Assembly (NCBI RefSeq): GCF_003399625.1
Contig: NZ_NBXA01000007.1
Coordinates: 310,001-374,000 of the forward strand
Length of the DNA stretch: 64,000 nt
Direction of reading: 5' to 3'
DNA from: Subtercola boreus
GTDB lineage: Bacteria; Actinomycetota; Actinomycetes; Actinomycetales; Microbacteriaceae
The number at the start of each line of letters is the position of its first letter. Position 1 is the first letter of the stretch. Of this stretch, positions 1 through 64,000 are shown in pieces. Position numbers and translations under genes: made by a program. The notes under the pieces are model-generated. The model had not been told where the DNA came from and made no database searches. It saw only the letters and a program-made list of their open reading frames with translations.

Positions 1-2
1 TC

Positions 3-257
3 CTGCACCTCCGCGTCGTCGTGCTGGCGAAGCTCCGCCGCGACGAGAAGTTCGCCCTGTCGTGGGACGACGAGGCGACGGGCCGGAGCCACACCATCTG
101 GCTGCATCCCGCCATCCCCCTGCAGTTCGTGCTCGACGCCTCGACGAACACCGGGCTCAACCGCCACTGGATCGAACAGCTCACGGCCGTCGCGAACAGC
201 GGGTCGGGGCTCCGTCTGCTTCCGGAGCCGCTCGCGGAGCCGGCCGCCATCGCCTGA
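3..257 (+). CDS. DUF7882 family small protein, 5' end missing
   Basis: Partial gene entering from the left edge. Reading the same frame upstream of the first GTG gives L-H-L-R-V-V-V-L-A-K-L-R-R with no stop, so the true start lies outside the window. The protein is clearly paralogous to the complete 102-residue protein at 41582-41890: both share LRVV-x-KLRR, the W-L/M-H-P-x-IPLQF block, LNR-x-WIE and a C-terminal LLPEP. I recall such short proteins as the DUF7882 family of Microbacteriaceae, sometimes mislabelled as DNA ligase. No catalytic motif is visible and function is unknown. Two copies in one 64 kb window is unusual. Confidence 0.75.
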   Translation: MHLRVVVLAKLRRDEKFALSWDDEATGRSHTIWLHPAIPLQFVLDASTNTGLNRHWIEQLTAVANSGSGLRLLPEPLAEPAAIA

Positions 258-297
258 AGCGCCTCCCGGCACCCGCGCCCTGCAGTCCTGGTGAACG

Positions 298-993
298 ATG
301 GCAGAGCCGAGGAGGAAGAGGCGACGCCGCAGTGAACCTGCCGGGCCGCGTCGGCGCGCCCTGAGATTCCCGGTCGATGCGGCCCTGGTCGAGCGTGCCG
401 TCGAGGAGGGCGTCTCCCTGTCGCGCACAGCCCTGACGATGGCCACGATGAACCACATCGTCGTCGGGGCGCTGAGGTCGGGCGATCCGTACGACCCGGA
501 ACAGATCGCCCGGTTCGTCGACGCAGAGCTCCGTGCCCTGGTGCTCGAACAGGCTTCCCTCGCAGCCCACATGCGGAGGCTGATGGCCGAGTTCCCGCCG
601 AGCTTCCGCAGGTCGACCACGATCAGCGACCACCACCTGCTGGTGCAGCGCCGGGTGGTCTACTCGGCCCTTTCCACAAAGCTCGACCGTCTGCGTCTCG
701 ACGGCGAGTTCGTGCCCGCCGCGGTCGACTCGTCGAGGCAGTGGGCGTGGTCGGAGCTCAGCCACGCGATCGAGGTGCGGTTGGATGCTGCGGGCGGGCT
801 CCCCGCGTCCGACCCCGGCTACGCGGCCCACCGCGAGGCGCGCATGCGTGCCGTGCGCGACGTGGACCTTGCCGAACTGGATGCCCGGCTGCCGAGGGCG
901 CTGTCGTCAAGGGGTACCGAGACCCCGGGCATCCGGAGCAGAGTGGGTCCACCACAGGGTGGAACATCCACCAGCGAAGGAGCAGGCACATGA
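298..993 (+). CDS. hypothetical protein, basic N-terminus, alpha-helical
   Basis: A 231-residue protein I do not recognise. It begins with an Arg/Lys-rich stretch (residues 4-22), followed by a mainly helical, charged region with several Leu/Ala heptads, and ends in a Gly/Ser/Thr-rich tail. No signal peptide or membrane segment is visible. Its stop overlaps the ATG of the next gene (ATGA), so the two are probably co-transcribed and translationally coupled. The final 30 or so residues are low complexity and overlap the region that supplies the next gene's ribosome binding site. Codon use matches the neighbours, so it is likely a real gene. The basic N-terminus could bind nucleic acid, but that is only a guess. 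Confidence 0.55.
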   Translation: MAEPRRKRRRRSEPAGPRRRALRFPVDAALVERAVEEGVSLSRTALTMATMNHIVVGALRSGDPYDPEQIARFVDAELRALVLEQASLAAHMRRLMAEFPPSFRRSTTISDHHLLVQRRVVYSALSTKLDRLRLDGEFVPAAVDSSRQWAWSELSHAIEVRLDAAGGLPASDPGYAAHREARMRAVRDVDLAELDARLPRALSSRGTETPGIRSRVGPPQGGTSTSEGAGT

Positions 994-1517
994 CTGACAC
1001 CACCACCTCTTCAGACACCTCCGATTCAGGCACCTCCGACGCGGGATCCGGCGTCGAGAAGGTCGCGAAGCTCATCGCGGGTTTCCGATTCGCCATGATG
1101 ACGACCCGGTCCGCCGATGGGAAGCTCGTCGCCCGGCCGCTGACCGTGCAGGACGTCGAATTCGACGGCGACCTCTGGTTCATCGTCGCCCGCGACTCTC
1201 ACGAGATCGCGGAGATCACCGCCGATTCCGTCGTGAATGTCTCGTTCAGCTCGAGTGACACCTGGGTGTCCCTCTCGGGCGTCGCCGAGCAGGTCGACGA
1301 CGATGCGAAGCTGAAGGAACTGTGGAACCCCGCTGTCGATGCGTGGTTCCCGAACGGTCCCGAAGACCCCAATGCGACGCTGGTCAAGGTCGTCAGCGAC
1401 AGCGCCGAGTACTGGGACACCCCGGGCGGCCGGGTCGCGACGGTCTTCAGTCTCCTGAAGTCGAGGATCACAGGCACGCCGTACGACGGCGGCGAGAACG
1501 AGAAGGTCGAGCTGTAA
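990..1517 (+). CDS. pyridoxamine 5'-phosphate oxidase-like flavin-binding protein
   Basis: A 175-residue split-barrel protein of the COG3871 'general stress protein 26' type. After a Ser/Thr/Asp-rich leader (residues 1-22) comes the FMN-binding split barrel, with the family-typical M-M-T-T-x-S-x-D-G-x-L-x-A-R-P-L block, the LWF(I/V) strand and a conserved W-x-P/x-W-F-P-x-G-x-x-D-P segment near residue 120. The chosen ATG has AAGGAG 7 bases upstream and overlaps the previous stop; longer in-frame extensions run through the previous gene. Members bind FMN or F420 and are often stress-induced. The substrate cannot be told from sequence. Confidence 0.85.
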   Translation: MTDTTTSSDTSDSGTSDAGSGVEKVAKLIAGFRFAMMTTRSADGKLVARPLTVQDVEFDGDLWFIVARDSHEIAEITADSVVNVSFSSSDTWVSLSGVAEQVDDDAKLKELWNPAVDAWFPNGPEDPNATLVKVVSDSAEYWDTPGGRVATVFSLLKSRITGTPYDGGENEKVEL

Positions 1518-1632
1518 GGCCGGAGCGCCGCGTCGCTCGGGGTCTCGTGCGGCTCCGTGAGACACTGGACGGATGCCGCGTAGAGCCCCGACCGATCGGT
1601 CACTGTCGGCGGCCGGGGCTAACGTGCGGCCT

Positions 1633-2826
1633 ATGAAGATCCTGCACACCTCCGACTGGCACATCGGGCGTACCTTCCACACGCATCCGACGCTCGAACA
1701 CTTCGAGATCGTGGCGGCCGCCATGGCCGGTGCCGTGCGGGAGCAGGGTGTCGATGTCGTTGTCGTCGCGGGTGATGTGTTCGACTCGGCGGTACCGTCA
1801 GCCGAGGCCTACGACGTTCTCAGCCGAACCCTCCGGGCCCTCCGGCAGACCGGTGCGACGGTGATCCTCAGCAGCGGCAACCACGACTCCGCCACGCGAC
1901 TCGGTTTCCAGGCCGAGTGGGCGGCGGAGGCAGGCGTGCACGTGCTCACCCGGCACGATCGCCTCGACGTTCCGGTGACGCTCGACGACGAAGCGGGGCC
2001 GGTGCACTTCTACGGCATCCCGTACCTCGAACCGAGCCTGATCCGCCACCACTATCCCGACGAGACGCTGCGTTCGCACCAGCAGGCGCTGGCCTTCGCG
2101 ATGGGGCGCATCCGCGACGACCTCGCGGTGCGGGGTGGCCGTTCGGTCGTGCTGTCGCACTGTTTCGCGGTGAACGTGGCGGAGGCTCCCTCGCTTTCGG
2201 TGCCCCCGGCCGCAGACGAGGGCGCCACCGATGTCGAACGCGACATCACCTCGGGTGGCCTCGACCTCGTCCCCCTCGCGGTCTTCGACGGGCCCGACTA
2301 CGTCGCGCTCGGCCACATCCACTCCCGCAAAACGCTCAGTGATCGGGTGCGGTACTCGGGTGCACCACTGCACTACTCGTTCAGCGAGGGTTCCCGGGTG
2401 CGCGGCGGCTGGCTGGTCGAACTGGATGCCGCAGGCCTCGCCTCGACGAGCTGGATCGACTTTCCCGTGCCGAGGCCCCTCCGGGAGATCACCGGCACGC
2501 TCAGCGACCTCCTCGACGACCCGTCCCTCGCGCCGTTCGAAGACCACTGGATCAAGGCGATCGTCACCGACCAGGCCCGACCGCTCGACGGGATGCGCAA
2601 GCTGCAGCAGCGGTTCGCCCACTGTGTGGCGCTCGAGTACCGGCCCTCCGTCGTCAACGACCCGGGGCTGCAGACCTACGCCGAACGTCTCACCCAGAAG
2701 ACCGACCAGCAGATCGTCTCGGGCTTCGTGGAGTTCGTGCGGAACGGTTCCGGGCCGAGCGAGTTCGAGACCCGCCTGGTCAGCGAGACGCTGGGCGCGA
2801 TCGATGCCGGGCTGGCGCTGAAATGA
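1633..2826 (+). CDS. sbcD: exonuclease SbcD (Mre11-like nuclease subunit)
   Basis: 397-residue calcineurin-like phosphoesterase subunit of the SbcCD double-strand nuclease, which opens DNA hairpins and trims blocked ends. Metal-binding motifs are in the expected order: H-T-S-D-W-H-I-G near residue 5, G-D-V-F-D near residue 50, S-G-N-H-D near 80, and G-H-I-H near 230. The start is the ATG whose product begins MKILHTSDWH; the upstream in-frame ATG adds 20 arginine-rich residues that do not fit the family. It sits 31 bases before sbcC in the same direction, the usual pair arrangement. Confidence 0.95.
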   Translation: MKILHTSDWHIGRTFHTHPTLEHFEIVAAAMAGAVREQGVDVVVVAGDVFDSAVPSAEAYDVLSRTLRALRQTGATVILSSGNHDSATRLGFQAEWAAEAGVHVLTRHDRLDVPVTLDDEAGPVHFYGIPYLEPSLIRHHYPDETLRSHQQALAFAMGRIRDDLAVRGGRSVVLSHCFAVNVAEAPSLSVPPAADEGATDVERDITSGGLDLVPLAVFDGPDYVALGHIHSRKTLSDRVRYSGAPLHYSFSEGSRVRGGWLVELDAAGLASTSWIDFPVPRPLREITGTLSDLLDDPSLAPFEDHWIKAIVTDQARPLDGMRKLQQRFAHCVALEYRPSVVNDPGLQTYAERLTQKTDQQIVSGFVEFVRNGSGPSEFETRLVSETLGAIDAGLALK

Positions 2827-2857
2827 GAGAGGTGCCGCAGCGCAGAGAGGTGCAGCA

Positions 2858-5800
2858 GTGAAGATCACGCACCTCCGCCTCGCCGGCTTCGGGCCCTACC
2901 GCGACGAGCAGAACGTCGACTTCGAACAGTTCGACGACGACGGCATCTTCCTCATCACCGGCAAAACCGGCGCCGGCAAGTCGAGCATCCTCGACGCCAT
3001 CTGCTTCGCGCTCTACGCTTCGGTCCCCCGGTACGACGGGCGTGAGTCGCAGCTGCGGAGCGATCATGCGGGCCCCGCAGATCCGACCTTCGTCGAGCTC
3101 GAATTCAGCATCGGCGGCTCCGACTACCGTCTCTTCAGAAGCCCCGAGTACAAGCGGCCGAAGCGTCGGGGCGACGGGTTCACAACGGCGGCGCCCGAGG
3201 CGCGGCTCTTCGTGCGGGAGGAGGGCGTGAGGCACGAAGGCGCGGCGGGGGAGCCGGCCGGCGACTCCGACTGGCGCGGCATCGCGGCGAAGCCCGTTGA
3301 CGTGGGGCGCTACCTGAGCGAGATCCTTCCGCTCCGGGTCGACCAGTTCCTGCAGGTGATCCTGCTCGCGCAGAACCGGTTCCAGCAGTTCCTGCTCGCG
3401 AAGACCGACGAGCGGCGTGCGCTTCTCCGCACGCTCTTCGGAACCGCCCGATTCGAGGCCTTCGAGAAAGCGCTGGCAGACCAGAGCCGCGCGTTGACGT
3501 CGCAGGTCGCGGATGCCCGGCAGAGCATCCACCTGCGGGCGACGCAGGCGGCAGGCATCGCCCGATCGGTGACCGAGAGCAGTGCAGTAGGCGGCAGCGC
3601 AGAAGGCAGCAGCGCAGTAGGCAGCAGTGCAGTAGGCGGCAGTGCAGAAGGCGGCAGCGCAGTAGGCAGCGCTGACGAAGACCGGGGGATCGTGCCGGTC
3701 GATCCGGGGCTCGGGTGGTTCGGTGCCCTGCTCGCAGACGTCGAGGCGGCGCGCGACGAGGCCGACCGGCGTGCCGAGGTCGCCCGTGCCGCTTTCGAAC
3801 AGGCCGACAGCGCCCACACCGTGCAGCTCGAAGTCCTGCGGCGCCAGACGAAGCGCGATGCCGCCGCGGCCACGTTGGCCACCCTGCTCGAGGCGACTCC
3901 GGCGATCGAGGGCCTCCGCTCCCGCATCGAGCGAGCGAACCGTGCCGCCCAGGTGTGGCCGCAGATCGAGGCGCGTCGCGGGGCGGAGGAGTCCCTCGCC
4001 GAAGCGCTGGCCGCGGAGGCCGACGCCCGAGAGCGGTGGGAACCCTACGGGGACGAGGCCCCCACCACCGCGACGACTCTCCGGGAGACGGTCGAGCAAC
4101 TCGTCGCCCAGCGCGGGATGCTCGATGGAGCACTGGAGGACGAGAAGCGGTTGCAGCGACTCCAGACGGAGCTCGCCGCGCATTCGGCGAGACGAGCGGC
4201 CGTGGCAGCCGATCTCAGCACGGTCGAGGCCGGGCTGGCCGACGTTCCCGCTGTGCTGTCCGAGCTCGAAGAGACGCTCTCCACGGCGAAGCTGGAAGCA
4301 GCCCGGCTGCCCGGCCTGCGGATTGAGCAGGGAGACATTCGCGACGCCCTGTCGGCGGCCCGCCGGGCAGATGCATCGGGAGCTGCCCTGACGGAAGCGC
4401 TGCTCGCACAGAAGGCGGCGAGCACGGCCCACCTCGAGGCGGCCCGGCTCGTCGACACCCTCCTGGCCCGGCGTCTGGCTGGCCACGCCTACGAGCTCGC
4501 GGCCGAGCTGGCCGAGGGTGTGCCGTGTTCCGTCTGCGGCTCGACCGAGCATCCTGAACCCGCACGGAGTGACGCGAAGCCGGTAACCGAGGGCGACACG
4601 GATCGCGCGCAAGAGCACCGAGCCGTCTGCCAGGCAGCGCTCGCAGAAGCGGACGAACAGGTCGGCGCCCTCGGCCGGGCCCTGGCCGACGAACGGGCTG
4701 CGGCGCGTGGCAGAACCTCGGCCGAACTCCAGGCCGAACTCGATGTCGCTGGCGAGCGGGCGGCCGTCGCCGAACGAGCCGAGGTGCAGGTCGCCGAACT
4801 CACCATCCGGCGCGAAGAGATCCTGAGTCAGCGTGAGACCGCCGAGATGTCACTCCGGACCCTTCGCGACGAGGTGGCGGATGCCCAGCTCGCCTTCACC
4901 GCTGCGGAGACGAGCCACGCCCTCATCTCGCTCCGGGTGTTGGAGGTGCGCGGCGGCTTCGACTCTGTGGCTGACCGCGCCCGCGAGATCGAGGCTCGGC
5001 TCGCAGCCGCCCGTGCCCTGGAGGACGCGCTCACCGCGACGGCGACCCAACTCGAACGTCGGAGTCGCGCCGTCGCTGCCGAAGCCCGGCAGCTCGCCGA
5101 GCTGGGCTTCGCCGACAGCGCCGCCGCCGACGGCGCGCGGCTCACCCCGCCGAAGCTCTCCGCTGAGGAGCTGCGGGTGCGGAACCACGCCGACGGTGTC
5201 GCGGCGGCCACGGCCCTGCTCGCCGATCCGGATCTCGTCGGCCTGCCGGCGGCGCCGGTCGAGACCTCGCTCACCGCTGAAGCGCGCACAGCAGCGGCTG
5301 CTTCTCGCGCGGAGTTCGATGCGGTGCGCAGCACTCTCGCTGCCGACTACCGTCAACTCGAGGGGCTCGTGAAAGAGGTGAAGACGCTCTTCGAGGCCTC
5401 CGCCGGCCTCATCGAGGAGCAGGCCCGGGTGCGCGAGCTCGCGGAACTCGTTGCCGGTGGCGGGTCGAACACCAAACGTATGCGCCTCGAGACATATGTT
5501 CTCGCGGCGGAGCTCGAGCAGATCATCCAGGCGGCCAATGCTCGGCTCACGACGATGACGGGCAGCCGGTACTCCCTCGAACTCGATGACTCACTGCAGT
5601 ATCGCAACGTCGAGGCGGGACTCGGGCTGAGCATCCGCGACGAGCACACCGGCAGAGCAAGGCCGACGCACTCGCTCTCCGGGGGTGAGACGTTCCTGGC
5701 GTCGCTGGCGCTGGCTCTCGGGCTCGCCGAAGTGGTGTCGAACCAGACCGGCGGCATCTCGCTCGACACCCTCTTCGTCGACGAGGGCTTCGGCACATTG

Positions 5801-5977
5801 GATGCGGAGACCCTCGAGATCGCCATGAGCACGCTCGACAGCCTGCGCACCGGCGGGCGCACCATCGGCCTCATCAGCCACGTCGAGTCGATGAAGGAAC
5901 AGATCTCTGCCAAACTCCGCATCACCGTCACCGATGCCGGATACAGCGAGATCGAGGAGGTACGGGAACGTGTCTGA
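2858..5977 (+). CDS. sbcC: exonuclease SbcC (Rad50-like ATPase subunit)
   Basis: 1039-residue SMC/Rad50-type ATPase, partner of SbcD. It shows an N-terminal Walker A (GKTGAGKSS, residues 35-43), long Ala/Glu/Arg coiled-coil arms, a zinc hook C-S-V-C-G near residue 550, the ABC signature L-S-G-G-E-T-F near 944 and a Walker B L-F-V-D-E-G-F-G-T-L-D near 970. An unusual Ser/Gly/Ala-rich insert (about residues 241-270) is coded by six 15-bp tandem repeats in the first coiled-coil arm. The start has a nearby purine-rich site (AGAGAGGTGCAGCAG). Its stop overlaps the next GTG start. Confidence 0.95.
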   Translation: MKITHLRLAGFGPYRDEQNVDFEQFDDDGIFLITGKTGAGKSSILDAICFALYASVPRYDGRESQLRSDHAGPADPTFVELEFSIGGSDYRLFRSPEYKRPKRRGDGFTTAAPEARLFVREEGVRHEGAAGEPAGDSDWRGIAAKPVDVGRYLSEILPLRVDQFLQVILLAQNRFQQFLLAKTDERRALLRTLFGTARFEAFEKALADQSRALTSQVADARQSIHLRATQAAGIARSVTESSAVGGSAEGSSAVGSSAVGGSAEGGSAVGSADEDRGIVPVDPGLGWFGALLADVEAARDEADRRAEVARAAFEQADSAHTVQLEVLRRQTKRDAAAATLATLLEATPAIEGLRSRIERANRAAQVWPQIEARRGAEESLAEALAAEADARERWEPYGDEAPTTATTLRETVEQLVAQRGMLDGALEDEKRLQRLQTELAAHSARRAAVAADLSTVEAGLADVPAVLSELEETLSTAKLEAARLPGLRIEQGDIRDALSAARRADASGAALTEALLAQKAASTAHLEAARLVDTLLARRLAGHAYELAAELAEGVPCSVCGSTEHPEPARSDAKPVTEGDTDRAQEHRAVCQAALAEADEQVGALGRALADERAAARGRTSAELQAELDVAGERAAVAERAEVQVAELTIRREEILSQRETAEMSLRTLRDEVADAQLAFTAAETSHALISLRVLEVRGGFDSVADRAREIEARLAAARALEDALTATATQLERRSRAVAAEARQLAELGFADSAAADGARLTPPKLSAEELRVRNHADGVAAATALLADPDLVGLPAAPVETSLTAEARTAAAASRAEFDAVRSTLAADYRQLEGLVKEVKTLFEASAGLIEEQARVRELAELVAGGGSNTKRMRLETYVLAAELEQIIQAANARLTTMTGSRYSLELDDSLQYRNVEAGLGLSIRDEHTGRARPTHSLSGGETFLASLALALGLAEVVSNQTGGISLDTLFVDEGFGTLDAETLEIAMSTLDSLRTGGRTIGLISHVESMKEQISAKLRITVTDAGYSEIEEVRERV
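3578..3667 (+). repeat. six tandem 15-bp units inside sbcC
   Basis: Units of the form (A/G)GCAG(T/C)GCAG(T/A)AGGC are repeated six times in frame and translate to (S/G)-S-A-(V/E)-G. The reading frame is preserved and the insert lies in the coiled-coil arm, where length change should be tolerated. Confidence 0.9.
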
Positions 5978-7376
5978 ACCGGGCCCGCTCACTGCTGCTG
6001 TCACGCGACTCCGAACAGACGGGGTGGCCGTCGTGCTGACAGGCGCGGCCGAAACGCTGGCCTACGCCCGCGACAGGTCTGGCCACGACCCCGGCGATGT
6101 CACCTTCGCCGTCGTCGTTGCAGAGAGCGTCTCCGACGTGCAGCTGGTGTGCCGGGCCGCCTCCGAGTTCGGGGTGCCGGTCATCGCGCGCGGCGCCGGC
6201 ACGGGATACGCCGGCGGAGCCGCCGCGACCGAGGGGGCGATCATCCTGTCGCTCGAGAGGCTGACCGCGATCACGCAGATCGACCCGGAGAGCGGGCTCT
6301 GCGTTGTCGAGCCGGGGGTCATCACGGCGCACGTGTCCGCGGCCGCGCGGGCAGTCGGGCTACGCTACGCACCGGATCCGGCCAGCGCAGCCCTCTCCAC
6401 GATCGGAGGCAACATCGCCACCAACGCCGGGGGGCTCTGCTGTGTGAAGTACGGCGTCACCCGCGACTCGGTTCTCGCGCTCGACGTGGTGCTCGCCGGA
6501 GGTGAGCTGATCCACACCGGCCACCGCTCGATCAAGGGTGTCAGCGGATACGACCTGACCGCGTTGTTCGTCGGATCGGAGGGGACGCTCGGCATCGTCG
6601 TCGGCGCGACCCTCCGGCTGCTCCCGGTGCCGCTCGGCGCGGTGCACACGATCGCTGCGTTCTTCGAGACTGTCGAACAGGCGACGGCGGCCAGCGTCGG
6701 ACTCTTCGCCTCGGGGGTGCGGCCGAGCATGCTCGAGCTCATCGATGGGGTTCACCTGTCACGCATCGACGAATGGCGGGGGAGCAGTTTCCGCCGTAGA
6801 GGCGCGGGGCTGCTGCTGGTGCAGACCGATGGATTGGCCGGGTCGGCCGAAGCCGCTCTGCTCCGCGAGGTGTTGGAGGGCTTCGGCGGCGAGACCGAGG
6901 TCACCGACGATCCCCGGCGCACCGAGGAGCTGCTCGACATTCGTCGCTGGACCTCGCAGGACCAGGCGCCCCGCCCCGAGGTCACCCTCAATGAGGATTT
7001 CGCGGTGCCGCGCCACCGGTTGGTCGAGATGGTGCGCCTCATCGAGTCGACGAGCGCACGGTTCGGCGTTGTCATCACGATCCTCGCGCACATCGGCGAC
7101 GGCAACATCCACGCCAACCTGCGCATCCCGAACTCGGAGATCGGGCCGGACGGGGCGTTGCCCGAGAAGGCCTGGCTCGCTGCCGATGCCATGATCGCCG
7201 GCGTGCTCGAACTCGGCGGAACCATCAGCGGTGAGCACGGGATCGGGATGCTCAAACGGCGCTGGCTCCGCGCCGAGCTCGGTGACGTGCAGTACGAACT
7301 CCAGCGTTCGCTGAAGACCCTGTTCGACCCGCAGAACCTCCTGAACCCGGGCAAGGTGTTCCTGCCCGGGCCGTAG
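5970..7376 (+). CDS. FAD-binding oxidase, D-lactate dehydrogenase / GlcD family
   Basis: 468-residue flavoprotein of the glycolate oxidase subunit GlcD / D-lactate dehydrogenase group (FAD_binding_4 plus FAD-oxidase C-terminal domain). It has the PP-loop block V-I-A-R-G-A-G-T-G-Y-A-G-G-A near residue 70, the I-G-G-N-I-A-T-N-A-G-G-L flavin loop near 140, V-G-S-E-G-T-L-G-I near 200 and the C-terminal metal/substrate residues in H-I-G-D-G-N-I-H and S-G-E-H-G-I-G. It would oxidise a 2-hydroxyacid to the 2-oxoacid. The GTG start is preferred: GAGGAGG lies 8-9 bases upstream and it overlaps the sbcC stop. An upstream ATG at 5934 lies inside sbcC. Confidence 0.88.
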   Translation: MSEPGPLTAAVTRLRTDGVAVVLTGAAETLAYARDRSGHDPGDVTFAVVVAESVSDVQLVCRAASEFGVPVIARGAGTGYAGGAAATEGAIILSLERLTAITQIDPESGLCVVEPGVITAHVSAAARAVGLRYAPDPASAALSTIGGNIATNAGGLCCVKYGVTRDSVLALDVVLAGGELIHTGHRSIKGVSGYDLTALFVGSEGTLGIVVGATLRLLPVPLGAVHTIAAFFETVEQATAASVGLFASGVRPSMLELIDGVHLSRIDEWRGSSFRRRGAGLLLVQTDGLAGSAEAALLREVLEGFGGETEVTDDPRRTEELLDIRRWTSQDQAPRPEVTLNEDFAVPRHRLVEMVRLIESTSARFGVVITILAHIGDGNIHANLRIPNSEIGPDGALPEKAWLAADAMIAGVLELGGTISGEHGIGMLKRRWLRAELGDVQYELQRSLKTLFDPQNLLNPGKVFLPGP

Positions 7377-7505
7377 CATCACGGGCCTCGGCAGCGCAAC
7401 CGGCGGCGTCGGTTTGTGCACGCCACAGTGGGCAGGCAGGATGAGCAGAACGGAGTACGGGCATCGTGACCGCCCGCACATCCGACCGGGACCGGGGGCT
7501 GCTGG

Positions 7506-8471
7506 ATGCAGGACGATACGCTTCTCGCGGTGATCTACCGCGGCCGCCCGGCCACGGTCGCTGAACTCGCCGCACTGTCCCATCTGCCGGAAGGCGAGGC
7601 TCGGGCAGCCGTCGCCGACCTCCGGGCCCGCGGACTGCTGAGCGGTGAGGGCGACGGACTCGTCTACTCCCATCCCGCACTCTGGGCGGCCCAGGTCGTC
7701 GCGGAGCGCTCGGCAGAGCTCCGTCGGAGTTCACGCGAGACATTGTCGGAACTGGAGCGGATCGTCGCCGAACTGCCCGGGATGCTCCGGCACTGGTCGG
7801 TGGGGGAGACATCCACCGACCAGGTGCCAGTGATCACCCGGCATGGCCGTTACGCCAGCGAGGATGTCTGGTACGACATCGCTCGTCCCAGCAGCGGCAC
7901 CCTGAACGGTGTGCTGCCGGACGTCGACCAGTTCGAGTTGAGTGAACCGCATCGCGCTGAGCGCTTCGGCCGGGCATTGGCGGCGAAGGATTCCGTGCGG
8001 GTCATCATGCCGACGCGGGCGGCCGACGATCCACTGGTGCTGCAGCGGATGACGCACTACCGTCCCGCCGGCGTCGAGTTTCGCCTGCTGGATGCCCCCG
8101 CCAGCTGGTTCTGGGTGGATGGGGACCACGTCGGGGTTCCGTTCGCGTGGGGTGAGGGGCGCCCCACGGGCGCCATCGGGGTGCGGAATTCCGCCTTAGC
8201 GTCACTCGCTTTGGCCTACTTCGAAGTGCTGTGGCAACAGGCCGAACCGGCCGAACGGGAGGATGCGGCCTGGAGCCCGCTGCTGCGGCTGATGCGGCAG
8301 GGAATCACGCTCGACACCGCTTCACGCCGGGTGGGCATCAACCCCCGGACCGGTCGACGCCGGATCGCCGCAGCGATGGATCACTACGGTGTGTCCACGC
8401 TGTTCGCCCTCGGTGTGGCCTGGGCCGCGGACCCGCAGACGACGGCCGGCGGGCCGGGCCTCCAGTCCTGA
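7506..8471 (+). CDS. two-domain HTH transcriptional regulator (TrmB/LuxR-like)
   Basis: 321-residue putative regulator. The N-terminal 70 residues form a winged HTH of TrmB type (A-T-V-A-E-L-A-A-L-S-H-L-P then R-A-R-G-L-L), followed by a helical linker, a middle region of possible ligand-binding type (residues 100-250), and a C-terminal LuxR-like HTH (G-I-T-L-D-T-A-S-R-R-V-G-I-N-P-R-T-G-R-R-R-I). This architecture is common in actinobacteria and the ligand is usually unknown. The ATG has a GGGGG run 8 bases upstream. It follows the FAD oxidase after 129 bp, so it may or may not regulate it. Confidence 0.75.
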   Translation: MQDDTLLAVIYRGRPATVAELAALSHLPEGEARAAVADLRARGLLSGEGDGLVYSHPALWAAQVVAERSAELRRSSRETLSELERIVAELPGMLRHWSVGETSTDQVPVITRHGRYASEDVWYDIARPSSGTLNGVLPDVDQFELSEPHRAERFGRALAAKDSVRVIMPTRAADDPLVLQRMTHYRPAGVEFRLLDAPASWFWVDGDHVGVPFAWGEGRPTGAIGVRNSALASLALAYFEVLWQQAEPAEREDAAWSPLLRLMRQGITLDTASRRVGINPRTGRRRIAAAMDHYGVSTLFALGVAWAADPQTTAGGPGLQS

Positions 8472-8487
8472 GCGTTCCGGGTGGGGC

Positions 8488-8844
8488 TCAGCGGCGGCCG
8501 AGACGCCGTTCTCCGCCGGAGCCGGTCTGGTAGGTCAGGCCGTAGTGCGCGAAGAGAGCGGGTTCCTCGGCGGCTTCGAGCTCGCCGTCGGTGGCGATGG
8601 AGGGTGCATCCTTGATGAGCTTCTTCGGAAACATCACCTTGAGGTACTTGGGAGCGACAACCGCGCCCGCGAGGGGTGCGAAGACGAGCTTCTGCCCGCT
8701 GAGGATGCCGACGTGCACAGTAGCGAACGTCGGAACGCCAGCGGCAGTGTCGAAGTAGATGCTCTCCAGCGACCCGACCTTGTCGCCGGCCTCATCGACA
8801 ACCGGCTGGCCGATCCAGTCGCGAAGGTTCTCTGCCTCGAACAT
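8488..8844 (-). CDS. PRC-barrel domain protein
   Basis: 118-residue protein with an N-terminal PRC-barrel (residues 3-75): L-x-D-W-I-G-Q-P-V-V-D-E-x-G-D-K-V-G-S-L-E-S-I-Y-F-D and a second strand set ending in V-A-P-K-Y-L-K-V. PRC-barrels act in RNA processing (RimM) and photosynthetic reaction centres; small free-standing forms are common in actinobacteria and poorly characterised. The ATG has GGAGAG about 10 bases upstream. The C-terminal 40 residues are charged and probably disordered. It converges with the upstream regulator gene, 16 bp away. Confidence 0.85.
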   Translation of the reverse strand: MFEAENLRDWIGQPVVDEAGDKVGSLESIYFDTAAGVPTFATVHVGILSGQKLVFAPLAGAVVAPKYLKVMFPKKLIKDAPSIATDGELEAAEEPALFAHYGLTYQTGSGGERRLGRR

Positions 8845-9081
8845 CTCGACCCGCTCTCCTGCCAGCGCACGCCAGCGTCTCCGGTCAACGTTACTGGTTC
8901 CCGGTGGTCGCCGCGGTCAGCCGTGCTGCTGTCGCGCTGCTGCTGTGGCTGCCGCGCCCGTCGGGCTTGCCGTCGGATGGACGGGTTCTGGATGCGCGTG
9001 GCTGGATCGGTGGTGCGCGATGGTCGGCGACGATACGACGCATGGGTGGTCGGCTGTGATGGCCGGGTTCAGGGCGTCGTT
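8845..9081. other. 237-bp intergenic region without a recognised gene
   Basis: The stretch lies between the start of the PRC-barrel gene and the stop of the DUF222-HNH gene. It holds a Ser/Leu-like CTGCTG-rich patch near 8920-8950 and G/T-rich sequence near 9020-9060. I see no convincing open frame, strong hairpin or tRNA. Confidence 0.4.
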
Positions 9082-10656
9082 TTACCCGGTGTCGCTGGAA
9101 TGGTCGTCTCGCAATTGGTCGTCCACTTCATGGCCTGGTGGGTGGTGGCCGGGCGGTAACTGTCTGGCCCGGTTCTGTTGGCAGGGTCTGGGTGTTTGGT
9201 TCCAGTCGAGCGATGCGGGTGGGATGACGTGGGGGGTGCCATTACGAATGGTCAGTTTCCAGCGGGCTTTGTGGACGTTTGTGTGGTGGAAGTGGCAGAG
9301 CAGAGCCCCATTGTCGAGGTCCGTCAGCCCGCCGGGGTGGGTCGGGGATAGCCACCCGTCGACATGGTGGGATTCGCACCAGGACGGGGGTGCGTTGCAG
9401 CCTGGCCAGACGCACCCGCCGTCCCGTGCGGCGAGGGCACGGTTCTGGGCGGTGGTGAACAGGCGCCGGGTCTTTCCGTGCTGGATCACCTGCCCGTGTT
9501 CACCGAACAGGGTCGTGATGACATCCCCGTGACACAGGAGCGTTTCAACGGTCGTGTACGGGACGGGTTCGGTGAGCCCGTCGATCCAGCCCACACCCCG
9601 CCCGGAGGTCACATCCTCGAGGGTGGCGTGCAGGTTCACGGTCGGCGCCGCACCATTCAACCGTGGCACCGCTGGGTCTCTCACGCCCAGCTCGATCAGT
9701 TGCACCAGTCCGTCGGCGCGCTTCTGACCCGCACTCCGAACATCCGCCGTCACAGCATCACCCAGCACACCGCCACCATCGTCGCCGTCTTCGCCGTCTT
9801 CGCCGTCTTCGCCGTCTTCGCCGTCTTCGTCTTCGCCGCCGCTGCCGTCGCTGGTGGCCGGGTCGGGCTGAAAGGACACGATCCGGGGTGACGTGAAGGG
9901 TTCCAGGGCTGCGCCGATGATCCCGGCCATCGAGCCTGTCAGCATCCCCGTGACACGGGTCATCCCCGAACAATGCGGCGTCAACGTCAGGAAGCGGCGT
10001 TCGAACAGGTCTGCGTCGCGGGGTTCCGTACCGTCAGGGTCGAGGTGCTCCCGGTACCTGATCGCGAGATCATCGACCTCCCGAACGGAGTATCCGAACC
10101 CGCCGACCCGATCCTGCGCGTACGACACCAGGCCGCCCTCGGCTTCTTCGACCGCTTCCGTGAACCCGACCCGAGAAGCCACGTCGGTGAGGCGGGTGGT
10201 GATCCGCTCCGCGACATCCACCCCAATGTCGCCCCGCGCCAACGCCTCCGCGACGCGGGGGAACTGCGGCGGGTTCGGCAGACCGACCAGAGACATCGTC
10301 GTATGGGTTCGGGTGGCGAGCCGAAGGCGATCCTGAACCGTCCGCTTCGACGCCTGCGTCACCGTCTCGAGAAACAACTGAACAGACCGGAACCCCTGAG
10401 ACTTCGACAACCCCTCATCGCCGTACTCGACAGCAGACAGAGCCGCCACCTCCCCCGCCATCCGCACACGCAGGCCATCCACGATCCGGCCCAACGACTC
10501 GACCTCCGCGGTAGCGGCCATGACGTCGTCGTCGGCAAGCCCGCAGGGCGCGGCAGCCCCAACCCCCGACGCCAGCAGCGCGTCGAACCGCTGCCGGGCA
10601 TCCGAAACCCACCCCATCACCGAAGCGATGTCAAAGGAGGCGGCTGGCTGGTTCAT
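9082..10656 (-). CDS. DUF222 / HNH endonuclease domain protein (13E12-like)
   Basis: 524-residue protein of the DUF222 plus HNH family, known as the 13E12 repeat family in mycobacteria and often multi-copy in actinobacteria. The N-terminal two thirds is the helical DUF222 region. The C-terminus has the HNH/zinc motif: G-C-V-W-P-G-C near residue 420, then E-S-H-H-V-D-G-W, a D-N-G-A-L-L-C-H-F-H-H block and K-A-R-W-K. A run of E-D-G triplets near residue 280 comes from a 9-bp tandem repeat. The ATG beginning MNQPAASF is preferred over a TTG four codons upstream. The biological role of the family is unsettled. Confidence 0.88.
   Translation of the reverse strand: MNQPAASFDIASVMGWVSDARQRFDALLASGVGAAAPCGLADDDVMAATAEVESLGRIVDGLRVRMAGEVAALSAVEYGDEGLSKSQGFRSVQLFLETVTQASKRTVQDRLRLATRTHTTMSLVGLPNPPQFPRVAEALARGDIGVDVAERITTRLTDVASRVGFTEAVEEAEGGLVSYAQDRVGGFGYSVREVDDLAIRYREHLDPDGTEPRDADLFERRFLTLTPHCSGMTRVTGMLTGSMAGIIGAALEPFTSPRIVSFQPDPATSDGSGGEDEDGEDGEDGEDGEDGDDGGGVLGDAVTADVRSAGQKRADGLVQLIELGVRDPAVPRLNGAAPTVNLHATLEDVTSGRGVGWIDGLTEPVPYTTVETLLCHGDVITTLFGEHGQVIQHGKTRRLFTTAQNRALAARDGGCVWPGCNAPPSWCESHHVDGWLSPTHPGGLTDLDNGALLCHFHHTNVHKARWKLTIRNGTPHVIPPASLDWNQTPRPCQQNRARQLPPGHHPPGHEVDDQLRDDHSSDTG
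9782..9826. repeat. five tandem 9-bp units inside the DUF222-HNH gene
   Basis: TCGCCGTCT is repeated five times without change on the plus strand. On the coding strand it gives repeated E-D-G or D-G-E triplets in the linker between the DUF222 and HNH parts. Confidence 0.95.
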
Positions 10657-10782
10657 ACCAACAGTCAAACACCAACCACTGACATTCCCTCAGTAAATCA
10701 GGGTACCCGCAGGCCGAAACCCAAAACTCTCAGGAAGGAATTTTCAGCAGACAGTAAGCCCGCAAAGGTAAGGGAACCCGCC

Positions 10783-10804
10783 GGCTCGGAAACGCCGACG
10801 AGCC
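10783..10804 (-). terminator. possible terminator hairpin downstream of the YbhB-like gene
   Basis: GGCTCG and CGAGCC form 6-bp arms around a 10-base loop, 27 bp past the stop of the minus-strand gene. No T-run follows, so this is a weak candidate. Confidence 0.35.
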
Positions 10805-10830
10805 CCGCAGCTGAGGAGAGCGCGAGGCCC

Positions 10831-11370
10831 CTATGCCTCCCACCAGGGCGTGATCACGGCACGCGCCAGCGTGTGCCCCGACATGGTGAAACCAAGGAAC
10901 GCGGGTGTTGCCCCAGCGTCAATGCCGAGGGTATCGACGTCGAGAGCGTGAACGCCGATGTGGTAGTGGTGCTTGCCGCTTCCGGCGGGCGGAGCGGCCC
11001 CGAGGAAGCGGGCGAGGCTAGCGTCGTTCTTCAACTGGAACGCCCCCGCAGGCAGCGAAGCGCCCGACTCGTCACCAGCGCCCGTCGGAACGGATGTGGT
11101 GGTGACGGGGACGTCGACGACGGCCCAGTGCCAGAACCCGGCACCAGTGGGCGCCTGCGGGTCGTACACCGTGATCGCGAAACTCTTGGTGCCCTCGGGG
11201 AACCCCGACCAGGTGAGCTGGGGACTCGTGTCGGAGCCGCCGGCGCCGAAGATCCCGCTCACCTGGGGGGTGGGCAGTCTCTCGCCGTCGAGAACGTCGG
11301 CGCTCGTCAGGGTGAAGGTGGGAACATCCGCGATCTGGTCGTAGGGGTTGGTGGTCATCGAACCGGTCAT
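10831..11370 (-). CDS. YbhB/YbcL family (PEBP-like) protein
   Basis: 179-residue phosphatidylethanolamine-binding-protein-like (Raf kinase inhibitor-like) protein. Family marks include S-P-x-L-x-W-S-G-F-P-E-G-T-K-S-F, the D-P-Q-A-P-T-G-A-G-F-W-H-W ligand pocket near residue 75 and the K-H-H-Y-H-I-G-V-H-A-L block near 135. These are small cytoplasmic proteins of unclear bacterial function. Start: TTGGAGAAAATCATG. The GGAG is the ribosome binding site of the ATG, so the TTG four codons upstream is part of the Shine-Dalgarno sequence rather than the start. Confidence 0.9.
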   Translation of the reverse strand: MTGSMTTNPYDQIADVPTFTLTSADVLDGERLPTPQVSGIFGAGGSDTSPQLTWSGFPEGTKSFAITVYDPQAPTGAGFWHWAVVDVPVTTTSVPTGAGDESGASLPAGAFQLKNDASLARFLGAAPPAGSGKHHYHIGVHALDVDTLGIDAGATPAFLGFTMSGHTLARAVITPWWEA

Positions 11371-11431
11371 GATTTTCTCCAATTGTCATTCACCTCTGAA
11401 ACCAGCAGTCTCATCGGATGGTGAGCAGGCG

Positions 11432-13213
11432 CTAGAGCCCCTTCGCGATGGCCGCTGCGGCCGCGAGCCAGGCTCGACGAGTGGCGGGCTGAAGCGAGCT
11501 GTGCAGGATCCGACCGGCCTTCAGCGCGGGATCGAACGGCACGATCACGACGTCGCGCACATACGGACGGAAGTCGTCGGCCATGCGCTCGGAGATGTTC
11601 TGCTCCTTCGGCTGCCACTCGGAGATGACGACGACGGCGTTCTTCGCCAGCTCCGCGGCCTTCTCGCTGCGGCTCTGCACGGCCTGCAGTGTGAGAAGGG
11701 CGGCCTGGGCGCGATCCTCCATCGTGGTGGTCGGCACGACGAGCTGGTCGGTGTGGTCGATCATCCGCAGCCAGTTCTCGGCGCGGTCGCTGTTGCCGGA
11801 GTCCATCAGGATGAGCCGATAGTACTTCGCCGCGATGCTGTGCACGATGTCGACCTCCTCGGCCGTCATCTCGTGGGTGCCGGAGGGGTCTTCGTCTGAT
11901 CGCAGCACGTCGAACTTGTCGGCCTGCTGGTGGTGCACGAAGCGGGACATCTGGCCGAACTCGGCGCGGGCATCCAGAAGGTCATCGGCATTGGCGAGAA
12001 CATCGAGAACGGTGGAGTCGTGCTCGCCGCGTTCCGTACGCCAGCCGAGCGTGCCCATGGTCTCGTTGTTGTCCCAGGCGAGCACTCCGCCGCCGCCGCT
12101 CCGGGCGAAGGCTGCCGCGAGGTTGGCGACCGTGGGGGTCTTGTTCGCCCCGCCCTTGCGGTTGATCACGCTGATGGTGCGGTGCGCCGGGAAATGACGG
12201 GAGATCGCCTCGATGTCGCTGCGCTGCGCCTGCTCGGTGGGGCCGGGCTTGAAGTGGAATCCCAGGTGGTTCAGGAAACCCTTGAAGCCCTGCTCGGCAG
12301 GCTCGTCGACCTTCGCCACGGCGAGGAACGAGGGGGCATCGAGCAGATCCTTCTGCCGGCCTGAGCCGGAAGGCGTGGACTGCTTCGACGGTCTTGCCTG
12401 CTCGGCCGAGTCGGTCGTGCGCGCACCCCGGACAGGTGCGGCAGTGGTACGGGAGGGTGTTGGCATGGGGGGCTCTGATCGTTCGGGTGACAGTGCCAGC
12501 GCGGGGCGGGCGGATGCTGGCAGGGGAACCGGGAGGGATGCGGGCAGGGGAAGTGCGGCGGGCACTGGATCGTCGCTCTCGTCCGGAACTTCTGCGGCGT
12601 CTTCGGCGGTTGTGGTTGTGGTTGTGATTGCGGGGCCGGAGGTCTGTGTGGAAGTGATGTCGGCGTCGGAGTCAGTGACGTCGGCATCGGCGTCGGGATC
12701 GATGTCGTCGGTGACTGGCTGGTCGACCTCGACCGCGGCGTCCGTGGCGATGTCCGCATGGGCATCCGTGTCCGCATCGGCGTCCGTGTCGCCGTCGGCG
12801 TGTGCGGCGTCGTCACCTTCGACGGTGTCGTCACCTTCGACAGTGTCGTCGTCACCCTCGTCAGCCATCACGCCGATCTCAGCGTCGGCGTTGTTCGGCT
12901 CGTCGGTGTCGGTTCGCTCGCCGGAGGCCTCGAGCTCTTCAGCTGGCACGAAACTCTCCTCCTCGATCGAACCGTCTTCGTCGGCGAGCAGGATGCTGCG
13001 ACCGGTCTCCGCCGTCACCGTGACTCGCACGGGGCGACCGAGGTTCTCGGCTTCACCCTGGATGAGGCCGACGAGCTCCTGGAGTGCCGAGCCCGCCGAG
13101 TCGGCAGCGATGTGCTGCTCCGCTCCATCGACTCGCAGCACACCAGTATTGTCACCGCGGAGAACCGCCGTGATGTGTGGAGTGTCGAGCACCCGACTCT
13201 TGTCGATTGCCAT
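11432..13213 (-). CDS. MinD/ParA-like ATPase with long acidic linker
   Basis: 593-residue protein in three parts. Residues 1-85 are a folded-looking domain. Residues 90-290 are an Asp/Ala/Thr- then Pro/Ser-rich low-complexity linker. Residues 345-593 are a MinD/ParA-type ATPase resembling EspI-like proteins. The deviant Walker A reads K-G-G-A-N-K-T (residues 353-359) instead of the usual KGGVGKT; W-D-N-N-E-T-M-G-T-L-G and a Walker B-like L-I-L-M-D-S-G follow. EspI-like ATPases associate with type VII secretion, but no secretion gene is nearby. The linker is partly built from 18-bp tandem repeats. The ATG is preceded by AAAGGCGGGG. Confidence 0.8.
   Translation of the reverse strand: MAIDKSRVLDTPHITAVLRGDNTGVLRVDGAEQHIAADSAGSALQELVGLIQGEAENLGRPVRVTVTAETGRSILLADEDGSIEEESFVPAEELEASGERTDTDEPNNADAEIGVMADEGDDDTVEGDDTVEGDDAAHADGDTDADADTDAHADIATDAAVEVDQPVTDDIDPDADADVTDSDADITSTQTSGPAITTTTTTAEDAAEVPDESDDPVPAALPLPASLPVPLPASARPALALSPERSEPPMPTPSRTTAAPVRGARTTDSAEQARPSKQSTPSGSGRQKDLLDAPSFLAVAKVDEPAEQGFKGFLNHLGFHFKPGPTEQAQRSDIEAISRHFPAHRTISVINRKGGANKTPTVANLAAAFARSGGGGVLAWDNNETMGTLGWRTERGEHDSTVLDVLANADDLLDARAEFGQMSRFVHHQQADKFDVLRSDEDPSGTHEMTAEEVDIVHSIAAKYYRLILMDSGNSDRAENWLRMIDHTDQLVVPTTTMEDRAQAALLTLQAVQSRSEKAAELAKNAVVVISEWQPKEQNISERMADDFRPYVRDVVIVPFDPALKAGRILHSSLQPATRRAWLAAAAAIAKGL
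12809..12844. repeat. two 18-bp tandem units in the acidic linker of the MinD-like ATPase gene
   Basis: Two adjacent 18-bp units differ at one base and code on the minus strand for D-D-T-V-E-G. They lie within a longer degenerate GTC/GCATCC-rich stretch (about 12640-12860) coding Asp/Ala/Thr. Confidence 0.8.
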
Positions 13214-13305
13214 ACCAGCACCCCGCCTTTGATCAGATGAAACCAGACAACTTGTCCCATCTTAAGAGAGGGTGAAGTTTTTGAGGAAACCCCGGCAGGA
13301 CCGGC

Positions 13306-13539
13306 CTACTCGTCGACCTCGGTGTAGGTGCCGTCGTGCTCCGCCGGACGGTCCTCGCGGTCGTCTCCCTCGGTGTCCGTGTAGCTGCCCGACTCCTCGC
13401 CTGCAGTCGATGCGGGAGTGGTCGCGGGCCCGGCTTCCTCTTCAGGATTGAAGTGTGAACCATCCGGAGCGTGACCCACCGCGAGGCCGTCCTCGGAGTT
13501 GGGAATGGTGCCGTCAGTGCCGATATTCGTGTCGCTCAT
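13306..13539 (-). CDS. small acidic hypothetical protein
   Basis: 77-residue, strongly acidic, Gly/Ser/Thr-rich protein with no hydrophobic core and no recognised motif; it probably is disordered. It starts at an ATG with only a weak GTGAGACC upstream. It lies between the MinD-like ATPase and the oxidoreductase, all on the minus strand. Short acidic proteins of this kind are common and poorly characterised in this family of bacteria. Coding status rests mainly on codon bias and position. Confidence 0.5.
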   Translation of the reverse strand: MSDTNIGTDGTIPNSEDGLAVGHAPDGSHFNPEEEAGPATTPASTAGEESGSYTDTEGDDREDRPAEHDGTYTEVDE

Positions 13540-13613
13540 GGTCTCACGCTATGCCAGACGGCCCGCGACCGGCAGGGGCTTGCTTTTCGCAGCGAAGCTC
13601 CGGCGAACAGGAT

Positions 13614-14549
13614 TCAGGGCAGGAGGGCGAGTTTGCCGCCGGGGTGCTGGCCCTTCAGGAACTCGAGGGCGTCGCGCGCTTCGGAGAGCGGCCAGGTGCG
13701 AGCGATCGGCACGACGAGCCGGCCGGATCCCGCAAGATCGATCAGGTGTGCGCGTGCGGCGTTCCGGAAGGCCGCGCTGGCCGGCATCGCCCCGGCGATC
13801 GCCCGGATGCCATCGGCTTCGGCCCGGCCGGGCGCTGCGATGGTCACGATGCGCTGCCGATCATCCACCAGCGCCAGCGACACGTCGACCGCCTCGTCGG
13901 TGCCCACCGCGTCGAGCGCGGCCGCGATCCCGCCGGGGGCCGCCGCCCGCACGCGCTCCTCCAGACCGCCGCCGTAGGCCACCGGATGCCCGCCGAAGCG
14001 CCGAACGACGTCGAAGCTCCCCTCGCTGGCGGTGCCGACGACCTTCGCCCCCAGGAGTGCCGCCTGTTGCAGCACACTCACGCCGACGGCTCCGGATGCT
14101 CCGTGGAGCAGGATCGTGTCGCCCGCGGTGACCCGGGTGACGTGGAGCATCTCGGCGGCGGTGGTACCGGCGAGCAGGAGGTTCGCGGCCTCGGGGAAGC
14201 TGAGGGAGGCCGGTTTCGCGAACACATCGGCGGCCGGAACGGTGAGTGCGGAGGCGTAGCCGCCGGCGACCCGGAAGGCGAGCACTTCGTCGCCCACGGC
14301 GCCGCCGCCCGAGGCGATCTCGGTGTCGGGTCCGAGGGCTGAGATCACGCCGGAGACCTCGTATCCCACCTGCACGGGTAGGAGGCCCCGGTCGCTCCCC
14401 GACGCGACGTGCTTGTAGTCGGCCGGGTTCATGCCGGCAGCGCGGATCTCGATCGTGACCTCGCCCCTGCCGGGCGGGGCGACCTCTGCCTCGACCTCCT
14501 CGAACACGTCGAGTCCACCGAATTCCTGTGCGATCCACTTGACTGCCAT
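13614..14549 (-). CDS. NADP-dependent zinc-less alcohol dehydrogenase / quinone oxidoreductase
   Basis: 311-residue medium-chain dehydrogenase of the quinone oxidoreductase type. The N-terminal GroES-like domain contains A-A-G-M-N-P-A-D-Y-K near residue 43 and G-Y-E-V-S-G-V near 65. The Rossmann fold has the nucleotide loop H-G-A-S-G-A-V-G-V near residue 147. No catalytic or structural zinc cysteines are present, which fits the zinc-less subgroup reducing quinones or enals with NADPH. The start beginning MAVKWIAQEFGG fits the family and has GGA just upstream; an ATG three codons earlier (14558) is equally possible. Longer extensions would overlap the divergent gene. Confidence 0.85.
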   Translation of the reverse strand: MAVKWIAQEFGGLDVFEEVEAEVAPPGRGEVTIEIRAAGMNPADYKHVASGSDRGLLPVQVGYEVSGVISALGPDTEIASGGGAVGDEVLAFRVAGGYASALTVPAADVFAKPASLSFPEAANLLLAGTTAAEMLHVTRVTAGDTILLHGASGAVGVSVLQQAALLGAKVVGTASEGSFDVVRRFGGHPVAYGGGLEERVRAAAPGGIAAALDAVGTDEAVDVSLALVDDRQRIVTIAAPGRAEADGIRAIAGAMPASAAFRNAARAHLIDLAGSGRLVVPIARTWPLSEARDALEFLKGQHPGGKLALLP

Positions 14550-14582
14550 GTATTCCATTGAACACCCGGGTAGCGTTGGGTC

Positions 14583-14786
14583 ATGGCTGAAACAGCGTCC
14601 GACCCGTTCCACGACTTCTCCGTTCCGCAGGATGCCGACCTCGTCGCGTCCCCGACACCGAACGCCGAGAGCTCCGGCGACGACGACGGTGACAACGCGG
14701 CGGGGTCGGGCGCTAGGGAGCTCGACGACGACCCGCTGGGCTCGAGCGGCAGAGCCGACCGGGGTGAGACGCCAGCAGACGACTGA
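14583..14786 (+). CDS. small acidic hypothetical protein
   Basis: 67-residue Asp/Ser/Ala-rich protein without a recognisable domain, divergent from the oxidoreductase with about 33 bp between starts. It resembles in composition the other small acidic protein at 13306-13539, but I see no clear alignment. It probably is disordered. Coding status is supported by codon bias and lack of a competing frame. Confidence 0.45.
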   Translation: MAETASDPFHDFSVPQDADLVASPTPNAESSGDDDGDNAAGSGARELDDDPLGSSGRADRGETPADD

Positions 14787-14813
14787 GACCGCCGCGCGCG
14801 GGAGGGCGAGGGG

Positions 14814-15221
14814 TCAGAAGCCGGTGGCCGCGATGACGCCGGAGTAGAGGAAGCCCGTCAGCACGGTGACCAGGCTGGCCGCGCCGAGGGCTGTGCCTGC
14901 GCCCGCCGCACCGCGGGGCGCGCCGGGGCGGAGCAGTGCCACGATGCCGAGCGCGATGGTCGCCAGCGCGATGACGATGGCAAGCACGGAGTGGGCGACT
15001 CCGAACGTGGCCAGCAGTTCATACATCCCCTGCCCGACGACGACAGCCTGCACAAGTGTGAAGAGCACGTTGAACAGGATGCCCACCACGCCCACCACCA
15101 GCGCGACGATGCCGAGCGTGTTCCGAGTCTGCGGGGCGCGCGCGCCCTGGGTGTCGCCGGTGTACCGGCCGCCGCCGCCGCTGATGCTGCTACGGCCCTG
15201 TCCCGCTTCGGGTTCACTCAT
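14814..15221 (-). CDS. small integral membrane protein (DUF4190-like)
   Basis: 135-residue protein. After a Gly/Ser-rich cytoplasmic leader (residues 1-34) come about four hydrophobic segments: L-G-I-V-A-L-V-V-G-V-V-G-I-L-F near residue 38, a second near 75-100 ending in I-V-A-L-L-R-P-G, and a last one at 108-135. The layout resembles DUF4190-type membrane proteins of actinobacteria. The ATG is chosen because GGAGGAG lies 8-12 bases upstream; the longer frame (to 15425) is the antisense shadow of the next gene. Confidence 0.75.
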   Translation of the reverse strand: MSEPEAGQGRSSISGGGGRYTGDTQGARAPQTRNTLGIVALVVGVVGILFNVLFTLVQAVVVGQGMYELLATFGVAHSVLAIVIALATIALGIVALLRPGAPRGAAGAGTALGAASLVTVLTGFLYSGVIAATGF

Positions 15222-15267
15222 ACTCCCAGTCTCCTCCCCTTGTGACGGGGCACGAACGCAAACCGGG

Positions 15268-16170
15268 TCAGCGCGAGGCGGGGCCCGCGAGGATCGTCGC
15301 GCCCGCCGGGTCGGCCGCCGCATCCCAGGGCGTCGGCATGCCGATCGGGTTCGGCTGCGGGTAGAGCGGTGCGCAGGCGTTCGCGAGGGGGGCGAGCGCC
15401 GCCGCGACCGCTGCGAGCCGGGCATCGCTGAGGCCAGACCAGGGAGCGGTTGCGAGGCGGTTCGTCAGCTGCTCGGCGCGGTCGATCGTGTCACGGCCGG
15501 CGGGAGTGATGAGGCCGTCGGAGTCGAGCATCCCGCGGTCGACGAGGTCGGACTGTTCGTCATCCCACTCCTCGTCGCTCCAGCCGCGCGACCGCTTCAT
15601 CGACGAGGTGTCGAGGTCGAGACCGCTCCGCAGAACGATTGTGGTGAGGCCCGCGATGTTCTCGGTGACGAGGGCGAGCACGTGACCGTCGCCGCGGTGC
15701 TCGCGGAGGGTCGCCGTCGCCTGCCAGAGGTCGCGGTACGGGTCGCCCGTGGTGGGGAGGGCACGGTTCGCTGCGGCGAGCGGACGCCCGATGGTGTCCA
15801 CTTCGGCCGCGATCGGGGCGAGGGCCGTGGCGGCTCGGGCCGCGACATCCTCGTCGGGCACCAGGGTGCGGAGAGTGGATGCCGCACCTGCCGCCCGGGC
15901 ATCCAGAACCGCGTCGGGCGAGGCGATCGACCACGCAGCGGGCAGCGCACGCTCGACGAGCGCGGGCGCGAACCCGCTGAACAGGGCGGTGACGGGGGCG
16001 GCGGTCACCGCGCCGAGCGGAGCGGACCGGCCCGCGAAGTAGCCGTCCCAGTAACGCGTGAGGCCGATGGCGGCGAAGGCTGCGCGGGACTCCGCCGAGA
16101 AGTACGTCACGGCGTGGATGGGTTCGAACAGGGTCCAGAGCCCTCTGACCAGTGTGTCCCTCGACGTCAT
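15268..16170 (-). CDS. SCO6745 family protein
   Basis: 300-residue soluble protein matching the pattern I recall for the actinobacterial SCO6745 family: R-G-L-W-T-L-F-E-P-I-H-A-V-T-Y-F near residue 8, G-Y-F-A-G-R-S-A-P-L-G near 45, and a central helix with W-x-A-T-A-T-L-R-E-H-R-G-D-G-H near 155. Its function is not established. Members look like helical regulators related to MarR-type folds. The ATG starting MTSRDTL follows GAGGAAG; a longer frame to 16413 has no ribosome binding site and overlaps the divergent kinase. Confidence 0.75.
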   Translation of the reverse strand: MTSRDTLVRGLWTLFEPIHAVTYFSAESRAAFAAIGLTRYWDGYFAGRSAPLGAVTAAPVTALFSGFAPALVERALPAAWSIASPDAVLDARAAGAASTLRTLVPDEDVAARAATALAPIAAEVDTIGRPLAAANRALPTTGDPYRDLWQATATLREHRGDGHVLALVTENIAGLTTIVLRSGLDLDTSSMKRSRGWSDEEWDDEQSDLVDRGMLDSDGLITPAGRDTIDRAEQLTNRLATAPWSGLSDARLAAVAAALAPLANACAPLYPQPNPIGMPTPWDAAADPAGATILAGPASR

Positions 16171-16248
16171 CGTTGCCTGCTTCCTCGACTGCACCACGTG
16201 GGTCCGTCCGGCCGTGGCCGGTGCCCGCGCCCAGTCTAGGATGGTGGC

Positions 16249-17250
16249 GTGAACGCCAGCGAAGACCCACAGCCCCCGTCCGTGCTGGCCCCCGCCGTGC
16301 TGGTTCCCGCCGTGCTGGTCCCGTCCGTGCTGGTCATCGGGGAGGCGCTCGTCGACATCGTCGTGCGGGACGGTGATGCAAATGCCCCAGACGACGCAGC
16401 CCCGGTCGTGCATCCGGGTGGCAGCCCTCTGAATGTCGCCTACGGGCTCGCACGGCTCGGCGTGCCCACGACCTTCCGCGCACAGGTCGGCTCAGACGAG
16501 CACGGCCGGGCGATCATCCGGCACCTCGAGCAGGCCGGCGTGGTGCTCGAGCAGGCGACGGCTCTGGATGCCCCGACTTCCACCGCCACGGCGCACCTCG
16601 ATGCCGAGGGCAGGGCCAGCTACGAATTCGACATCGTGTGGGAGCTCGACCGCGGCGAGATCGCGGACGGCACGAGCGTGCTCCACACCGGGTCGATCGC
16701 GTCGGTGCTCCGCCCGGGGGCAGGCGAGATCCGACGGTTGTTCGCGGATGCCCGGGCGCGAGGCGACGTGCTGCTCAGTTACGACCCGAACGTGCGGCCG
16801 AGCATCACACCCGACAGGGCTGCCGTCGTGGCGGATGTCGAAGCACTCGCAGCGGATGCGCACGTGGTGAAGCTGAGCGATGAAGACGCCGAGTGGCTGT
16901 ACCCCGGTGTCGACCTCGAGACGGTCGTGTCGCGCTTTCTCGACGCGGGGAGCCTGCTCGTGGGAGTGACTCGGGGAGGGGAGGGCTGCCTGCTCGCGGC
17001 CCCCGGCGTGCGCGTGGCGCTGCCCGCCGAGCCGGTCGAGGTGGTCGACACCATCGGAGCGGGCGATTCGTTCATGTCGGGAATGCTGTACGCGATCCTT
17101 CGCGACGGGCTCGTGCCCGGCATCCTGGCCGGGCACCTCGACGGTCACGAGGTGGAGGCCATCGCGCGCACGGCGCTCGAGAGTGCGCGCATCACGGTCT
17201 CACGGGCCGGAGCGAACCCGCCGTCGCTCGCCGAGCTCGGCGCACCCTGA
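16249..17250 (+). CDS. PfkB family carbohydrate kinase (fructokinase-like)
   Basis: 333-residue ribokinase/PfkB-type sugar kinase. The N-terminal signature H-P-G-G-S-P-L-N-V-A-Y-G-L-A-R-L-G lies near residue 55 and the C-terminal signature D-T-I-G-A-G-D-S-F-M-S-G near 265, whose Asp is the catalytic base. The sequence E-A-L-V-D at the first strand is fructokinase-like, but the sugar is not certain. An unusual repetitive N-terminus (four copies of a P-(S/A)-V-L-(A/V) unit, residues 10-29) comes from 15-bp tandem repeats and runs straight into the first beta strand. Start is GTG; a downstream start inside the repeat is possible. Confidence 0.88.
   Translation: MNASEDPQPPSVLAPAVLVPAVLVPSVLVIGEALVDIVVRDGDANAPDDAAPVVHPGGSPLNVAYGLARLGVPTTFRAQVGSDEHGRAIIRHLEQAGVVLEQATALDAPTSTATAHLDAEGRASYEFDIVWELDRGEIADGTSVLHTGSIASVLRPGAGEIRRLFADARARGDVLLSYDPNVRPSITPDRAAVVADVEALAADAHVVKLSDEDAEWLYPGVDLETVVSRFLDAGSLLVGVTRGGEGCLLAAPGVRVALPAEPVEVVDTIGAGDSFMSGMLYAILRDGLVPGILAGHLDGHEVEAIARTALESARITVSRAGANPPSLAELGAP
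16276..16335 (+). repeat. four tandem 15-bp units at the 5' end of the PfkB kinase gene
   Basis: Units of the form CC(C/G)(G/T)CCGTGCTGG(T/C)(T/C/A) repeat four times in frame and give (P)-(A/S)-V-L-V. The last copy forms part of the first beta strand of the kinase. Confidence 0.85.
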
Positions 17251-17283
17251 GCCCAGGCCCGCCCCCGGGCCTACGATCGGGTC

Positions 17284-18102
17284 ATGGCTCTTCTCTACAA
17301 AGCGGTTCTGACCCCCTCGAAACTCGAGCTGCTGCAGGAGTGGGTGCCCGAGCAGCCGTGGTTCAGCGCTGCGGACGGGCCTGCAGGCGGCTCGGATGTC
17401 GACGCGACACCCCTGGTGCAGGTCGGTTCCTATCGGTTCGACGACCCCGACGGGGAGGTGGGCATCGAGACGATGCTTCTCCGGGCGGGGGAGGGGGAGG
17501 CCGCCGGGCCGGTGCTGCAGGTTCCGGTGACGTACCGTGCGGCCCCGCTCGACGGTGCCGACGCCTCACTGATCGGAAAGGTCGAGCACTCGGTGCTCGG
17601 TACGCGGTGGGTGTACGACGCGTGCGGTGACCCGGTCTATGCGGCAGTGCTCGCCGCAGTCATCCTGAACGGCGGAAGCCACGTCGAGCAGCACTGGGTG
17701 ATCGACGGCGAGGAGGTGGCGAAACCGCTCGACACGCTCGTCGAGGGCACGGGCGGGCGCGCGGTGCTCGGCAGCGGTGGGGCGAATGGCGGTGGAGTGG
17801 ACGGCGGCGGAGCGGACGGCGGCGGTGCGAACGGCGGCGGTGCGGACGCAGGGCCGTGGGCGATCGTCACCGTCGAGACGGGAACCGAGTCGACGCTGAT
17901 CCACACCGGCGACCTGGTGATCGAGGTGCTGCGCCGGGTGACCGGCGAGGGTGCGCTCTCTGCTGCCGACGCGGCGTCTGCCGCTCGGGCCGATTCGGCG
18001 GCGGCCATCGCGGGGACGAGCGCCATGCTCCTCGGCCGGTGGCCCGGCGAGCCCGAGCCGCGTCTGCTGGCGAGCGCCGCCGCCGCGGCATCCGGGGCCT
18101 GA
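17284..18102 (+). CDS. maltokinase N-terminal cap-like (CG0192-type) protein
   Basis: 272-residue protein that starts M-A-L-L-Y-K-A-V-L-T-P-S-K-L-E-L-L and resembles the free-standing maltokinase N-terminal cap domain proteins of actinobacteria (CG0192-like). It has W-V-P-E-Q-P-W-F near residue 20 and a beta-rich body with V-G-S-Y-R-F-D-D-P near 50. The kinase lobe is absent, so it is not itself expected to phosphorylate a sugar. A glycine-rich insert (residues 168-190) is coded by four 15-bp repeats. It follows the sugar kinase by 33 bp and may be co-transcribed. Confidence 0.7.
   Translation: MALLYKAVLTPSKLELLQEWVPEQPWFSAADGPAGGSDVDATPLVQVGSYRFDDPDGEVGIETMLLRAGEGEAAGPVLQVPVTYRAAPLDGADASLIGKVEHSVLGTRWVYDACGDPVYAAVLAAVILNGGSHVEQHWVIDGEEVAKPLDTLVEGTGGRAVLGSGGANGGGVDGGGADGGGANGGGADAGPWAIVTVETGTESTLIHTGDLVIEVLRRVTGEGALSAADAASAARADSAAAIAGTSAMLLGRWPGEPEPRLLASAAAAASGA
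17788..17847 (+). repeat. four tandem 15-bp units in the cap-like protein gene
   Basis: Four units of GGCGG(T/C)GG(A/T)G(T/C)G(G/A)AC translate to G-G-G-(V/A)-(D/N). The insert sits in a loop between two conserved blocks. Confidence 0.9.
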
Positions 18103-18139
18103 GAGCGCCCCCAGCGCCCCCACGGCCACCCTGCACCAA

Positions 18140-18207
18140 CGAGACCGCCACTTCGTGCCGAGATCGCCGGGTGGAACTGGCGGTCTCGACCGGAAGTGGC
18201 GGTCTCG
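18140..18207. terminator. large palindrome between convergent genes, possible bidirectional terminator
   Basis: Perfect 15-bp inverted arms (18140-18154 and 18193-18207; CGAGACCGCCACTTC against its complement). The interval contains a near copy of the right arm (18173-18188, one mismatch), so the left arm can pair with either of two right arms. It lies in the 124-bp gap between the ends of two convergent genes. There is no T-run. Confidence 0.6.
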
Positions 18208-18226
18208 GGGGTGCTCGGCGTGCGCG

Positions 18227-19240
18227 CTACCTGGCGGCGGCCGTGGCCAGCAGCGGTACGAGCTGGTCGAGCACGACGGGGATGCTCAGCACGCTGGCCG
18301 CGCTGTACGCCTTCGTGACCTCGGCGCCCGGGTCGAGGATGACCGCGCGGCCGTCCTGCACGACGGGAAGGCTCGCGAGCAGGGGGTCGGCCGAGGTCTC
18401 TGCGGCGGTGAAGCCGATCGGCACGCCGACCATCACGTCGGCGTCGAGTGCCGAGACGTTCTCGACAGAGACGGCAGCGTAGAACGCACCGGCACCGAGC
18501 GCGGTCACGGCTGGGGCGCTCACGAAGCCCAGGTCGGCGAGGATGTCGAACCGGCCGTCGCCCGGCAGGTAGGCGCCGTATGCCTCACCGAACTTGGCGG
18601 CGGAGACAGCTGTCTTGCCGGCGAAGGTGGGGTTGGCGGCAGCGGCGGCCGCGATGTCGGCTTTCGTCGAGGAGATCAGCTCGGCACCCTTGTCGGCCTG
18701 GCCCAGGGCCTCCGAGACCGAGGTGAGCTGCGTCGCCCAGTCGGTGGCGAACGCGCCGGTTCCGGTGGGGGCGTAGACCGTCGGTGCGATCTCGCTGAGA
18801 CGCTTGTAGGTCTCCTCGTCGTTGTCGCTCCGCACGTTCAGGATGACGTCTGGGTCGAGGGCCGCGATCTGTTCGTAGTTCAGCGTCTCACCCCCGCCCA
18901 GCTGCTCGGGAACGACGTCGCCGAAGAGCGGTGCGGCCCACTCGCCGACGCCTTTCGTCGGGGCGCCGAAGCCCTGCCAGTCGTAGACTCCGACCGGTTT
19001 GACGCCGAGGGCGAGGGCCATCTCGGCATCCGACCAGCCGAGGGCGACGACCTTCAGGTCGGCGGTGGCCGGCTGCGGAACCTCGACGCTGCCGAACATG
19101 GTGTCGACGGTGCCGAGGGGTCCGGATGCTGCGGAGGAGGCTGGCTCGCTGGTCGCGCTCGCGGCGCATCCGCTGAAGGCGAGGAGGGCCGCTGCTGTTG
19201 CGGCAACAACGGTGGTGGTACGGAGAAGACGGGTGCGCAT
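18227..19240 (-). CDS. iron-siderophore ABC transporter substrate-binding lipoprotein
   Basis: 337-residue FepB/FhuD-type periplasmic binding protein (class III). The lipoprotein signal ends in the lipobox L-A-F-S-G-C near residue 22. Family features follow: D-L-K-V-V-A-L-G-W-S-D-A-E-M-A-L-A-L-G near residue 60, Y-E-Q-I-A-A-L-D-P-D-V-I-L near 120. It delivers ferric siderophore to the permease pair encoded upstream on the same strand. The ATG beginning MRTRLL with GAGAGAGC upstream is preferred. A DtxR-like iron box lies 33 bp upstream, so iron repression is likely. The ligand is not predictable from sequence. Confidence 0.9.
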   Translation of the reverse strand: MRTRLLRTTTVVAATAAALLAFSGCAASATSEPASSAASGPLGTVDTMFGSVEVPQPATADLKVVALGWSDAEMALALGVKPVGVYDWQGFGAPTKGVGEWAAPLFGDVVPEQLGGGETLNYEQIAALDPDVILNVRSDNDEETYKRLSEIAPTVYAPTGTGAFATDWATQLTSVSEALGQADKGAELISSTKADIAAAAAANPTFAGKTAVSAAKFGEAYGAYLPGDGRFDILADLGFVSAPAVTALGAGAFYAAVSVENVSALDADVMVGVPIGFTAAETSADPLLASLPVVQDGRAVILDPGAEVTKAYSAASVLSIPVVLDQLVPLLATAAAR

Positions 19241-19272
19241 TGAAGCTCTCTCGATCGGGTACACGGGTGATT

Positions 19273-19291
19273 TTAGGTTAGCCTAACCAAA
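19273..19291 (-). promoter_or_regulatory. DtxR/IdeR iron box upstream of the siderophore-binding gene
   Basis: TTAGGTTAGCCTAACCAAA matches the actinobacterial DtxR consensus (TTAGGTTAGCCTAACCTAA) at 17 of 19 positions. A TAAAAT hexamer on the minus strand (19268-19273) abuts it and could be the -10 element. Confidence 0.85.
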
Positions 19292-19343
19292 CCCGAGCAC
19301 CTGTGTGGATTCTCAGGGAAGCGAATCGCCCCGACAGGAGAGC

Positions 19344-20192
19344 TCAGTGAGACCGCAGGGGGATCACCAGCGGCGTACCGGACTCCGGGTCCTCGATGAT
19401 GCGGCACCGCAGCCCGAACACGTGTTCGACCAGCTCCGCGGTCACGATGTCGTTCGGGGCGCCCTCTCGGACCACGCGCCCGTCCTTCATCGCCACGAGG
19501 TGCGTCGCGTAGCGTGCGGCCTGGTTCAGGTCGTGCAGCACGGCGACGAGCGAGTGACCCGACTCGCGGTTCAACCGGGAGAACAGGTCGAGCAGCTCCA
19601 CCTGGTGGGCGATGTCGAGGTAGGTCGTCGGCTCGTCGAGCAGCAGGATCGGGGTCTGCTGGGCGAGCGCCATCGCCACCCAGACCCGCTGGCGCTGCCC
19701 GCCGGAGAGCTCGTCGACCGAGCGCCCGCTGAGCTCCGTGACGTTCGTCGCGGCCAGAGCCTCGGCTACGGCGCTCTCGTCGTCGACCGACCACTGGCGG
19801 AGCATCGACTGGTGCGGGAAGCGTCCGCGCGAGACGAGGTCGAGCACGGTGATACCGTCGGGCGCGACCGAGGTCTGCGGCAGCAGTCCGACGCGCCGCG
19901 CGACCTCCTTGGAGGGGTACTTCGCGATGTCGCGCCCGTCGAGCACGACACTCCCGGCCGTGGGTGCCAGCACCCGGGCGAGCGAGCGCAGCAGCGTCGA
20001 CTTGCCGCAGGCGTTCGGGCCGACGATCACAGTGAACGAGTCATCCGGGATCTGGATGTCGAGACCGTGGATGATCGTCCGCTTGTCGTAGCCCACCCGG
20101 AGGCCCAGGCCCGCGAGCCGCACGGGCGCGGCCGGTGACGCAGGCGGGGACGCGGCAGCGGGAGCCGAGCCGGCGGGTGTTCCAGGGTTCAC
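19344..20192 (-). CDS. iron-siderophore ABC transporter ATP-binding protein
   Basis: 282-residue FepC-type ATPase. After an Ala/Pro-rich leader of about 25 residues come Walker A G-P-N-A-C-G-K-S-T (the usual Gly after Asn is Ala here), Q-loop P-Q-T-S-V, signature L-S-G-G-Q-R-Q-R, Walker B I-L-L-L-D-E-P-T-T-Y-L-D and the switch histidine in L-H-D-L-N. The GTG start is chosen because it begins one base after the permease stop and has GAAGG upstream; the ATG at 20243 lies inside the permease. It energises uptake through the two FecCD permeases. Confidence 0.93.
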   Translation of the reverse strand: MNPGTPAGSAPAAASPPASPAAPVRLAGLGLRVGYDKRTIIHGLDIQIPDDSFTVIVGPNACGKSTLLRSLARVLAPTAGSVVLDGRDIAKYPSKEVARRVGLLPQTSVAPDGITVLDLVSRGRFPHQSMLRQWSVDDESAVAEALAATNVTELSGRSVDELSGGQRQRVWVAMALAQQTPILLLDEPTTYLDIAHQVELLDLFSRLNRESGHSLVAVLHDLNQAARYATHLVAMKDGRVVREGAPNDIVTAELVEHVFGLRCRIIEDPESGTPLVIPLRSH

Positions 20193-20193
20193 G

Positions 20194-21288
20194 TCAGGCC
20201 TTCCGGGACTGCGCCGCGAGCAGGGCGACGAGGTAGACGCCACCGACGATCACCGTGATGATGCCGACGGGTAGCTGGGTGGGCGCGATGATCCGTTGTG
20301 CGATCACGTCGCTGCCGAGCATCAGCGCTGCGCCCAGCAGCGCGGCGGGAAGGAGGGCAGTGCCGGGTGACCGGGTGAGGCGGCGGGCGATCTGGGGTGC
20401 GGCCAGGGCGACGAACGAGATCGGCCCGGCCGCCGCCGTGACCACGGCCACCAGAGCGACGCCCACCAGCAGCGGCACGAGCCGGGTCGGTTCGGCCCTC
20501 ACCCCGAGGCCGACCGCCGCATCGTCCCCGAGCTCGAGCGTGCGGAGCCGCTGGGCATGGATCGCCAGCACCGGCACGAGCACGACGATCGTGCCGAGCA
20601 CGGGGATCACGTCGGCCCAGGTCGAGAGGTCGAACGATCCGGTGCCCCAGGTGGCCGCCGACAGCGCGCGGTTGACGTCGACCGAGATGATCAGCCAGCC
20701 GTTCACCGCCACGAGGAACGCGCTGACCGCAATGCCGATCACGATCAGCCGGAAGCCCTGCACGCCGTTCCGGAAGCTCAGCAGATAGACGACGGCGGCC
20801 GTCGCCACCCCGCCGATGAACGCGCCGATCGAGGTGGCCACGTAGTTGCCGCCGATCACGAACAGCACGACCAGGGCCCCCGTGTACGCACCCTGTGAGA
20901 AGCCGAGGATGTCGGGACTGCCGAGTGGGTTCCGTGTGAGCGACTGGAAGATCGCGCCCGAGAGCGCCAGCGCCGCGCCCGCGAGAATGGCCAGCACGAT
21001 CCGGGGCGCCCGCCACTCGAGCACGATGCGCTGGATGCTTGCCGAACCGTGCCCCGTGAACACCGCGAACACGTCGCCGGGTGCGATCGGGTATTCGCCG
21101 AGCGTCACAGCGAGAACCGCGAGCGCCAGAGTGAACACCGTGAGTGCGCCCACCACCCAGACGGTGCGGGTGCGGATCCGGATGCTCACCCGTCCACCCG
21201 CGAGCCGAATCACGTGTATCCCCTTCACGGCTGCGAGCGTGCGGGTCTCGTCCGCCCGGATCGCCGGCGCCTCCTCGAGCCTCGTCAC
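20194..21288 (-). CDS. iron-siderophore ABC transporter permease (FecCD family), second subunit
   Basis: 364-residue FecCD/BtuC-type permease with about ten membrane segments. Family marks include R-A-P-R-I-V-L-A-I-L-A-G-A-A-L-A-L-S-G, Q-S-L-T-R-N-P-L-G-S-P-D-I-L-G and G-P-I-S-F-V-A-L-A-A-P-Q-I-A-R. The GTG start overlaps the stop of the first permease (GTGA) and has AAGGGG upstream. The longer frame reading to 21927 is an antiphase extension through the first permease and is not accepted. It carries a roughly 40-residue cytoplasmic leader before the first membrane helix. Confidence 0.92.
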   Translation of the reverse strand: MTRLEEAPAIRADETRTLAAVKGIHVIRLAGGRVSIRIRTRTVWVVGALTVFTLALAVLAVTLGEYPIAPGDVFAVFTGHGSASIQRIVLEWRAPRIVLAILAGAALALSGAIFQSLTRNPLGSPDILGFSQGAYTGALVVLFVIGGNYVATSIGAFIGGVATAAVVYLLSFRNGVQGFRLIVIGIAVSAFLVAVNGWLIISVDVNRALSAATWGTGSFDLSTWADVIPVLGTIVVLVPVLAIHAQRLRTLELGDDAAVGLGVRAEPTRLVPLLVGVALVAVVTAAAGPISFVALAAPQIARRLTRSPGTALLPAALLGAALMLGSDVIAQRIIAPTQLPVGIITVIVGGVYLVALLAAQSRKA

Positions 21289-22340
21289 AACCCCTTCACC
21301 GCCTTCCGGCCGCGCATCAGCACGATCAGCAGCGGAGCACCGATGAACGCGGTGACCAGTCCGACCGGCACTTCGCTCGCAATCAGCAGGCGGCCGACCA
21401 GGTCGGCTGTGAGAAAGATGATCGGCGCGATGACGGCAGCGAACGGCAGGATCCAGCGCTGGTCGGGCCCCACGATCCGCCGCGCCACGAAGGCTGCCAT
21501 CAGGCCGAGGAACGAGATGGGGCCGGCCGCCGCCGTGGCCGCGCCGCAGAGAATCGTCACGGCAGCGAATCCGATGATGCGGGTTCCGAGGAGGTTCGCG
21601 CCGAGCGAGCGTGCGAGGTCGTCGCCCAGCACCGAGGCGTTCAACGATCGCCCGAGCGCGAGCGCCACCACCCCGCCCACCAGGATGAACGGCAGCACAC
21701 CCCAGACGATGTCCCACTGCCGGCCCTGCAGCGAACCGGCGGACCAGAACCGGATCGCATCGAACGTGTCGGGGTTCTGCAGCGTGATGCCCATGCTGAT
21801 GCCGTTCAGCAGGTACGACACCGAGACGCCCACCAGCACGAGTCGCGCCGGATCGGCCCCCGACCGCCCGCGCCCGCCGATCGCGTAGACCCCGGCGGTC
21901 ACGAGGATCGCCCCGGCGAACGACCACCAGACGTAGTTCGAGATGCCGGCCACGCCCGCGTAGGTGATCGCCAGCACGACGGCGATGTACGCCCCGGCGT
22001 TCACTCCGAGCAGCCCCGGGTCGGCCAGGGGATTGCGGGTGATGGCCTGCATGAGGGCCCCGCCGAGGCCGAGCGCGGCGCCGACGAGGAGGGCCAGCAG
22101 CATGCGGGGCACCCTGAAGGTGTTGACGAGCAGCGCTGTGGTGTCGCTGCCGCCTTCGGTGAGCGCCTTCCAGACCGCGTCGGGGGCGAGGTTGCCCGAA
22201 CCGATGAAGAGGCTGAGGCCCGCGAGGAGCAGCAGCAGGAGGAGCAGTGCCAGCAGGAGGATCGTGCGGCGGCTCGCGGTGGCTGCGACCGCTCCTCGCG
22301 GGGGAGCTCCTGTACGCACGCTCGGCAGGGTCGTCACCAT
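21285..22340 (-). CDS. iron-siderophore ABC transporter permease (FecCD family), first subunit
   Basis: 351-residue FecCD permease and first gene of the permease-permease-ATPase operon. About nine to ten hydrophobic helices are visible, with the family blocks R-V-P-R-M-L-L-A-L-L-V-G-A-A-L-G-L-G-G, Q-A-I-T-R-N-P-L-A-D-P-G-L-L-G and G-P-I-S-F-L-G-L-M-A. Its ATG lies directly next to a DtxR-like iron box, so the operator would cover the translation start region, and the message may have a very short leader. The binding protein gene has its own iron box. Confidence 0.92.
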   Translation of the reverse strand: MVTTLPSVRTGAPPRGAVAATASRRTILLLALLLLLLLLAGLSLFIGSGNLAPDAVWKALTEGGSDTTALLVNTFRVPRMLLALLVGAALGLGGALMQAITRNPLADPGLLGVNAGAYIAVVLAITYAGVAGISNYVWWSFAGAILVTAGVYAIGGRGRSGADPARLVLVGVSVSYLLNGISMGITLQNPDTFDAIRFWSAGSLQGRQWDIVWGVLPFILVGGVVALALGRSLNASVLGDDLARSLGANLLGTRIIGFAAVTILCGAATAAAGPISFLGLMAAFVARRIVGPDQRWILPFAAVIAPIIFLTADLVGRLLIASEVPVGLVTAFIGAPLLIVLMRGRKAVKGL

Positions 22341-22359
22341 GGTAAGCCTTACCTTACCA
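22341..22359 (-). promoter_or_regulatory. DtxR/IdeR-like iron box at the start of the siderophore permease operon
   Basis: GGTAAGCCTTACCTTACCA on the plus strand is a good variant of the DtxR box (TTAGGTTAGCCTAACCTAA) with palindromic GGTAAG/CTTACC. It abuts the permease ATG at 22340. Confidence 0.7.
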
Positions 22360-22396
22360 GTGGTGCCTGTGCTGAGACCGGTACCGGCGCCGGGTC

Positions 22397-23380
22397 TCAG
22401 GGCAGGCGGAAGACGATTCCCGCGTAGGTGAGGCCTGCGCCGAACCCGACGGAGAGCACCAGGTCACCCGACGTCAGGGTGCCGGCCTCGCGCATCCGTG
22501 CAATCGCGATCGGGATCGACGCCGAGGAGGTATTGCCCGTCGTGACGATGTCGTCGGCCACGATCAGGTCGTCGCGGGCGCCTGCGTCCTTCACCCTGTG
22601 GGCGATCGCCTCGACGATGCGGAGGTTCGCCTGGTGCGTGACCAGCGCGTCGATGTCCCCGAGGGCGACTCCGGATGCCTCGACGGCGCGGAGGGCGACG
22701 GGAGCGATCGCGGTCGACGCCCAGCGGAACACCGACTGGCCCTCCTGGAAGATGAACGAGTCGCGGTCCTTGATGTGGATGGTCGACACGAGTTTCTCGG
22801 CCGAGCCCCACGCCACCCGTCCGATCTCGTCGACCTCGCTCGCCGTCACCACGACGGCTCCCGCGCCGTCGCCGAAGATGATCGCGTTGCCGCGGTCGGT
22901 CTGGTCGACCCAGTCGGTGAGCTTCTCGGCGCCGATCAGCAGCACGTTCTTCGCCGCCCCGTTCTTGATGGCGCTCGAGGCCACGCCGAGGCCGTAGCAG
23001 AACCCGGCGCACGCGGCATTGAGATCGAACGAGCCGGGGGCTTCGATGCCGAGCCCGGCGGCGACCTGCGTCGCGGCGTGCGGGATCTGCGACGGCATCG
23101 TGCAGGTGGCCACGATGACGGTGTCGATGTCGGAGGGCAGCATCCCGGCATCCTCGAGCGCCATCCGGCCGGCCTTCACGGCCAGCGAAACGACAGTCTC
23201 GTCGGCGGTCGCGAAACGGCGCTCCCGGATACCGACGCGGCGGGTGATCCACTCGTCGTTGGTGTCGAGCGTCTGGGACAGGTCGTCGTTCGTGACGATG
23301 CGCGAGCCCCTCTCGAAGCCGAAGCCGGCGATCCGGGCCCCGGGCGAGGTGGGGGCGGGAACGATCTGCGCTGTGCTCAT
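22397..23380 (-). CDS. fabH: beta-ketoacyl-ACP synthase III (FabH)
   Basis: 327-residue ketoacyl-ACP synthase III. The catalytic triad is in place: Cys in N-A-A-C-A-G-F near residue 120, His in V-T-H-Q-A-N near 255 and Asn in T-G-N-T-S-S-A-S near 285. It condenses acyl-CoA with malonyl-ACP. The usual start block I-A-G-F-G, R-I-V-T-N-D-D and D-E-W-I-T-R-R-V-G-I is intact. It stands alone rather than in a fab cluster, next to siderophore uptake and an acyl-CoA dehydrogenase, so it may be a housekeeping copy or a starter-unit paralogue. The ATG with GAGGAG about 11 bases upstream is preferred over 23431. Confidence 0.92.
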   Translation of the reverse strand: MSTAQIVPAPTSPGARIAGFGFERGSRIVTNDDLSQTLDTNDEWITRRVGIRERRFATADETVVSLAVKAGRMALEDAGMLPSDIDTVIVATCTMPSQIPHAATQVAAGLGIEAPGSFDLNAACAGFCYGLGVASSAIKNGAAKNVLLIGAEKLTDWVDQTDRGNAIIFGDGAGAVVVTASEVDEIGRVAWGSAEKLVSTIHIKDRDSFIFQEGQSVFRWASTAIAPVALRAVEASGVALGDIDALVTHQANLRIVEAIAHRVKDAGARDDLIVADDIVTTGNTSSASIPIAIARMREAGTLTSGDLVLSVGFGAGLTYAGIVFRLP

Positions 23381-23471
23381 CGGGTGCTGGCTCCTCTTCG
23401 GTACGAAGTACCCCGTCAACGATAACGACAACCGCCGCCGGGCGGTGACCGCCCGGGTGACGACCGGAAAC

Positions 23472-24716
23472 TCAGGCGAAGGCGGAGATCCCGGTGATGG
23501 AACGCCCGATGAGGAGGGCCTGGATGGTCTCGGTGCCCTCGTAGGTGTGCAGCGACTCCAGATCGGCGAGGTGGCGCGCGACAGAGTGCTTCAGCAGGAT
23601 GCCGTTGCCGCCGAGCAGGTCGCGCGCGTTCGACGCGATCGCGCGGGCGGTTCGCGTGCTGGTGAACTTCGTGAGACTGGCCTGCGTGGCCGTGAGGGCC
23701 CCGCGGGCATCCAGAGCCGTCGCCTGGAAGCAGTACAACTGGATCGTGCCGAGCTCGCTCAGCATGCGGGCGAGGCGTTCCTGCACGATCTGCGAAGCGC
23801 CGAGGGGCCGGCCGAACTGGCTGCGCTTGGCCGCGTACTGCACCGCGGCCTCGTAGCAGGCCGTGGCGTGACCGAGGGCGGCCCAGGAGACCGAGAGGCG
23901 GGTCGACTGGATGGACCTGGCCGTCTCGCGGAACGAGGTCGCCCCGGGCAGAAGAGCATCCTCCGGCACGAACACGTCCGTCAGTACGATGTGCGTCTGC
24001 CAGATCGCGCGGAGTGAGGCCTTCTGCTCGATGACCGTGGCCTCGTATCCGGGAGTCCCCTGGTCGACGAGGAAGCCGCGCACCGCCCCGTCGGCCGTTC
24101 GCGCCCAGACGATCGTGAGGCCGCCGAGGGAGCCGTTGCCGATCCACTTCTTCTCACCGTTCAGGAGGTAGCCGGCGGTGCCGCCCCGGCTCGCCCTCGT
24201 CGCGGTGCTCTCGAGCGCCACGGAATCGGAGCCGTGCGTCGGTTCGGTGAGGGCGAAGGCGCCGAACTCCGTTGCGCGGGCGAGGGGTTCGAGCCAGCGG
24301 TGCTTCTGCCCGGGCGAACCGAACGAGGCCACCGACCGGAGGGCGAGCCCGCCCTGCACGCCGATGAACGCGCCGAGCGAACCGTCGCCCCGGTTGATCT
24401 CGAGGTTCACGAGTCCGGCGGCGAGTTTCGACATCGGAGCGAACCCGGGGATGTCGGTACCCTCCCGCAGCAGGTCGAGCTCGCCGAGGCGGTGGGCGAG
24501 CTGCGCGGGAAACTGGGCGCGGTCCCAGTAGCCGTCGATCACCGGCAGCACTTCGGCCTCGACGAAACCGCGCGCCCGGGCAGCATAGGCGAGGTCTTCG
24601 GCGGGCAGGCCCTCGAACAGACCCAGGGGATCGGTGTCGAGCGCGGTCGTGAGCTCGTATTCGGGCTCGGCGGTGCCGACGGGAAGTGCTGTTCGCTCGG
24701 CCACCTGGTGCTCCAT
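23472..24716 (-). CDS. acyl-CoA dehydrogenase (glutaryl-CoA dehydrogenase-like)
   Basis: 414-residue flavoprotein of the acyl-CoA dehydrogenase family. Visible features are the FAD/substrate block F-A-L-T-E-P-T-H-G-S-D near residue 155, W-I-G-N-G near 193, F-G-R-P-L-G-A-S-Q-I near 305 and the C-terminal H-T-Y-E-G-T-E-T-I-Q-A-L-L-I-G-R containing the catalytic Glu (Y-E-G-T). The E-x-x-K/R-x-R pattern is closer to glutaryl-CoA dehydrogenases than to short-chain enzymes, but the substrate is not proven. It may share a promoter with fabH, 91 bp downstream on the same strand. Confidence 0.88.
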   Translation of the reverse strand: MEHQVAERTALPVGTAEPEYELTTALDTDPLGLFEGLPAEDLAYAARARGFVEAEVLPVIDGYWDRAQFPAQLAHRLGELDLLREGTDIPGFAPMSKLAAGLVNLEINRGDGSLGAFIGVQGGLALRSVASFGSPGQKHRWLEPLARATEFGAFALTEPTHGSDSVALESTATRASRGGTAGYLLNGEKKWIGNGSLGGLTIVWARTADGAVRGFLVDQGTPGYEATVIEQKASLRAIWQTHIVLTDVFVPEDALLPGATSFRETARSIQSTRLSVSWAALGHATACYEAAVQYAAKRSQFGRPLGASQIVQERLARMLSELGTIQLYCFQATALDARGALTATQASLTKFTSTRTARAIASNARDLLGGNGILLKHSVARHLADLESLHTYEGTETIQALLIGRSITGISAFA

Positions 24717-24723
24717 TCATGAA

Positions 24724-24755
24724 GGAAGGGCCCCCGCCGAAGCGAGGGCCCTTCC
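24724..24755 (-). terminator. terminator hairpin after the ferritin-like gene
   Basis: GGAAGGGCCC (24724-24733) and GGGCCCTTCC (24746-24755) form perfect 10-bp arms around a 12-base loop, 18 bases past the stop of the minus-strand ferritin-like gene and just ahead of the acyl-CoA dehydrogenase start. Confidence 0.7.
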
Positions 24756-24772
24756 CAGTATGCAGTTGTGCC

Positions 24773-25723
24773 TTACGCAGCGCCGCCCGAGGTGTTCAGG
24801 GTTCCGTTGACGCCGGACGGGAAGAACCCGCCCTTCGTGACGGCCTTCGGGTTCAGGTAGGCGATGTTCAGCACCTGGCCGGGCGTACGGCTGTAGGTGA
24901 TGCCGTTCGAGTCGGTCGGAACGAGGTTCGCCTTGCCATTGACCGTGATGCCCTGGTCGAGGCTGGTCGAGCCGTCGAGGCTGTCACGGGCGGCCGAGAT
25001 CTTGTTGACCGTGTCAATGACCGCGGGGGTCTCGACGCCGATGCGGTAGAGGCTCGTGCGCACGATTCCGGCGTGGTACGCCTCGACCGAGAGGATGCCC
25101 GCAGCGGCTTCGAGGTACGTCTTGTTGGTGACGAGAGCTGCTGCACCCTTGTAGGCGGTGACTCCGACGTCTTCGAAGATGAAGGCGCCGATGAGGAAGC
25201 TGACCTCGTCGGCATACGGGTCGAAGGTCTGGCCCTGCTTGATCACGCCGGCCGCGACGGCAGCCGAGGTGAAGGCATCCGAGATGTTGATCGCGGGGCG
25301 CGAGACGGCAGCCGAGCCGAGCGCTGCACGGAGGAATGCGACGTGCGCACGCTCGTCAGCAGCGATCTCCTCGGCGTAGGCCTTGATCGCGGGGGTCTGG
25401 AACGTGACCTGCTTGCCACCGGTCACCGCACCGACGGTCTGCTTGCCGCCGGTGAGGCTGGCGGGAAGACCCGCGCCGGTCACGGCGTGCAGGTAGAACT
25501 CGGCCTCGAGGTATTCCAGGTTGAGGGCGAAGTTCAGGATCGAACCGTCGCTGATACCGGCAGCCGAGACGGCCGGGGCGGCGACGGCGCCAGCTGCCGG
25601 TGCGAGCACGGCGGCGCCGATGCCGGCGGCACCGATCCCGGCGGCTGCGAGCAGCTTGCGGCGGTCGAGCTTGGTCTCAGCGCTGCGGTTGATGGCGTTG
25701 GTGATGAATTTCTCGTCGAACAT
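24773..25723 (-). CDS. Tat-exported ferritin-like domain protein
   Basis: 316-residue protein of the bacterial ferritin-like (DUF4439/Rds1-type) group. The N-terminus has a twin-arginine-like motif L-D-R-R-K-L-L-A-A-A-G followed by a hydrophobic stretch and A-x-A cleavage region near residue 50, so export by Tat is likely. The mature part has paired helices with L-E-Y-L-E-A-E-F-Y near residue 70 and D-E-R-A-H-V near 130, candidate metal ligands (Glu, His). The ATG beginning MFDEKF is used: GGAG sits 6 bases upstream inside what would be an upstream TTG start. Confidence 0.85.
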   Translation of the reverse strand: MFDEKFITNAINRSAETKLDRRKLLAAAGIGAAGIGAAVLAPAAGAVAAPAVSAAGISDGSILNFALNLEYLEAEFYLHAVTGAGLPASLTGGKQTVGAVTGGKQVTFQTPAIKAYAEEIAADERAHVAFLRAALGSAAVSRPAINISDAFTSAAVAAGVIKQGQTFDPYADEVSFLIGAFIFEDVGVTAYKGAAALVTNKTYLEAAAGILSVEAYHAGIVRTSLYRIGVETPAVIDTVNKISAARDSLDGSTSLDQGITVNGKANLVPTDSNGITYSRTPGQVLNIAYLNPKAVTKGGFFPSGVNGTLNTSGGAA

Positions 25724-25780
25724 GTGGAGCTCCAAACGGGTGAGAAGAAGAAAAAGAAAGGTGTGGTGACTCGGGCCTGG

Positions 25781-27112
25781 CTACGCGTTCGCCTTGCGAC
25801 GGAAGGCGAAGACCACGCCGGCTCCGGCGAGCAGGAATCCACTGGCGAGGGCGCCGATGCCTGATGCGTCAAGACCCGTATTGGCGAGGCTGCCGGTTCC
25901 GCTGCCGGATCCGCTGCCGCCCGATCCGCTGCCGCCACCGTTGGCCGGCGTGGTGGGAGTCGGCGTCGGGGTGGGGGTCGGCGTCGGGTCTGCGACGACC
26001 GTGAAGGTACCGGTTGCCACTCGCGCTGAGCGGTCACCCGTCAGGGCGACGGTGTAGTCGCCGACCGGAGCGTTGGCCGCGAGGATGATCGCTCCCTTGG
26101 CGCTGCCGTCCTTCGCGTCAGCGAAGAGCTGGGCAGCAGTGTCGGCACCGGGCAGAACCACAACCGCGCCGGTCGGGTCCTTGATGAGCAGGGTGAGCGA
26201 CTCGGCGGGGCTGAAGCCGGTCGCCGTGAAGGCGATTCCGGTCAGGGCCGTGTCGGAGACGGTGGTCGAGGTCGGGTCGAGCGTGAGGCTCAGCGGGATC
26301 AGCGGCACCGGTGCGGTCGCGAAGTAGAACACGATGGCCTGGCGGTCGGCTCCGGGGAGTTCGTTTCCGTCGGCGTCCGTCTGGTAGGTGAGAACGCGGA
26401 TGCCGTCGGTCTCGACGGTTCCGCCACCGGGCTCGAGGTCGCTGAAGTCAGTCGTGATCGACCACGTCTTGTCGGCCTTGACGACGGTCTTCCCGGCGCT
26501 GTCCTGGTTGCCCGCGCGACCCGTGTACTGGATCTCGACGGTTGCACCGGGCGTGCCGGTTCCCTCGAAGACCGGGGTGGCCGTGTCGACGGTGCTCAGC
26601 TGCTCGGGCGAGGTGACCGCGAAGGGGTCGCCGGGCACGGGCGCGTCCTTGAAGGTGAAGGCGTAGGGGGCGAGAGTTGCGACGACGGTTCCTGCTTCGT
26701 CGTCCTTCAGCTCCTTGACCGTGACGCTGACCAGGGTCTGGCCCGGCGCGAGAGCACCGAAGTTCGCGATCGCGTTCCAGTTGCCGTCGCCGTCGACCTG
26801 AACGCCACCGAAGATGGCGGGGGTGTCCACGGTTCCGTCGGCAGCGGTGTAGTACACCTGCACGGTGTCGCCAGCGTCGAGGTTGGTACCGGTGAAGCCA
26901 GTGAGGCCGGGGCCGGCCTGCGCTACATCGATGTCCCCGGCGGCCGGGGAGGTGACGCTGAATTCGCCGGCAGCGAAGGCTGCGGGGGCGAGAGCGAGCG
27001 ACGGTACAACAGCGAGAGCCGCGGCTGCGCCGAAGATGGCCAGTCTTTTCGCGAGACCGCGCGAAGCCGGTGGCCGGCTCGTCGCGCGCTCAGGTAGGGA
27101 AATACCGTGCAT
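25781..27112 (-). CDS. LANTG cell-wall-anchored surface protein
   Basis: 443-residue surface protein. The N-terminal signal peptide has a charged region then A-I-F-G-A-A-A-A-L-A-V and ends in an A-F-A-A cleavage site near residue 48. The body holds Ig-like beta domains (for example T-P-V-F-E-G-T-G-T-P-G-A-T-V near residue 185). A T-P repeat and a Gly/Ser spacer precede the sorting signal L-A-N-T-G, a hydrophobic helix and the tail R-R-K-A. LAxTG motifs are typical of class E sortases in high-GC Gram-positives. It starts 57 bases upstream of the ferritin-like gene on the same strand, so they may form a surface operon. Confidence 0.85.
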   Translation of the reverse strand: MHGISLPERATSRPPASRGLAKRLAIFGAAAALAVVPSLALAPAAFAAGEFSVTSPAAGDIDVAQAGPGLTGFTGTNLDAGDTVQVYYTAADGTVDTPAIFGGVQVDGDGNWNAIANFGALAPGQTLVSVTVKELKDDEAGTVVATLAPYAFTFKDAPVPGDPFAVTSPEQLSTVDTATPVFEGTGTPGATVEIQYTGRAGNQDSAGKTVVKADKTWSITTDFSDLEPGGGTVETDGIRVLTYQTDADGNELPGADRQAIVFYFATAPVPLIPLSLTLDPTSTTVSDTALTGIAFTATGFSPAESLTLLIKDPTGAVVVLPGADTAAQLFADAKDGSAKGAIILAANAPVGDYTVALTGDRSARVATGTFTVVADPTPTPTPTPTPTTPANGGGSGSGGSGSGSGTGSLANTGLDASGIGALASGFLLAGAGVVFAFRRKANA

Positions 27113-27300
27113 GGGTGCTCCTGAAGTGGAATTGACAGAGGAAGAGCGCCCCCTGCGACGGCGACATCTTGATGAAGGTAACCGATGACCTGCACTTTTG
27201 TCACTTGTTTTTTCGTTTGTTCACCTTTTTGACCTCAAAGCAGATTTTCAGCTATAAGCATCGTTTGGCGTGTCCACTTCTCCCGGCCTACAGTCAGCTA
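27113..27300. promoter_or_regulatory. AT-rich divergent promoter region
   Basis: The 223-bp gap between the wall protein start and the SOS-controlled small gene is much richer in A/T than its surroundings, with T-runs near 27200-27235. For the rightward gene a TTGGCG (27265-27270) and TACAGT (27289-27294), spaced by 18 bases, form a plausible sigma-70-type promoter. Confidence 0.45.
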
Positions 27301-27318
27301 TTCGAACATACGTTCGAA
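27301..27318 (+). promoter_or_regulatory. LexA (SOS) box
   Basis: TTCGAACATACGTTCGAA is a perfect palindrome with 7-base arms and a four-base spacer, and matches the actinobacterial LexA consensus TCGAAC-N4-GTTCGA exactly. It lies 18 bases before the start of the next gene and just after a candidate -10, so binding would block transcription. Confidence 0.9.
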
Positions 27319-27335
27319 AAAAGCGGAGGAGGCGC

Positions 27336-27614
27336 ATGGTGAAGGTCGACGAAGTGGTGGCCGTCTGGCTGAAGGAGGGGAGGCCGAATCGCCTCGTCTG
27401 GGGGTCCCGGCGATTCCGGGTGACGGACTCGCCGACGCGCCTCGGCGACGACCTCCCGGAGTCGTTCCTCGACGCCCTGGCTTTCACTCACCCGCCGCGA
27501 CTCTCGGTGGGCTGGCGCTTTCAGGCGACCACCGATGAGGGGGAGGCCCGGGTCTTCGACATCCGGTGGGATGACCACCGGCACCTCTGGCAGTTGCTGA
27601 GGACCTACGACTGA
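27336..27614 (+). CDS. SOS-regulated small protein, DUF6504-like
   Basis: 92-residue protein with W-x-x-R-R-F-R-V-T-D-S-P-T near residue 25, T-H-P-P near 55 and the terminal L-W-Q-L-L-R-T-Y-D. The pattern agrees with what I recall of the DUF6504 family, which is found beside the ImuB/DnaE2 mutagenic translesion polymerase genes in actinobacteria. The perfect LexA box directly upstream supports a DNA-damage role. The ATG is set by GGAGGAGGCGC; an upstream ATG at 27270 would place the operator inside the coding region. No imuB or dnaE2 is in this window. Confidence 0.75.
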   Translation: MVKVDEVVAVWLKEGRPNRLVWGSRRFRVTDSPTRLGDDLPESFLDALAFTHPPRLSVGWRFQATTDEGEARVFDIRWDDHRHLWQLLRTYD

Positions 27615-27617
27615 ACT

Positions 27618-27679
27618 CGCGATAGAGCTTGACCCGCGGCATCCTGCTGCCTAGTCTGGGTGAAACGCGATATAGCTCG
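27618..27679 (+). promoter_or_regulatory. promoter of the DUF4097-PadR operon with two operator-like repeats
   Basis: A -35 TTGACC (27629-27634) and -10 TAGTCT (27652-27657) are spaced by exactly 17 bases. Two direct repeats, CGCGATAGAGCTTG (27618-27631) and CGCGATATAGCTCG (27666-27679), two mismatches apart, flank the core promoter. The placement suggests binding sites for the PadR regulator encoded in the operon. Confidence 0.65.
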
Positions 27680-27692
27680 AAGGAGAAAGCAC

Positions 27693-28547
27693 ATGGCACT
27701 GGAGAAATGGCTCATCGAAGGGCCCAGAGTCATCGACCTCGAAGTAGTGCGCTCGGTGAAGATCAGCCTCATCGGCGGCAGGATCGATGTGATCGGCCAC
27801 GACGAGCCCGGCGCACGCGTCGAGATCCACTCCGTGCAGGGCAAAGCCCTCACGGTGTCGATCGATGACGACCTGCTCGAGATCGACCACCCGCAGCTCC
27901 GCTGGGACAGCTTCATCGACGTCTTCGCCTCCTTCCGGGGAACGGCGAAGGCTGACATCAGCGTGCTCGTCCCTCGCCACATCGCCCTGAAATTCGGAGT
28001 TGTGTCGGCGAGCGCACTCCTCTCGGGGCTGGCCGCCGACGCCACGGTCAGCACCGTCTCCGGAGACCTTGTGATCGACGGGGTCGCCGGCAGCCTCGAG
28101 ATCAACACGGTCAACGGCGAGGTCTCTGTGCAGAACCACACCGGGCCGATCGTCTCGCACAGTGTCTCGGGCGATCTCACGGCGAGCGGCCGCATCCCGA
28201 CCTTCTCGGCCGACGGCGTCTCCTCGGCCGTGTTCCTCGACATCGCCGGCCCTGTCGACTCCCTCACCAACAACACGGTCTCCGGCGACTTCACCGTTCG
28301 GCTCGACGAGGGCTTCGGTGCGCGCTACAGCGTCAACACGGTCTCGGGTGTGCTGACTCTCGACGGCTCGACCTTCCGTTCGACGCGCGGTAAGGGCAAC
28401 ACCTTCACGAGCGGCTCGCTCGACGGCCACGTCGTGGAGGTTCGTGCCAACTCCGTCACGGGCGACATCACCTCGATGAGACGAGTGGATGCTGCACCGA
28501 CGATCAGCGAGCCTGAACTCCTGCCCCGGGGCGGAGTGCCCGCATGA
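27693..28547 (+). CDS. DUF4097 family beta-helix protein
   Basis: 284-residue protein of the DUF4097/DUF4098 beta-strand repeat family. It shows repeated V-S-G-D-L/V/I strands (S-T-V-S-G-D-L-V-I, S-H-S-V-S-G-D-L-T, N-T-V-S-G-D-F-T, N-T-V-S-G-V-L-T) predicted to stack in a right-handed beta helix. No signal peptide or membrane segment is visible. The ATG is chosen for GAAGGAG 6 bases upstream. The stop overlaps the ATG of the PadR gene (ATGA). Such proteins often pair with PadR-type regulators and envelope-stress responses; the exact role is unknown. Confidence 0.88.
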   Translation: MALEKWLIEGPRVIDLEVVRSVKISLIGGRIDVIGHDEPGARVEIHSVQGKALTVSIDDDLLEIDHPQLRWDSFIDVFASFRGTAKADISVLVPRHIALKFGVVSASALLSGLAADATVSTVSGDLVIDGVAGSLEINTVNGEVSVQNHTGPIVSHSVSGDLTASGRIPTFSADGVSSAVFLDIAGPVDSLTNNTVSGDFTVRLDEGFGARYSVNTVSGVLTLDGSTFRSTRGKGNTFTSGSLDGHVVEVRANSVTGDITSMRRVDAAPTISEPELLPRGGVPA

Positions 28548-29218
28548 CCCCCGTCTTCGGCCACGGTCACCTGCGGCTGTACCTCCTCAACCTGCTCGCC
28601 GAACAGCCCCGGCACGGGTACGAACTCATCCAGGCCCTCAGCGACCGTTTCGGCGGCACCTACAGTCCCAGCGCCGGCACGATCTACCCGCGCCTCGCGA
28701 AACTCGAAGAAGACGGCCTGGTCACGAAGTCGACGGATGGCCGCAAGACGGTCTACGAGATCACCGATGCCGGCCGCGCCGAACGGGACTCCCGCCTGCC
28801 CGAGCTGTCGAGCATCGAAGACAGGGTGACCGACTCGGTGCGGATGCTCGCCGACGGCCTCCGCGCAGGCGTGAACGATGCGATGCGGAGCCTTCGCGCC
28901 GAACTCGCGGCGGCGGCGCGTGACACGCGGGACGGCGCCGACCAGTCTTCCGCTGCAGCATCGCAGAGCACTGCAGCATCGCAGAGCACTGCAGCATCGC
29001 AGAGCACTGCAGCATCGCAGAGCGCGGATGCCGTGCGCACCCTCAACGCGTCGACCCTCCGCGAGGTGGATGCCCAGCTGAACAGCTTTCGTGCGGCCGT
29101 TCGCACAGAGCTCCGGAAGCGCGCAGCTGAGGGAGCACTCGACCAGGCGGCCGTCGCCACGCTCACCTCCGAACTCCGCCGCATCCAGTCCGAGCTGAAA
29201 CAGAGCGTGCGTTCCTGA
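28544..29218 (+). CDS. PadR family transcriptional regulator
   Basis: 224-residue regulator with the PadR winged HTH at residues 8-85: L-Y-L-L-N-L-L-A-E-Q-P-R-H-G-Y-E-L-I, then T-Y-S-P-S-A-G-T-I-Y-P-R-L and G-L-V-T-K, typical of the family. The C-terminal helical dimerisation half is interrupted at residues 138-162 by a repetitive A-A-S-Q-S-T segment coded by 18-bp tandem repeats. The gene overlaps the DUF4097 gene by four bases, and the operon promoter carries two candidate sites for this protein, so autoregulation is likely. PadR factors often respond to phenolics or envelope stress. Confidence 0.88.
   Translation: MTPVFGHGHLRLYLLNLLAEQPRHGYELIQALSDRFGGTYSPSAGTIYPRLAKLEEDGLVTKSTDGRKTVYEITDAGRAERDSRLPELSSIEDRVTDSVRMLADGLRAGVNDAMRSLRAELAAAARDTRDGADQSSAAASQSTAASQSTAASQSTAASQSADAVRTLNASTLREVDAQLNSFRAAVRTELRKRAAEGALDQAAVATLTSELRRIQSELKQSVRS
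28955..29026 (+). repeat. about four tandem 18-bp units inside the padR-like gene
   Basis: The unit GCAGCATCGCAGAGCACT is present three times without change and once with a divergent end. It codes for A-A-S-Q-S-T in the dimerisation half. Confidence 0.92.
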
Positions 29219-29294
29219 CTCTGCCGCCGGGAATCAATCCGGGGGTGCGCGGTTAGAATGATCGGATAGATTGCCGCGTTCGAAGGTGGGAAGC

Positions 29295-30839
29295 ATGTCG
29301 GAGACCAGGGGACTGACCCTCGCAGAGAAAGTCTGGAACGACCATCTGGTCGTCAAGGGTGAAGACGGTGCCCCCGACCTCCTCTACATCGACCTCCACC
29401 TCGTGCACGAGGTGACGAGCCCGCAGGCCTTCGACGGCCTCCGGCAGGCCGGTCGCCCGGTGAGGCGTCCCGATCTCACCATCGCCACCGAGGACCACAA
29501 CACCCCCACCCTCGGCATCAACAGGCCGATCGCCGACCTGACCAGTCGCACCCAGATCGACACCCTCCGGAACAACGCGAAGGAGTTCGGGGTGCGCCTG
29601 CACTCGCTCGGCGACGTCGAGCAGGGCATCGTGCACGTCGTCGGCCCGCAGCTCGGGCTCACCATGCCCGGCATCACGGTGGTCTGCGGTGACTCGCACA
29701 CCTCGACCCACGGCGCGTTCGGCGCGATGGCGTTCGGCATCGGCACGAGCGAGGTCGAGCACGTCCTCGCCACGCAGACCCTGCCGCTGAAGGCCTTCAA
29801 GACGATGGCCATCACGGTCGAGGGCACGCTCCGACCGGGGGTCACGGCGAAGGACATCATCCTTGCGGTCATCGCGAAGATCGGCACCGGCGGCGGGCAG
29901 GGCTACGTGCTCGAATACCGCGGATCGGCCATCCGGAGCCTCTCGATGGAGGGGCGGATGACCGTCTGCAACATGTCGATCGAAGCCGGTGCGCGGGCGG
30001 GCATGGTCGCGCCCGACCAGATCACGTACGACTATCTCGAGGGCCGCCCGCATGCTCCCGCGGGAGCCGACTGGCACGAGGCCGTCGCCTACTGGGACAC
30101 CCTCCAGACCGACGACGACGCTGTCTTCGACGCCGAGGTGTTCCTCGACGCAGACGCCCTCGAACCGTTCGTCACCTGGGGCACGAACCCCGGCCAGGGT
30201 GTCTCGCTGAGCGAGAACGTGCCCGACCCGTCGACCATCATCGATGCGAACGACCGGGCCAATGCCGAACGGGCTCTCGAATACATGGCGCTCACCGCCA
30301 ACACCCCCATGAAGGAGATCGCCGTGGATGCGGTCTTCATGGGGTCGTGCACGAACAGCCGCATCGAGGACCTCCGCGCCTTCGCCTCCGTCATCAAGGG
30401 CCAGAAGAAGGCCGACAATGTTCGCGTCATGGTGGTTCCGGGCTCTGCCCGGGTGCGCATCGAGGCCGAGGCCGAGGGGATCGACAGGATCGTCGAGGAG
30501 TTCGGGGCCGAGTGGCGCTTCGCCGGCTGCTCGATGTGCCTCGGCATGAACCCCGACCAGCTTGCACCGGGGGAGAGGTGCGCATCCACCTCCAACCGTA
30601 ACTTCGAGGGCCGCCAGGGCAAGGGCGGGCGCACCCACCTCGTGTCGCCGCTGGTCGCCGCCGCGACCGCGATCCGCGGGACGCTGTCGAGTCCGTGGGA
30701 CCTCGAGCAGGCACCCGAGCCCGATACCACAGACGGGCCTGCCACCACAGACGGGCCTGCCACCACAGACGGGCCCGCCACCACAGACGGGCCCGCCACC
30801 ACAGACGAACTCGCCACCACAGCGCCGAAGGCGGTCTAG
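29295..30839 (+). CDS. leuC: 3-isopropylmalate dehydratase large subunit
   Basis: 514-residue aconitase-type enzyme of leucine biosynthesis, converting 2-isopropylmalate to 3-isopropylmalate with LeuD. The [4Fe-4S] ligands are visible in G-S-C-T-N-S near residue 355 and C-S-M-C-L-G near 415. The conserved E-D-H-N-T-P and [13 protein letters not shown] blocks are present. The start beginning MSETRGLT has GAAGGTGGGAAGC upstream. After the normal end (L-S-S-P-W-D-L-E) comes an extra tail of about 40 residues made of repeated T-T-D-G-P-A, coded by 18-bp repeats. leuD follows after three bases. Confidence 0.97.
30726..30815 (+). repeat. five tandem 18-bp units in the 3' end of leuC
   Basis: The unit ACCACAGACGGGCC(T/C)GCC repeats five times, the last copy diverging in its second half. 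It adds (T-T-D-G-P-A)n to the LeuC C-terminus beyond the usual enzyme length. Confidence 0.93.
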
Positions 30840-30842
30840 AGC

Positions 30843-31439
30843 ATGGAAGCCGTATCCGTCATCACCGGTATCGCCGCACCACTGAAGCGGTCGAACGTCG
30901 ACACCGACCAGATCATCCCCGCTGTCTTCCTGAAGCGGGTCACCAAGACCGGCTTCGAAGACGCCCTCTTCTCGGGTTGGCGCCAGGACCCGGAATTCGT
31001 GCTCAACCAGCCCGCCTTCGCCGGGGCGAAGGTGCTCGTCGCCGGCCCCGACTTCGGCACGGGCTCCTCTCGCGAGCACGCCGTCTGGGCGCTTCGCGAC
31101 TTCGGTTTCGCGGCTGTGCTCAGTTCGCGTTTCGGCGACATCTTCCGCGGCAACTCGGGCAAGCAGGGGCTGCTCGCGGCCCAGCTCGCCGAGGCCGACA
31201 TCGAGTCGATCTGGGCGGCGATCGACGCCGAACCCGGCCGGGAGATCACCGTCGACCTGCTCTCGAAGACGGTCTCCGTCGGGTCGCTCACAGTCCCGTT
31301 CGACATCGATGACTACACTCGATGGAGGCTGCTCGAAGGTCTCGACGACATCGGGCTCACTCTGCGAAGCGAGGCAGAGATCACAGATTTCGAGAGTCGC
31401 CGGCAGGGCTGGCGACCGAAGACCCTCCCAGTGAAGTAG
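30843..31439 (+). CDS. leuD: 3-isopropylmalate dehydratase small subunit
   Basis: 198-residue swivel domain partner of LeuC. The conserved blocks N-V-D-T-D-Q-I-I-P near residue 18, [10 protein letters not shown] near 68 and [10 protein letters not shown] near 101 are all present. Length is normal for the family. It begins three bases after leuC and is surely co-transcribed; murA follows after 13 bases, so leucine and peptidoglycan genes probably share a transcript, an arrangement common in related actinobacteria. Confidence 0.97.
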
Positions 31440-31452
31440 GCAGCACCCTTAT

Positions 31453-32841
31453 ATGAACACTCTCCTCCAAGACGCCCAGCTCGTTCTCGACGCACAGAAG
31501 GCGGCAGCCCACGTGGGTCTTCTCTCCGACACGATCATCGTGCACGGCGGTCGTCCACTCCGGGGCCGGATCGACGTGCGCGGCGCGAAGAATCTCGTGA
31601 CCAAGGCCATGGTCGCGGCTCTCCTCGGGGACACCAAGAGTGTGCTCCGCGACGTTCCCGACATCAGTGACGTGCACGTCGTCTCTCGGTTGCTCGAGAT
31701 CCACGGTGTCGAGATCACCGGCAGCCCCGAATCCGGCACCCTCGTGCTCGACCCGGCTAACGTGGCCATTGCCCAGAGTGCCGAGATCGACGCGCTCTCG
31801 GGTTCGTCGCGCATCCCGATCCTGTTCTGCGGCCCGCTGCTGCACCGTCTCGGGCACGCCTTCATCCCCGACCTCGGCGGCTGCCGCATCGGTGACCGCC
31901 CGATCGACTTCCACCTCGATGCGCTCCGTGCCTTCGGCGCCGTCGTCGAGAAGCTCCCGAGTGGCATCAACATCACCGCCCCCAACGGGTTGAAGGGCGC
32001 CAACATCGAGCTGCCCTACCCGAGCGTCGGCGCCACCGAGCAGGTCCTGCTCACCGGCGTTCGCGCGATGGGCACCACCGAGCTGAAGAACGCGGCCATC
32101 GAGCCCGAGATCATGGATCTCATCGCCGTGCTGCAGAAGATGGGCGCGATCATCTCGATCGAGCCGAACCGTGTCATCCTCATCGAGGGTGTCGAGAAGC
32201 TCAAGGGCTACGACCACCGCGCGCTGTTCGACCGCAACGAGGCCGCGAGCTGGGCATCCGCCGCCCTCGCCACCAAGGGCGACATCTTCTGCGTCGGTGC
32301 GAAGCAGCAGGAGATGATGACCTTCCTGAACGTCTTCCGGAAGATCGGTGGCGACTTCGACATCGAAGAGGACGGCATCCGCTTCTTCCACCCCGGCGGC
32401 GACCTCAAGCCCGTCGTGATCGAGACCGACGTGCACCCCGGCTTCATGACCGACTGGCAGCAGCCGCTCATCGTCGCTCTCACCCAGGCGATCGGCACGT
32501 CGACCGTGCACGAGACCGTGTACGAGAACCGGTTCGGTTTCACCGACGCTCTCGTCGAGATGGGTGCCCACATCGAGGTGCACAAGAACGGCCTCGAGGG
32601 CGGCAACCGCCGCGTTCCCCGTCGTGCACTCGAGCAGGCGGCCGTGATCACCGGGCCGACCAAGCTGCACGGTGCCGACATCGAGGTTCCCGACCTGCGG
32701 GGCGGCTTCAGCCACCTCATCGCGGCTCTCACGGCCCAGGGTACGTCACGCGTCTCGAACGTCGGGCTGATCAGCCGCGGCTACGGCGACTTCACCGGCA
32801 AGCTCAAGAAGCTGGGAGCCGACTTCTCCTTCGAGGCGTAG
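31453..32841 (+). CDS. murA: UDP-N-acetylglucosamine 1-carboxyvinyltransferase
   Basis: 462-residue enoylpyruvyl transferase catalysing the first committed step of peptidoglycan synthesis. The substrate Lys-Asn pair is in V-R-G-A-K-N-L near residue 44, and the catalytic Cys is kept in L-G-G-C-R-I-G-D-R-P near residue 144 (fosfomycin target; many mycobacteria have Asp here). The C-terminal D-L-R-G-G and G-Y-G-D-F-T-G-K-L-K-K-L-G blocks complete the fold. An N-terminal extension of about 25 residues precedes the first strand. Its stop lies in a hexamer repeat that runs into plsC. Confidence 0.96.
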   Translation: MNTLLQDAQLVLDAQKAAAHVGLLSDTIIVHGGRPLRGRIDVRGAKNLVTKAMVAALLGDTKSVLRDVPDISDVHVVSRLLEIHGVEITGSPESGTLVLDPANVAIAQSAEIDALSGSSRIPILFCGPLLHRLGHAFIPDLGGCRIGDRPIDFHLDALRAFGAVVEKLPSGINITAPNGLKGANIELPYPSVGATEQVLLTGVRAMGTTELKNAAIEPEIMDLIAVLQKMGAIISIEPNRVILIEGVEKLKGYDHRALFDRNEAASWASAALATKGDIFCVGAKQQEMMTFLNVFRKIGGDFDIEEDGIRFFHPGGDLKPVVIETDVHPGFMTDWQQPLIVALTQAIGTSTVHETVYENRFGFTDALVEMGAHIEVHKNGLEGGNRRVPRRALEQAAVITGPTKLHGADIEVPDLRGGFSHLIAALTAQGTSRVSNVGLISRGYGDFTGKLKKLGADFSFEA

Positions 32842-32888
32842 GCGTAGGCGTGGGCGTGGGCGTGGGCGTGGGCACGGGCACGGGCGTG
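32835..32888 (+). repeat. nine tandem hexamers spanning the murA stop and plsC start
   Basis: GGCGTA (two), GGCGTG (four), GGCACG (two) and GGCGTG (one) follow each other. The murA TAG stop is formed by the first GGCGTA copy and plsC begins at a GTG within the array, coding for alternating Gly-Val/Gly-Thr. Gain or loss of copies would keep the plsC frame but change its N-terminus and start context. Confidence 0.9.
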
Positions 32889-33638
32889 GCTGAGGGCCGG
32901 GCCGGTTCGAGCCGGTCGGAGAAGAACCTCACGTTCCGCCTGCTGGCGGCCCCGGTCATCCCGGTGGTCGCCCTGCTGGCGAAGCTCGAGGTCCAGGATG
33001 CCCAGAAGCTCCCGCGGGCCGGTGCCTTCGTATTGACGCCGAACCACTACAGCGATTTCGATCCGGTCATCATCGGCTGGTCGGTCTGGCGGCTCGGTCG
33101 CGTGCCGCGGTTCCTCGCCAAGGCGTCGCTGTTCGAGGTTCCGGTTCTCGGCAGGGCGCTCCGGGCGATCAAACAGGTGCCGGTCGAGCGGTCGGGCCGC
33201 ACACACGGCAACAATCCGCTCGACGCGGCCCACTCGTTGACCTCGGCGGGGGAGGGCGTGATCGTCTACCCCGAAGGCACGCTCACTCGTGATCCCGGGC
33301 TCTGGCCCATGCGGGGCAAGAGCGGTGCCGTGCGGATCGCGCTCGAGAACGGTCTGCCGGTCATCCCGGTCGCGCACTGGGGAACCCAGGCGATCCTGCC
33401 CCGGTGGAGCAAGAAGATCAGCGTGTTCCCGCGCAAGACGGTTCACCTCAAATACGGCGACGAGGTCGACCTCGCGCGTTTCCGGGGAGTTCCGCTCACC
33501 CAGTCGGCGCTTGCCGAGGCCACGTCGCTGGTGATGGATGCGATCACCCACCTCCTCGAGGATCTCCGCGGCGAGACGGCTCCGCCCGAACGCTGGAACC
33601 CGGCCGAGCACGACCAGAGCGAATACGGGCGACTGTGA
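32850..33638 (+). CDS. plsC: 1-acyl-sn-glycerol-3-phosphate acyltransferase
   Basis: 262-residue PlsC-type acyltransferase making phosphatidic acid. Motif I (H-x4-D) is N-H-Y-S-D-F-D near residue 67; F-L-A-K-A-S-L-F-E-V-P near 90 and the P-E-G-T-L-T block near 142 are motifs II and III. The first dozen or so residues come from GTG/GGC hexamer repeats, and several GTGs there could start translation; the most 5' is given. A later GTG (32887) followed by A-E-G-R-A is a credible alternative. No clear Shine-Dalgarno is present. It lies within the murA-gpsA-ddl run. Confidence 0.88.
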   Translation: MGVGVGVGTGTGVAEGRAGSSRSEKNLTFRLLAAPVIPVVALLAKLEVQDAQKLPRAGAFVLTPNHYSDFDPVIIGWSVWRLGRVPRFLAKASLFEVPVLGRALRAIKQVPVERSGRTHGNNPLDAAHSLTSAGEGVIVYPEGTLTRDPGLWPMRGKSGAVRIALENGLPVIPVAHWGTQAILPRWSKKISVFPRKTVHLKYGDEVDLARFRGVPLTQSALAEATSLVMDAITHLLEDLRGETAPPERWNPAEHDQSEYGRL

Positions 33639-33648
33639 GCACCCTCCG

Positions 33649-34803
33649 GTGAGCCCCCTCTTCGGACGGCGGAAGCCGCCGATCGTCGTTCCGCCTGTGC
33701 CGCAGGTCACCATCCTCGGGGCGGGAAGCTGGGGCACGACGTTCGCCAAGATCCTCGCCGACGGCGGTGCCGATGTGACGCTCTGGGCACGGCGACCCGA
33801 GCTCGCGCGGGAGATCGGCCTCGCCAAGCGCAACAGCGACTACCTCCCGGGCATCAACCTGCCGCCGAGCATCCGGGCGACGTCGTCGCTCGAGGAGGCC
33901 GTCGGGGCATCGGCGTTCGTGTTTGTGTCGATTCCGAGCCAGTCGCTGCGGTCGAACCTCGCCGCGCTCTCACCGCTGATCGGTCCCGAGACGGTCGTCG
34001 TCAGCCTGATGAAGGGGGTCGAGAAGGGCACCGGCCTCCGCATGAGCGAGGTGCTCGAGCAGGGGCTCGTCATCGACCGTGACCGGCTCGCTGTGGCATC
34101 CGGGCCGAATCTCGCCCTTGAGATCGCGAAGGAGCAGCCGACCGCCGCCGTCATCTCGTCCGCCTCGCTCGCCACGGCCGAGGCCGTCGCGATGGTCGCC
34201 ACGAACCGGTACTTCCGTTCATTCGTGAACACGGATGTCATCGGAACGGAATTCGGCGGGGTGCTGAAGAACCTCATCGCCGTGGCGATCGGCATCGTCG
34301 ACGGGGTGGGCTACGGCGAGAACACGAAGGCGTCGATCCTGACCCGAGGGCTCGCCGAGATGACCGACTTCGCCGTGGCCTACGGCGCGCGCCCCGAGAC
34401 GATGTCGGGGCTTGCCGGACTCGGTGACCTCATCGCGACGTCCTCGTCTCCGCTCTCCCGCAACAACACGGCGGGGCGGCTGCTCGGCCAGGGCTACAGC
34501 TTCACCGATGTCGTCGCACGCATGCAGCAGACTGCTGAGGGCCTCGCGTCGGTCGCGCCGATCCTCACTCTGGCAGCGGCCCGCGGGGTCGACATGCCCA
34601 TCGTGCAACAGGTGAGCCAAGTACTTGCCGGTACGCTGAACCCTCGGGACATCGCGCCCCACCTCACAACCGATTCACTCGAACCCCAGGGCGAAAGGCC
34701 GATCGATGGCAGAAAGAACCGTGGTGGCCCTGCTCTTCGGCGGCCGTTCCAGCGAACATTCGATCAGTTGCGCAACGGCGGGCGGGGTGCTGGCGGCCAT
34801 TGA
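33649..34803 (+). CDS. gpsA: NAD(P)-dependent glycerol-3-phosphate dehydrogenase
   Basis: 384-residue enzyme producing sn-glycerol 3-phosphate for lipids. The Rossmann motif G-A-G-S-W-G-T-T-F lies near residue 25, the S-G-P-N-L-A-L-E-I block near 150, the catalytic Lys in F-G-G-V-L-K-N near 207 and G-L-A-G-L-G-D-L near 265. The GTG start has no obvious Shine-Dalgarno; a GTG 16 codons later is also possible. The frame continues 98 bp into ddl, giving an Arg/Gly-rich tail not expected in the family, so either the overlap is real or a stop has been lost. Confidence 0.9.
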   Translation: MSPLFGRRKPPIVVPPVPQVTILGAGSWGTTFAKILADGGADVTLWARRPELAREIGLAKRNSDYLPGINLPPSIRATSSLEEAVGASAFVFVSIPSQSLRSNLAALSPLIGPETVVVSLMKGVEKGTGLRMSEVLEQGLVIDRDRLAVASGPNLALEIAKEQPTAAVISSASLATAEAVAMVATNRYFRSFVNTDVIGTEFGGVLKNLIAVAIGIVDGVGYGENTKASILTRGLAEMTDFAVAYGARPETMSGLAGLGDLIATSSSPLSRNNTAGRLLGQGYSFTDVVARMQQTAEGLASVAPILTLAAARGVDMPIVQQVSQVLAGTLNPRDIAPHLTTDSLEPQGERPIDGRKNRGGPALRRPFQRTFDQLRNGGRGAGGH

Positions 34804-35794
34804 CCGCTCGCTCTACGAGGTGATCCCGATCGGCATCACGCGTGACGGGGCCTTCGTGCTCGAAGACGACGACGCGTCGAAGTTCACGCTCGACGCGGCG
34901 GCCATGCCGTCGGTCGCCGACAACGGCACGCGGGTGCAGTGGCCGTCGTCCGCCCTGTCGCGGGAGCTCACGGTTCTGGATGCCGGGGGCGTCGCCCGCT
35001 CGCTCGGGAACGTCGACGTGGTGTTCCCGATCCTGCACGGGCCGTGGGGCGAAGACGGGACCGTCCAGGGCCTCCTCGAGCTCGTCTCTCTGCCGTACGT
35101 CGGGTCGGGCGTGCTCGCGTCGTCGCTCGGCATGCACAAGCACTTCACGAAGACCGTGCTCGCGGCATCCGGAATCGCCGTCGCGCCCTGGCAGACGGTG
35201 ACCGCCGCGGCGTGGGCTGCGTCGCCCACGGCGGTTCAGGATGCCGCCGCGTCTGCTCTCGCTCTGCCGGTGTTCGTCAAGCCGGCGCGCGCGGGCTCGT
35301 CGGTCGGTGTGAGCAAGGTCAAGGACTGGTCGACGTTCGCCGACGCGATGGCGGTCGCGTTCGCCGAAGACGACCGGGTGCTCGTCGAGGAGGGGATCGT
35401 CGGTCGCGAGGTGGAGTGCGGCGTGCTCGGTTCCCTCGGCGGGGCGGAACCACGGGCATCCGTCGCCGGTGAGGTCGTGATGAAAGGCCGCGAGTTCTAC
35501 GACTTCGATGCCAAGTACCTCGGGGCTGCGGGCATCGAGCTGGTGTGCCCTGCCGCCCTGACGGAGGCGGAGCTGGCCGAGATGCAGGAGCTCGCCGTGC
35601 GAGCCTTCACCGCGATCGGTTGTGAAGGGCTGGCGCGGGTCGACTTCTTCCTCACGCCGACAGGTTTCGTCGTGAACGAGATCAACACGATGCCCGGGTT
35701 CACGCCGATCAGCATGTTCCCCGCCTGCTGGATCGCCACCGGGGTCTCCTACCCCGCCCTGATCACGCACCTCCTCGCCCTCGCTCTCGAGTAG
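34706..35794 (+). CDS. ddl: D-alanine--D-alanine ligase
   Basis: 362-residue ATP-grasp ligase making the D-Ala-D-Ala terminus of peptidoglycan. It has L-F-G-G-R-S-S-E-H-S-I-S near residue 10, F-P-I-L-H-G-P-W-G-E-D-G near 108, the Lys/Ser ATP-binding block V-K-P-A-R-A-G-S-S-V-G near 191 and N-E-I-N-T-M-P-G-F-T near 325. The F-Y-D-F-D-A-K-Y motif near 263 is that of D-Ala-D-Ala rather than D-Ala-D-Lac ligases, so intrinsic vancomycin resistance is not suggested. GAAAGG precedes the ATG. It overlaps gpsA. Confidence 0.96.
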   Translation: MAERTVVALLFGGRSSEHSISCATAGGVLAAIDRSLYEVIPIGITRDGAFVLEDDDASKFTLDAAAMPSVADNGTRVQWPSSALSRELTVLDAGGVARSLGNVDVVFPILHGPWGEDGTVQGLLELVSLPYVGSGVLASSLGMHKHFTKTVLAASGIAVAPWQTVTAAAWAASPTAVQDAAASALALPVFVKPARAGSSVGVSKVKDWSTFADAMAVAFAEDDRVLVEEGIVGREVECGVLGSLGGAEPRASVAGEVVMKGREFYDFDAKYLGAAGIELVCPAALTEAELAEMQELAVRAFTAIGCEGLARVDFFLTPTGFVVNEINTMPGFTPISMFPACWIATGVSYPALITHLLALALE

Positions 35795-35807
35795 CCCTCC
35801 GCCCGAT

Positions 35808-35873
35808 GCAATCGAGTGGGCAGTTCGGGCCCTGGAATCTGCGATTCCGGGCCCGAACTGCCCACTCGATTGC
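35808..35873. terminator. very long perfect palindrome between convergent genes
   Basis: The left arm (35808-35832) is matched by a perfect 25-bp complement ending at 35873; after a single bulged T (35833) the pairing continues for six more bases (GGAATC/GATTCC), leaving a three-base TGC loop. The result is a 31-bp stem with one bulge. It fills the gap between ddl and the oppositely oriented aldo-keto reductase gene, where a bidirectional terminator is expected, but it is far longer than needed and lacks T-runs. Confidence 0.75.
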
Positions 35874-35903
35874 GTGGCGGGTGCGTGCGTGCGGGTCTGC
35901 GGG

Positions 35904-36737
35904 TCAGTCGGGGATGTAGTTGAACTCGTCGGGGTTCGGGCCCGTGCGCTCGTCGCGGTTGAGAGCGGTGATGGCCGTGAGGTCGGCATCCGTCAGCTCG
36001 AAATCGAAGAGTGCGAAGTTCTCCTCGACGCGGGAGCGCGTCACCGACTTGGGGAAGACGATGTCGCCGCGCTGGATGTGCCAGCGCAGGGTGACCTGTG
36101 CCGCCGACTTCCCGAGGCGGTCGGCGATCGCGGTGATGGCCTCGTCGTCGAGCACCTTGCCCTGGGCGATGGGCGACCAGGCCTCGGTCGCGATGCCGTG
36201 TTCGGCGTCGAAGGCTCGCAGAGCATCCTGCGTCAGGTACGGGTGCACCTCGATCTGGTTGACGGCCGGCACGATGTCGGCCTCGTCGAACAGTCGCTGC
36301 AGGTGGTGCTGCTGGAAGTTCGAGACGCCGATGGCCTTCACCCGGCCCGAGGCGAGGATCTCCTCCATCGCCTTCCATGTCTCGAGGTAGTCTCCGACCT
36401 TCGGCAGCGGCCAGTGGATCAGGAACAGGTCGAGGTACTCGAATCCGAGTGCCTCGAGCGTGCCGTCGAACGCCTTCAGCGCGGCATCCCGGGCGTGGAA
36501 GCCGTTGTTCAGCTTGCTGGTGACGAAGATGTCCTCGCGGGCGAGGCCCGACGCGGCAACCGCCTCACCGACCTCCTTCTCATTGCCGTACATCTCGGCC
36601 GTGTCGATGTGTCGATAGCCGACCTCGAGGGCAGCGAGGGTGGCATCCTTCGTGTCGGCGGGATCGATCTGGTATACGCCGAAACCCAGCTGGGGGATCT
36701 CGACGCCGTTGTTCAGGGTCACTGTGGGAACTGTCAT
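35904..36737 (-). CDS. aldo/keto reductase (2,5-diketo-D-gluconate reductase-like)
   Basis: 277-residue AKR with the (beta/alpha)8 fold. The catalytic tetrad is present: Asp in R-H-I-D-T-A, Tyr in A-E-M-Y-G-N-E, Lys in V-T-S-K-L-N and His in L-I-H-W-P. The phosphate-binding R in F-P-K-S-V-T-R-S-R suits NADPH. It is closest in pattern to the 2,5-diketogluconate reductase group, but AKR substrates are broad. The ATG follows GAGGGC. The much longer frame upstream is an antisense shadow of the M3 peptidase gene. Confidence 0.9.
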   Translation of the reverse strand: MTVPTVTLNNGVEIPQLGFGVYQIDPADTKDATLAALEVGYRHIDTAEMYGNEKEVGEAVAASGLAREDIFVTSKLNNGFHARDAALKAFDGTLEALGFEYLDLFLIHWPLPKVGDYLETWKAMEEILASGRVKAIGVSNFQQHHLQRLFDEADIVPAVNQIEVHPYLTQDALRAFDAEHGIATEAWSPIAQGKVLDDEAITAIADRLGKSAAQVTLRWHIQRGDIVFPKSVTRSRVEENFALFDFELTDADLTAITALNRDERTGPNPDEFNYIPD

Positions 36738-36830
36738 GCCCTCAACGCTACGCTCGCTTCGTCGTGGCTGGCCAATCGGCAGCTGACCCTTGCGCTCGGG
36801 CGTCTGGATGCTCGTCGTAGGCTTCAGAGC

Positions 36831-38888
36831 ATGAGCAATCCGTTCTTCGAGCCCAGCACTCTGCCGTATGCGTTGCCGCCGTTCGGGGAGATTCTCGACG
36901 AGCACTTCCGGCCCGCATTCGAACGGGGGATCGTCGAGCACGAGGCGGAGATCGCTGCCATCGTCGCGGTTCCGGATGCCGCCACCTTCGAGAATACGAT
37001 CATCCCGCTCGAGCGGGCGGGCCAGATTCTTGCTCGGGTTTCGACGGTGTTCTACAATCGCGCCTCCGCCGACGGCAGCCCGTTCACCGAGACGCTCGAG
37101 GAGGAGCTGGCCCCGGTGCTCGCGGCCCACTCGGACCGGATCCGGCTCGACCCCGCGCTGTTCGCACGCGTGCGGGCGGTCTGGGAGGGGCTGGTCGGGG
37201 CCGGTGCCGCCGCCGGTGCCGGGGAGCCTGCGCTCGATCGAGAGGCCCGCTATCTCGTCGAGCGCTACCACGCCGACTTCGTGAGGGCCGGGGCCGGGCT
37301 CGACGAGCACGACAAGACCGCCCTCCGCGGGTTCAACCAGACGCTCTCCACCCTGACCACGCGGTTCGAGAAGAACCTGCTCGCCGACACGAACGAGCTC
37401 GCCGTGGTCGTCGATGATGCCGCCGAGCTGGAAGGGCTCGACGCCGGGCAGCTCTCCGCGGCATCCGAAGCCGCCCGGGAACGGGGGCTCAAGGGATCGT
37501 TCGTCATCACGCTCGTGCTCCCGACCGGGCATCCGTATCTCGCGATGCTCACGAACCGGCAGGTCAGGGAACGCATCATGGCCGCCTCCCTGTCACGTGG
37601 CCGTCGCGGTGGCCCTCACGACAACCGGCAGCTCGTGCTCGAGATCGCCCGCGTTCGTGCTGAGCGCGCGGCGCTTCTCGGCTTCGAGTCGCATGCCGCG
37701 TTCGTCACGGCGGGCCAGACTGCAAAGACGCCCGAAGCCGTGGCCGACATGCTCCGGATGCTCAGCGGCCCGGCCGCCCGCAACGCCCGCCGGGAGCAGG
37801 TCGCGCTTCAGAGCCAGGCCGGTGAGGCGTTCGACGTCGCATCCTGGGACTGGGCGTTTCTCAGCGAGAGGGAGCGGAAGGCTCGCTTCGACGTCGACAC
37901 GTCGGAGATGAGGCCCTACTTCGAGGCCGAGCGGGTGCTGCAGCAGGGAGTGTTCTGGGCGGCGAACCGGCTCTACGGCGTGACCTTCACCGAGCGCCCA
38001 GACCTTCTCGCGTACCACCCCGAGGCGCGGGTCTTCGAGGTGCGGGACGACGACGGGTCGGAGGTGGGCCTCTACGTGCTCGACCTCTACACGCGAGACT
38101 CGAAGCGGGGCGGCGCGTGGATGAACTCGCTTGTCGCCGAAAACACCCTGCTCGGGCATCCGTCGGTCGTCACCAACAACCTGAACGTGCCGAAGCCGGC
38201 TCCCGGAACCCCGACGCTCCTCACCTACAGCGAGGTCGGCACGCTCTTCCACGAGTTCGGGCACGCCCTGCACGGACTGTTCGCGCGCGTCACCTACCCC
38301 CGGTTCGCCGGAACCCGGGTGTTCAGGGACTTCGTCGAATTCCCGAGCCAGGTCAACGAGATGTGGATGCTCTGGCCGGAGGTTCTCGCGAACTATGCCG
38401 TTCACCATGAGACCGGCGAGGCGATGCCGGAGTCTCTCGCTGAGAAGGTTCTGAAGTCGGCTGCCTTCAACCAGGGATTCGAGACGAGCGAATACCTGGC
38501 GGCTGCGCTGATCGACCAGGCCTGGCACTCCCTCGGCACAGATGACGCGCCGGACGATGTCGGAGTGTTCGAGGCTGAGGCGCTCGGCGCCGTGGGTCTC
38601 GACAATCCGGCCGTGCCGCCGCGCTATTCGAGCACGTACTTCGCCCACACATTCTCGGGTGGGTACGACGCGGGGTACTACTCGTACATCTGGAGCGAGG
38701 TTCTGGATGCCGACACGGTCGAATGGTTCCGGGAGAATGGCGGGCTCACCCGAGCGAATGGCGATCGTTTCCGGGCGCTGCTGCTCGGGGTGGGAGGGTC
38801 GAAGGACCCTCTGGTGGCCTATGCGGAATTCCGGGGACGTGCCGCTGAGATCGCTCCGCTCCTCGCGCGCCGCGGGCTGGACGCCTAG
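36831..38888 (+). CDS. M3 family oligopeptidase / peptidyl-dipeptidase (Dcp-like)
   Basis: 685-residue zinc metallopeptidase of the thimet oligopeptidase family. The zinc motif H-E-F-G-H (F-H-E-F-G-H-A-L-H-G) lies near residue 473 with the third ligand Glu in D-F-V-E-F-P-S-Q about 29 residues on. The N-terminal helical region starts N-P-F-F-E-P-S-T-L-P-Y, as in Dcp. No signal peptide is seen, so it is a cytoplasmic enzyme clearing peptides of intermediate length. The chosen ATG fits family length; the open frame extends 957 bases upstream through the reductase gene but that part is antisense. No strong Shine-Dalgarno is visible. Confidence 0.93.
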   Translation: MSNPFFEPSTLPYALPPFGEILDEHFRPAFERGIVEHEAEIAAIVAVPDAATFENTIIPLERAGQILARVSTVFYNRASADGSPFTETLEEELAPVLAAHSDRIRLDPALFARVRAVWEGLVGAGAAAGAGEPALDREARYLVERYHADFVRAGAGLDEHDKTALRGFNQTLSTLTTRFEKNLLADTNELAVVVDDAAELEGLDAGQLSAASEAARERGLKGSFVITLVLPTGHPYLAMLTNRQVRERIMAASLSRGRRGGPHDNRQLVLEIARVRAERAALLGFESHAAFVTAGQTAKTPEAVADMLRMLSGPAARNARREQVALQSQAGEAFDVASWDWAFLSERERKARFDVDTSEMRPYFEAERVLQQGVFWAANRLYGVTFTERPDLLAYHPEARVFEVRDDDGSEVGLYVLDLYTRDSKRGGAWMNSLVAENTLLGHPSVVTNNLNVPKPAPGTPTLLTYSEVGTLFHEFGHALHGLFARVTYPRFAGTRVFRDFVEFPSQVNEMWMLWPEVLANYAVHHETGEAMPESLAEKVLKSAAFNQGFETSEYLAAALIDQAWHSLGTDDAPDDVGVFEAEALGAVGLDNPAVPPRYSSTYFAHTFSGGYDAGYYSYIWSEVLDADTVEWFRENGGLTRANGDRFRALLLGVGGSKDPLVAYAEFRGRAAEIAPLLARRGLDA

Positions 38889-39052
38889 GGCGCCGCCTCA
38901 CCCGCGGGCTCCGCCGGCTCACCCGTGTGCTTCGCTGGCTGGCTGCGTGGCTGGCTGGCCGCGGCCGCTCCGCCGGACTGTGGTCGCAGAGATCCGACAC
39001 GGATTCGGCGCATCGGCGCACGAGGGGGCGTGGTTGCTCAGAATCGTGTCCG

Positions 39053-39110
39053 TGCGTTTGCGTTTGCGTTTGCGTCTGCGTCTGCGTTTGCGGCTGCGTC
39101 AGCGGCTGCG
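39053..39110 (+). repeat. degenerate TGCGTT hexamer array
   Basis: About nine hexamers (TGCGTT three, TGCGTC two, TGCGTT, TGCGGC, TGCGTC and variants) run through the intergenic space and into the last codons of the minus-strand DUF2809 gene. The rest of the gap from 38889 holds GGCTGG-rich sequence and no gene. Confidence 0.85.
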
Positions 39111-39608
39111 TGAGTGCCACTGGGCGGTGCGCGCGGTGGCATCGAGCGCGGTGATGACGGCGATTCCTGCCGCGTAGGAGAGGAGGTCGATGGGCGAGAA
39201 GGTACTGCCGAGCAGCAGTGCAGCGGGCGGGAACGAGCTCGCGATGCTGAGGGGAACACCGGTGAGCTGGAACAGCTCCACCGCAGCGCAGAGGATGAGG
39301 GCGACGAGGCCGATGCGCGCCGGGTGCACTCTCGGAGCGATCACAGCGACGACGAGGTAGACGAGCACGGCGTAGAGCGCGTCGCCGGCGATGTCCCCAC
39401 CCGCGCCGGTGGCGAGGGTGTGCACTGACAGCCCGGCGATGATCGTCACCAGCGCCGCGGAGCCCAGTGCGAGGCGCCTCCGCAGTGTGCCTCTCTTTCG
39501 GAGCGTGCCGCGATTCCGGAGCGTGCCGCGATTCTGGTGCGTGCCGCTCCCTCGCAGTGCGTCGTGCGGCGGAACACCCGGGTCCGGCGCGGAAGCCGTG
39601 GAATCCAT
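39099..39608 (-). CDS. DUF2809 family membrane protein
   Basis: 169-residue membrane protein. The first 45 residues are hydrophilic and contain an R-G-T-L-R-(N/K) repeat coded by 18-bp units. Four hydrophobic segments follow, with the family-like block G-D-A-L-Y-A-V-L-V-Y-L-V-V-A, then C-A-A-V-E-L-F-Q-L-T-G-V-P and F-S-P-I-D-L-L-S-Y-A-A-G. The pattern agrees with the small DUF2809 (VanZ-related) family of unknown function. It ends within a hexamer repeat array, so the C-terminal S-R-S-R may be variable. Confidence 0.75.
   Translation of the reverse strand: MDSTASAPDPGVPPHDALRGSGTHQNRGTLRNRGTLRKRGTLRRRLALGSAALVTIIAGLSVHTLATGAGGDIAGDALYAVLVYLVVAVIAPRVHPARIGLVALILCAAVELFQLTGVPLSIASSFPPAALLLGSTFSPIDLLSYAAGIAVITALDATARTAQWHSRSR
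39499..39545. repeat. 18-bp tandem repeat inside the DUF2809 gene
   Basis: CGGAGCGTGCCGCGATTC is present twice exactly and followed by a partial diverged copy; on the minus strand it codes for N-R-G-T-L-R. Confidence 0.88.
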
Positions 39609-39628
39609 CTGTGTCGGGCGCGGGCGCG

Positions 39629-40252
39629 TCAGCCGGCCGGAGTCGGCGGCGTGGTCTCGATGACGAACGGTGCGCCGGTGTCAGCGGGTACAGACGTGGC
39701 GGGGTCGGTCGCCCCGTCGGACGCCCCGTCGGTGGCGGTGCCTCCCGTTCCGAGCACGTCGTCGGGGTTGGTGCAGACCGACGTCTGCGGGATGGCGGCG
39801 ATGGCGCTCTGCAGGTCGATCAGCACGGTGGTCGCGGAGACCGCAGTGGAGTCCACGATCACCTGGGTCGCAGGGCTCCGGCCGAACGTCGTATAGGTGT
39901 AGCTGGGCTTCTCGGAGTCGTCTTCGATCCACTGGATGCTCTGGCCGGTCTGCCCGGTCGTTGTCCCGATGTCGAGGCAGGGCAGCGTGGTCGGGCCGTA
40001 CTCGGCCACCCCGCAGCGAAGCAGCACCGAGGCGGGCGAACCCCACGCAGCCGTCGCCTGCGCATTCGTCTCGCGGCTCGTCTCTTCGGCGACCGTCAAC
40101 GGAAGCCTCACCATCACTTCGGCGCACCCCGGGTCGGTGGCGCCGGCTGCGGGATCGAGAGCCACGGTCGGAGCGCAACCGGTCAGAGCTGCGACGACGA
40201 GGGCGGCCGCGAGGGCACCCGGAACCAGGAGGCGTTTGCGGGGAGACATCAT
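39629..40252 (-). CDS. DUF3515 family lipoprotein
   Basis: 207-residue secreted protein. A lipoprotein signal ends in A-L-T-G-C near residue 25, followed by the family pattern C-A-E-V-M-V-R-L-P-L, the W-G-S-P-A-S-V-L-L-R-C-G-V block near 75 and a second conserved cysteine. The tail after residue 170 is Thr/Asp/Ala-rich and probably disordered. DUF3515 genes lie between ddl and thiL in many actinobacteria, which fits the thiL gene divergent from it here. Function is unknown. Start: tandem ATGATG; the longer extension lacks a signal peptide. Confidence 0.88.
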   Translation of the reverse strand: MMSPRKRLLVPGALAAALVVAALTGCAPTVALDPAAGATDPGCAEVMVRLPLTVAEETSRETNAQATAAWGSPASVLLRCGVAEYGPTTLPCLDIGTTTGQTGQSIQWIEDDSEKPSYTYTTFGRSPATQVIVDSTAVSATTVLIDLQSAIAAIPQTSVCTNPDDVLGTGGTATDGASDGATDPATSVPADTGAPFVIETTPPTPAG

Positions 40253-40272
40253 CAACAGGCTACCGTTGAGCT

Positions 40273-41496
40273 GTGGACACCCGTGGGGCAGACCCTCAGC
40301 TTTCGCGCGAAGACGCACCCAGCAACATCAGAGTCGGAGGGCAGGCTGCCGCTTCGCCGGACGATACCCTCGCGAGCGTCGGCGAAGTCGCTGCACTGGC
40401 ACGCATCTTCCCTCGGCTGCCGCACGCCGACGCGGCGCTGGTCGGCCCCGGAGACGACGCCGCCGTCGTGGCCGCGCCCGACGGGCGGTTCGTGGTGACG
40501 ACGGACACGATGATCCACGGCCCCGACTTCCGGCTCGCCTGGTCGACGCCGCACGATCTGGGCTGGAAGGCCGCCGTGACGAACCTGTCGGATGTCGCAG
40601 CCATGGGAGCAACGCCGAGCGCACTCGTCGTGGCCATCGCCGCACCACTCGGCACGACGGTTGCTGCCCTCGAGGGCATCGCCGACGGGCTCCGGGACGC
40701 CTGCGCGGCACTTTCACCCGGCACCGGCGTGGTCGGCGGAGACCTGTCGGTGTCGAACACCCTGGTGCTGGCGGTGACGGCGTTCGGAGACCTGGCCGGA
40801 CGTGCGCCGGTACTGCGGTCGGGGGCGCGCCCGGGCGACCGGGTCGCCGTGGCGGGAGCGCTCGGCCTTGCGGGGGCGGGGATCGCGAGACTCTTCGCCG
40901 AGGGGCAGTCCGACGCCAGCGCGCCAGAAGGCCTGCCGCCAAGCACGCAACAAGGCCTGCCGCCAAGCACGCAACACGGCCTGCCAGAAGTCGCGCCGGC
41001 GACCGTGCGGCCGGGCGGCATCCGCGTCCCCGACGCCGCCGCCGGGCGTGCGGTGCGTGCTGCGCACCCCGCCATCGTGGAGGCGCAGCTGACGCCGGTC
41101 TCGCCTCTGGCGGCCGGGCCGCGCGCTGCCGATGCCGGTGCCACCGCGATGCTCGACGTGTCTGACGGGCTGGTGCTCGATGCGGGGCGGATCGCCGTGG
41201 CCAGTGGGTGTTCTCTCGAGTTGTTCCATGACGCCATCGAAGCCGAAGGGCAGACCCTGCGGGGGCTCGACAGCTCGATCGGTGGAGAAGCCGTGGATTT
41301 CGTGCTCTGTGGAGGAGAGGACCACTCCCTCCTCGCGACCTTCCCTCCGACTGCGACACTGCCGGCGGAGTTCCGGGTGATCGGAGAGGTGCGCGACCGG
41401 GAGGACGGGCATCCGCCGGTCACCGTGGGCGGCAGAGCATACGTGAGGCCGGGTGGCTGGGACCCGTTCGGCGACTGGAACGGCGCAGTCGGCTGA
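40273..41496 (+). CDS. thiL: thiamine-monophosphate kinase
   Basis: 407-residue ThiL, phosphorylating thiamine monophosphate to thiamine diphosphate. The N-terminal G-P-G-D-D-A-A-V near residue 58, T-T-D-T-M-I-H-G near 77, N-L-S-D-V-A-A-M-G-A near 103 and G-G-D-L-S near 155 are the Mg-ATP and substrate motifs; D-V-S-D-G-L near 296 and C-G-G-E-D-H near 345 complete the site. It is some 70 residues longer than usual because of an insert (residues 215-260) containing two and a half copies of a G-L-P-P-S-T-Q-Q unit, plus an N-terminal leader. Start is GTG. Confidence 0.93.
   Translation: MDTRGADPQLSREDAPSNIRVGGQAAASPDDTLASVGEVAALARIFPRLPHADAALVGPGDDAAVVAAPDGRFVVTTDTMIHGPDFRLAWSTPHDLGWKAAVTNLSDVAAMGATPSALVVAIAAPLGTTVAALEGIADGLRDACAALSPGTGVVGGDLSVSNTLVLAVTAFGDLAGRAPVLRSGARPGDRVAVAGALGLAGAGIARLFAEGQSDASAPEGLPPSTQQGLPPSTQHGLPEVAPATVRPGGIRVPDAAAGRAVRAAHPAIVEAQLTPVSPLAAGPRAADAGATAMLDVSDGLVLDAGRIAVASGCSLELFHDAIEAEGQTLRGLDSSIGGEAVDFVLCGGEDHSLLATFPPTATLPAEFRVIGEVRDREDGHPPVTVGGRAYVRPGGWDPFGDWNGAVG
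40930..40985 (+). repeat. 24-bp tandem repeat inside thiL
   Basis: Two full copies of a 24-bp unit differing only at the last base, then a partial third copy. They code for G-L-P-P-S-T-Q-(Q/H) between the two ThiL domains. Confidence 0.92.
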
Positions 41497-41581
41497 GTCT
41501 GATCCCCGATTAGACTCAGGGACTGTACTGGCGCGATCGAGCAGTGAACGCGTGACTCGGCTGAACGGAGTGAGCGCGGAC

Positions 41582-41890
41582 ATGGGCAAACTGATCTACG
41601 GAACGCCCGGCGTGGAGATCGAGTTCGACGACCGGGTGCTCGCCCATCTGCGAGTGGTCATCGTCACGAAGCTCCGGCGGGCCGAGTCGTTCACGATGCA
41701 GTACGCCTACGGTCCGGATGCGGGAGCCGGTCACGCGTCACTCTGGATGCATCCGTCGATTCCGCTGCAGTTCAAGTTCTACGGCAGCAAGGAGCCGGTG
41801 CTGAACCGGGCCTGGATCGAAGCACTGATGCTCGGCGCGAGCACCACCGTCGGTCTGCAACTGCTCCCGGAGCCCGACCCCGGCCGCTGA
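41582..41890 (+). CDS. DUF7882 family small protein
   Basis: Complete 102-residue member of the family also seen cut off at the left edge of the window. It begins M-G-K-L-I-Y-G-T-P-G, followed by a short strand/helix core with L-R-V-V-I-V-T-K-L-R-R, a S-L-W-M-H-P-S-I-P-L-Q-F-K-F block near residue 60, N-R-A-W-I-E-A-L near 80 and L-L-P-E-P near the end. No signal peptide, membrane segment or catalytic motif is visible. GGAG lies 11 bases before the ATG. It lies between thiL and an efflux gene with no obvious link to either. Confidence 0.8.
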   Translation: MGKLIYGTPGVEIEFDDRVLAHLRVVIVTKLRRAESFTMQYAYGPDAGAGHASLWMHPSIPLQFKFYGSKEPVLNRAWIEALMLGASTTVGLQLLPEPDPGR

Positions 41891-41912
41891 CCTTCCGCGG
41901 GCGGGAGGGTGC

Positions 41913-43508
41913 TCAGCGGCTCAGCGAAGCACCAGCAGCAGCGGAATCGGGAGCGGGCGCTGCGTCACGGTCGAGCGTCGTCGCCAGCGGCTTCTCCTTC
42001 ACGAAGAAGAGCAGAACCGTCGCAATGAGCACCAGCGGCACCATGTAGAGGAACACCGGGGTCAGAGCGTCGTTGTACGACCCGACGATGATGTCGCGCA
42101 CCGCGGATGGCAGGCTCCGCACCAGGTCGGGTGTGAACGAGTTGCTGCCACCGGCCGTGCCCGCACCAGCGGGAAGGCGCTCGGCCATCAGCGAGGTCAG
42201 CTTGGCGACGAACAGCGATCCGACCACGGCGGAGCCCAGGGAGGCACCGATCTGGCGGAAGTAGTTGTTCGACGCCGTCGCCGTGCCCACCTCACGGAGG
42301 GGGAACGAGTTCTGCACGATGAGGATCAGGATCTGCATGCACATACCGAGCCCGATACCCATGATCGCGAGGTAGGCGCAGATGATCCAGACGGGCATCC
42401 CTGCAGTCATGGTCGACAGCAGCAGGAGCGCTACCGCCGTGATGACCGTGCCGATGATCGGCAGGAACTTGTAGTGGCCCGTACGGCTGACGAGCTGGCC
42501 GGACCCGATCGAGGTGATCAACAGGCCCGCCATCAGCGGAATCAGCAGCAGACCGGCCTGGGTGGCGGTCGCCCCCGTCACCATCTGCATGTAGGTCGGC
42601 AGGTATGCCAGGGCTCCGAACATCGCGATGCCGATGATGAGGCCGGCGATCGTCGTCAGGTTGAAGTTGCGGTCCTTGAACAGGTGCGGAGGCATGATCG
42701 GCTCCACGGCGCGCCGCTCCACGAAGATGAACGCGAGAGCCGCCACCACGGTTCCGGCGATCAGGCCGATGATGGTGGGCGAATCCCACGCGTAGGTGTT
42801 GCCGCCCCACGTGGTGGTCAGCACGAGGCCGGTCGACGCGAGGGCGAGGAGCACCATTCCGGGAAAGTCGATCCGCGGCTTCGTCTGGGACCCCTTCGGC
42901 AGGTGCAGGAACATCACGGCTGACAGGATCGCCAGGATGCCCAGGGGGATGTTCATCCAGAATCCCCATCTCCAGCCGGGACCCTCGGTGAACCAACCGC
43001 CGAGCAGCGGACCGGCAACCGATGACAGCGCGAACACGCCGCCCATGATTCCCATGTACTTGCCGCGCTCGCGGGCGGGCACGACATCGGCGATGATCGC
43101 CTGGGAGAGGATCATCAGCCCGCCGCCACCGAGGCCCTGGATGGCGCGGCCCACGATGAGCTGGCCCATGTCGGGTGCGAGCCCTCCGACGATCGAGCCG
43201 AGGATGAACAGGCTGATCGCCGCGATGAAGAGACCCTTGCGACCGATGAGGTCACCGAGCTTGCCGTACACCGGCAGCATGATGGTGGATGCCAGAATGT
43301 AGGCGGTCGTGACCCACAGCATGTACTGCACGCCGTTGAGTTCCCCGACGATCGTGGGCAGTGCTGTGCTGAAGATGGTCTGGTCGAGCGATGCGAGCAG
43401 CATCGTCACCATCAGGCCGGCGAAGACGAGCAGGATGTTGCGTCTTGTTGACGGATCGGCCGCAGGTGTTGGTGCTGCAGCGACTTTCGGCGCGGTTGCG
43501 GTACTCAT
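41913..43508 (-). CDS. MFS multidrug efflux transporter (DHA2/EmrB type, 14 segments)
   Basis: 531-residue major facilitator of the drug:H+ antiporter-2 family, with about 14 membrane segments. Motif A is V-Y-G-K-L-G-D-L-I-G-R-K near residue 80, motif C-like G-P-L-L-G-G-W-F near 165, and the first helix has the family's L-D-Q-T-I-F-S-T-A-L-P-T-I. The substrate is not predictable. Its start overlaps the stop of the upstream tetR-type gene (ATGA), so the pair is a regulated efflux operon. Confidence 0.93.
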   Translation of the reverse strand: MSTATAPKVAAAPTPAADPSTRRNILLVFAGLMVTMLLASLDQTIFSTALPTIVGELNGVQYMLWVTTAYILASTIMLPVYGKLGDLIGRKGLFIAAISLFILGSIVGGLAPDMGQLIVGRAIQGLGGGGLMILSQAIIADVVPARERGKYMGIMGGVFALSSVAGPLLGGWFTEGPGWRWGFWMNIPLGILAILSAVMFLHLPKGSQTKPRIDFPGMVLLALASTGLVLTTTWGGNTYAWDSPTIIGLIAGTVVAALAFIFVERRAVEPIMPPHLFKDRNFNLTTIAGLIIGIAMFGALAYLPTYMQMVTGATATQAGLLLIPLMAGLLITSIGSGQLVSRTGHYKFLPIIGTVITAVALLLLSTMTAGMPVWIICAYLAIMGIGLGMCMQILILIVQNSFPLREVGTATASNNYFRQIGASLGSAVVGSLFVAKLTSLMAERLPAGAGTAGGSNSFTPDLVRSLPSAVRDIIVGSYNDALTPVFLYMVPLVLIATVLLFFVKEKPLATTLDRDAAPAPDSAAAGASLSR

Positions 43509-44125
43509 TGGATATTCTTCGTTACCTCTCTGACGAGCGAGGCCGCTCGTGATTCAAGCTGTTCTGGGGGAGTTGTGCTGCCGGCGGCGACCCACTCCCT
43601 GATCGCGATCCGAACGCCGCTGCCGCAGAGCGCGAGCAGCATTTCGGGGTTGGTCTGAAGGCGGGACGGATCGGGATCGCTCGCAACGAGCGTTCTGACG
43701 GCGGCGACGAGCTCATCGGCCATGCGTGTCATCTGGTTGAGCTGCCGGGAGAGCAGCTCGGGATGAGTCTTGACGATGTCCATGCGCTGTTCGCGGAGAT
43801 CGGCCTCGCCGATCATCGGCGCGATGACGGCGAGCAGCAGCCGCACAACAGACGACACGAGCTCGCTGCCGTCGGCGCGCACGGTGTGGAGGCGTATCGT
43901 CTGGCTCGTGAGCTGGAGGTCGCGCACGCCGAGCACGGCGTCTTCCTTGCTGTCGAAATAGTTGAAGAACGTGCGCGGCGAGACTCCGGCCTCCTCGCTG
44001 ATCGCATCGACGGTCGCCAGGGCGAGTCCGTCCCGGAGCGCGAGCGTGACCGCAGCGCGTTCGAGCCGGGCTCGTGTCTCGATGCGCTTGCGATCACGCA
44101 GCCCGAGCTCGGAGGAAGTATTCAT
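43505..44125 (-). CDS. TetR family transcriptional regulator
   Basis: 206-residue repressor with the TetR HTH at residues 12-60: R-K-R-I-E-T-R-A-R-L-E-R-A-A, then A-T-V-D-A-I-S-E-E-A-G-V-S-P-R-T-F-F-N-Y-F-D-S-K-E-D-A-V. The C-terminal half is the ligand-binding helical bundle. It is the first gene of a two-gene operon with the DHA2 efflux pump and probably represses that operon until the drug binds. GGAGG lies upstream on the antisense strand of its 5' end only; the ATG context is weak, and the message may be nearly leaderless. Confidence 0.92.
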   Translation of the reverse strand: MNTSSELGLRDRKRIETRARLERAAVTLALRDGLALATVDAISEEAGVSPRTFFNYFDSKEDAVLGVRDLQLTSQTIRLHTVRADGSELVSSVVRLLLAVIAPMIGEADLREQRMDIVKTHPELLSRQLNQMTRMADELVAAVRTLVASDPDPSRLQTNPEMLLALCGSGVRIAIREWVAAGSTTPPEQLESRAASLVREVTKNIQ

Positions 44126-44131
44126 AGACGC

Positions 44132-44172
44132 AACTTTACGCTTTGTGCAAAGTTACGCAAGTGCAAACTTGC
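44132..44172 (-). promoter_or_regulatory. promoter/operator region of the tetR-MFS operon
   Basis: Perfect palindrome GCAAGT-GCAA-ACTTGC (44157-44172), and AACTTT (44132-44137) faces AAAGTT (44149-44154). On the minus strand TTGCGT and TAAAGT are spaced by 16 bases, making a plausible promoter whose -10 lies about ten bases from the ATG. The overlap of palindromes and promoter suggests TetR binding here. Confidence 0.55.
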
Positions 44173-44223
44173 AGTACTGCAGCTATATCTCAGGTTTGGG
44201 GGCAGATCCTGTGAGACCTCAGA

Positions 44224-44805
44224 TCACGCCGTGGTGAGCCACCACAGGGTCGTCTCGCCGTAGTCCTTGCGGCGATCGACCACCAGGGTCGCCGGCAGCG
44301 TCGGCTGGGGGGAGCGGGAGGTGCGTTCGACCACGATCACGGCGCCGGGCGTGACCCGGGGGGCGAGCATCCGCAGACCGTCCGCCAGTTCGTCCTCGGG
44401 CAGGTGGTAGGGCGGGTCCACGAACACGATGTCGAACGTCGAGACGGTCGCGGCGAGAAAGTGCGCCACCGACTGGGTCAGAACGTGGATACGCGGCTTC
44501 GGCGCACCGCGTTGCCCAGCGCCAGCGGCCGCCTTCTGGATGACCGCAGCATTGTTCTTCGCCACGCGGGCAGCTGCGGGGTTCTTCTCGACCAGGGTGA
44601 TCTCCGCGGCGCCGCGGCTGGCGGCTTCCAGCCCGAGTGCACCCGAGCCGGCGTAGAGGTCGAGCACGGCCGAGCCCGCCACGGCGCCGCGCGCCTCGAG
44701 GGCGGAGAAGATCGCCTCCCGCACCCGGTCGCTGGTCGGGCGAGTGCCCGTCGGGGGGACGGCGAGCCGCTGGGAGCCGGCGTATCCGGCGATGATGCGG
44801 GTCAT
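44224..44805 (-). CDS. rsmD: 16S rRNA (guanine966-N2)-methyltransferase
   Basis: 193-residue SAM-dependent methyltransferase modifying G966 of 16S rRNA. It starts M-T-R-I-I-A-G; R-P-T-S-D-R-V-R-E-A-I-F near residue 23, the SAM loop V-L-D-L-Y-A-G-S-G-A-L-G near 47 and the catalytic D-P-P-Y near 130 are all present. The longer open frame upstream is antisense to recG. It is divergent from recG with 51 bp between starts, a conserved neighbourhood in actinobacteria. Confidence 0.95.
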   Translation of the reverse strand: MTRIIAGYAGSQRLAVPPTGTRPTSDRVREAIFSALEARGAVAGSAVLDLYAGSGALGLEAASRGAAEITLVEKNPAAARVAKNNAAVIQKAAAGAGQRGAPKPRIHVLTQSVAHFLAATVSTFDIVFVDPPYHLPEDELADGLRMLAPRVTPGAVIVVERTSRSPQPTLPATLVVDRRKDYGETTLWWLTTA

Positions 44806-44856
44806 TGAAGAAACCCTAGCGCTCCCGCTGTCGGGGGCGACGCCTAGAATCGGCGT

Positions 44857-47160
44857 ATGAATGCGGCGGCAGGTCCATCCGGAGGCAGGGCGAGTCGTGC
44901 CGCAGCCGCGCTCGCCGCACCGATCGACCCCGACATCGGGAAGGTGCCGCCCTCTCCCGCTGTTCCCCGGGGCAGCGCGACGCTCGATTCGAAGATCGCG
45001 GCCATCCTCGGCGGCCGCACCGCCGGCGCCCTGCAGAAGGCCTTCGGCATCAGCACGGTGGCCGACATGCTCGCCCACTATCCGCGTCGCTACGCGCGCC
45101 GGGGCGAGCTCACAGCCCTCGACGAACTGCCCAAGGGCGAGACGGTGACGATCGTCGCCGAGGTTCGGTCGGTCTCGGAGCGCAGCATGAAGGCCCGCCG
45201 CGGCTCGATCCTCGAGGTGTCGATCTCCGACGGCCACGGCATCCTCTCGCTCACGTTCTTCAACCAGTCGTGGCGTGCGAACCAGCTCCGCCCCGGCGTG
45301 CGCGGAATCTTCACCGGCAAGGTCTCCGACTACCGGGGGGCGCTGCAGCTCGCGCATCCCGACTACGAACTCTTCGACGACCTCACGCTCGACACCGGGT
45401 CCGCGTCGGCCAAGAAGTGGGCGGAGATGCCGATCCCGATCTACCCGGCGAGCGCCTCGATGGCGAGCTGGCAGGTGCAGAAGTCCGTCGAACTGGTCCT
45501 GGATGCCCTGGGGGCCGTCGGCGATCCGGTGCCGGTCGACGTGCGAACCGAGCGCGGTCTCGTCGACTTTCGCGAAGCGCTCGAACTCGTGCATCGCCCG
45601 CAGCGCGACAGCGACTGGAAGCGGGCGCGGGAGGCGCTGCGCTACCAGGAGGCCTTCGTGCTGCAGATGGCGCTGCTCGAACAGCGCCAGGCCGCGCATG
45701 CGCTGAAGGCCGTGCCACGCGTGCCGAAGCCCGGCGGCTACCTCGAGCGGTTCGACCGTGCGCTCGCCTTCACCCTGACGGGCGACCAGCAGCTCGTGGG
45801 CAGCGAGATCAGCACCGACCTGGCCCGCGGCGAGCCGATGAACCGCCTCGTGCAGGGTGAGGTGGGGTCGGGCAAGACGCTGGTGGCGCTCCGGGCGATG
45901 CTCGCCGTCGCCGATTCAGGGGGCCAGGCGGCCCTCCTCGCCCCCACCGAGGTGTTGGCCTCGCAACATCTCCGCTCGATCGTCCGAACACTCGGCCCCG
46001 ACCTCGCCGCCGAACTCGTCCCCACCCTGCACACCGGCCAGCTCCCTGTCGCTGCCCGCCGCAAGGCCCTGCTCCGGATGGTGTCGGGCCAGGCCAAGAT
46101 CGTGATCGGCACCCATGCGCTCCTGAGCGACAACGTGCAGTTCTACGACCTCGGCCTCGTCGTCGTCGACGAGCAGCACCGCTTCGGAGTCGAGCAGCGC
46201 GAGGCGCTCCGCAAGAAGGGCGTCCAACCCCCGCACGTGCTGGTGCTGACGGCCACGCCGATCCCCCGAACCGTGGCGATGACCGTGTTCGGCGACCTCG
46301 ACATCTCGACGATCAGCGAGCTCCCGGCGGGTCGGCAGGGCATCTCGAGTTTCGTGGTGCCTCTCGCTGAGAAGCCCGGCTGGGTCGGGCGCATCTGGGA
46401 GCGCACGGCGGAGGAGCTGGCGCTCGGTCGCCAGGCCTTCGTGGTCTGCCCTGCCATCGAGCCCACCGTGGCCGAGAACGCCGACGCTCTCGAAGACGAC
46501 GGTGAGGGGGCCGACGGCCCGGAGGGCGGGGCCGGGCCGAAGCCTCCGCTCGCCTCGGTGTCGACCGTGCTGCTCGAGCTCCGCGCCAACCCCCTGCTGG
46601 CAGGGTCCCGCATCGAACCCCTGCACGGCCGTATGACGGCCGACGAGAAAGACCAGACCATGCAGGCCTTCGCGGCCGGCGAGATCGATCTCCTGGTGGC
46701 GACGACCGTCATCGAGGTCGGCGTCGACGTTCCGAACGCCTCCACCATGGTCGTTCTGGATGCCGAACGGTTCGGTGTCTCGCAGCTGCACCAGCTCCGC
46801 GGCCGGGTGGGCAGAGGCGGCGTGCCGGGGCTCTGCCTCCTGGTGACCAACGCGCCGCTCGAGACGCTCGGACGGGAACGAGTGGATGCCGTGGCCTCCA
46901 CCATCGACGGCTTCGAGCTCGCCCAGATCGATCTCGAGCTCCGCCGCGAGGGCAACGTGCTCGGCAGCAACCAGTCCGGCGGCCGGTCGTCGCTTCGCCT
47001 GCTCCGGGTGGTGAGCGACGGTGACCTCATCGGCGAGGCGAGGCAGGCAGCGGCAGAAGTGCTGGCCTCCGATGCCTCGCTCGCCGGGCATCCGGAGCTG
47101 CGCGCAGCCCTCACGCGCCGACTCGACGAGAACGATCGGGCCTTCCTCGCCAAGAGCTGA
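44857..47160 (+). CDS. recG: ATP-dependent DNA helicase RecG
   Basis: 767-residue helicase that reverses stalled forks and branch-migrates Holliday junctions. An N-terminal leader of about 40 residues precedes the wedge/OB domain (residues 90-190). The helicase core has Walker A G-E-V-G-S-G-K-T (334-341), the D-E-Q-H box near 433, T-A-T-P-I-P-R-T near 466 and the C-terminal motif V-I-E-V-G-V-D-V-P-N-A near 617, then Q-L-R-G-R-V-G-R-G. An Asp/Glu/Gly-rich loop (residues 545-565) lies between helicase lobes. coaD follows 25 bases downstream. Confidence 0.96.
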   Translation: MNAAAGPSGGRASRAAAALAAPIDPDIGKVPPSPAVPRGSATLDSKIAAILGGRTAGALQKAFGISTVADMLAHYPRRYARRGELTALDELPKGETVTIVAEVRSVSERSMKARRGSILEVSISDGHGILSLTFFNQSWRANQLRPGVRGIFTGKVSDYRGALQLAHPDYELFDDLTLDTGSASAKKWAEMPIPIYPASASMASWQVQKSVELVLDALGAVGDPVPVDVRTERGLVDFREALELVHRPQRDSDWKRAREALRYQEAFVLQMALLEQRQAAHALKAVPRVPKPGGYLERFDRALAFTLTGDQQLVGSEISTDLARGEPMNRLVQGEVGSGKTLVALRAMLAVADSGGQAALLAPTEVLASQHLRSIVRTLGPDLAAELVPTLHTGQLPVAARRKALLRMVSGQAKIVIGTHALLSDNVQFYDLGLVVVDEQHRFGVEQREALRKKGVQPPHVLVLTATPIPRTVAMTVFGDLDISTISELPAGRQGISSFVVPLAEKPGWVGRIWERTAEELALGRQAFVVCPAIEPTVAENADALEDDGEGADGPEGGAGPKPPLASVSTVLLELRANPLLAGSRIEPLHGRMTADEKDQTMQAFAAGEIDLLVATTVIEVGVDVPNASTMVVLDAERFGVSQLHQLRGRVGRGGVPGLCLLVTNAPLETLGRERVDAVASTIDGFELAQIDLELRREGNVLGSNQSGGRSSLRLLRVVSDGDLIGEARQAAAEVLASDASLAGHPELRAALTRRLDENDRAFLAKS

Positions 47161-47185
47161 CCGGGGGGCTTGCTAATCTGGGGGT

Positions 47186-47671
47186 ATGAGCACCATTGCG
47201 GTCGTCCCCGGTTCGTTCGACCCGGTGACCCTCGGCCACCTCGACGTGATCGGGCGTGCGGCCGGGATCTTCGATGAAGTCCACGTGCTGGTGGTGCACA
47301 ATCCTGACAAGTCGGCTCTGCTGCCGATCGCCCAGCGTGTCTCCCTCATCCAGCAGGCGATCGCCGACGGCGGTCTGCCGGAGAACATCATCGTCACCTC
47401 GTGGAGCGTCGGCCTGCTGGTCGACTACTGCGTCGAGGTCGGCGCGAAAGTGCTCGTCAAGGGCATCCGCTCGCAGGTCGACGTGGCCTACGAGACGCCG
47501 ATGGCGATCGTGAACCGCAACCTCTCGGGCGTGGAGACGGTCTTCCTGCTGCCCGACCCGGCGCATGCCCACGTCTCCAGTTCGCTCGTACGCCAGGTCG
47601 CTGGTCTCGGTGGCGACGTCTCGCCCTACGTTCCGCCGGTGGTCGCCGAGTTCCTGCAGTCCCCCCGCTGA
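47186..47671 (+). CDS. coaD: pantetheine-phosphate adenylyltransferase
   Basis: 161-residue nucleotidyltransferase that makes dephospho-CoA. The signature [11 protein letters not shown] near residue 8 has the T/HxGH ATP site. V-K-G-I-R near 92 and the V-S-S-S-L-V-R-Q block near 130 are the phosphopantetheine and ATP motifs. Length is normal. It lies directly behind recG, the usual order in actinobacteria. Confidence 0.97.
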
Positions 47672-47717
47672 CGGTGCCGGGCTGCCCGCCTCGGGTGACC
47701 ATGACGCGAGTCGTCTG

Positions 47718-47746
47718 TTGACTTCCACGGGCAGATGAGGGACAGT
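47718..47746 (+). promoter_or_regulatory. candidate promoter for the I36-type inhibitor gene
   Basis: TTGACT (47718-47723) and GACAGT (47741-47746) are spaced by 17 bases, 14 bases ahead of the ATG at 47761. The -35 is good, the -10 weak. Confidence 0.4.
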
Positions 47747-47760
47747 TCTGATTACTGAAG

Positions 47761-48147
47761 ATGAGTAATCATCAGATTGGATGTTCCACGAAGAAAAGAA
47801 CTGCGATCCTTGCCGTTTCGACGCTGATCGGAGCGGCGGTCCTCGGCGCAGCAGCGCCAGCGTCCGCCGCGAATCTCTGCGGAAGCGGGTACATGTGTGC
47901 CTGGCAGGGGTACAACTATGACACCGGCTGGACGGGCCTCATCACGTCGAGCCCGTGGGACGAAAGGCTGGTCGCCTTCAATGACACCGCTTCGTCGGTC
48001 TTCTGCAACGGCAACTACATGAACATAAGGGCCTACGAGCATGCGGACTTCGGTGGGCGGTGGGTGGGTGTGATCCGCGCCAACGGGATTCCTGATCTGC
48101 GGTCGCGGAGCTTTGACAACATCCTCTCGAGCTGGAGGTGGGTCTGA
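47761..48147 (+). CDS. secreted peptidase inhibitor family I36-like protein
   Basis: 128-residue secreted protein. A Sec signal peptide (charged start, then A-I-L-A-V-S-T-L-I-G-A-A-V-L-G) ends near A-S-A-A around residue 37. The mature part has the beta/gamma-crystallin-like I36 pattern: C-x5-M-C-A-W-Q-G-Y-N-Y near residue 41, N-D-T-A-S-S-V near 80, then Y-M-N-I-R-A-Y-E, G-G-R-W-V-G-V and N-I-L-S-S-W-R. Known members inhibit metalloproteases (SMPI of Streptomyces). A third Cys (V-F-C) is visible. It overlaps the start of the next gene (TGATG). GC content is lower than the neighbours. Confidence 0.75.
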   Translation: MSNHQIGCSTKKRTAILAVSTLIGAAVLGAAAPASAANLCGSGYMCAWQGYNYDTGWTGLITSSPWDERLVAFNDTASSVFCNGNYMNIRAYEHADFGGRWVGVIRANGIPDLRSRSFDNILSSWRWV

Positions 48148-49019
48148 TGCGCGCGCGAACGACGCGAACGACGCGCGTGGCTGTGGCCGGGGCCTGTGTC
48201 GCTGTCTGCGCAACTCTGCTTTCCTCCTGTGCGGGCGCGTCCGGTGCCGCGACCGGCACGATGCGGGAGGACGAGCGGCCTCAGGTCGTTGTCGGTGCGG
48301 CGAGGCTCGACGCGGCCCACGAAGACGTGCTGATGCCGCTGGGGGCATTCCAATTGCAGCCTGCTGAATACGCTCTGCTCCGCCGTGCGTCGGACGACCT
48401 GGTGCAGCAGTGCGTCGCGAGGGCGGGCTTTCCGCTCGTCTTCCCCGCGCGAAGTTCGACCGAGGAGCTGTCCGTGACGCACTTCTCCTTCGGAGTCTGG
48501 ACGGAGGGTCGGGCCGCCGCATACGGATATGGCCTCGTGCCGCGAACTGCGGGGGAGACTGCTTTCGAAACCGACCTTGCAGGCGGTGATCGCGCTCGGC
48601 TGGCTGCCGTGCAGGACTGCAACGCGCAACCGGAGGCCAGCGAACTGAACGACGGCAGAGAATCGAACGGCGTCGCCAGCAACGCAGACAGCGAGAGCTG
48701 GCTCCAGATGGAGTCCGACCCGCGTTCGGTAACGATCATCGAAGCGCATCGCAGCTGTATGGCGGGGCATGATGTGCAGGTTGCAGATGACTGGTCGGTC
48801 GAGGGCTTCGAATCCATGACAGTGGAACAGCGGATCGCGACCGCGCTGCTCGATGTGGGATGCAAGCGGGAATCGAATTTCGTTCAGGGCCTCGCGGACA
48901 TCGCGGCCGCCTACCAGCAGCACTTCATCGAGCGTCATGCCACCGAGTTGAACGAGGAGAGAACCCAGCTCGCATCCCTTCTCGCTCGTGCGGAACAGAT
49001 TGTGGGAGAACTGGGCTGA
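48147..49019 (+). CDS. putative lipoprotein, function unknown
   Basis: 290-residue exported protein. A lipoprotein signal ends in L-L-S-S-C near residue 28. The mature part has helical and acidic stretches with four scattered cysteines (Q-Q-C-V-A-R-A-G-F, Q-D-C-N, R-S-C-M-A-G, V-G-C-K-R), each followed by spacing typical of paired C-x(n)-C helical repeats, and a C-terminal coiled-coil-like helix (residues 255-285). Similar unassigned lipoproteins occur in actinobacteria. The ATG (GGAGG 7-11 bases upstream) overlaps the stop of the I36-like gene, so the two are translated together and may work as a pair outside the membrane. Confidence 0.7.
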   Translation: MRARTTRTTRVAVAGACVAVCATLLSSCAGASGAATGTMREDERPQVVVGAARLDAAHEDVLMPLGAFQLQPAEYALLRRASDDLVQQCVARAGFPLVFPARSSTEELSVTHFSFGVWTEGRAAAYGYGLVPRTAGETAFETDLAGGDRARLAAVQDCNAQPEASELNDGRESNGVASNADSESWLQMESDPRSVTIIEAHRSCMAGHDVQVADDWSVEGFESMTVEQRIATALLDVGCKRESNFVQGLADIAAAYQQHFIERHATELNEERTQLASLLARAEQIVGELG

Positions 49020-49082
49020 CCGGCCTCGGCGACCAGGAGGAGTCCAGATTCATCCCGGCACCGGCTGGCGTGCGACAGCGAG

Positions 49083-49958
49083 GTGAGAGAATCGACTCAT
49101 GAGCGACTCCGCCCGGCGTGCTGCCGAGACCCCGAACTGCCCCTGCTGACCGTGCCGGCGATCCAGGTGTATGCCCTCGCGGGCATGGGCGAGGTGGCGG
49201 CGGGCGACGCGCTCGACGAGCTCATCGCTGTAGCGCTCGCGGGCCAGGGCCTCGACGTCGAAGACGGCGACATCCTCGTCGTGACCAGCAAAATCGTCTC
49301 GAAAGCCGAGGGTCGTTCCGTGCGGGCGGATGATCGGGAAGAGGCGATCACAGCCGAGACCGTTCGCGTGGTCGCCACTCGCGCCCATCCGGGTGGTGTG
49401 ACGCGCATCGTCGAGAACCGTCTCGGCATCGTGCAGGCCGCAGCGGGAGTGGATGCCAGCAACACGCCGTCCGGCACCGTGCTGCTGCTGCCGGTCGACC
49501 CGGATGCGTCGGCCAGGCAGCTCGCCACGGCCCTCCGCGCGCACCTCGGGGTTCGGTTGGGCATCCTCGTCTCCGACACCCTCGGGCGAGCGTGGCGCGA
49601 GGGCCAGACCGATGCCGCGATCGGTTCGGCCGGCGTGCTGGTCGTCGACGACCTGCGCGGGGGAGTCGACACCTTCGGGCAGAGGCTCGAGGTCACTCAG
49701 ATGGCCGTCGCCGACGAGATCGCCGCTGCCGCCGATCTGGTGAAAGGCAAGGCGAGCGGGATGCCCGTCGCGCTGGTACGCGGGTTGTCGCAGTTCGTCG
49801 TCGATTCGCTCGAGACGCCCGCGCGCGCGTTGACGCGCACCGGGCCGACGGACATGTTCCGGCTCGGAACCGACGAGGCGCTCGCCGAGGGCCGGGCGAC
49901 CGGTTATGCCGAGGGTTTCGCGGCCGGGCGCCTGGCCGGGCTGGCCGAGCGGCCGTGA
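49083..49958 (+). CDS. cofE: coenzyme F420-0:L-glutamate ligase
   Basis: 291-residue CofE that adds glutamates to F420-0. The family blocks are visible: [18 protein letters not shown] near residue 60, [14 protein letters not shown] near 103, [21 protein letters not shown] near 163 and K-G-K-A-S-G near 220. The domain proper begins at V-P-A-I-Q-V-Y (GTG at 49152). Its upstream part is odd: the best ATG (49099) is in another frame and stops after 16 codons, and one added C in the CCCC run at 49130-49133 would fuse it perfectly. cofC follows with overlap. Confidence 0.92.
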
Positions 49959-50611
49959 TGGAGTGGATCATCGTCGTGCCGGTGAAGGGATCGGATCTCT
50001 CGAAGACCCGGCTTGCGGATCTGCCTGCGTCGGTGCTCGAGCGGCGACGCCTGGCCCTGGCTTTTGCGCTCGACACCGTGGAGGCGCTTCGCGCCTCGTC
50101 CCGGGTCGCGGAGATCCTCGTCGTGACGGGCGACACCGAGTCGACCGCCGCGCTGTCATCGCTCGGCGCCCGCATCATGGCCGACCCCGGCGAGGGACTG
50201 AACGCGGCCATCTCGGTGGGGATCACCGAGGCGCGGCGCCGACGGCCTGAGGCCTTCGTCGCCGCAATCACGGCTGACCTGCCGTCGCTCACCACCGCGG
50301 ACCTCGACGACGCGCTGCACGCTGCCGCCGGTCATCCTGCATCGTTCGTGGCCGATCTGCAGGGTATCGGAACGACCACGATCGCGGCCCGGCCCGGTGT
50401 GCCTCTCGTGCCGCGGTTCGGCCAGGGATCTGCGGCCGCTCATCGGGCGGCCGGGCTGGTGCCGCTCGATCTGCCGCCGGCTTCGAGCCTCCGCCGTGAT
50501 GTGGATACCCCAGCTGACGTCGCACAGGAGGTGACGACTTTCGGTCGACACACCCGACAGGTCCTGGCCGCCGACGCGGAACACCTTCGGCGTTCCCTGG
50601 AACGAAGATGA
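49958..50611 (+). CDS. cofC: 2-phospho-L-lactate (or enolpyruvyl) guanylyltransferase
   Basis: 217-residue nucleotidyltransferase of F420 biosynthesis, making the activated GDP-phospholactate/enolpyruvate that CofD uses. It opens W-I-I-V-V-P-V-K-G-S-D-L-S-K-T-R-L, the usual GTP/substrate loop; V-V-T-G-D near residue 50, D-P-G-E-G-L-N-A-A-I near 70 and T-A-D-L-P-S-L near 103 follow, as does F-G-Q-G-S-A-A-A-H near 150. The ATG overlaps the cofE stop (TGATG), so the two are co-translated. The long frame upstream is antiphase to cofE. Confidence 0.93.
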   Translation: MEWIIVVPVKGSDLSKTRLADLPASVLERRRLALAFALDTVEALRASSRVAEILVVTGDTESTAALSSLGARIMADPGEGLNAAISVGITEARRRRPEAFVAAITADLPSLTTADLDDALHAAAGHPASFVADLQGIGTTTIAARPGVPLVPRFGQGSAAAHRAAGLVPLDLPPASSLRRDVDTPADVAQEVTTFGRHTRQVLAADAEHLRRSLERR

Positions 50612-50674
50612 GATATCATCGAGTATGGGGCCGTGCCCGGCTCCACTGAGTCTCTTCGAAGGGAGGTGACGTCG

Positions 50675-50707
50675 ATGGGTACCATGAAACCTTCGCCGCG
50701 ACCCTAG
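50675..50707 (+). CDS. 10-residue mini-ORF with strong ribosome binding site
   Basis: An 11-codon frame M-G-T-M-K-P-S-P-R-P-stop has AAGGGAGGTGACGTCG just ahead, the best Shine-Dalgarno in the window. Its first six residues match the start pattern M-x-x-M-K-P of the conserved actinobacterial DUF3117 family (about 55 residues), which is otherwise missing here. It could be a truncated remnant or a leader peptide. It ends inside the 3' end of the convergent gene. Confidence 0.35.
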   Translation: MGTMKPSPRP

Positions 50708-51630
50708 TCGCAACCGTCACCGACGTGATCTCCTGCACTGGGCGATGGGGAGTCGGTGGCGTCGGAGTCTGTGAGGGGCGTGGCGCCTGAGATCCAGTTC
50801 CGCAGCTCGTCACCGGCGAAGACGCGGGGCGGATTGTGGTCACCCACAGGCCAGCCCGGTGCAGTGAGGAGGTCGAGAGGGCGGTTCGAGGCGAGGAGCA
50901 CGATGTTGCCGCTGCGAACAGGGTCGGGAATGGTGCGAGGCGCCTTGTCGGGACCGGTGTCGTCGAACATCCGGCTGTCCATCGCGACCACAACGTGATC
51001 GAAGAGCAGGCCGAGTGCGGCGGCCTGCCGACGGATGTACACGCATCCGGGCCCGTCGAGGAGGTTGACGGCGAGCATCCCGCCCGGAGCGCACAGGGAC
51101 TCTAGCTGAGTGTAGAACTCGATACTTGCGACCTGCGACCCGATCGTCGATCCCGCCCACAGGTCGACCACCGTGACGTCGGCGTTCCGCCATGGTGCGC
51201 GCGGCTCGCTCGAATCGCTCCCCGCCCTCCCGTCGACTATGGCCCGAGCGTCACCGAACAGGAGGCGCACATCGCTTCCCTTATCGAGCGGCAGGATGCC
51301 GAGCACGTCGATGGTGCGCTCCGCTTCGGATTCCACCGCGTACTGCACTGACCCTGGCCGGGTTGCCTGGACGTAGCGGGGCAGGGTCAGGGCGCCCGCG
51401 CCGAGGTGGGCGAAGACGAGGGGGATCCCCGCCGCTGCCCGGGTGTCGATGGCCCGGGCGATATGGCGGGCGTAGTCGAAATCGACCAGGGTGGGGTCGG
51501 CCAGGCAGATCTGCGACTGTGGCACGCCGTCGACGGTCAGGCGATAGGTGCGAGTCGGTTCGTCGACGACCGACACCTCCGCCCGCTGGCCGTTGACGAC
51601 GCTTCGGTAGATGATCTCGTCGGCTGGCAT
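50704..51630 (-). CDS. spermidine synthase-like methyltransferase-fold protein
   Basis: 308-residue protein with the Rossmann core of the spermidine synthase/methyltransferase group: L-V-F-A-H-L-G-A-G-A-L-T-L-P near residue 68, V-E-S-E near 100, V-R-L-L-F-G-D-A-R near 122, D-V-T-V-V-D-L-W near 150 and a V-N-L-L-D-G region near 190. The usual G-G-G-D-G-x loop is replaced by H-L-G-A-G-A, and a catalytic Asp pair for putrescine is not evident, so true polyamine synthesis is doubtful. The C-terminal 25 residues are Ser/Asp-rich. An AT-rich stretch (51640-51660) marks its promoter. Confidence 0.7.
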   Translation of the reverse strand: MPADEIIYRSVVNGQRAEVSVVDEPTRTYRLTVDGVPQSQICLADPTLVDFDYARHIARAIDTRAAAGIPLVFAHLGAGALTLPRYVQATRPGSVQYAVESEAERTIDVLGILPLDKGSDVRLLFGDARAIVDGRAGSDSSEPRAPWRNADVTVVDLWAGSTIGSQVASIEFYTQLESLCAPGGMLAVNLLDGPGCVYIRRQAAALGLLFDHVVVAMDSRMFDDTGPDKAPRTIPDPVRSGNIVLLASNRPLDLLTAPGWPVGDHNPPRVFAGDELRNWISGATPLTDSDATDSPSPSAGDHVGDGCD

Positions 51631-51728
51631 TCTTCTACTCTATATTAAACGACAAAATCTCATCAACTGTGAGCTTTCGGTTTGTGCGCCCGTGACGAAC
51701 ACCTGTGGTGAACTCCAGTGAACTCCCC

Positions 51729-52691
51729 ATGGCCGCCCGCGACTACGGGCATTTCGGCGTGACAGCCGACCCGGAGGCCTTCGGGCTCGTCACCTCCGTC
51801 GCCCTGACCTCGGCCGGGCCGATCACAGTCAGGCACGGCCGCCGTTCGGGCCGCGACGACGCGAGGGCGATCATCCTGCTGCACGGAGCGGCCGGCTCGT
51901 GGAGTACCTTCACGCCGCTCCTGTCTGCCGCAGACCTCGGGGCCACCGGCGGGGCATACGCCTCTTTCGAAGACCTGGTCATTCCCGATCTCGCGGGCTG
52001 GGGCGACTCCGCTCTCGCCACCAGGGCCGAAGACCGCAGCATCGAAGTCGTCGCCGCATCGGTGGCGGAGGTTGCCCGCTCCCTCGGCTACGACCGGTGG
52101 ATGATCGTGGGCCACTCCCTCGGCGGTTTCGTCGCCCTCGAACTCGCCGCCGCCGAGCAGACGGCCACCGAGCGTGTGCTTCTGGTCTCGCCGACGACGT
52201 TCGGCGTCGCGGCGGCCGTGCGCCAGCCTTTCCGGGAGCTCCGGAACCTGCCCGCCTATGTCGGCATGCTCGGGGTCATGCTCGTGCTTGCGAGGCTCGG
52301 CCGGTTCGGCACCCGATTCGTCGCTCTGATCGGGCCGACCCGGTTCTTCCGACGGTCGATGGGCCCGCTGTTCGCTCACCCCGGGCGGATCGCGCAGAGT
52401 GTGTACCGTGCGCTCGCCGCCGAGGCGCGGCCTCTGTCGTTCGTGCTTGCGTCGGCTTGTGCGGGCGAGTACGACGCACGGCGTTGGGCGGGCATCCGGT
52501 GCCCGGTTCGTTCGCTCCGCGGCAGCAGGGATGTCTTCGTCGCCGACGATGACCACGTTCGGCTGGCGGCGACGATCCCCGACTTCGTGGGCGGCATCCT
52601 CGACGACGCGGGCCACTTCGGTCAGATCGAGCGGCCTGTCGAGGTGCTCGAGCGGCTGTTCCCGGCCACCAGGGCATCGGCGGCGAGCTGA
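51729..52691 (+). CDS. alpha/beta hydrolase
   Basis: 320-residue serine hydrolase. The oxyanion block L-L-H-G-A-A-G-S-W near residue 50, nucleophile elbow G-H-S-L-G-G near 129 and terminal acid/His pair (R-G-S-R-D near 265, D-D-A-G-H-F near 295) are in order. The substrate is unknown. The start is uncertain: a GTG eight codons upstream (51705) is open and neither has a good Shine-Dalgarno. Its last 70 bases overlap the convergent cofD gene, an unusually deep tail-to-tail overlap. Confidence 0.82.
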   Translation: MAARDYGHFGVTADPEAFGLVTSVALTSAGPITVRHGRRSGRDDARAIILLHGAAGSWSTFTPLLSAADLGATGGAYASFEDLVIPDLAGWGDSALATRAEDRSIEVVAASVAEVARSLGYDRWMIVGHSLGGFVALELAAAEQTATERVLLVSPTTFGVAAAVRQPFRELRNLPAYVGMLGVMLVLARLGRFGTRFVALIGPTRFFRRSMGPLFAHPGRIAQSVYRALAAEARPLSFVLASACAGEYDARRWAGIRCPVRSLRGSRDVFVADDDHVRLAATIPDFVGGILDDAGHFGQIERPVEVLERLFPATRASAAS

Positions 52692-53728
52692 GCTGCCTGG
52701 TCGACCGTGTTCATCCAGAGCGGAACGACACTCACCCGCAGCCCGGCGGCCTCCATCTTCTCGGCGAGGCCGGCGTCCGATTCGTCGATCAGCCAGGCAT
52801 CGAGGATCCCGCCGTTCGCCCGGGAGCCGTAGTGCATCCCCACCGCGTCGGCAGCCACGGCCACGCCGATCGCGTCGAGGCAGGCCTTCGCCATTCCGCG
52901 CACCGGCGAGCCGGAGATGATGGGCGAGACGCCGACCACGGGCGCGGGTGTCGAGCGCAGGGCCTCACGGATGCCCGGCACCGGCAGGATCGTGCCGATC
53001 GAGACCACGGGGTTCGACGGGGCGACCAGCACGACATCCGCGCCGAGGATCGCCTGGACGACGCCCGGCGCCGCCGTGGCGGATTCGAGACCGTGCTGTT
53101 CGAAACGGAGGGCCGGCAGTGACGCGCGGTAGTGCACCCACCACTCCTCGAAGTGCATGGTGCGGGTGCCGCCTGTCGCGTCTGAATCGTCTGTCGCGTC
53201 TGCATGGTCTGTCGCATCGGGCCCGTCGACTCCGCCGCTGCCGTCGACTCCGCCTCTGCCGTCGGCAGCCACCACCACATGCGTCTCGACCGGCTGGTCG
53301 CTCATCGGGAGCAGCTTCACACCGAGATTCCAGCGCGCGGTGATCTGGTCGGTCACCTCGCTCAACGTCAGTCCCTCGCGAAGGAGATGGGAACGGGTGA
53401 TGTGGGTACCGAGGTCGAGGTCGCCCAGGGTGAACCACGGCCAGCCCACCCCGTAGGCGGTCAGTTCTGCGCTCACCCGCTCGGACTCGCCGAGCCGACC
53501 CCATCCGCGCACCTCATCGTTCGCGCCGCCCAGGGTGTACATGATCGAGTCGAGGTCGGGGCAGACCCGGAGCCCGGTCAGCCAGAGGTCGTCCCCGGTG
53601 TTCACGACCACCGTCACCTCGGCGGTCGTGCCGCCGCTGGCGTCGGGCAGGGTGTCACGCAGGTGCTGTCTCAGCCCCCGCAGGAACTTCGCTCCACCAA
53701 CGCCACCGGCCAAAACGGTTATCTTCAC
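52622..53728 (-). CDS. cofD: 2-phospho-L-lactate transferase (F420-0 or dehydro-F420-0 synthase)
   Basis: 368-residue CofD joining the CofC product to the deazaflavin Fo. It has the N-terminal V-L-A-G-G-V-G-G-A-K-F near residue 4, V-N-T-G-D-D near 42, D-L-D-S-I-M-Y-T-L near 57, P-M-S-D-Q-P-V-E-T near 140, A-P-S-N-P-V-V-S-I-G near 235 and S-P-I-I-S-G near 270. An insert of about 35 Gly/Asp/Ala residues (155-190) comes from 18-bp tandem repeats. It lies 3' to 3' with the hydrolase gene, 2 kb from cofC on the opposite strand rather than in the same operon. Confidence 0.95.
   Translation of the reverse strand: MKITVLAGGVGGAKFLRGLRQHLRDTLPDASGGTTAEVTVVVNTGDDLWLTGLRVCPDLDSIMYTLGGANDEVRGWGRLGESERVSAELTAYGVGWPWFTLGDLDLGTHITRSHLLREGLTLSEVTDQITARWNLGVKLLPMSDQPVETHVVVAADGRGGVDGSGGVDGPDATDHADATDDSDATGGTRTMHFEEWWVHYRASLPALRFEQHGLESATAAPGVVQAILGADVVLVAPSNPVVSIGTILPVPGIREALRSTPAPVVGVSPIISGSPVRGMAKACLDAIGVAVAADAVGMHYGSRANGGILDAWLIDESDAGLAEKMEAAGLRVSVVPLWMNTVDQAAQLAADALVAGNSRSSTSTGRSI
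53173..53261. repeat. 18-bp tandem repeats inside cofD
   Basis: Two to three copies of one 18-bp unit (53173-53208 plus a partial) are followed by two copies of another (53226-53261). They code on the minus strand for the G-G-V-D-G/D-A-T-D low-complexity loop. Confidence 0.88.
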
Positions 53729-53788
53729 ATTCCATCCTCACACCTGTGCTGCGGCCGACGAAACCGAGCGCCGCGCGGGCGCACCGGC

Positions 53789-54697
53789 TCAGCGCCAGCC
53801 GTCGAGCCGGGACGCGACCTCCTCGAGCACGGCCTCCGAGGCGGCATACACGCCCTCGGCCCGCGGCCAGTGCGTGATGACATCGGTGAAGCCGAGTGCG
53901 GATGCCCGCTCCACCATCCGCTCGAATGCCCCGACATTGGCCAACGACACCTGACCGCCCGAGTCGAGCGACAGGTACCGGTCGATCGTCGCCGGGTCCC
54001 GACCCTCCGCCTCCGCGGCGGAATCCAGCCGGTGCACCAGGGTCTCGACCGCGCTCCACCACTCTTCGCCAACCGCGCCATCTGCCCCCGTGGTGACCCA
54101 GCCCTGGCCGAACCGGCTCACGAGTGCCAGCCCTTTCGGCCCGTTTGCTGCCAGTACGAAGGGAACGCGGGGCTCCTGCGCCGGCCGGCCCACCATTCGC
54201 GCATCGCGGGCGGTGTACCACTCCCCGTCGAACGTGATTCCGGATGATGCGGCCGCCCCCGGGACATCCGGAGCCGCCTCGAACCGCAGCAGCCGGTCGG
54301 TCAGCTCGACGAACTCGGCGAAACGCTCGTGGCGCTGGCGGGGCGTGAGTTCCTGCTGGCCGAGCACGAAGGCGTCGAAGCCGGTTCCGCCGGAACCCAC
54401 CCCGAGCAGGAAGCGGCCACCTGAGATGTCGTCGAGGGTCGCCACCTCCTTCGCGAACGGAACGGGGTGCCGGAAGTTCGGTGACGACACGAAGGTTCCG
54501 AGCCGGATGCGCGAGGTGACGGTCGCGGCCGCCGTGAGGGTCGGCATCGTCGCCCCCCACGGTTCGCCGGCCAGCGATCGCCAGGAGAGGTGGTCGTAGG
54601 TCCACGCGTGGTCGAAACCGAGCTGTTCGGCGGCCTCCCATTTCGGGCGGGCCACGGCCCACGGGTCTTGGGGGAGGATGACGATTCCGAAGCGCAT
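53789..54697 (-). CDS. LLM class flavin/F420-dependent oxidoreductase
   Basis: 302-residue luciferase-like monooxygenase-fold protein. It opens M-R-F-G-I-V-I-L-P; the D-H-A-W-T-Y-D-H-L block near residue 30, R-L-G-T-F-V-S-S-P-N-F-R-H-P near 65 and G-R-F-L-L-G-V-G-S-G near 95 match the F420-dependent branch. The mates cofD, cofC and cofE in the same region make F420 use likely, though FMN cannot be ruled out. It is on the same strand as cofD, 60 bp upstream of it, so the two may share a transcript. The substrate is unknown. Confidence 0.88.
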   Translation of the reverse strand: MRFGIVILPQDPWAVARPKWEAAEQLGFDHAWTYDHLSWRSLAGEPWGATMPTLTAAATVTSRIRLGTFVSSPNFRHPVPFAKEVATLDDISGGRFLLGVGSGGTGFDAFVLGQQELTPRQRHERFAEFVELTDRLLRFEAAPDVPGAAASSGITFDGEWYTARDARMVGRPAQEPRVPFVLAANGPKGLALVSRFGQGWVTTGADGAVGEEWWSAVETLVHRLDSAAEAEGRDPATIDRYLSLDSGGQVSLANVGAFERMVERASALGFTDVITHWPRAEGVYAASEAVLEEVASRLDGWR

Positions 54698-54753
54698 GCG
54701 CCCAGTCTAGGGACGCCCGCCGACACCGGCTCGGCGCACCAGGGAGGGCGTGC

Positions 54754-56127
54754 TCAGACCGCCCGGAGCACCCCGGGAGGCGCCTCCCCGAGGGCGGCCG
54801 CGGCGAGCAGAGCGGCAACCTCCTGCACGTCGTTCTGCACGAGACCCGCCGTCACCCTGACGTGCGCGCGCTGGCCGCCCCCGGGATCCGTCGACGACTG
54901 GAACGAGGTGCCCGCAGCCACTCGGATCCCGCTCGCGGCCAGCGACACCATGGCTGCCTTCTCGTCGCGCACCGGCAGCCAGAGGTTGATGCCGTCAGCC
55001 GATGCCACAGTGAGCCCGTGGCTCCCGAGTGCCGCAGCGAGAGCCTGCTGGCGCGCCCGGTAGGTGTCGCGTGCCCGGGCGACCTGCGCCGCCGACTCGG
55101 GAGCTGTGAGCAACTCGAACAGGATCACCTGCAGCATCCGCGAGGTCCAGCCAGGCCCGAGCATTCGGCGCGCAACGATACGGTCGATGAGCGCAGACGG
55201 CCCCGCGAGGGCTCCGATCCGCAGGTCGGGGCCGTGGGATTTCGCATAGCTCCGGATGTGCAGCACCCGGTGCGGCAGCCACGAGCCGAGGCTGAGCGCC
55301 GGTGCAGAACTGATTTCGGCCGAGTGGTCGTCCTCGATGATCACCGGGTCTGTGAGGTGCGAGTGCGCCCGCAGCACCCGTACGAGTTCCTCGGCGCGCT
55401 TCGCCGTCATCGATGCGCCGGTGGGATTGTGGGCCCGCGGCTGCAGGATGATCGCGGCCGGGTTGGTGGCGAGGGCCCGCGCCAGGGCTTCCGGCCGCAT
55501 GCCGTGTTCGTCGATGGCTACGGGTACCCGCTCCGCCCCGAACTGTTCGAGGAGGTCGAAGAACGGCGGGAAGGAGGGGTCTTCGACGAGCACGCGGTCG
55601 CCGTAGCGCACCACCATCTCGAGCGAGCGGGAGACCGCATCGAGTGCGCCGTCGAGAATCGTCAGGCTTTCAGGTGAGTAGGGCCAGGATGCCCGGAGCT
55701 GGCGTTCGAGTTCTGGCAGCACCCGCTGGGTGAGGTAGCTCGACGTGTCGGCCCGGGCGGGCACGCGGGCAAGTGCCAGGCCGAGGGAGGGGAGGAGGGC
55801 CGGATCGGGGGTTCCGGAGGAGAGGTCGAGGCGGGCCTCGACATGGGTGCCGGCGAGTTCGGCGAAGTGGGCGGGCATCCAGGTCGTGCCGGCCTTCAGC
55901 ACGAAGCTGCCGGCGCGGCCCCGGGAGGTGATGAGGCCGACCCCGGCGAGGGCCTGCCAGGCGCTCGAGACGGTCGCCGGGCTCACCCCGAGGGCGCGCG
56001 CGAGGTCCCGCACGGTGGGCAGCCGGTCGCCGGAGGCGATGCCGCCCGACCGGATCAGTCGGGACACCGCCGCGGCGATGGCCTCGGGCGTCCTGTTCTC
56101 CACAGCCTCGACGATCTGGTCGATCAT
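54754..56127 (-). CDS. MocR/GntR-type regulator with aminotransferase domain
   Basis: 457-residue fusion. Residues 12-80 hold a GntR winged HTH (S-G-G-I-A-S-G-D-R-L-P-T-V-R-D-L-A, then L-G-V-S-P-A-T-V-S-S-A-W). Residues 110-457 form a PLP aminotransferase I fold with N-P-T-G-A-S near residue 240, D-D-H near 270 and the PLP lysine in R-S-Y-A-K-S-H-G-P near 300. MocR regulators usually sense PLP or amino compounds. It is divergent from the pyrimidine/hydantoin operon, so it is the likely regulator of that operon, perhaps sensing a beta-amino acid. The ATG has AGAGGTG upstream. Confidence 0.9.
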   Translation of the reverse strand: MIDQIVEAVENRTPEAIAAAVSRLIRSGGIASGDRLPTVRDLARALGVSPATVSSAWQALAGVGLITSRGRAGSFVLKAGTTWMPAHFAELAGTHVEARLDLSSGTPDPALLPSLGLALARVPARADTSSYLTQRVLPELERQLRASWPYSPESLTILDGALDAVSRSLEMVVRYGDRVLVEDPSFPPFFDLLEQFGAERVPVAIDEHGMRPEALARALATNPAAIILQPRAHNPTGASMTAKRAEELVRVLRAHSHLTDPVIIEDDHSAEISSAPALSLGSWLPHRVLHIRSYAKSHGPDLRIGALAGPSALIDRIVARRMLGPGWTSRMLQVILFELLTAPESAAQVARARDTYRARQQALAAALGSHGLTVASADGINLWLPVRDEKAAMVSLAASGIRVAAGTSFQSSTDPGGGQRAHVRVTAGLVQNDVQEVAALLAAAALGEAPPGVLRAV

Positions 56128-56136
56128 CCACACCTC

Positions 56137-56230
56137 TTGACTTATTTTTACGCCTGCGTCACAGTCTGAAACACGAGAGAAATGTTCAGAACCAATAATA
56201 ACAAAACGGGCTTCGAGAGGAATTGCACCA
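56137..56230 (+). promoter_or_regulatory. divergent promoter region between the MocR gene and the catabolic operon
   Basis: The 103-bp gap is much richer in A/T than its neighbours. TTGACT (56137-56142) and CACAGT (56160-56165) are spaced by 17 bases and could drive the rightward operon; an AATAATAACAAAA tract lies near 56195. AGAGGAA precedes the first start. No clear palindrome was found. Confidence 0.45.
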
Positions 56231-57079
56231 ATGACGGTTGTACGCGCAGCGATCACTCAGACGACCTGGACAGGCGACAAGGAGTCGATGATCCAGAAGC
56301 ACGAGCAGTTCGCCAGGGATGCGGCGGCTGACGGCGCCCAGGTCATCTGTTTCCAGGAGCTGTTCTACGGCCCCTACTTCGGAATCACCGAAGACAAGAA
56401 GTACTACCGCTACGCCGAACCTGCCGACGGGCCGATCGTGCAGCGGTTCGCCGCGCTCGCCAAGGAACTGAACCTCGTCATCATCCTGCCGATCTACGAA
56501 GAGGACATCACGGGTGTGTACTACAACACCGCGGTGATCGTCGAATCCGACGGCACGATCCTCGGCAAGTACCGCAAACACCACATCCCTCACGTCGACC
56601 GGTTCTTCGAGAAGTTCTACTTCCGCCCGGGCAACATGGGCTACCCCGTCTTTGACACGTCTGTCGGCAAGATCGGCCTGTACATCTGCTACGACCGGCA
56701 CTTCCCCGAGGGCTGGCGGGAGCTCGGGTTGAACGGTGCGCACATGGTCTTCAATCCGAACGCCACGAAGCCGGGGCTGTCGAACCGGCTCTGGGAGGTC
56801 GAGGGGCCGGCCGCTGCGGTCGCGAACGGCTACTTCGTGATGCAGCCCAACCGGGTGGGCCGCGAAGACAACGAGTACGGCGAACTCGCCGTCGACTTCT
56901 ACGGCACCAGCCAGGTGATCGACCCGCGCGGGAACTTCGTGGGCGAACGCGGATCCGGAACCGACGAAGAGATCCTGATCCGCGACCTCGAGCTCGACCT
57001 GGTGAGGGAGATGCGCGACGACTGGCAGTTCTACCGCGACCGCCGGCCTGAGTCGTACACCTCGATCCCCAAGCCGTAG
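56231..57079 (+). CDS. beta-ureidopropionase / carbon-nitrogen hydrolase
   Basis: 282-residue nitrilase-superfamily enzyme. The catalytic Glu-Lys-Cys triad is in C-F-Q-E-L-F near residue 42, K-Y-R-K-H-H-I-P near 115 and Y-I-C-Y-D-R-H-F-P-E near 155. The second Tyr/Phe-rich loop (F-F-E-K-F-Y-F-R-P-G) is typical of N-carbamoyl-beta-alanine amidohydrolases. Together with the dihydropyrimidinase downstream it completes hydrolytic steps two and three of reductive pyrimidine catabolism (release of CO2, NH3 and a beta-amino acid). It is the first gene of the operon. Confidence 0.92.
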   Translation: MTVVRAAITQTTWTGDKESMIQKHEQFARDAAADGAQVICFQELFYGPYFGITEDKKYYRYAEPADGPIVQRFAALAKELNLVIILPIYEEDITGVYYNTAVIVESDGTILGKYRKHHIPHVDRFFEKFYFRPGNMGYPVFDTSVGKIGLYICYDRHFPEGWRELGLNGAHMVFNPNATKPGLSNRLWEVEGPAAAVANGYFVMQPNRVGREDNEYGELAVDFYGTSQVIDPRGNFVGERGSGTDEEILIRDLELDLVREMRDDWQFYRDRRPESYTSIPKP

Positions 57080-57106
57080 GTTGTCCGAAACGAGGGAGTT
57101 GAACCG

Positions 57107-58546
57107 ATGAAGACACTCATTTCCAACGGCACCGTGGTGAACGCGACAGGTGTCGCCACCGCCGACGTGCTGATCGACGGCGAGACGATCGCGGCCGTGC
57201 TGGCACCCGGATCGGCCCTGCTCGGGTTCGACGTCGCGGCCAATGTCGACCGGGTCATCGATGCGCGGGGCAAGTACGTCATCCCGGGCGGCATCGACGC
57301 GCACACGCACATGGAGATGCCGTTCGGCGGCACCTTTGCGAGCGACACGTTCGAGACCGGCACCCGGGCGGCGGCGTGGGGCGGCACCACCTCGATCGTC
57401 GACTTCGTCGTGCAGTACGCGGGCGAGAACATCCTCGACCAGTACCAGGCGTGGCATCAGAAGGCCGCGGGCAACTGCGCCATCGACTACGGTTTCCACC
57501 AGATCCTCTCGGATGTGCAGGACTCCTCGCTCACGGCGATGGATGAACTGCTGAACGAGGGCGTCAGCTCTTTCAAGCTCTTCATGGCCTACAAGGGCGT
57601 CTTTCTGAGCGACGACGGCCAGATCGTCAAGGCGATGCAGCGTGCGAGTGAGAACGGTGCGCTGATGATGATGCACGCCGAGAACGGCAGCGTCATCGAC
57701 CTGCTCGTGCAGCAGGCTGTGGCCCGCGGCGACACGTCTCCGTACTTCCACGGCACCACGCGTCCCTGGCAGGCCGAGGAGGAGGCGACCCACCGGGCCA
57801 TCATGCTCGCGAACCTCACCGGCGCGCCGCTCTACATTGTGCACGTGAGCGCCAAGCAGGCCGTCGAACAGATCGCCATCGCGCGCGACCGCGGCCAGAA
57901 CGTGTTCGCCGAGACCTGCCCGCAGTACCTCTACCTCTCGCTCGAAGAGCAGCTGGGTGCATCCAGCGCCGAATGGGGCGACTTCGAGGGTGCGAAGTGG
58001 GTCTGTTCCACTCCGCTGCGCTCGCGGGCGGAAGGCCACCAGCACCACATGTGGCAGGGGCTCCGCACGAACGACCTGCAGGTCATCTCCACCGACCACT
58101 GCCCGTTCTGCATGAAGGGGCAGAAGGACATGGGGGTCGGCGACTTCTCGAAGATCCCGAACGGCATCGGTTCGGTCGAACACCGCATGGACCTGATCTA
58201 CCAGGGTGTCGTGATGGGCGAGATCAGCCTGCCGCGCTGGGTCGAGCTCACGTCGACCACGCCCGCCCGCATGTTCGGCATGTACGGCAAGAAGGGTGTC
58301 ATCCAGCCCGGAGCCGACGGAGACGTCGTGATCTACGACCCGAACGGCCACACCTCGATCGGCGTCGGTGAGGGCCGCTCGCACCACATGAACATGGACT
58401 ACTCGGCCTGGGAGGGCTACGAGATCGACGGCCACGTCGACACCGTCATCTCCCGCGGCAAGGTCATCGTCGACGACAACGAATACCTCGGCACCAAGGG
58501 TGACGGCAAGTACTTCAAGCGCGGCCTCTCGCAGTATCTGATCTAG
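57107..58546 (+). CDS. dihydropyrimidinase / D-hydantoinase
   Basis: 479-residue amidohydrolase. The metal ligands are visible: D-A-H-T-H-M near residue 65, the carbamylated Lys in S-F-K-L-F-M-A-Y-K-G near 155, H-A-E near 187, H-V-S-A near 245 and D-H-C-P-F near 325. The substrate-binding Tyr in the A-Y-K-G loop and the G-I-G-S-V-E-H-R block are kept. It opens dihydrouracil or dihydrothymine, or hydantoin analogues, to N-carbamoyl-beta-amino acids, the substrate of the preceding enzyme. The gene lies 27 bases after it. Confidence 0.95.
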   Translation: MKTLISNGTVVNATGVATADVLIDGETIAAVLAPGSALLGFDVAANVDRVIDARGKYVIPGGIDAHTHMEMPFGGTFASDTFETGTRAAAWGGTTSIVDFVVQYAGENILDQYQAWHQKAAGNCAIDYGFHQILSDVQDSSLTAMDELLNEGVSSFKLFMAYKGVFLSDDGQIVKAMQRASENGALMMMHAENGSVIDLLVQQAVARGDTSPYFHGTTRPWQAEEEATHRAIMLANLTGAPLYIVHVSAKQAVEQIAIARDRGQNVFAETCPQYLYLSLEEQLGASSAEWGDFEGAKWVCSTPLRSRAEGHQHHMWQGLRTNDLQVISTDHCPFCMKGQKDMGVGDFSKIPNGIGSVEHRMDLIYQGVVMGEISLPRWVELTSTTPARMFGMYGKKGVIQPGADGDVVIYDPNGHTSIGVGEGRSHHMNMDYSAWEGYEIDGHVDTVISRGKVIVDDNEYLGTKGDGKYFKRGLSQYLI

Positions 58547-58622
58547 CCACTTTCTGCGCAGCCGGTCCCCGCCCGGCTGCACATACGTCACTCAGCCCCA
58601 CCTCCTCGACAGAAAGCACAAC

Positions 58623-59639
58623 ATGGAATTCGGAGCAGTTCTCCAGACCCACCCGCCGGCGTCGCGAACGCTGGCGCTCGCGAAACTCGCCGAGCAGCAC
58701 GGCTTCGACTACGCGTGGACGTTCGACTCCCACCTGCTCTGGCAGGAGCCGTACGTCATCTACAGCCAGATCCTCAACGAGACCCACCGCATCAAGGTCG
58801 GGCCGATGGTCACGAACCCCGCGACCCGCGACTGGACGGTCACGGCATCCATCTTCGCGACCCTGAACGAGATGTACGGCAACCGCACGATCTGCGGCAT
58901 CGGCCGGGGCGACTCCGCAGTGCGCACGACGAACCGTGCCCCCACCACGTTGAAGACCCTGCGGGAGTCGATCCACGTGATCCGGGAGCTCGCGAACAGC
59001 CGCGCTGTGGAGTACAACGGGGCGACGGTGCAGTTCCCCTGGAGCCGCGGCTCCGAGCTCGAGGTCTGGGTCGCCGCCTACGGCCCGCTCGCCCTCAAGC
59101 TCACCGGTGAGGTCGGCGACGGTTTCATCCTGCAACTCGCCGACGTCGACATCGCCGAATGGATGATCAAGACCGTCCGGAATGCGGCCGAGAAGGCCGG
59201 TCGTGACCCGATGTCCATCAAGTTCTGCGTGGCCGCACCGATGTACATCGGCGACGACTGGGAGCACATGCGCGACCAGTGCCGCTGGTTCGGAGGCATG
59301 GTGGGCAACCACGTGGCAGACATCGTGTCGAAGTACGGTACCGACTCGAACGTCCCGAAGGCGCTCACCGACTACATCGAGGCGCGCCAGGGCTACGACT
59401 ACAACCAGCACGGCCTCGCCGGCAACGAGCACGCGAACTTCGTTCCCGACGAGATCGTCGACCGCTTCTGCCTGCTCGGCACGGCCGACCAGCACATCGA
59501 GAAGCTGAAGGCGCTGAAGGAGCTCGGCGTCGACCAGTTCGCGGGTTACCTCCAGCACGACAACAAAGAGGAGACCCTGCGGGTCTACGGCGAAGCCGTC
59601 ATCCCCGCGATGCGAGAGCACATCACGGCGACCGCATGA
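58623..59639 (+). CDS. F420-dependent LLM oxidoreductase, TIGR03842 type
   Basis: 338-residue luciferase-like oxidoreductase matching the pattern I recall for TIGR03842, a family repeatedly found beside dihydropyrimidinase. It has M-E-F-G-A-V-L-Q-T near the start, D-Y-A-W-T-F-D-S-H-L-L-W near residue 28, V-G-P-M-V-T-N-P near 58, G-I-G-R-G-D-S near 98 and E-V-W-V-A-A-Y-G-P near 140, typical of F420-binding TIM barrels. It sits 76 bp after dihydropyrimidinase and overlaps the next gene (ATGA). The reaction is not established; reduction or oxidation of a pyrimidine ring is the obvious candidate. Confidence 0.85.
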   Translation: MEFGAVLQTHPPASRTLALAKLAEQHGFDYAWTFDSHLLWQEPYVIYSQILNETHRIKVGPMVTNPATRDWTVTASIFATLNEMYGNRTICGIGRGDSAVRTTNRAPTTLKTLRESIHVIRELANSRAVEYNGATVQFPWSRGSELEVWVAAYGPLALKLTGEVGDGFILQLADVDIAEWMIKTVRNAAEKAGRDPMSIKFCVAAPMYIGDDWEHMRDQCRWFGGMVGNHVADIVSKYGTDSNVPKALTDYIEARQGYDYNQHGLAGNEHANFVPDEIVDRFCLLGTADQHIEKLKALKELGVDQFAGYLQHDNKEETLRVYGEAVIPAMREHITATA

Positions 59640-60535
59640 CGATGACAACGGGGGCGGGCCTGGCGCGCCGTCGCTGGAGCGCCCTGCTCTGGGGCCTGCT
59701 CGGCGTCGTGCTGCTCGCGGTGCTCTGGGAGGGTTACAAGGCGGTCGGGCCGCCGACCGGCGTTGTGCTGTTCGACACGAGCATCCTGCCGAAGACCGAC
59801 GACCGCTCCATGCCGCACCTGGTCGACATGCTGTCCCGGGCGATCGAGCCGGTGAACACGTCCGCAGGATCCCCGCCGGTCTGGGTGGCGGTCATCGGCG
59901 CGGCGCTCACCAGCCTCGGCGTCGCGGCGGTGGGCTGGGCGATCGGCTCGGTGGTCGGCTTCCTCATTGCTCTCCTCATGCAGCGGCTGCAGGTCACCGA
60001 GCGTGCCGTGTTGCCCTGGCTCATCCTCAGCCAGACCGTGCCGCTCATCGCCCTCGCGCCGGTGATCGTCGCCTGGGGTGGCAAGATCCAGATCGGCGCC
60101 TTCTCCTGGGACCGGTGGATGTCCGTGGCCGTCATCGCCTCGTACCTGGCGTTCTTCCCGGTGGCCGTCGGTGCACTCCGAGGGCTGCAGTCGCCCGACA
60201 CGATCCATGTCGAACTGATGCGCAGCTACAACGCCGGCTGGTTCCGGACGCTCCTGAAACTCCGGTTGCCGGCCAGCGTGCCCTACCTGCTTCCCGCTCT
60301 CCGGCTCGGAGCGGCGAGTGCCATCGTCGGCACGGTGGTGGCCGAGGTCTCGACGGGGTACAAGGGCGGAATCGGCCGCATGATCATCGAATTCGCGCAG
60401 TCGGGTACGTCCGATCCCGCCAAGGCCTACGCACCGATCGCCGGGGCCGTCGTGCTCGGGCTCGTCTCGGCGGGCATCGTGGCACTGATCGGACTGACTC
60501 TCAGACGTTTCAACAGACAGGAAGCGGCATCGTGA
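59636..60535 (+). CDS. ABC transporter permease, nitrate/thiamine-precursor type
   Basis: 299-residue inner-membrane permease of the SsuC/NrtB/ThiX class. About six hydrophobic helices are present, with the EAA-like loop L-M-R-S-Y-N-A-G-W-F-R-T-L-L-K-L-R-L-P-A near residue 200. Between the first and second helices it carries an external insert of about 50 residues (G-P-P-T-G-V to S-P-P-V-W-V) that SsuC-type permeases lack. The ATG overlaps the stop of the LLM gene; an ATG two codons later is possible. It pairs with the second permease downstream. Confidence 0.9.
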   Translation: MTMTTGAGLARRRWSALLWGLLGVVLLAVLWEGYKAVGPPTGVVLFDTSILPKTDDRSMPHLVDMLSRAIEPVNTSAGSPPVWVAVIGAALTSLGVAAVGWAIGSVVGFLIALLMQRLQVTERAVLPWLILSQTVPLIALAPVIVAWGGKIQIGAFSWDRWMSVAVIASYLAFFPVAVGALRGLQSPDTIHVELMRSYNAGWFRTLLKLRLPASVPYLLPALRLGAASAIVGTVVAEVSTGYKGGIGRMIIEFAQSGTSDPAKAYAPIAGAVVLGLVSAGIVALIGLTLRRFNRQEAAS

Positions 60536-61377
60536 CCGACACTGCCCGCACCACCACCCCCGCACCCTCCGAGGTGCTCCCGGCCATCTCCGTGCGTGCG
60601 GCCGGCAAGATCTTCACGGTGGCGAAGGGTGCCGAGGTGCAGGCGCTCACCGGCATCGACCTGACGGTCGCCCCGGGCGAGTTCGTCTCCCTCATCGGCC
60701 CCTCCGGCTGCGGCAAGAGCACCCTGTTGCGGCTCATCGCCGATCTCGACTCCGCCACCAGCGGCGAGATCCTCGTGTTCGGCAAGACCGCCCGGCAGGC
60801 CAGGCTCGACCAGGAGTACGGCATCGCGTTCCAGAGCGCGGGGCTCCTGCCGTGGCGATCCGTGCAGGCGAACATCGAGCTGCCGCTCGAACTGCACGGC
60901 GTGGGCAAGGCCGAGCGCGCCGCCCGAGCCGAGGAACTCATCGAACTCGTCGGGCTCACAGACTTCAGGAGCCGCTTCCCCGACCAGCTCTCGGGCGGAA
61001 TGCAGCAGCGAGTGGCCATTGCCCGCTCGCTCGCCGAGAGGCCGAAACTGCTGCTGATGGACGAACCGTTCGGTGCCCTCGACGAGATGACACGCGAGCG
61101 AATGCAGCAGGAGCTCGTGCGCATCTGCTCCGAGACGGGCGCCGCTGTGGTCTTCGTCACGCACTCCATCCCCGAGGCCGTGTTCCTCTCCGACCGGGTC
61201 GTCGTGATGTCACCGCGACCGGGCCGCATCGTCGACATCGTGTCGGTGGATCTCGGTGCGGGTACCTCGCGCAGCGACTCCCTCCGCGAGAACCCGGCGT
61301 TCTTCGCCGGGGTGACCGCCGTGCGGGAAGCGCTCCACGGGTCCCCCGTCGCCCCCCTCGGCGCGGATCTCCGATGA
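60532..61377 (+). CDS. ABC transporter ATP-binding protein, SsuB/TauB type
   Basis: 281-residue ATPase. Walker A G-P-S-G-C-G-K-S-T near residue 59, Q-loop F-Q-S-A-G-L-L-P-W (typical of the nitrate/taurine/pyrimidine subfamily), signature L-S-G-G-M-Q-Q-R, Walker B L-L-L-M-D-E-P-F-G-A-L-D and switch His in V-T-H-S-I-P-E-A are complete. The GTG start overlaps the permease stop and has AGGAAG upstream. It lies between the two permease genes, which suggests a heterodimeric transporter. Confidence 0.94.
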   Translation: MTDTARTTTPAPSEVLPAISVRAAGKIFTVAKGAEVQALTGIDLTVAPGEFVSLIGPSGCGKSTLLRLIADLDSATSGEILVFGKTARQARLDQEYGIAFQSAGLLPWRSVQANIELPLELHGVGKAERAARAEELIELVGLTDFRSRFPDQLSGGMQQRVAIARSLAERPKLLLMDEPFGALDEMTRERMQQELVRICSETGAAVVFVTHSIPEAVFLSDRVVVMSPRPGRIVDIVSVDLGAGTSRSDSLRENPAFFAGVTAVREALHGSPVAPLGADLR

Positions 61378-62207
61378 CGACCACCGTCTCCGCCGCCGCC
61401 ATGGCCACCGATCCGTCCGCCGGCGGAGCGGGCGCCGGCCGAGGGGCCGCAGGGCGATCCGTCGCGCGCTCGGTGCTTCCCCCGGTCGTGCTCGGCGTGG
61501 CCTTCCTGCTCGTCTGGCAGCTCGCCGTGGTCGCCTTCGACATCAAGCCGTACCTGCTGCCGAGCCCGACCGACATCGTCGGCCAGATCGTCATCGTCTT
61601 CCCGTTGCTCTGGTCCTCGCTGCTCGCAACCGGCCTGAATGCGCTGATCGGGCTCGTGCTCGGCGGTGTCCTTGCCGTCGTTCTCGCCCTTCTCGCCTCG
61701 CGGGTCACGATCTTCGACCGGATGATCGTGCCGATCGTCGCGGCCGTCGCCGTCGTACCCATCGTCGCCCTCGCGCCCATCCTGAACACGATGTTCGGAT
61801 CGACCTCCGACACGCCCCGGCGGGTCGTCGTGCTGATCGTCGTCTTCGCGCCGATCTTCATCAACACGCTCCGTGGTCTCCGCCAGGTGCGGCCGGTGCA
61901 CCGTGACCTGATGCGGGCCTATGCCGCCTCGAACTGGCAGCTCACCCGCACGGTCACGCTCCCGGGGGCCGTGCCGTTCATCTTCACGGGGCTCCGCATC
62001 GCGGCACCGCTCGGCGTCATCTCCGCCATCGTCGCGGAGTACTTCGGCGGGCTGCAGAACGGTCTCGGCTCCCGCATCACCTCCGCCGCGGCGAACAGCG
62101 CCTACCCCCGGGCCTGGGCCTACGTGTTCGGCGCGATCATCCTGGGCCTCGTCTTCTACGGCGTCACTCTGCTGCTCGAACGGCTCGCGAGCCGCCGCAG
62201 GGCCTGA
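61374..62207 (+). CDS. ABC transporter permease, second subunit
   Basis: 277-residue permease of the same class. A Gly/Ala-rich leader of about 28 residues is followed by six hydrophobic segments; the EAA-like loop reads L-M-R-A-Y-A-A-S-N-W-Q-L-T-R-T-V-T-L-P-G near residue 180. The ATG overlaps the ATPase stop. Compared with the first permease it lacks the external insert, so the two subunits form unequal halves. The binding protein follows 91 bases downstream. Confidence 0.92.
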   Translation: MTTTVSAAAMATDPSAGGAGAGRGAAGRSVARSVLPPVVLGVAFLLVWQLAVVAFDIKPYLLPSPTDIVGQIVIVFPLLWSSLLATGLNALIGLVLGGVLAVVLALLASRVTIFDRMIVPIVAAVAVVPIVALAPILNTMFGSTSDTPRRVVVLIVVFAPIFINTLRGLRQVRPVHRDLMRAYAASNWQLTRTVTLPGAVPFIFTGLRIAAPLGVISAIVAEYFGGLQNGLGSRITSAAANSAYPRAWAYVFGAIILGLVFYGVTLLLERLASRRRA

Positions 62208-62298
62208 GAACGTTTAACCGCACCACCGTTCCACCTGCACCACCACCGCACCACCTTCACCGCACCACCCGTCCAGCACACAGATCAACGGAGGAAAG

Positions 62299-63453
62299 AT
62301 GAAGCACAGCAGACGCATCACCCTCGGCGCGGCAGCCATCGCCGCGTCGGCAGCCCTCATCCTGAGCGGATGCTCGAGCTCGTCGGGTACCGGCGACACC
62401 GCCAGTTCGAGTGGGGGAGCCCTGACCCCCGTGAAGCTGCAGTTGCAGTGGTTCACGCAGGCGCAGTTCGCGGGTTACTACGCCGCCCTCGACCAGGGCT
62501 ACTTCGCCGACGAGGGCCTCGACGTCACCATCGTCGAAGGCGGAACGGACATCGTTCCGCAGACCCAGCTGGCAGACGGCGCCGTGGACTACGCCGTGGC
62601 CTGGGTTCCGAAGGCGCTCGCATCGCGCGAGCAGGGCGCCGGCATCACGGATGTCGCCCAGATCCTGCAGAAGTCGGGCACCCTGCAGGTGTCGATGGCC
62701 GACAAGAACATCACGACCGCCGCCGATCTCAAGGGCAAGACCGTCGGCAACTGGGGCTACGGCAACGAGTTCGAGATGTTCGCCGGCATCACCAAGGCGG
62801 GTCTCGACCCCGCGACAGACGTCAAGCTCGTACAGCAGGCGTTCGACGAGTCGGGCCTCCTCGACGGATCGATCGACGCCGCGCAGGCCGAGACCTACAA
62901 CGAGTACGCGCAGATCCTCGAGACCATGAACCCGGCGACCGGCAAGCTGTACCAGCCGAGCGACCTCAACGTGATCGACTGGAACACCGAGGGCACCGCA
63001 ATGCTCCAGGACGCGATCTGGGCGAACACCGAGAAGCTCAACAGCGACCAGGCCTACCAGGACCAGACGGTGAAGTTCCTCACGGCTGCGCTCAAAGGCT
63101 GGATCTACGCCCGCGACAACCCCGAGAAGGCTTCAGCCATCGTCGTGGCCAAGGGGTCGCAGCTCGGCGCGAGCCACCAGCTCTGGCAGACCAATGAGAT
63201 CAACAAGCTCATCTGGCCGTCGGCAGCCGGTGTGGGAATCATCGACGACGCCTCCTGGAAGCAGACCGTCGACGTCGCCATGACGGCCAAGAACCTCGAA
63301 GGCACGACCGTCATCACGAAGGCGCCCGACTCCGACGCGTACACGAACACCTACGTGCAGAAGGCGCTCGACGCGCTGAAGGCCGAGGGCGTCGACGTCA
63401 CGGGAACGTCCTACAAGCCCATCACCGTCACCCTCACCGAGGGCGGCAAGTAA
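62299..63453 (+). CDS. ABC substrate-binding lipoprotein, NMT1/THI5-like
   Basis: 384-residue binding protein. The lipoprotein signal ends in L-I-L-S-G-C near residue 24. The NMT1/THI5 fold starts V-K-L-Q-L-Q-W-F-T-Q-A-Q-F-A-G-Y-Y-A-A near residue 45, a motif shared with proteins that bind pyrimidine-like ligands (ThiY, RibY-like). D-L-K-G-K-T-V-G-N-W-G-Y-G near 148 is the hinge region. GGAGGAAAG precedes the ATG. The operon context predicts a pyrimidine, dihydropyrimidine or hydantoin ligand, but that is inference. Confidence 0.92.
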   Translation: MKHSRRITLGAAAIAASAALILSGCSSSSGTGDTASSSGGALTPVKLQLQWFTQAQFAGYYAALDQGYFADEGLDVTIVEGGTDIVPQTQLADGAVDYAVAWVPKALASREQGAGITDVAQILQKSGTLQVSMADKNITTAADLKGKTVGNWGYGNEFEMFAGITKAGLDPATDVKLVQQAFDESGLLDGSIDAAQAETYNEYAQILETMNPATGKLYQPSDLNVIDWNTEGTAMLQDAIWANTEKLNSDQAYQDQTVKFLTAALKGWIYARDNPEKASAIVVAKGSQLGASHQLWQTNEINKLIWPSAAGVGIIDDASWKQTVDVAMTAKNLEGTTVITKAPDSDAYTNTYVQKALDALKAEGVDVTGTSYKPITVTLTEGGK

Positions 63454-63551
63454 TAGTCCGTACGACCCCGGGCTGGCCATCCGTCGTCGCCGCCACATGC
63501 GGCAGGCACCGGATGCCCAGCCCACCACTCGACACGAAGAAGGCACCACTC

Positions 63552-64000
63552 ATGGATCTCAACCCCGAAGACGGAAAGCTCGCCTACGAACTCGACCGCG
63601 CCCACGTCTTCCACTCCTGGTCGGCCCAGGCCGCGCTGAAGCCGATGGTCATCGCCGGCGGCCTCGGCAGCACCGTCTGGGACTTCGACGGCAACCGCTA
63701 TCTCGATTTCTCGAGCCAGCTCATCAATGTGAACATCGGTCACCAGCACCCGGCCGTGACCGCGGCCATCCGCGCGCAGACCGAGGTTCTCACCACCGTC
63801 GCCCCGGCAGCGGCGAACCTCGCGAGGGGCAGAGCCGCCCAGCGCATCCTCGAACGGGCCGGCCACGGCTTCAGCAAGGTCTTCTTCACCAACGGCGGCG
63901 CGGACGCCAACGAGAACGCCTTCCGCATGGCCAGGCTCTACACCGGGCGCGACAAGATCCTCTCGGCCTACCGCTCCTACCACGGCAACACCGGGGCGGC
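63552..64000 (+). CDS. class III aminotransferase (omega-amino acid:pyruvate type), 3' end missing
   Basis: Partial gene leaving at the right edge; 149 residues are present with no stop. The N-terminal half of a class III PLP aminotransferase is visible: W-D-F-D-G-N-R-Y-L-D-F-S-S-Q near residue 41, N-I-G-H-Q-H-P-A-V near 60, F-F-T-N-G-G-A-D-A-N-E-N-A near 113 and S-Y-H-G-N-T near 143. AAGAAGG precedes the ATG. In this operon it would take the amino group off beta-alanine or beta-aminoisobutyrate, the end product of pyrimidine breakdown, giving malonate or methylmalonate semialdehyde. The PLP lysine lies outside the window. Confidence 0.88.
   Translation, partial: MDLNPEDGKLAYELDRAHVFHSWSAQAALKPMVIAGGLGSTVWDFDGNRYLDFSSQLINVNIGHQHPAVTAAIRAQTEVLTTVAPAAANLARGRAAQRILERAGHGFSKVFFTNGGADANENAFRMARLYTGRDKILSAYRSYHGNTGA

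Follow-up and report, generated by a model that had tools for sequence, protein, structure and literature searches.

Genes of the operon and its surroundings

The operon runs from a beta-ureidopropionase through a dihydropyrimidinase, an LLM oxidoreductase (hereafter the LLM) and an ABC importer to a class III aminotransferase, with all genes at the expected positions. It lies near the end of the window (the whole stretch of 64,000 nucleotides that was analysed), and cofE, cofC and cofD, which the earlier note did not mention, stand 3–7 kb upstream in the same window.

49083..49958, + strand: cofE, F420-0:L-glutamate ligase (TIGR01916, 222.9 bits, cut-off 180.65)
49955..50611, + strand: cofC-like gene, 2-phospholactate guanylyltransferase (assigned by visual inspection of the ORF list)
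52622..53728, − strand: cofD, 2-phospho-L-lactate transferase (TIGR01819, 322.6 bits over joined pieces, cut-off 257)
54757..56139, − strand: divergent MocR-type regulator (GntR plus aminotransferase; PF00392 and PF00155)
56231..57079, + strand: CN-hydrolase, most likely beta-ureidopropionase (PF00795)
57107..58546, + strand: dihydropyrimidinase, D-hydantoinase family (TIGR02033, 544 bits, cut-off 393)
58623..59639, + strand: TIGR03842 LLM oxidoreductase, putative F420H2-dependent uracil/thymine reductase (TIGR03842, profile and fold)
59636..60535, + strand: ABC permease 1 (PF00528)
60532..61377, + strand: ABC ATPase (PF00005)
61374..62207, + strand: ABC permease 2 (PF00528)
62299..63453, + strand: binding protein, NMT1/THI5 type (PF09084)
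63513..64000, + strand: class III aminotransferase, cut at the window end (PF00202)

The best solved relatives of the CN-hydrolase are 2vhh (CG3027-PA), the N-carbamoylputrescine amidohydrolases 5h8i and 5h8k, and the beta-ureidopropionases 8pt4 and 6ftq; against the N-carbamoylputrescine amidase model it scored 238 bits, below the cut-off of 410. For the dihydropyrimidinase the best solved relative is 3sfw, itself a dihydropyrimidinase, and for the binding protein it is 4nmy, an unnamed ABC binding protein, followed by the formyl-aminopyrimidine-binding protein 3ix1 and by THI5. The aminotransferase, whose stop lies 889 bases beyond the window (L002:2889), is nearest to 6jix, a taurine:2-oxoglutarate aminotransferase. 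A LysR-like gene (named by eye) comes after it, beyond the window end.

Dihydropyrimidinase, ureidopropionase and aminotransferase thus occur together, as in a reductive pyrimidine degradation (Pyd) cluster, and gene identities and positions agree with the earlier note, in which the operon encodes every step of this pathway but ring reduction. The specific substrates of the Pyd-type enzymes here are predicted from similarity. The proposed translational coupling of the LLM to the transporter is plausible, because the LLM stop and the ATG of permease 1 overlap as ATGA.

The LLM and its partners across genomes

The LLM (338 residues) scored 594.9 bits against TIGR03842 (cut-off 295.45), and PF00296 is its sole Pfam match. 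Profile and fold comparison placed it closest to the F420-dependent Mer, and F420 enzymes, not FMN monooxygenases, ranked first by both sequence and fold. Membership of the Mer type was nevertheless rejected: the LLM scored 143.6 bits against TIGR03555 (cut-off 348.7), and the position of Glu6, catalytic in Mer, is V, T or C in 74 of 74 aligned LLMs (73 of 160 extracted relatives plus that of the window). The residues lining the Mer pterin site are kept. RutA, an FMN-dependent uracil monooxygenase, has the same LLM fold and binds uracil (6sgl); its model TIGR03612 (cut-off 498.3) was not among the best 25 of 26 NCBIfam matches, the last of these at 20.3 bits, and RutA-type membership was rejected on this and on the fold ranking. 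By sequence and fold, the LLM is a putative F420-dependent enzyme.

Known dihydropyrimidine dehydrogenases, as described in the available part of PMC7332683, combine a dihydroorotate-dehydrogenase-like FMN domain with 4Fe-4S clusters. These enzymes (PydA, PreTA and PydAc, dependent on NAD(P)H or ferredoxin) occupy the same operon slot with the same partners (dihydropyrimidinase, either ureidopropionase type, an NCS1 or ABC importer and an aminotransferase), but with PF00296 alone the LLM is not homologous to them. The S. boreus assembly (4.12 Mb, 98.7% complete) contains one PF01180 protein in total, and PreA had no match in it at E 1e-60; the LLM itself lacks PF01180. No preA/preT pair, which the earlier note had named, together with inactivity of the LLM on pyrimidines, as evidence against its idea, is therefore indicated elsewhere in the genome, since there is no PreA match; the statement that no PreA/PreT or DPD-like iron-sulfur flavoprotein is present was checked genome-wide for PreA and by tblastn in the loci for PreT.

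The same pattern was found across Actinomycetota. TIGR03842 is present in 62 of 296 genomes drawn from across the phylum, and dihydropyrimidinase in 61 of these 62 compared with 28 of the 234 others (Fisher p 4e-40, a value that overstates independence because the genomes are related). PreA gave no match at E 1e-60 in any of the 62 LLM-positive genomes, the pattern that the earlier note had proposed to look for with preA/preT; 56 of them carry at most one dihydroorotate-dehydrogenase-family (PF01180) protein and six carry a second. A hidden PreA, PydA or PydAc was rejected on these counts, made at thresholds (PreA 1e-60, PF01180 1e-15, Cof proteins 1e-20) that weaker relatives would escape. 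The LLM and dihydropyrimidinase genes are at least 12 kb apart in five genomes and on different contigs in seven.

Neighbourhoods were labelled by tblastn matches to reference proteins, including the cofC-like gene product, at E 1e-12 (1e-6 in one comparison). Ureidopropionase accompanies the LLM in 41 of 43 full loci and aminotransferase in 31, although the 'AT3' label, at about 30% identity, may not mean orthology. The ureidopropionase found with the LLM is of two unrelated types across loci, and so is the importer; PreTA operons share these partners, including NCS1 nucleobase symporters and the beta-ureidopropionase types. A homologue of the MocR-type regulator was found by tblastn in 54 of the 80 named loci, which were the top matches among 566 candidates and hence are close relatives only. 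In one genome (G266) a contig of 35 kb carries the ureidopropionase–dihydropyrimidinase (BUP–HYD) pair but no LLM gene.

The 28 genomes with dihydropyrimidinase but no LLM were considered as counter-examples and, two loci (L192 and L213) apart, rejected as such. The dihydropyrimidinase (HYD) tree was built quickly, contains long branches that the program flagged, and holds only eight of the 80 named loci. Of the 28 loci from these genomes it placed 27 (L209 was left out): 22 lie outside the LLM-linked clades, one (L193) is a PreA locus and four (L190, L192, L200 and L213) lie inside. In L190 and L200 the contig ends less than 1 kb from the dihydropyrimidinase. Among ORFs chosen by length, the four beside it in L192 matched no Pfam family and may be on the wrong strand, and the six in L213 included no LLM or DHO_dh by Pfam. 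The window carries another LLM-family protein besides that at 58623..59639, and the PreA locus L193 has an LLM-family gene beside its dihydropyrimidinase that is 33% like this second protein.

The Proteobacteria sample consisted of plasmids only, ten from Leisingera (two species) and one from Paracoccus. The Leisingera plasmids carry a self-contained module of F420 biosynthesis, F420 reductase, transhydrogenase, LLM and dihydropyrimidinase. PreTA was not annotated in the plasmid stretches read around the LLM, F420 pathway and dihydropyrimidinase; Leisingera may own PreTA too, since its chromosomes lay outside the search. In the HYD tree the Leisingera HydA nests among PreA-linked dihydropyrimidinases. 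The Paracoccus alcaliphilus plasmid has an F420 cassette and the LLM, and no hydA is annotated between 120 and 184 kb, the part that was read.

F420 supply

F420 genes are linked to the LLM in Microbacteriaceae as well as on the plasmids. The S. boreus genome encodes F420 biosynthesis, with CofE and CofD in the window, and with CofG and a CofH match (304.8 bits, below the CofH cut-off of 374) on contig C19. However, among the 57 Microbacteriaceae genomes that have the LLM, 10 gave no match to CofD, CofG or CofH at E 1e-20, including two assembled as single contigs, so these bacteria must scavenge F420 or use another cofactor. Their LLMs retain all 58 invariants. Such genomes are a real complication for the F420-dependent reading.

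Proposed function and alternatives

Given the observed gene identities, co-occurrence, fold and absence of a PreA match, the LLM very probably reduces uracil/thymine with F420H2, in place of a dihydropyrimidine dehydrogenase to which it is not homologous, within a uracil/thymine import-and-degradation operon. Its substrate, reaction direction, hydride chemistry and cofactor are predictions. Counting against this reading are the LLM-positive genomes without Cof matches, the Paracoccus plasmid stretch lacking an annotated hydA, the BUP–HYD pair of G266, the genomes in which the LLM and dihydropyrimidinase genes lie far apart or on separate contigs, the LLM-family gene of the PreA locus L193, the second PF01180 protein of six genomes and the chance that Leisingera has PreTA as well. 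The operon would import uracil and thymine for degradation by the reductive pathway. The LLM would bind F420H2 at the barrel end and pass the deazaflavin hydride directly to pyrimidine C6, with protonation of C5, giving dihydrouracil or dihydrothymine; the dihydropyrimidinase would then open the ring, the CN-hydrolase release CO2 and ammonia, and the aminotransferase deaminate beta-alanine. In Leisingera, F420H2 would come from NADPH via NpdG, with the transhydrogenase of the same cluster feeding in. The earlier note had proposed reduction of a pyrimidine or a hydantoin by an F420-dependent enzyme. This proposal is supported by the 62 genomes, the plasmids and the F420-type fold and sequence, except for its hydantoin part: that ring needs no reduction ahead of dihydropyrimidinase, which makes hydantoin a poorer guess than uracil or thymine.

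The LLM might instead act downstream, as an F420-linked reductase or dehydrogenase of the (methyl)malonic semialdehyde from the aminotransferase, with the ring reduced by an unrecognised enzyme. Known reductive pathways need a semialdehyde enzyme too, one is encoded in the PreTA clusters of Cytobacillus and Thalassospira but none in this operon, and the substrates of Fgd and Adf, which are related to the LLM, are a sugar phosphate and alcohols, respectively. We consider this role improbable, as the LLM is tied more to the ring-opening genes than to the aminotransferase, and as it would leave 62 genomes without a recognised ring reductase.

A slighter chance is given to another unsaturated cyclic amide or ureide (a modified pyrimidine, an imidazolone, the thiamine pyrimidine or a xenobiotic) that the LLM would reduce before the dihydropyrimidinase acts. 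Dihydropyrimidinases are promiscuous enzymes, and the relatives of the binding protein named above fit such substrates; the partners shared with PreTA operons and the position of the Leisingera HydA point back to pyrimidines. A parallel comes from the reductive urate pathway of Chloroflexota, for which a putative F420-dependent luciferase-family 'yanthine' reductase has been proposed (PMC12507026). As described in the available part of that paper, it would take the place of an iron-sulfur flavoprotein, reducing a ring similar to uracil ahead of a hydrolase step; the likeness is one of description, while substrate, phylum and partners differ, and uracil is not proposed there as the substrate of an F420 enzyme.

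The least likely alternative, oxidative uracil opening by a RutA-type FMN monooxygenase with the dihydropyrimidinase serving other substrates, is opposed by the profile listing, by the F420 enzymes nearest in sequence and fold, by the linked F420 genes, and by the dihydropyrimidinase, which RutA chemistry would make useless and which is yet kept in 61 of the 62 genomes.

Replacement of the iron-sulfur ring reductase by an F420 enzyme is a strongly supported prediction. A literature search found no paper on TIGR03842, no reaction for the family and no paper linking 'F420-dependent' with dihydropyrimidinase, though an earlier remark is possible. More tentatively, and with the balance somewhat against it, TIGR03842 may add a fourth kind to the dihydropyrimidine dehydrogenases, not homologous to the others and without flavin or iron-sulfur clusters, and F420 in Microbacteriaceae may largely be a cofactor of uracil catabolism that many no longer make: some would keep CofE, CofC and CofD and import F0, while others would import F420, traded like a vitamin.

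If the reductase assignment is true, the TIGR03842 family receives a reaction, the F420 enzyme is an independent solution in which 338 residues take the place of a multi-cofactor complex, and the rare coenzyme F420 gains a new everyday role, uracil breakdown, in many soil bacteria.

Gene content of the operon

The operon begins at 56231 and comprises, in order, genes for a CN-hydrolase, a dihydropyrimidinase, the TIGR03842-type LLM oxidoreductase (58623-59639, plus strand; the LLM), an ABC permease, an ATPase, a permease, an NMT1-type binding protein and a class III aminotransferase, which ends 889 bases past the window and is followed by a LysR-like gene named by eye. The gene content claimed in the earlier note was borne out by ORF positions and family models, and the coupling of the LLM gene to the transporter is plausible, the LLM stop and the permease start sharing an ATGA overlap. 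The permease/ATPase and ATPase/permease junctions overlap as GTGA and ATGA, respectively. Upstream in the same window lie the F420 biosynthesis genes cofE and cofC (plus strand) and cofD (minus strand), together with:

53789-54697, minus strand, second LLM gene, flanked by cofD and the regulator gene (its best model, TIGR03560, gave 123 bits, under cut-off)
54757-56139, MocR-type regulator gene, divergent from the operon

A homologue of the second LLM (labelled LLM2) was present in just 10 of 80 named loci. About 4 kb past the operon, in the DNA running beyond the window (L002, 6672-13293), a purine/ureide cluster was recognised by eye (class V aminotransferase, M20-type amidohydrolase, RpiR regulator, MobA-like and UraD-like genes); three of its ORFs were scanned, and the aminotransferase alone matched models, under cut-off.

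The LLM scored 594.9 bits against TIGR03842 (cut-off 295.45) and is 99% identical to its homologue in Subtercola boreus P27479, the closest named relative; the dihydropyrimidinase scored 544 bits against TIGR02033 (cut-off 393). The CN-hydrolase was nearest to 2vhh (CG3027-PA), N-carbamoylputrescine amidohydrolases and solved beta-ureidopropionases, the binding protein to an unnamed ABC binding protein and then to formyl-aminopyrimidine-binding protein and THI5, and the aminotransferase to taurine:2-oxoglutarate aminotransferase. These identities, by model or nearest relative, indicate that the operon covers hydrolysis and transamination in reductive pyrimidine breakdown and lacks a recognised ring reductase. 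The assembly (4.12 Mb, actinobacterial, 98.7% complete; window at contig C7, 310001-374000) contained one protein of the dihydroorotate-dehydrogenase family PF01180, and its whole length gave no PreA match at E 1e-60.

Ring reductases and operon architecture in Actinomycetota

The same searches were applied to 296 Actinomycetota genomes, an E. coli control being positive for PreA. The results showed TIGR03842 over cut-off in 62 genomes, dihydropyrimidinase over cut-off in 89 and a PreA match in 2. The search of LLM against preA proposed in the earlier note revealed no overlap: 0 of 296 genomes held both PreA and over-cut-off TIGR03842. Its claim that PreA/PreT (PreTA, the usual dihydropyrimidine dehydrogenase) is absent beside the LLM also held, with PreA in 0 of the 62 LLM genomes and PreA or PreT in 0 of 64 fetched phylum loci (including the 43 full ones described below) and 0 of the 80 named loci. 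PF01180 proteins (E 1e-15) numbered one in 55 LLM genomes, two in 6 and zero in 1.

Dihydropyrimidinase was present in 61/62 LLM genomes versus 28/234 others. Of the 62 genomes, 49 had the two genes no more than 6.5 kb apart (46 pairs co-directional, 3 divergent), 5 had them on one contig at distances of 12 kb to 3.4 Mb, and 7 had them on different contigs. The sole LLM genome without dihydropyrimidinase, G194, has an LLM adjoining an aminotransferase, a Zn hydrolase and an NCS1 symporter; because its contig starts 5.8 kb ahead of the LLM, an assembly gap may account for the missing gene. Among the 28 genomes with dihydropyrimidinase but no TIGR03842 over cut-off, three carry a related LLM under cut-off (92-105 bits) on the same contig as a dihydropyrimidinase-family gene, perhaps a sister system:

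G083, C142 (L212), about 1 kb from the dihydropyrimidinase-family gene
G032, C103 (L194), about 8 kb
G179, C156 (L196), about 11 kb

Four arrangements recur among relatives:

Microbacteriaceae: CN-hydrolase, dihydropyrimidinase, LLM, ABC, aminotransferase
Most of family f5: CN-hydrolase, aminotransferase, dihydropyrimidinase, LLM, NCS1
Family f18: dihydropyrimidinase, aminotransferase, Zn-type hydrolase, NCS1, LLM
Family f46: LLM and Zn-type hydrolase, divergent from dihydropyrimidinase and ABC

Neighbours were counted in the 43 loci, of the 64 fetched from the phylum, that extend at least 8 kb to either side. A ureidopropionase of either of two unrelated types was found in 41 (28 CN-hydrolase, 13 Zn), dihydropyrimidinase in 36, aminotransferase in 31, NCS1 in 17 and an ABC binding protein in 15. 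Compared with the window, the f18 LLM is 59-66% identical, whereas the dihydropyrimidinase is just 43-46% identical and the ureidopropionase unrelated; judged from sequence, the LLM thus seems to have been kept while its partners were exchanged. A dihydropyrimidinase tree (quick build, long branches flagged) requires the 'LLM-linked' label to change at least five times on starred branches.

Plasmid F420 modules and PreTA operons

TIGR03842 was also found on 10 Leisingera plasmids. In the two examined, the order is npdG (NADPH:F420 reductase), cofE, cofC, cofD, cofH, cofG and LLM, facing an operon of pntA, pntB, aminotransferase, Zn hydrolase, hydA, NCS1 and DUF1330, and no PreTA is annotated in the stretches, though the Leisingera chromosomes may carry one. 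The presence of npdG and pntA/pntB suggests that electrons reach the LLM from NADH by way of transhydrogenase and NADPH:F420 reductase. The HydA of L. caerulea groups with five PreA-linked enzymes (SH-aLRT 100) and, in a subclade (99), with those of Pseudorhodobacter and Thalassospira; the LLM of L. caerulea forms a long branch apart from actinobacterial LLMs. From this nesting, PreTA appears to have given way to the LLM next to closely related dihydropyrimidinases.

Paracoccus alcaliphilus carries these cof genes together with npdG, LLM and an ABC importer; hydA is absent from the annotation of the 64 kb plasmid stretch examined. A DUF1330 gene lies beside this F420/LLM module (L090, 6083-6373) and at the end of the facing Leisingera operon (L096, 5287-5580). 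On a plasmid of Variovorax sp. PBL-E5 from linuron-contaminated soil (L094, 3414-12909), a sister LLM (TIGR03842, 203 bits, under cut-off) neighbours amidohydrolase, CN-hydrolase, RidA, npdG and cofG, H, D and C; this module perhaps serves a different cyclic amide. A related LLM on a plasmid of the haloarchaeon Natrinema (L093, 2254-7002; 165.6 bits, under cut-off) directly follows hydantoinase A/B-type oxoprolinase genes. Twelve Sinorhizobium plasmids had cofD matches (among records H137-H149), none being among the TIGR03842 matches.

PreTA operons, compared in 8 of 62 PreA-holding plasmid records plus L193, share partner genes with LLM operons, PreTA occupying the place of the LLM. The Mycetohabitans locus has PreTA without other pathway genes; the other seven plasmid loci have dihydropyrimidinase and a Zn or CN hydrolase. 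Homologues of the window operon's ABC importer occur in four (binding protein 35-37% identical, permeases 33-43%) and an NCS1 symporter in two, and the Thalassospira aminotransferase is 70% identical to that of the Leisingera LLM module. At L193, an LLM-family gene, 33% like the window's second LLM, adjoins dihydropyrimidinase.

F420 supply and the predicted reductase

CofD matched in 59/62 LLM genomes versus 7/18 others tested. Among 120 Microbacteriaceae, 57 had LLM, 55 CofD and 47 both; 42 of these 47 have CofD and the LLM no more than 20 kb apart, and 5 have them on separate contigs. CofH matched in 23 of 46 LLM- and CofD-positive genomes tested, and the 47th, G302, has CofG. A search for npdG gave no match at E 1e-15. 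Complicating the picture, the remaining 10 of the 57 LLM-positive Microbacteriaceae, two of them single-contig, gave no match to CofD, CofG or CofH. Their operons are intact, with cofE nearby in three, and all 58 invariant positions are conserved in their LLMs, which share 83-91% identity with the nearest of 10 CofD-positive LLMs compared. Another cofactor may be used in these 10 genomes. Stepwise loss of F420 biosynthesis with retention of the LLM (e.g. loci L222-L231) looks like uptake from neighbours, suggesting that Microbacteriaceae with a partial or absent pathway scavenge F0 or F420.

Among the papers searched, none names TIGR03842 and none has 'F420-dependent' together with dihydropyrimidinase; the closest statement found, in PMC12507026, concerns a proposed F420 yanthine reductase of Chloroflexota. 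Taken together, these data point to a pattern of non-orthologous replacement that is phylum-wide and crosses phyla, and strengthen, beyond one operon, the prediction that the LLM would be an F420-dependent pyrimidine reductase standing in for dihydropyrimidine dehydrogenase.
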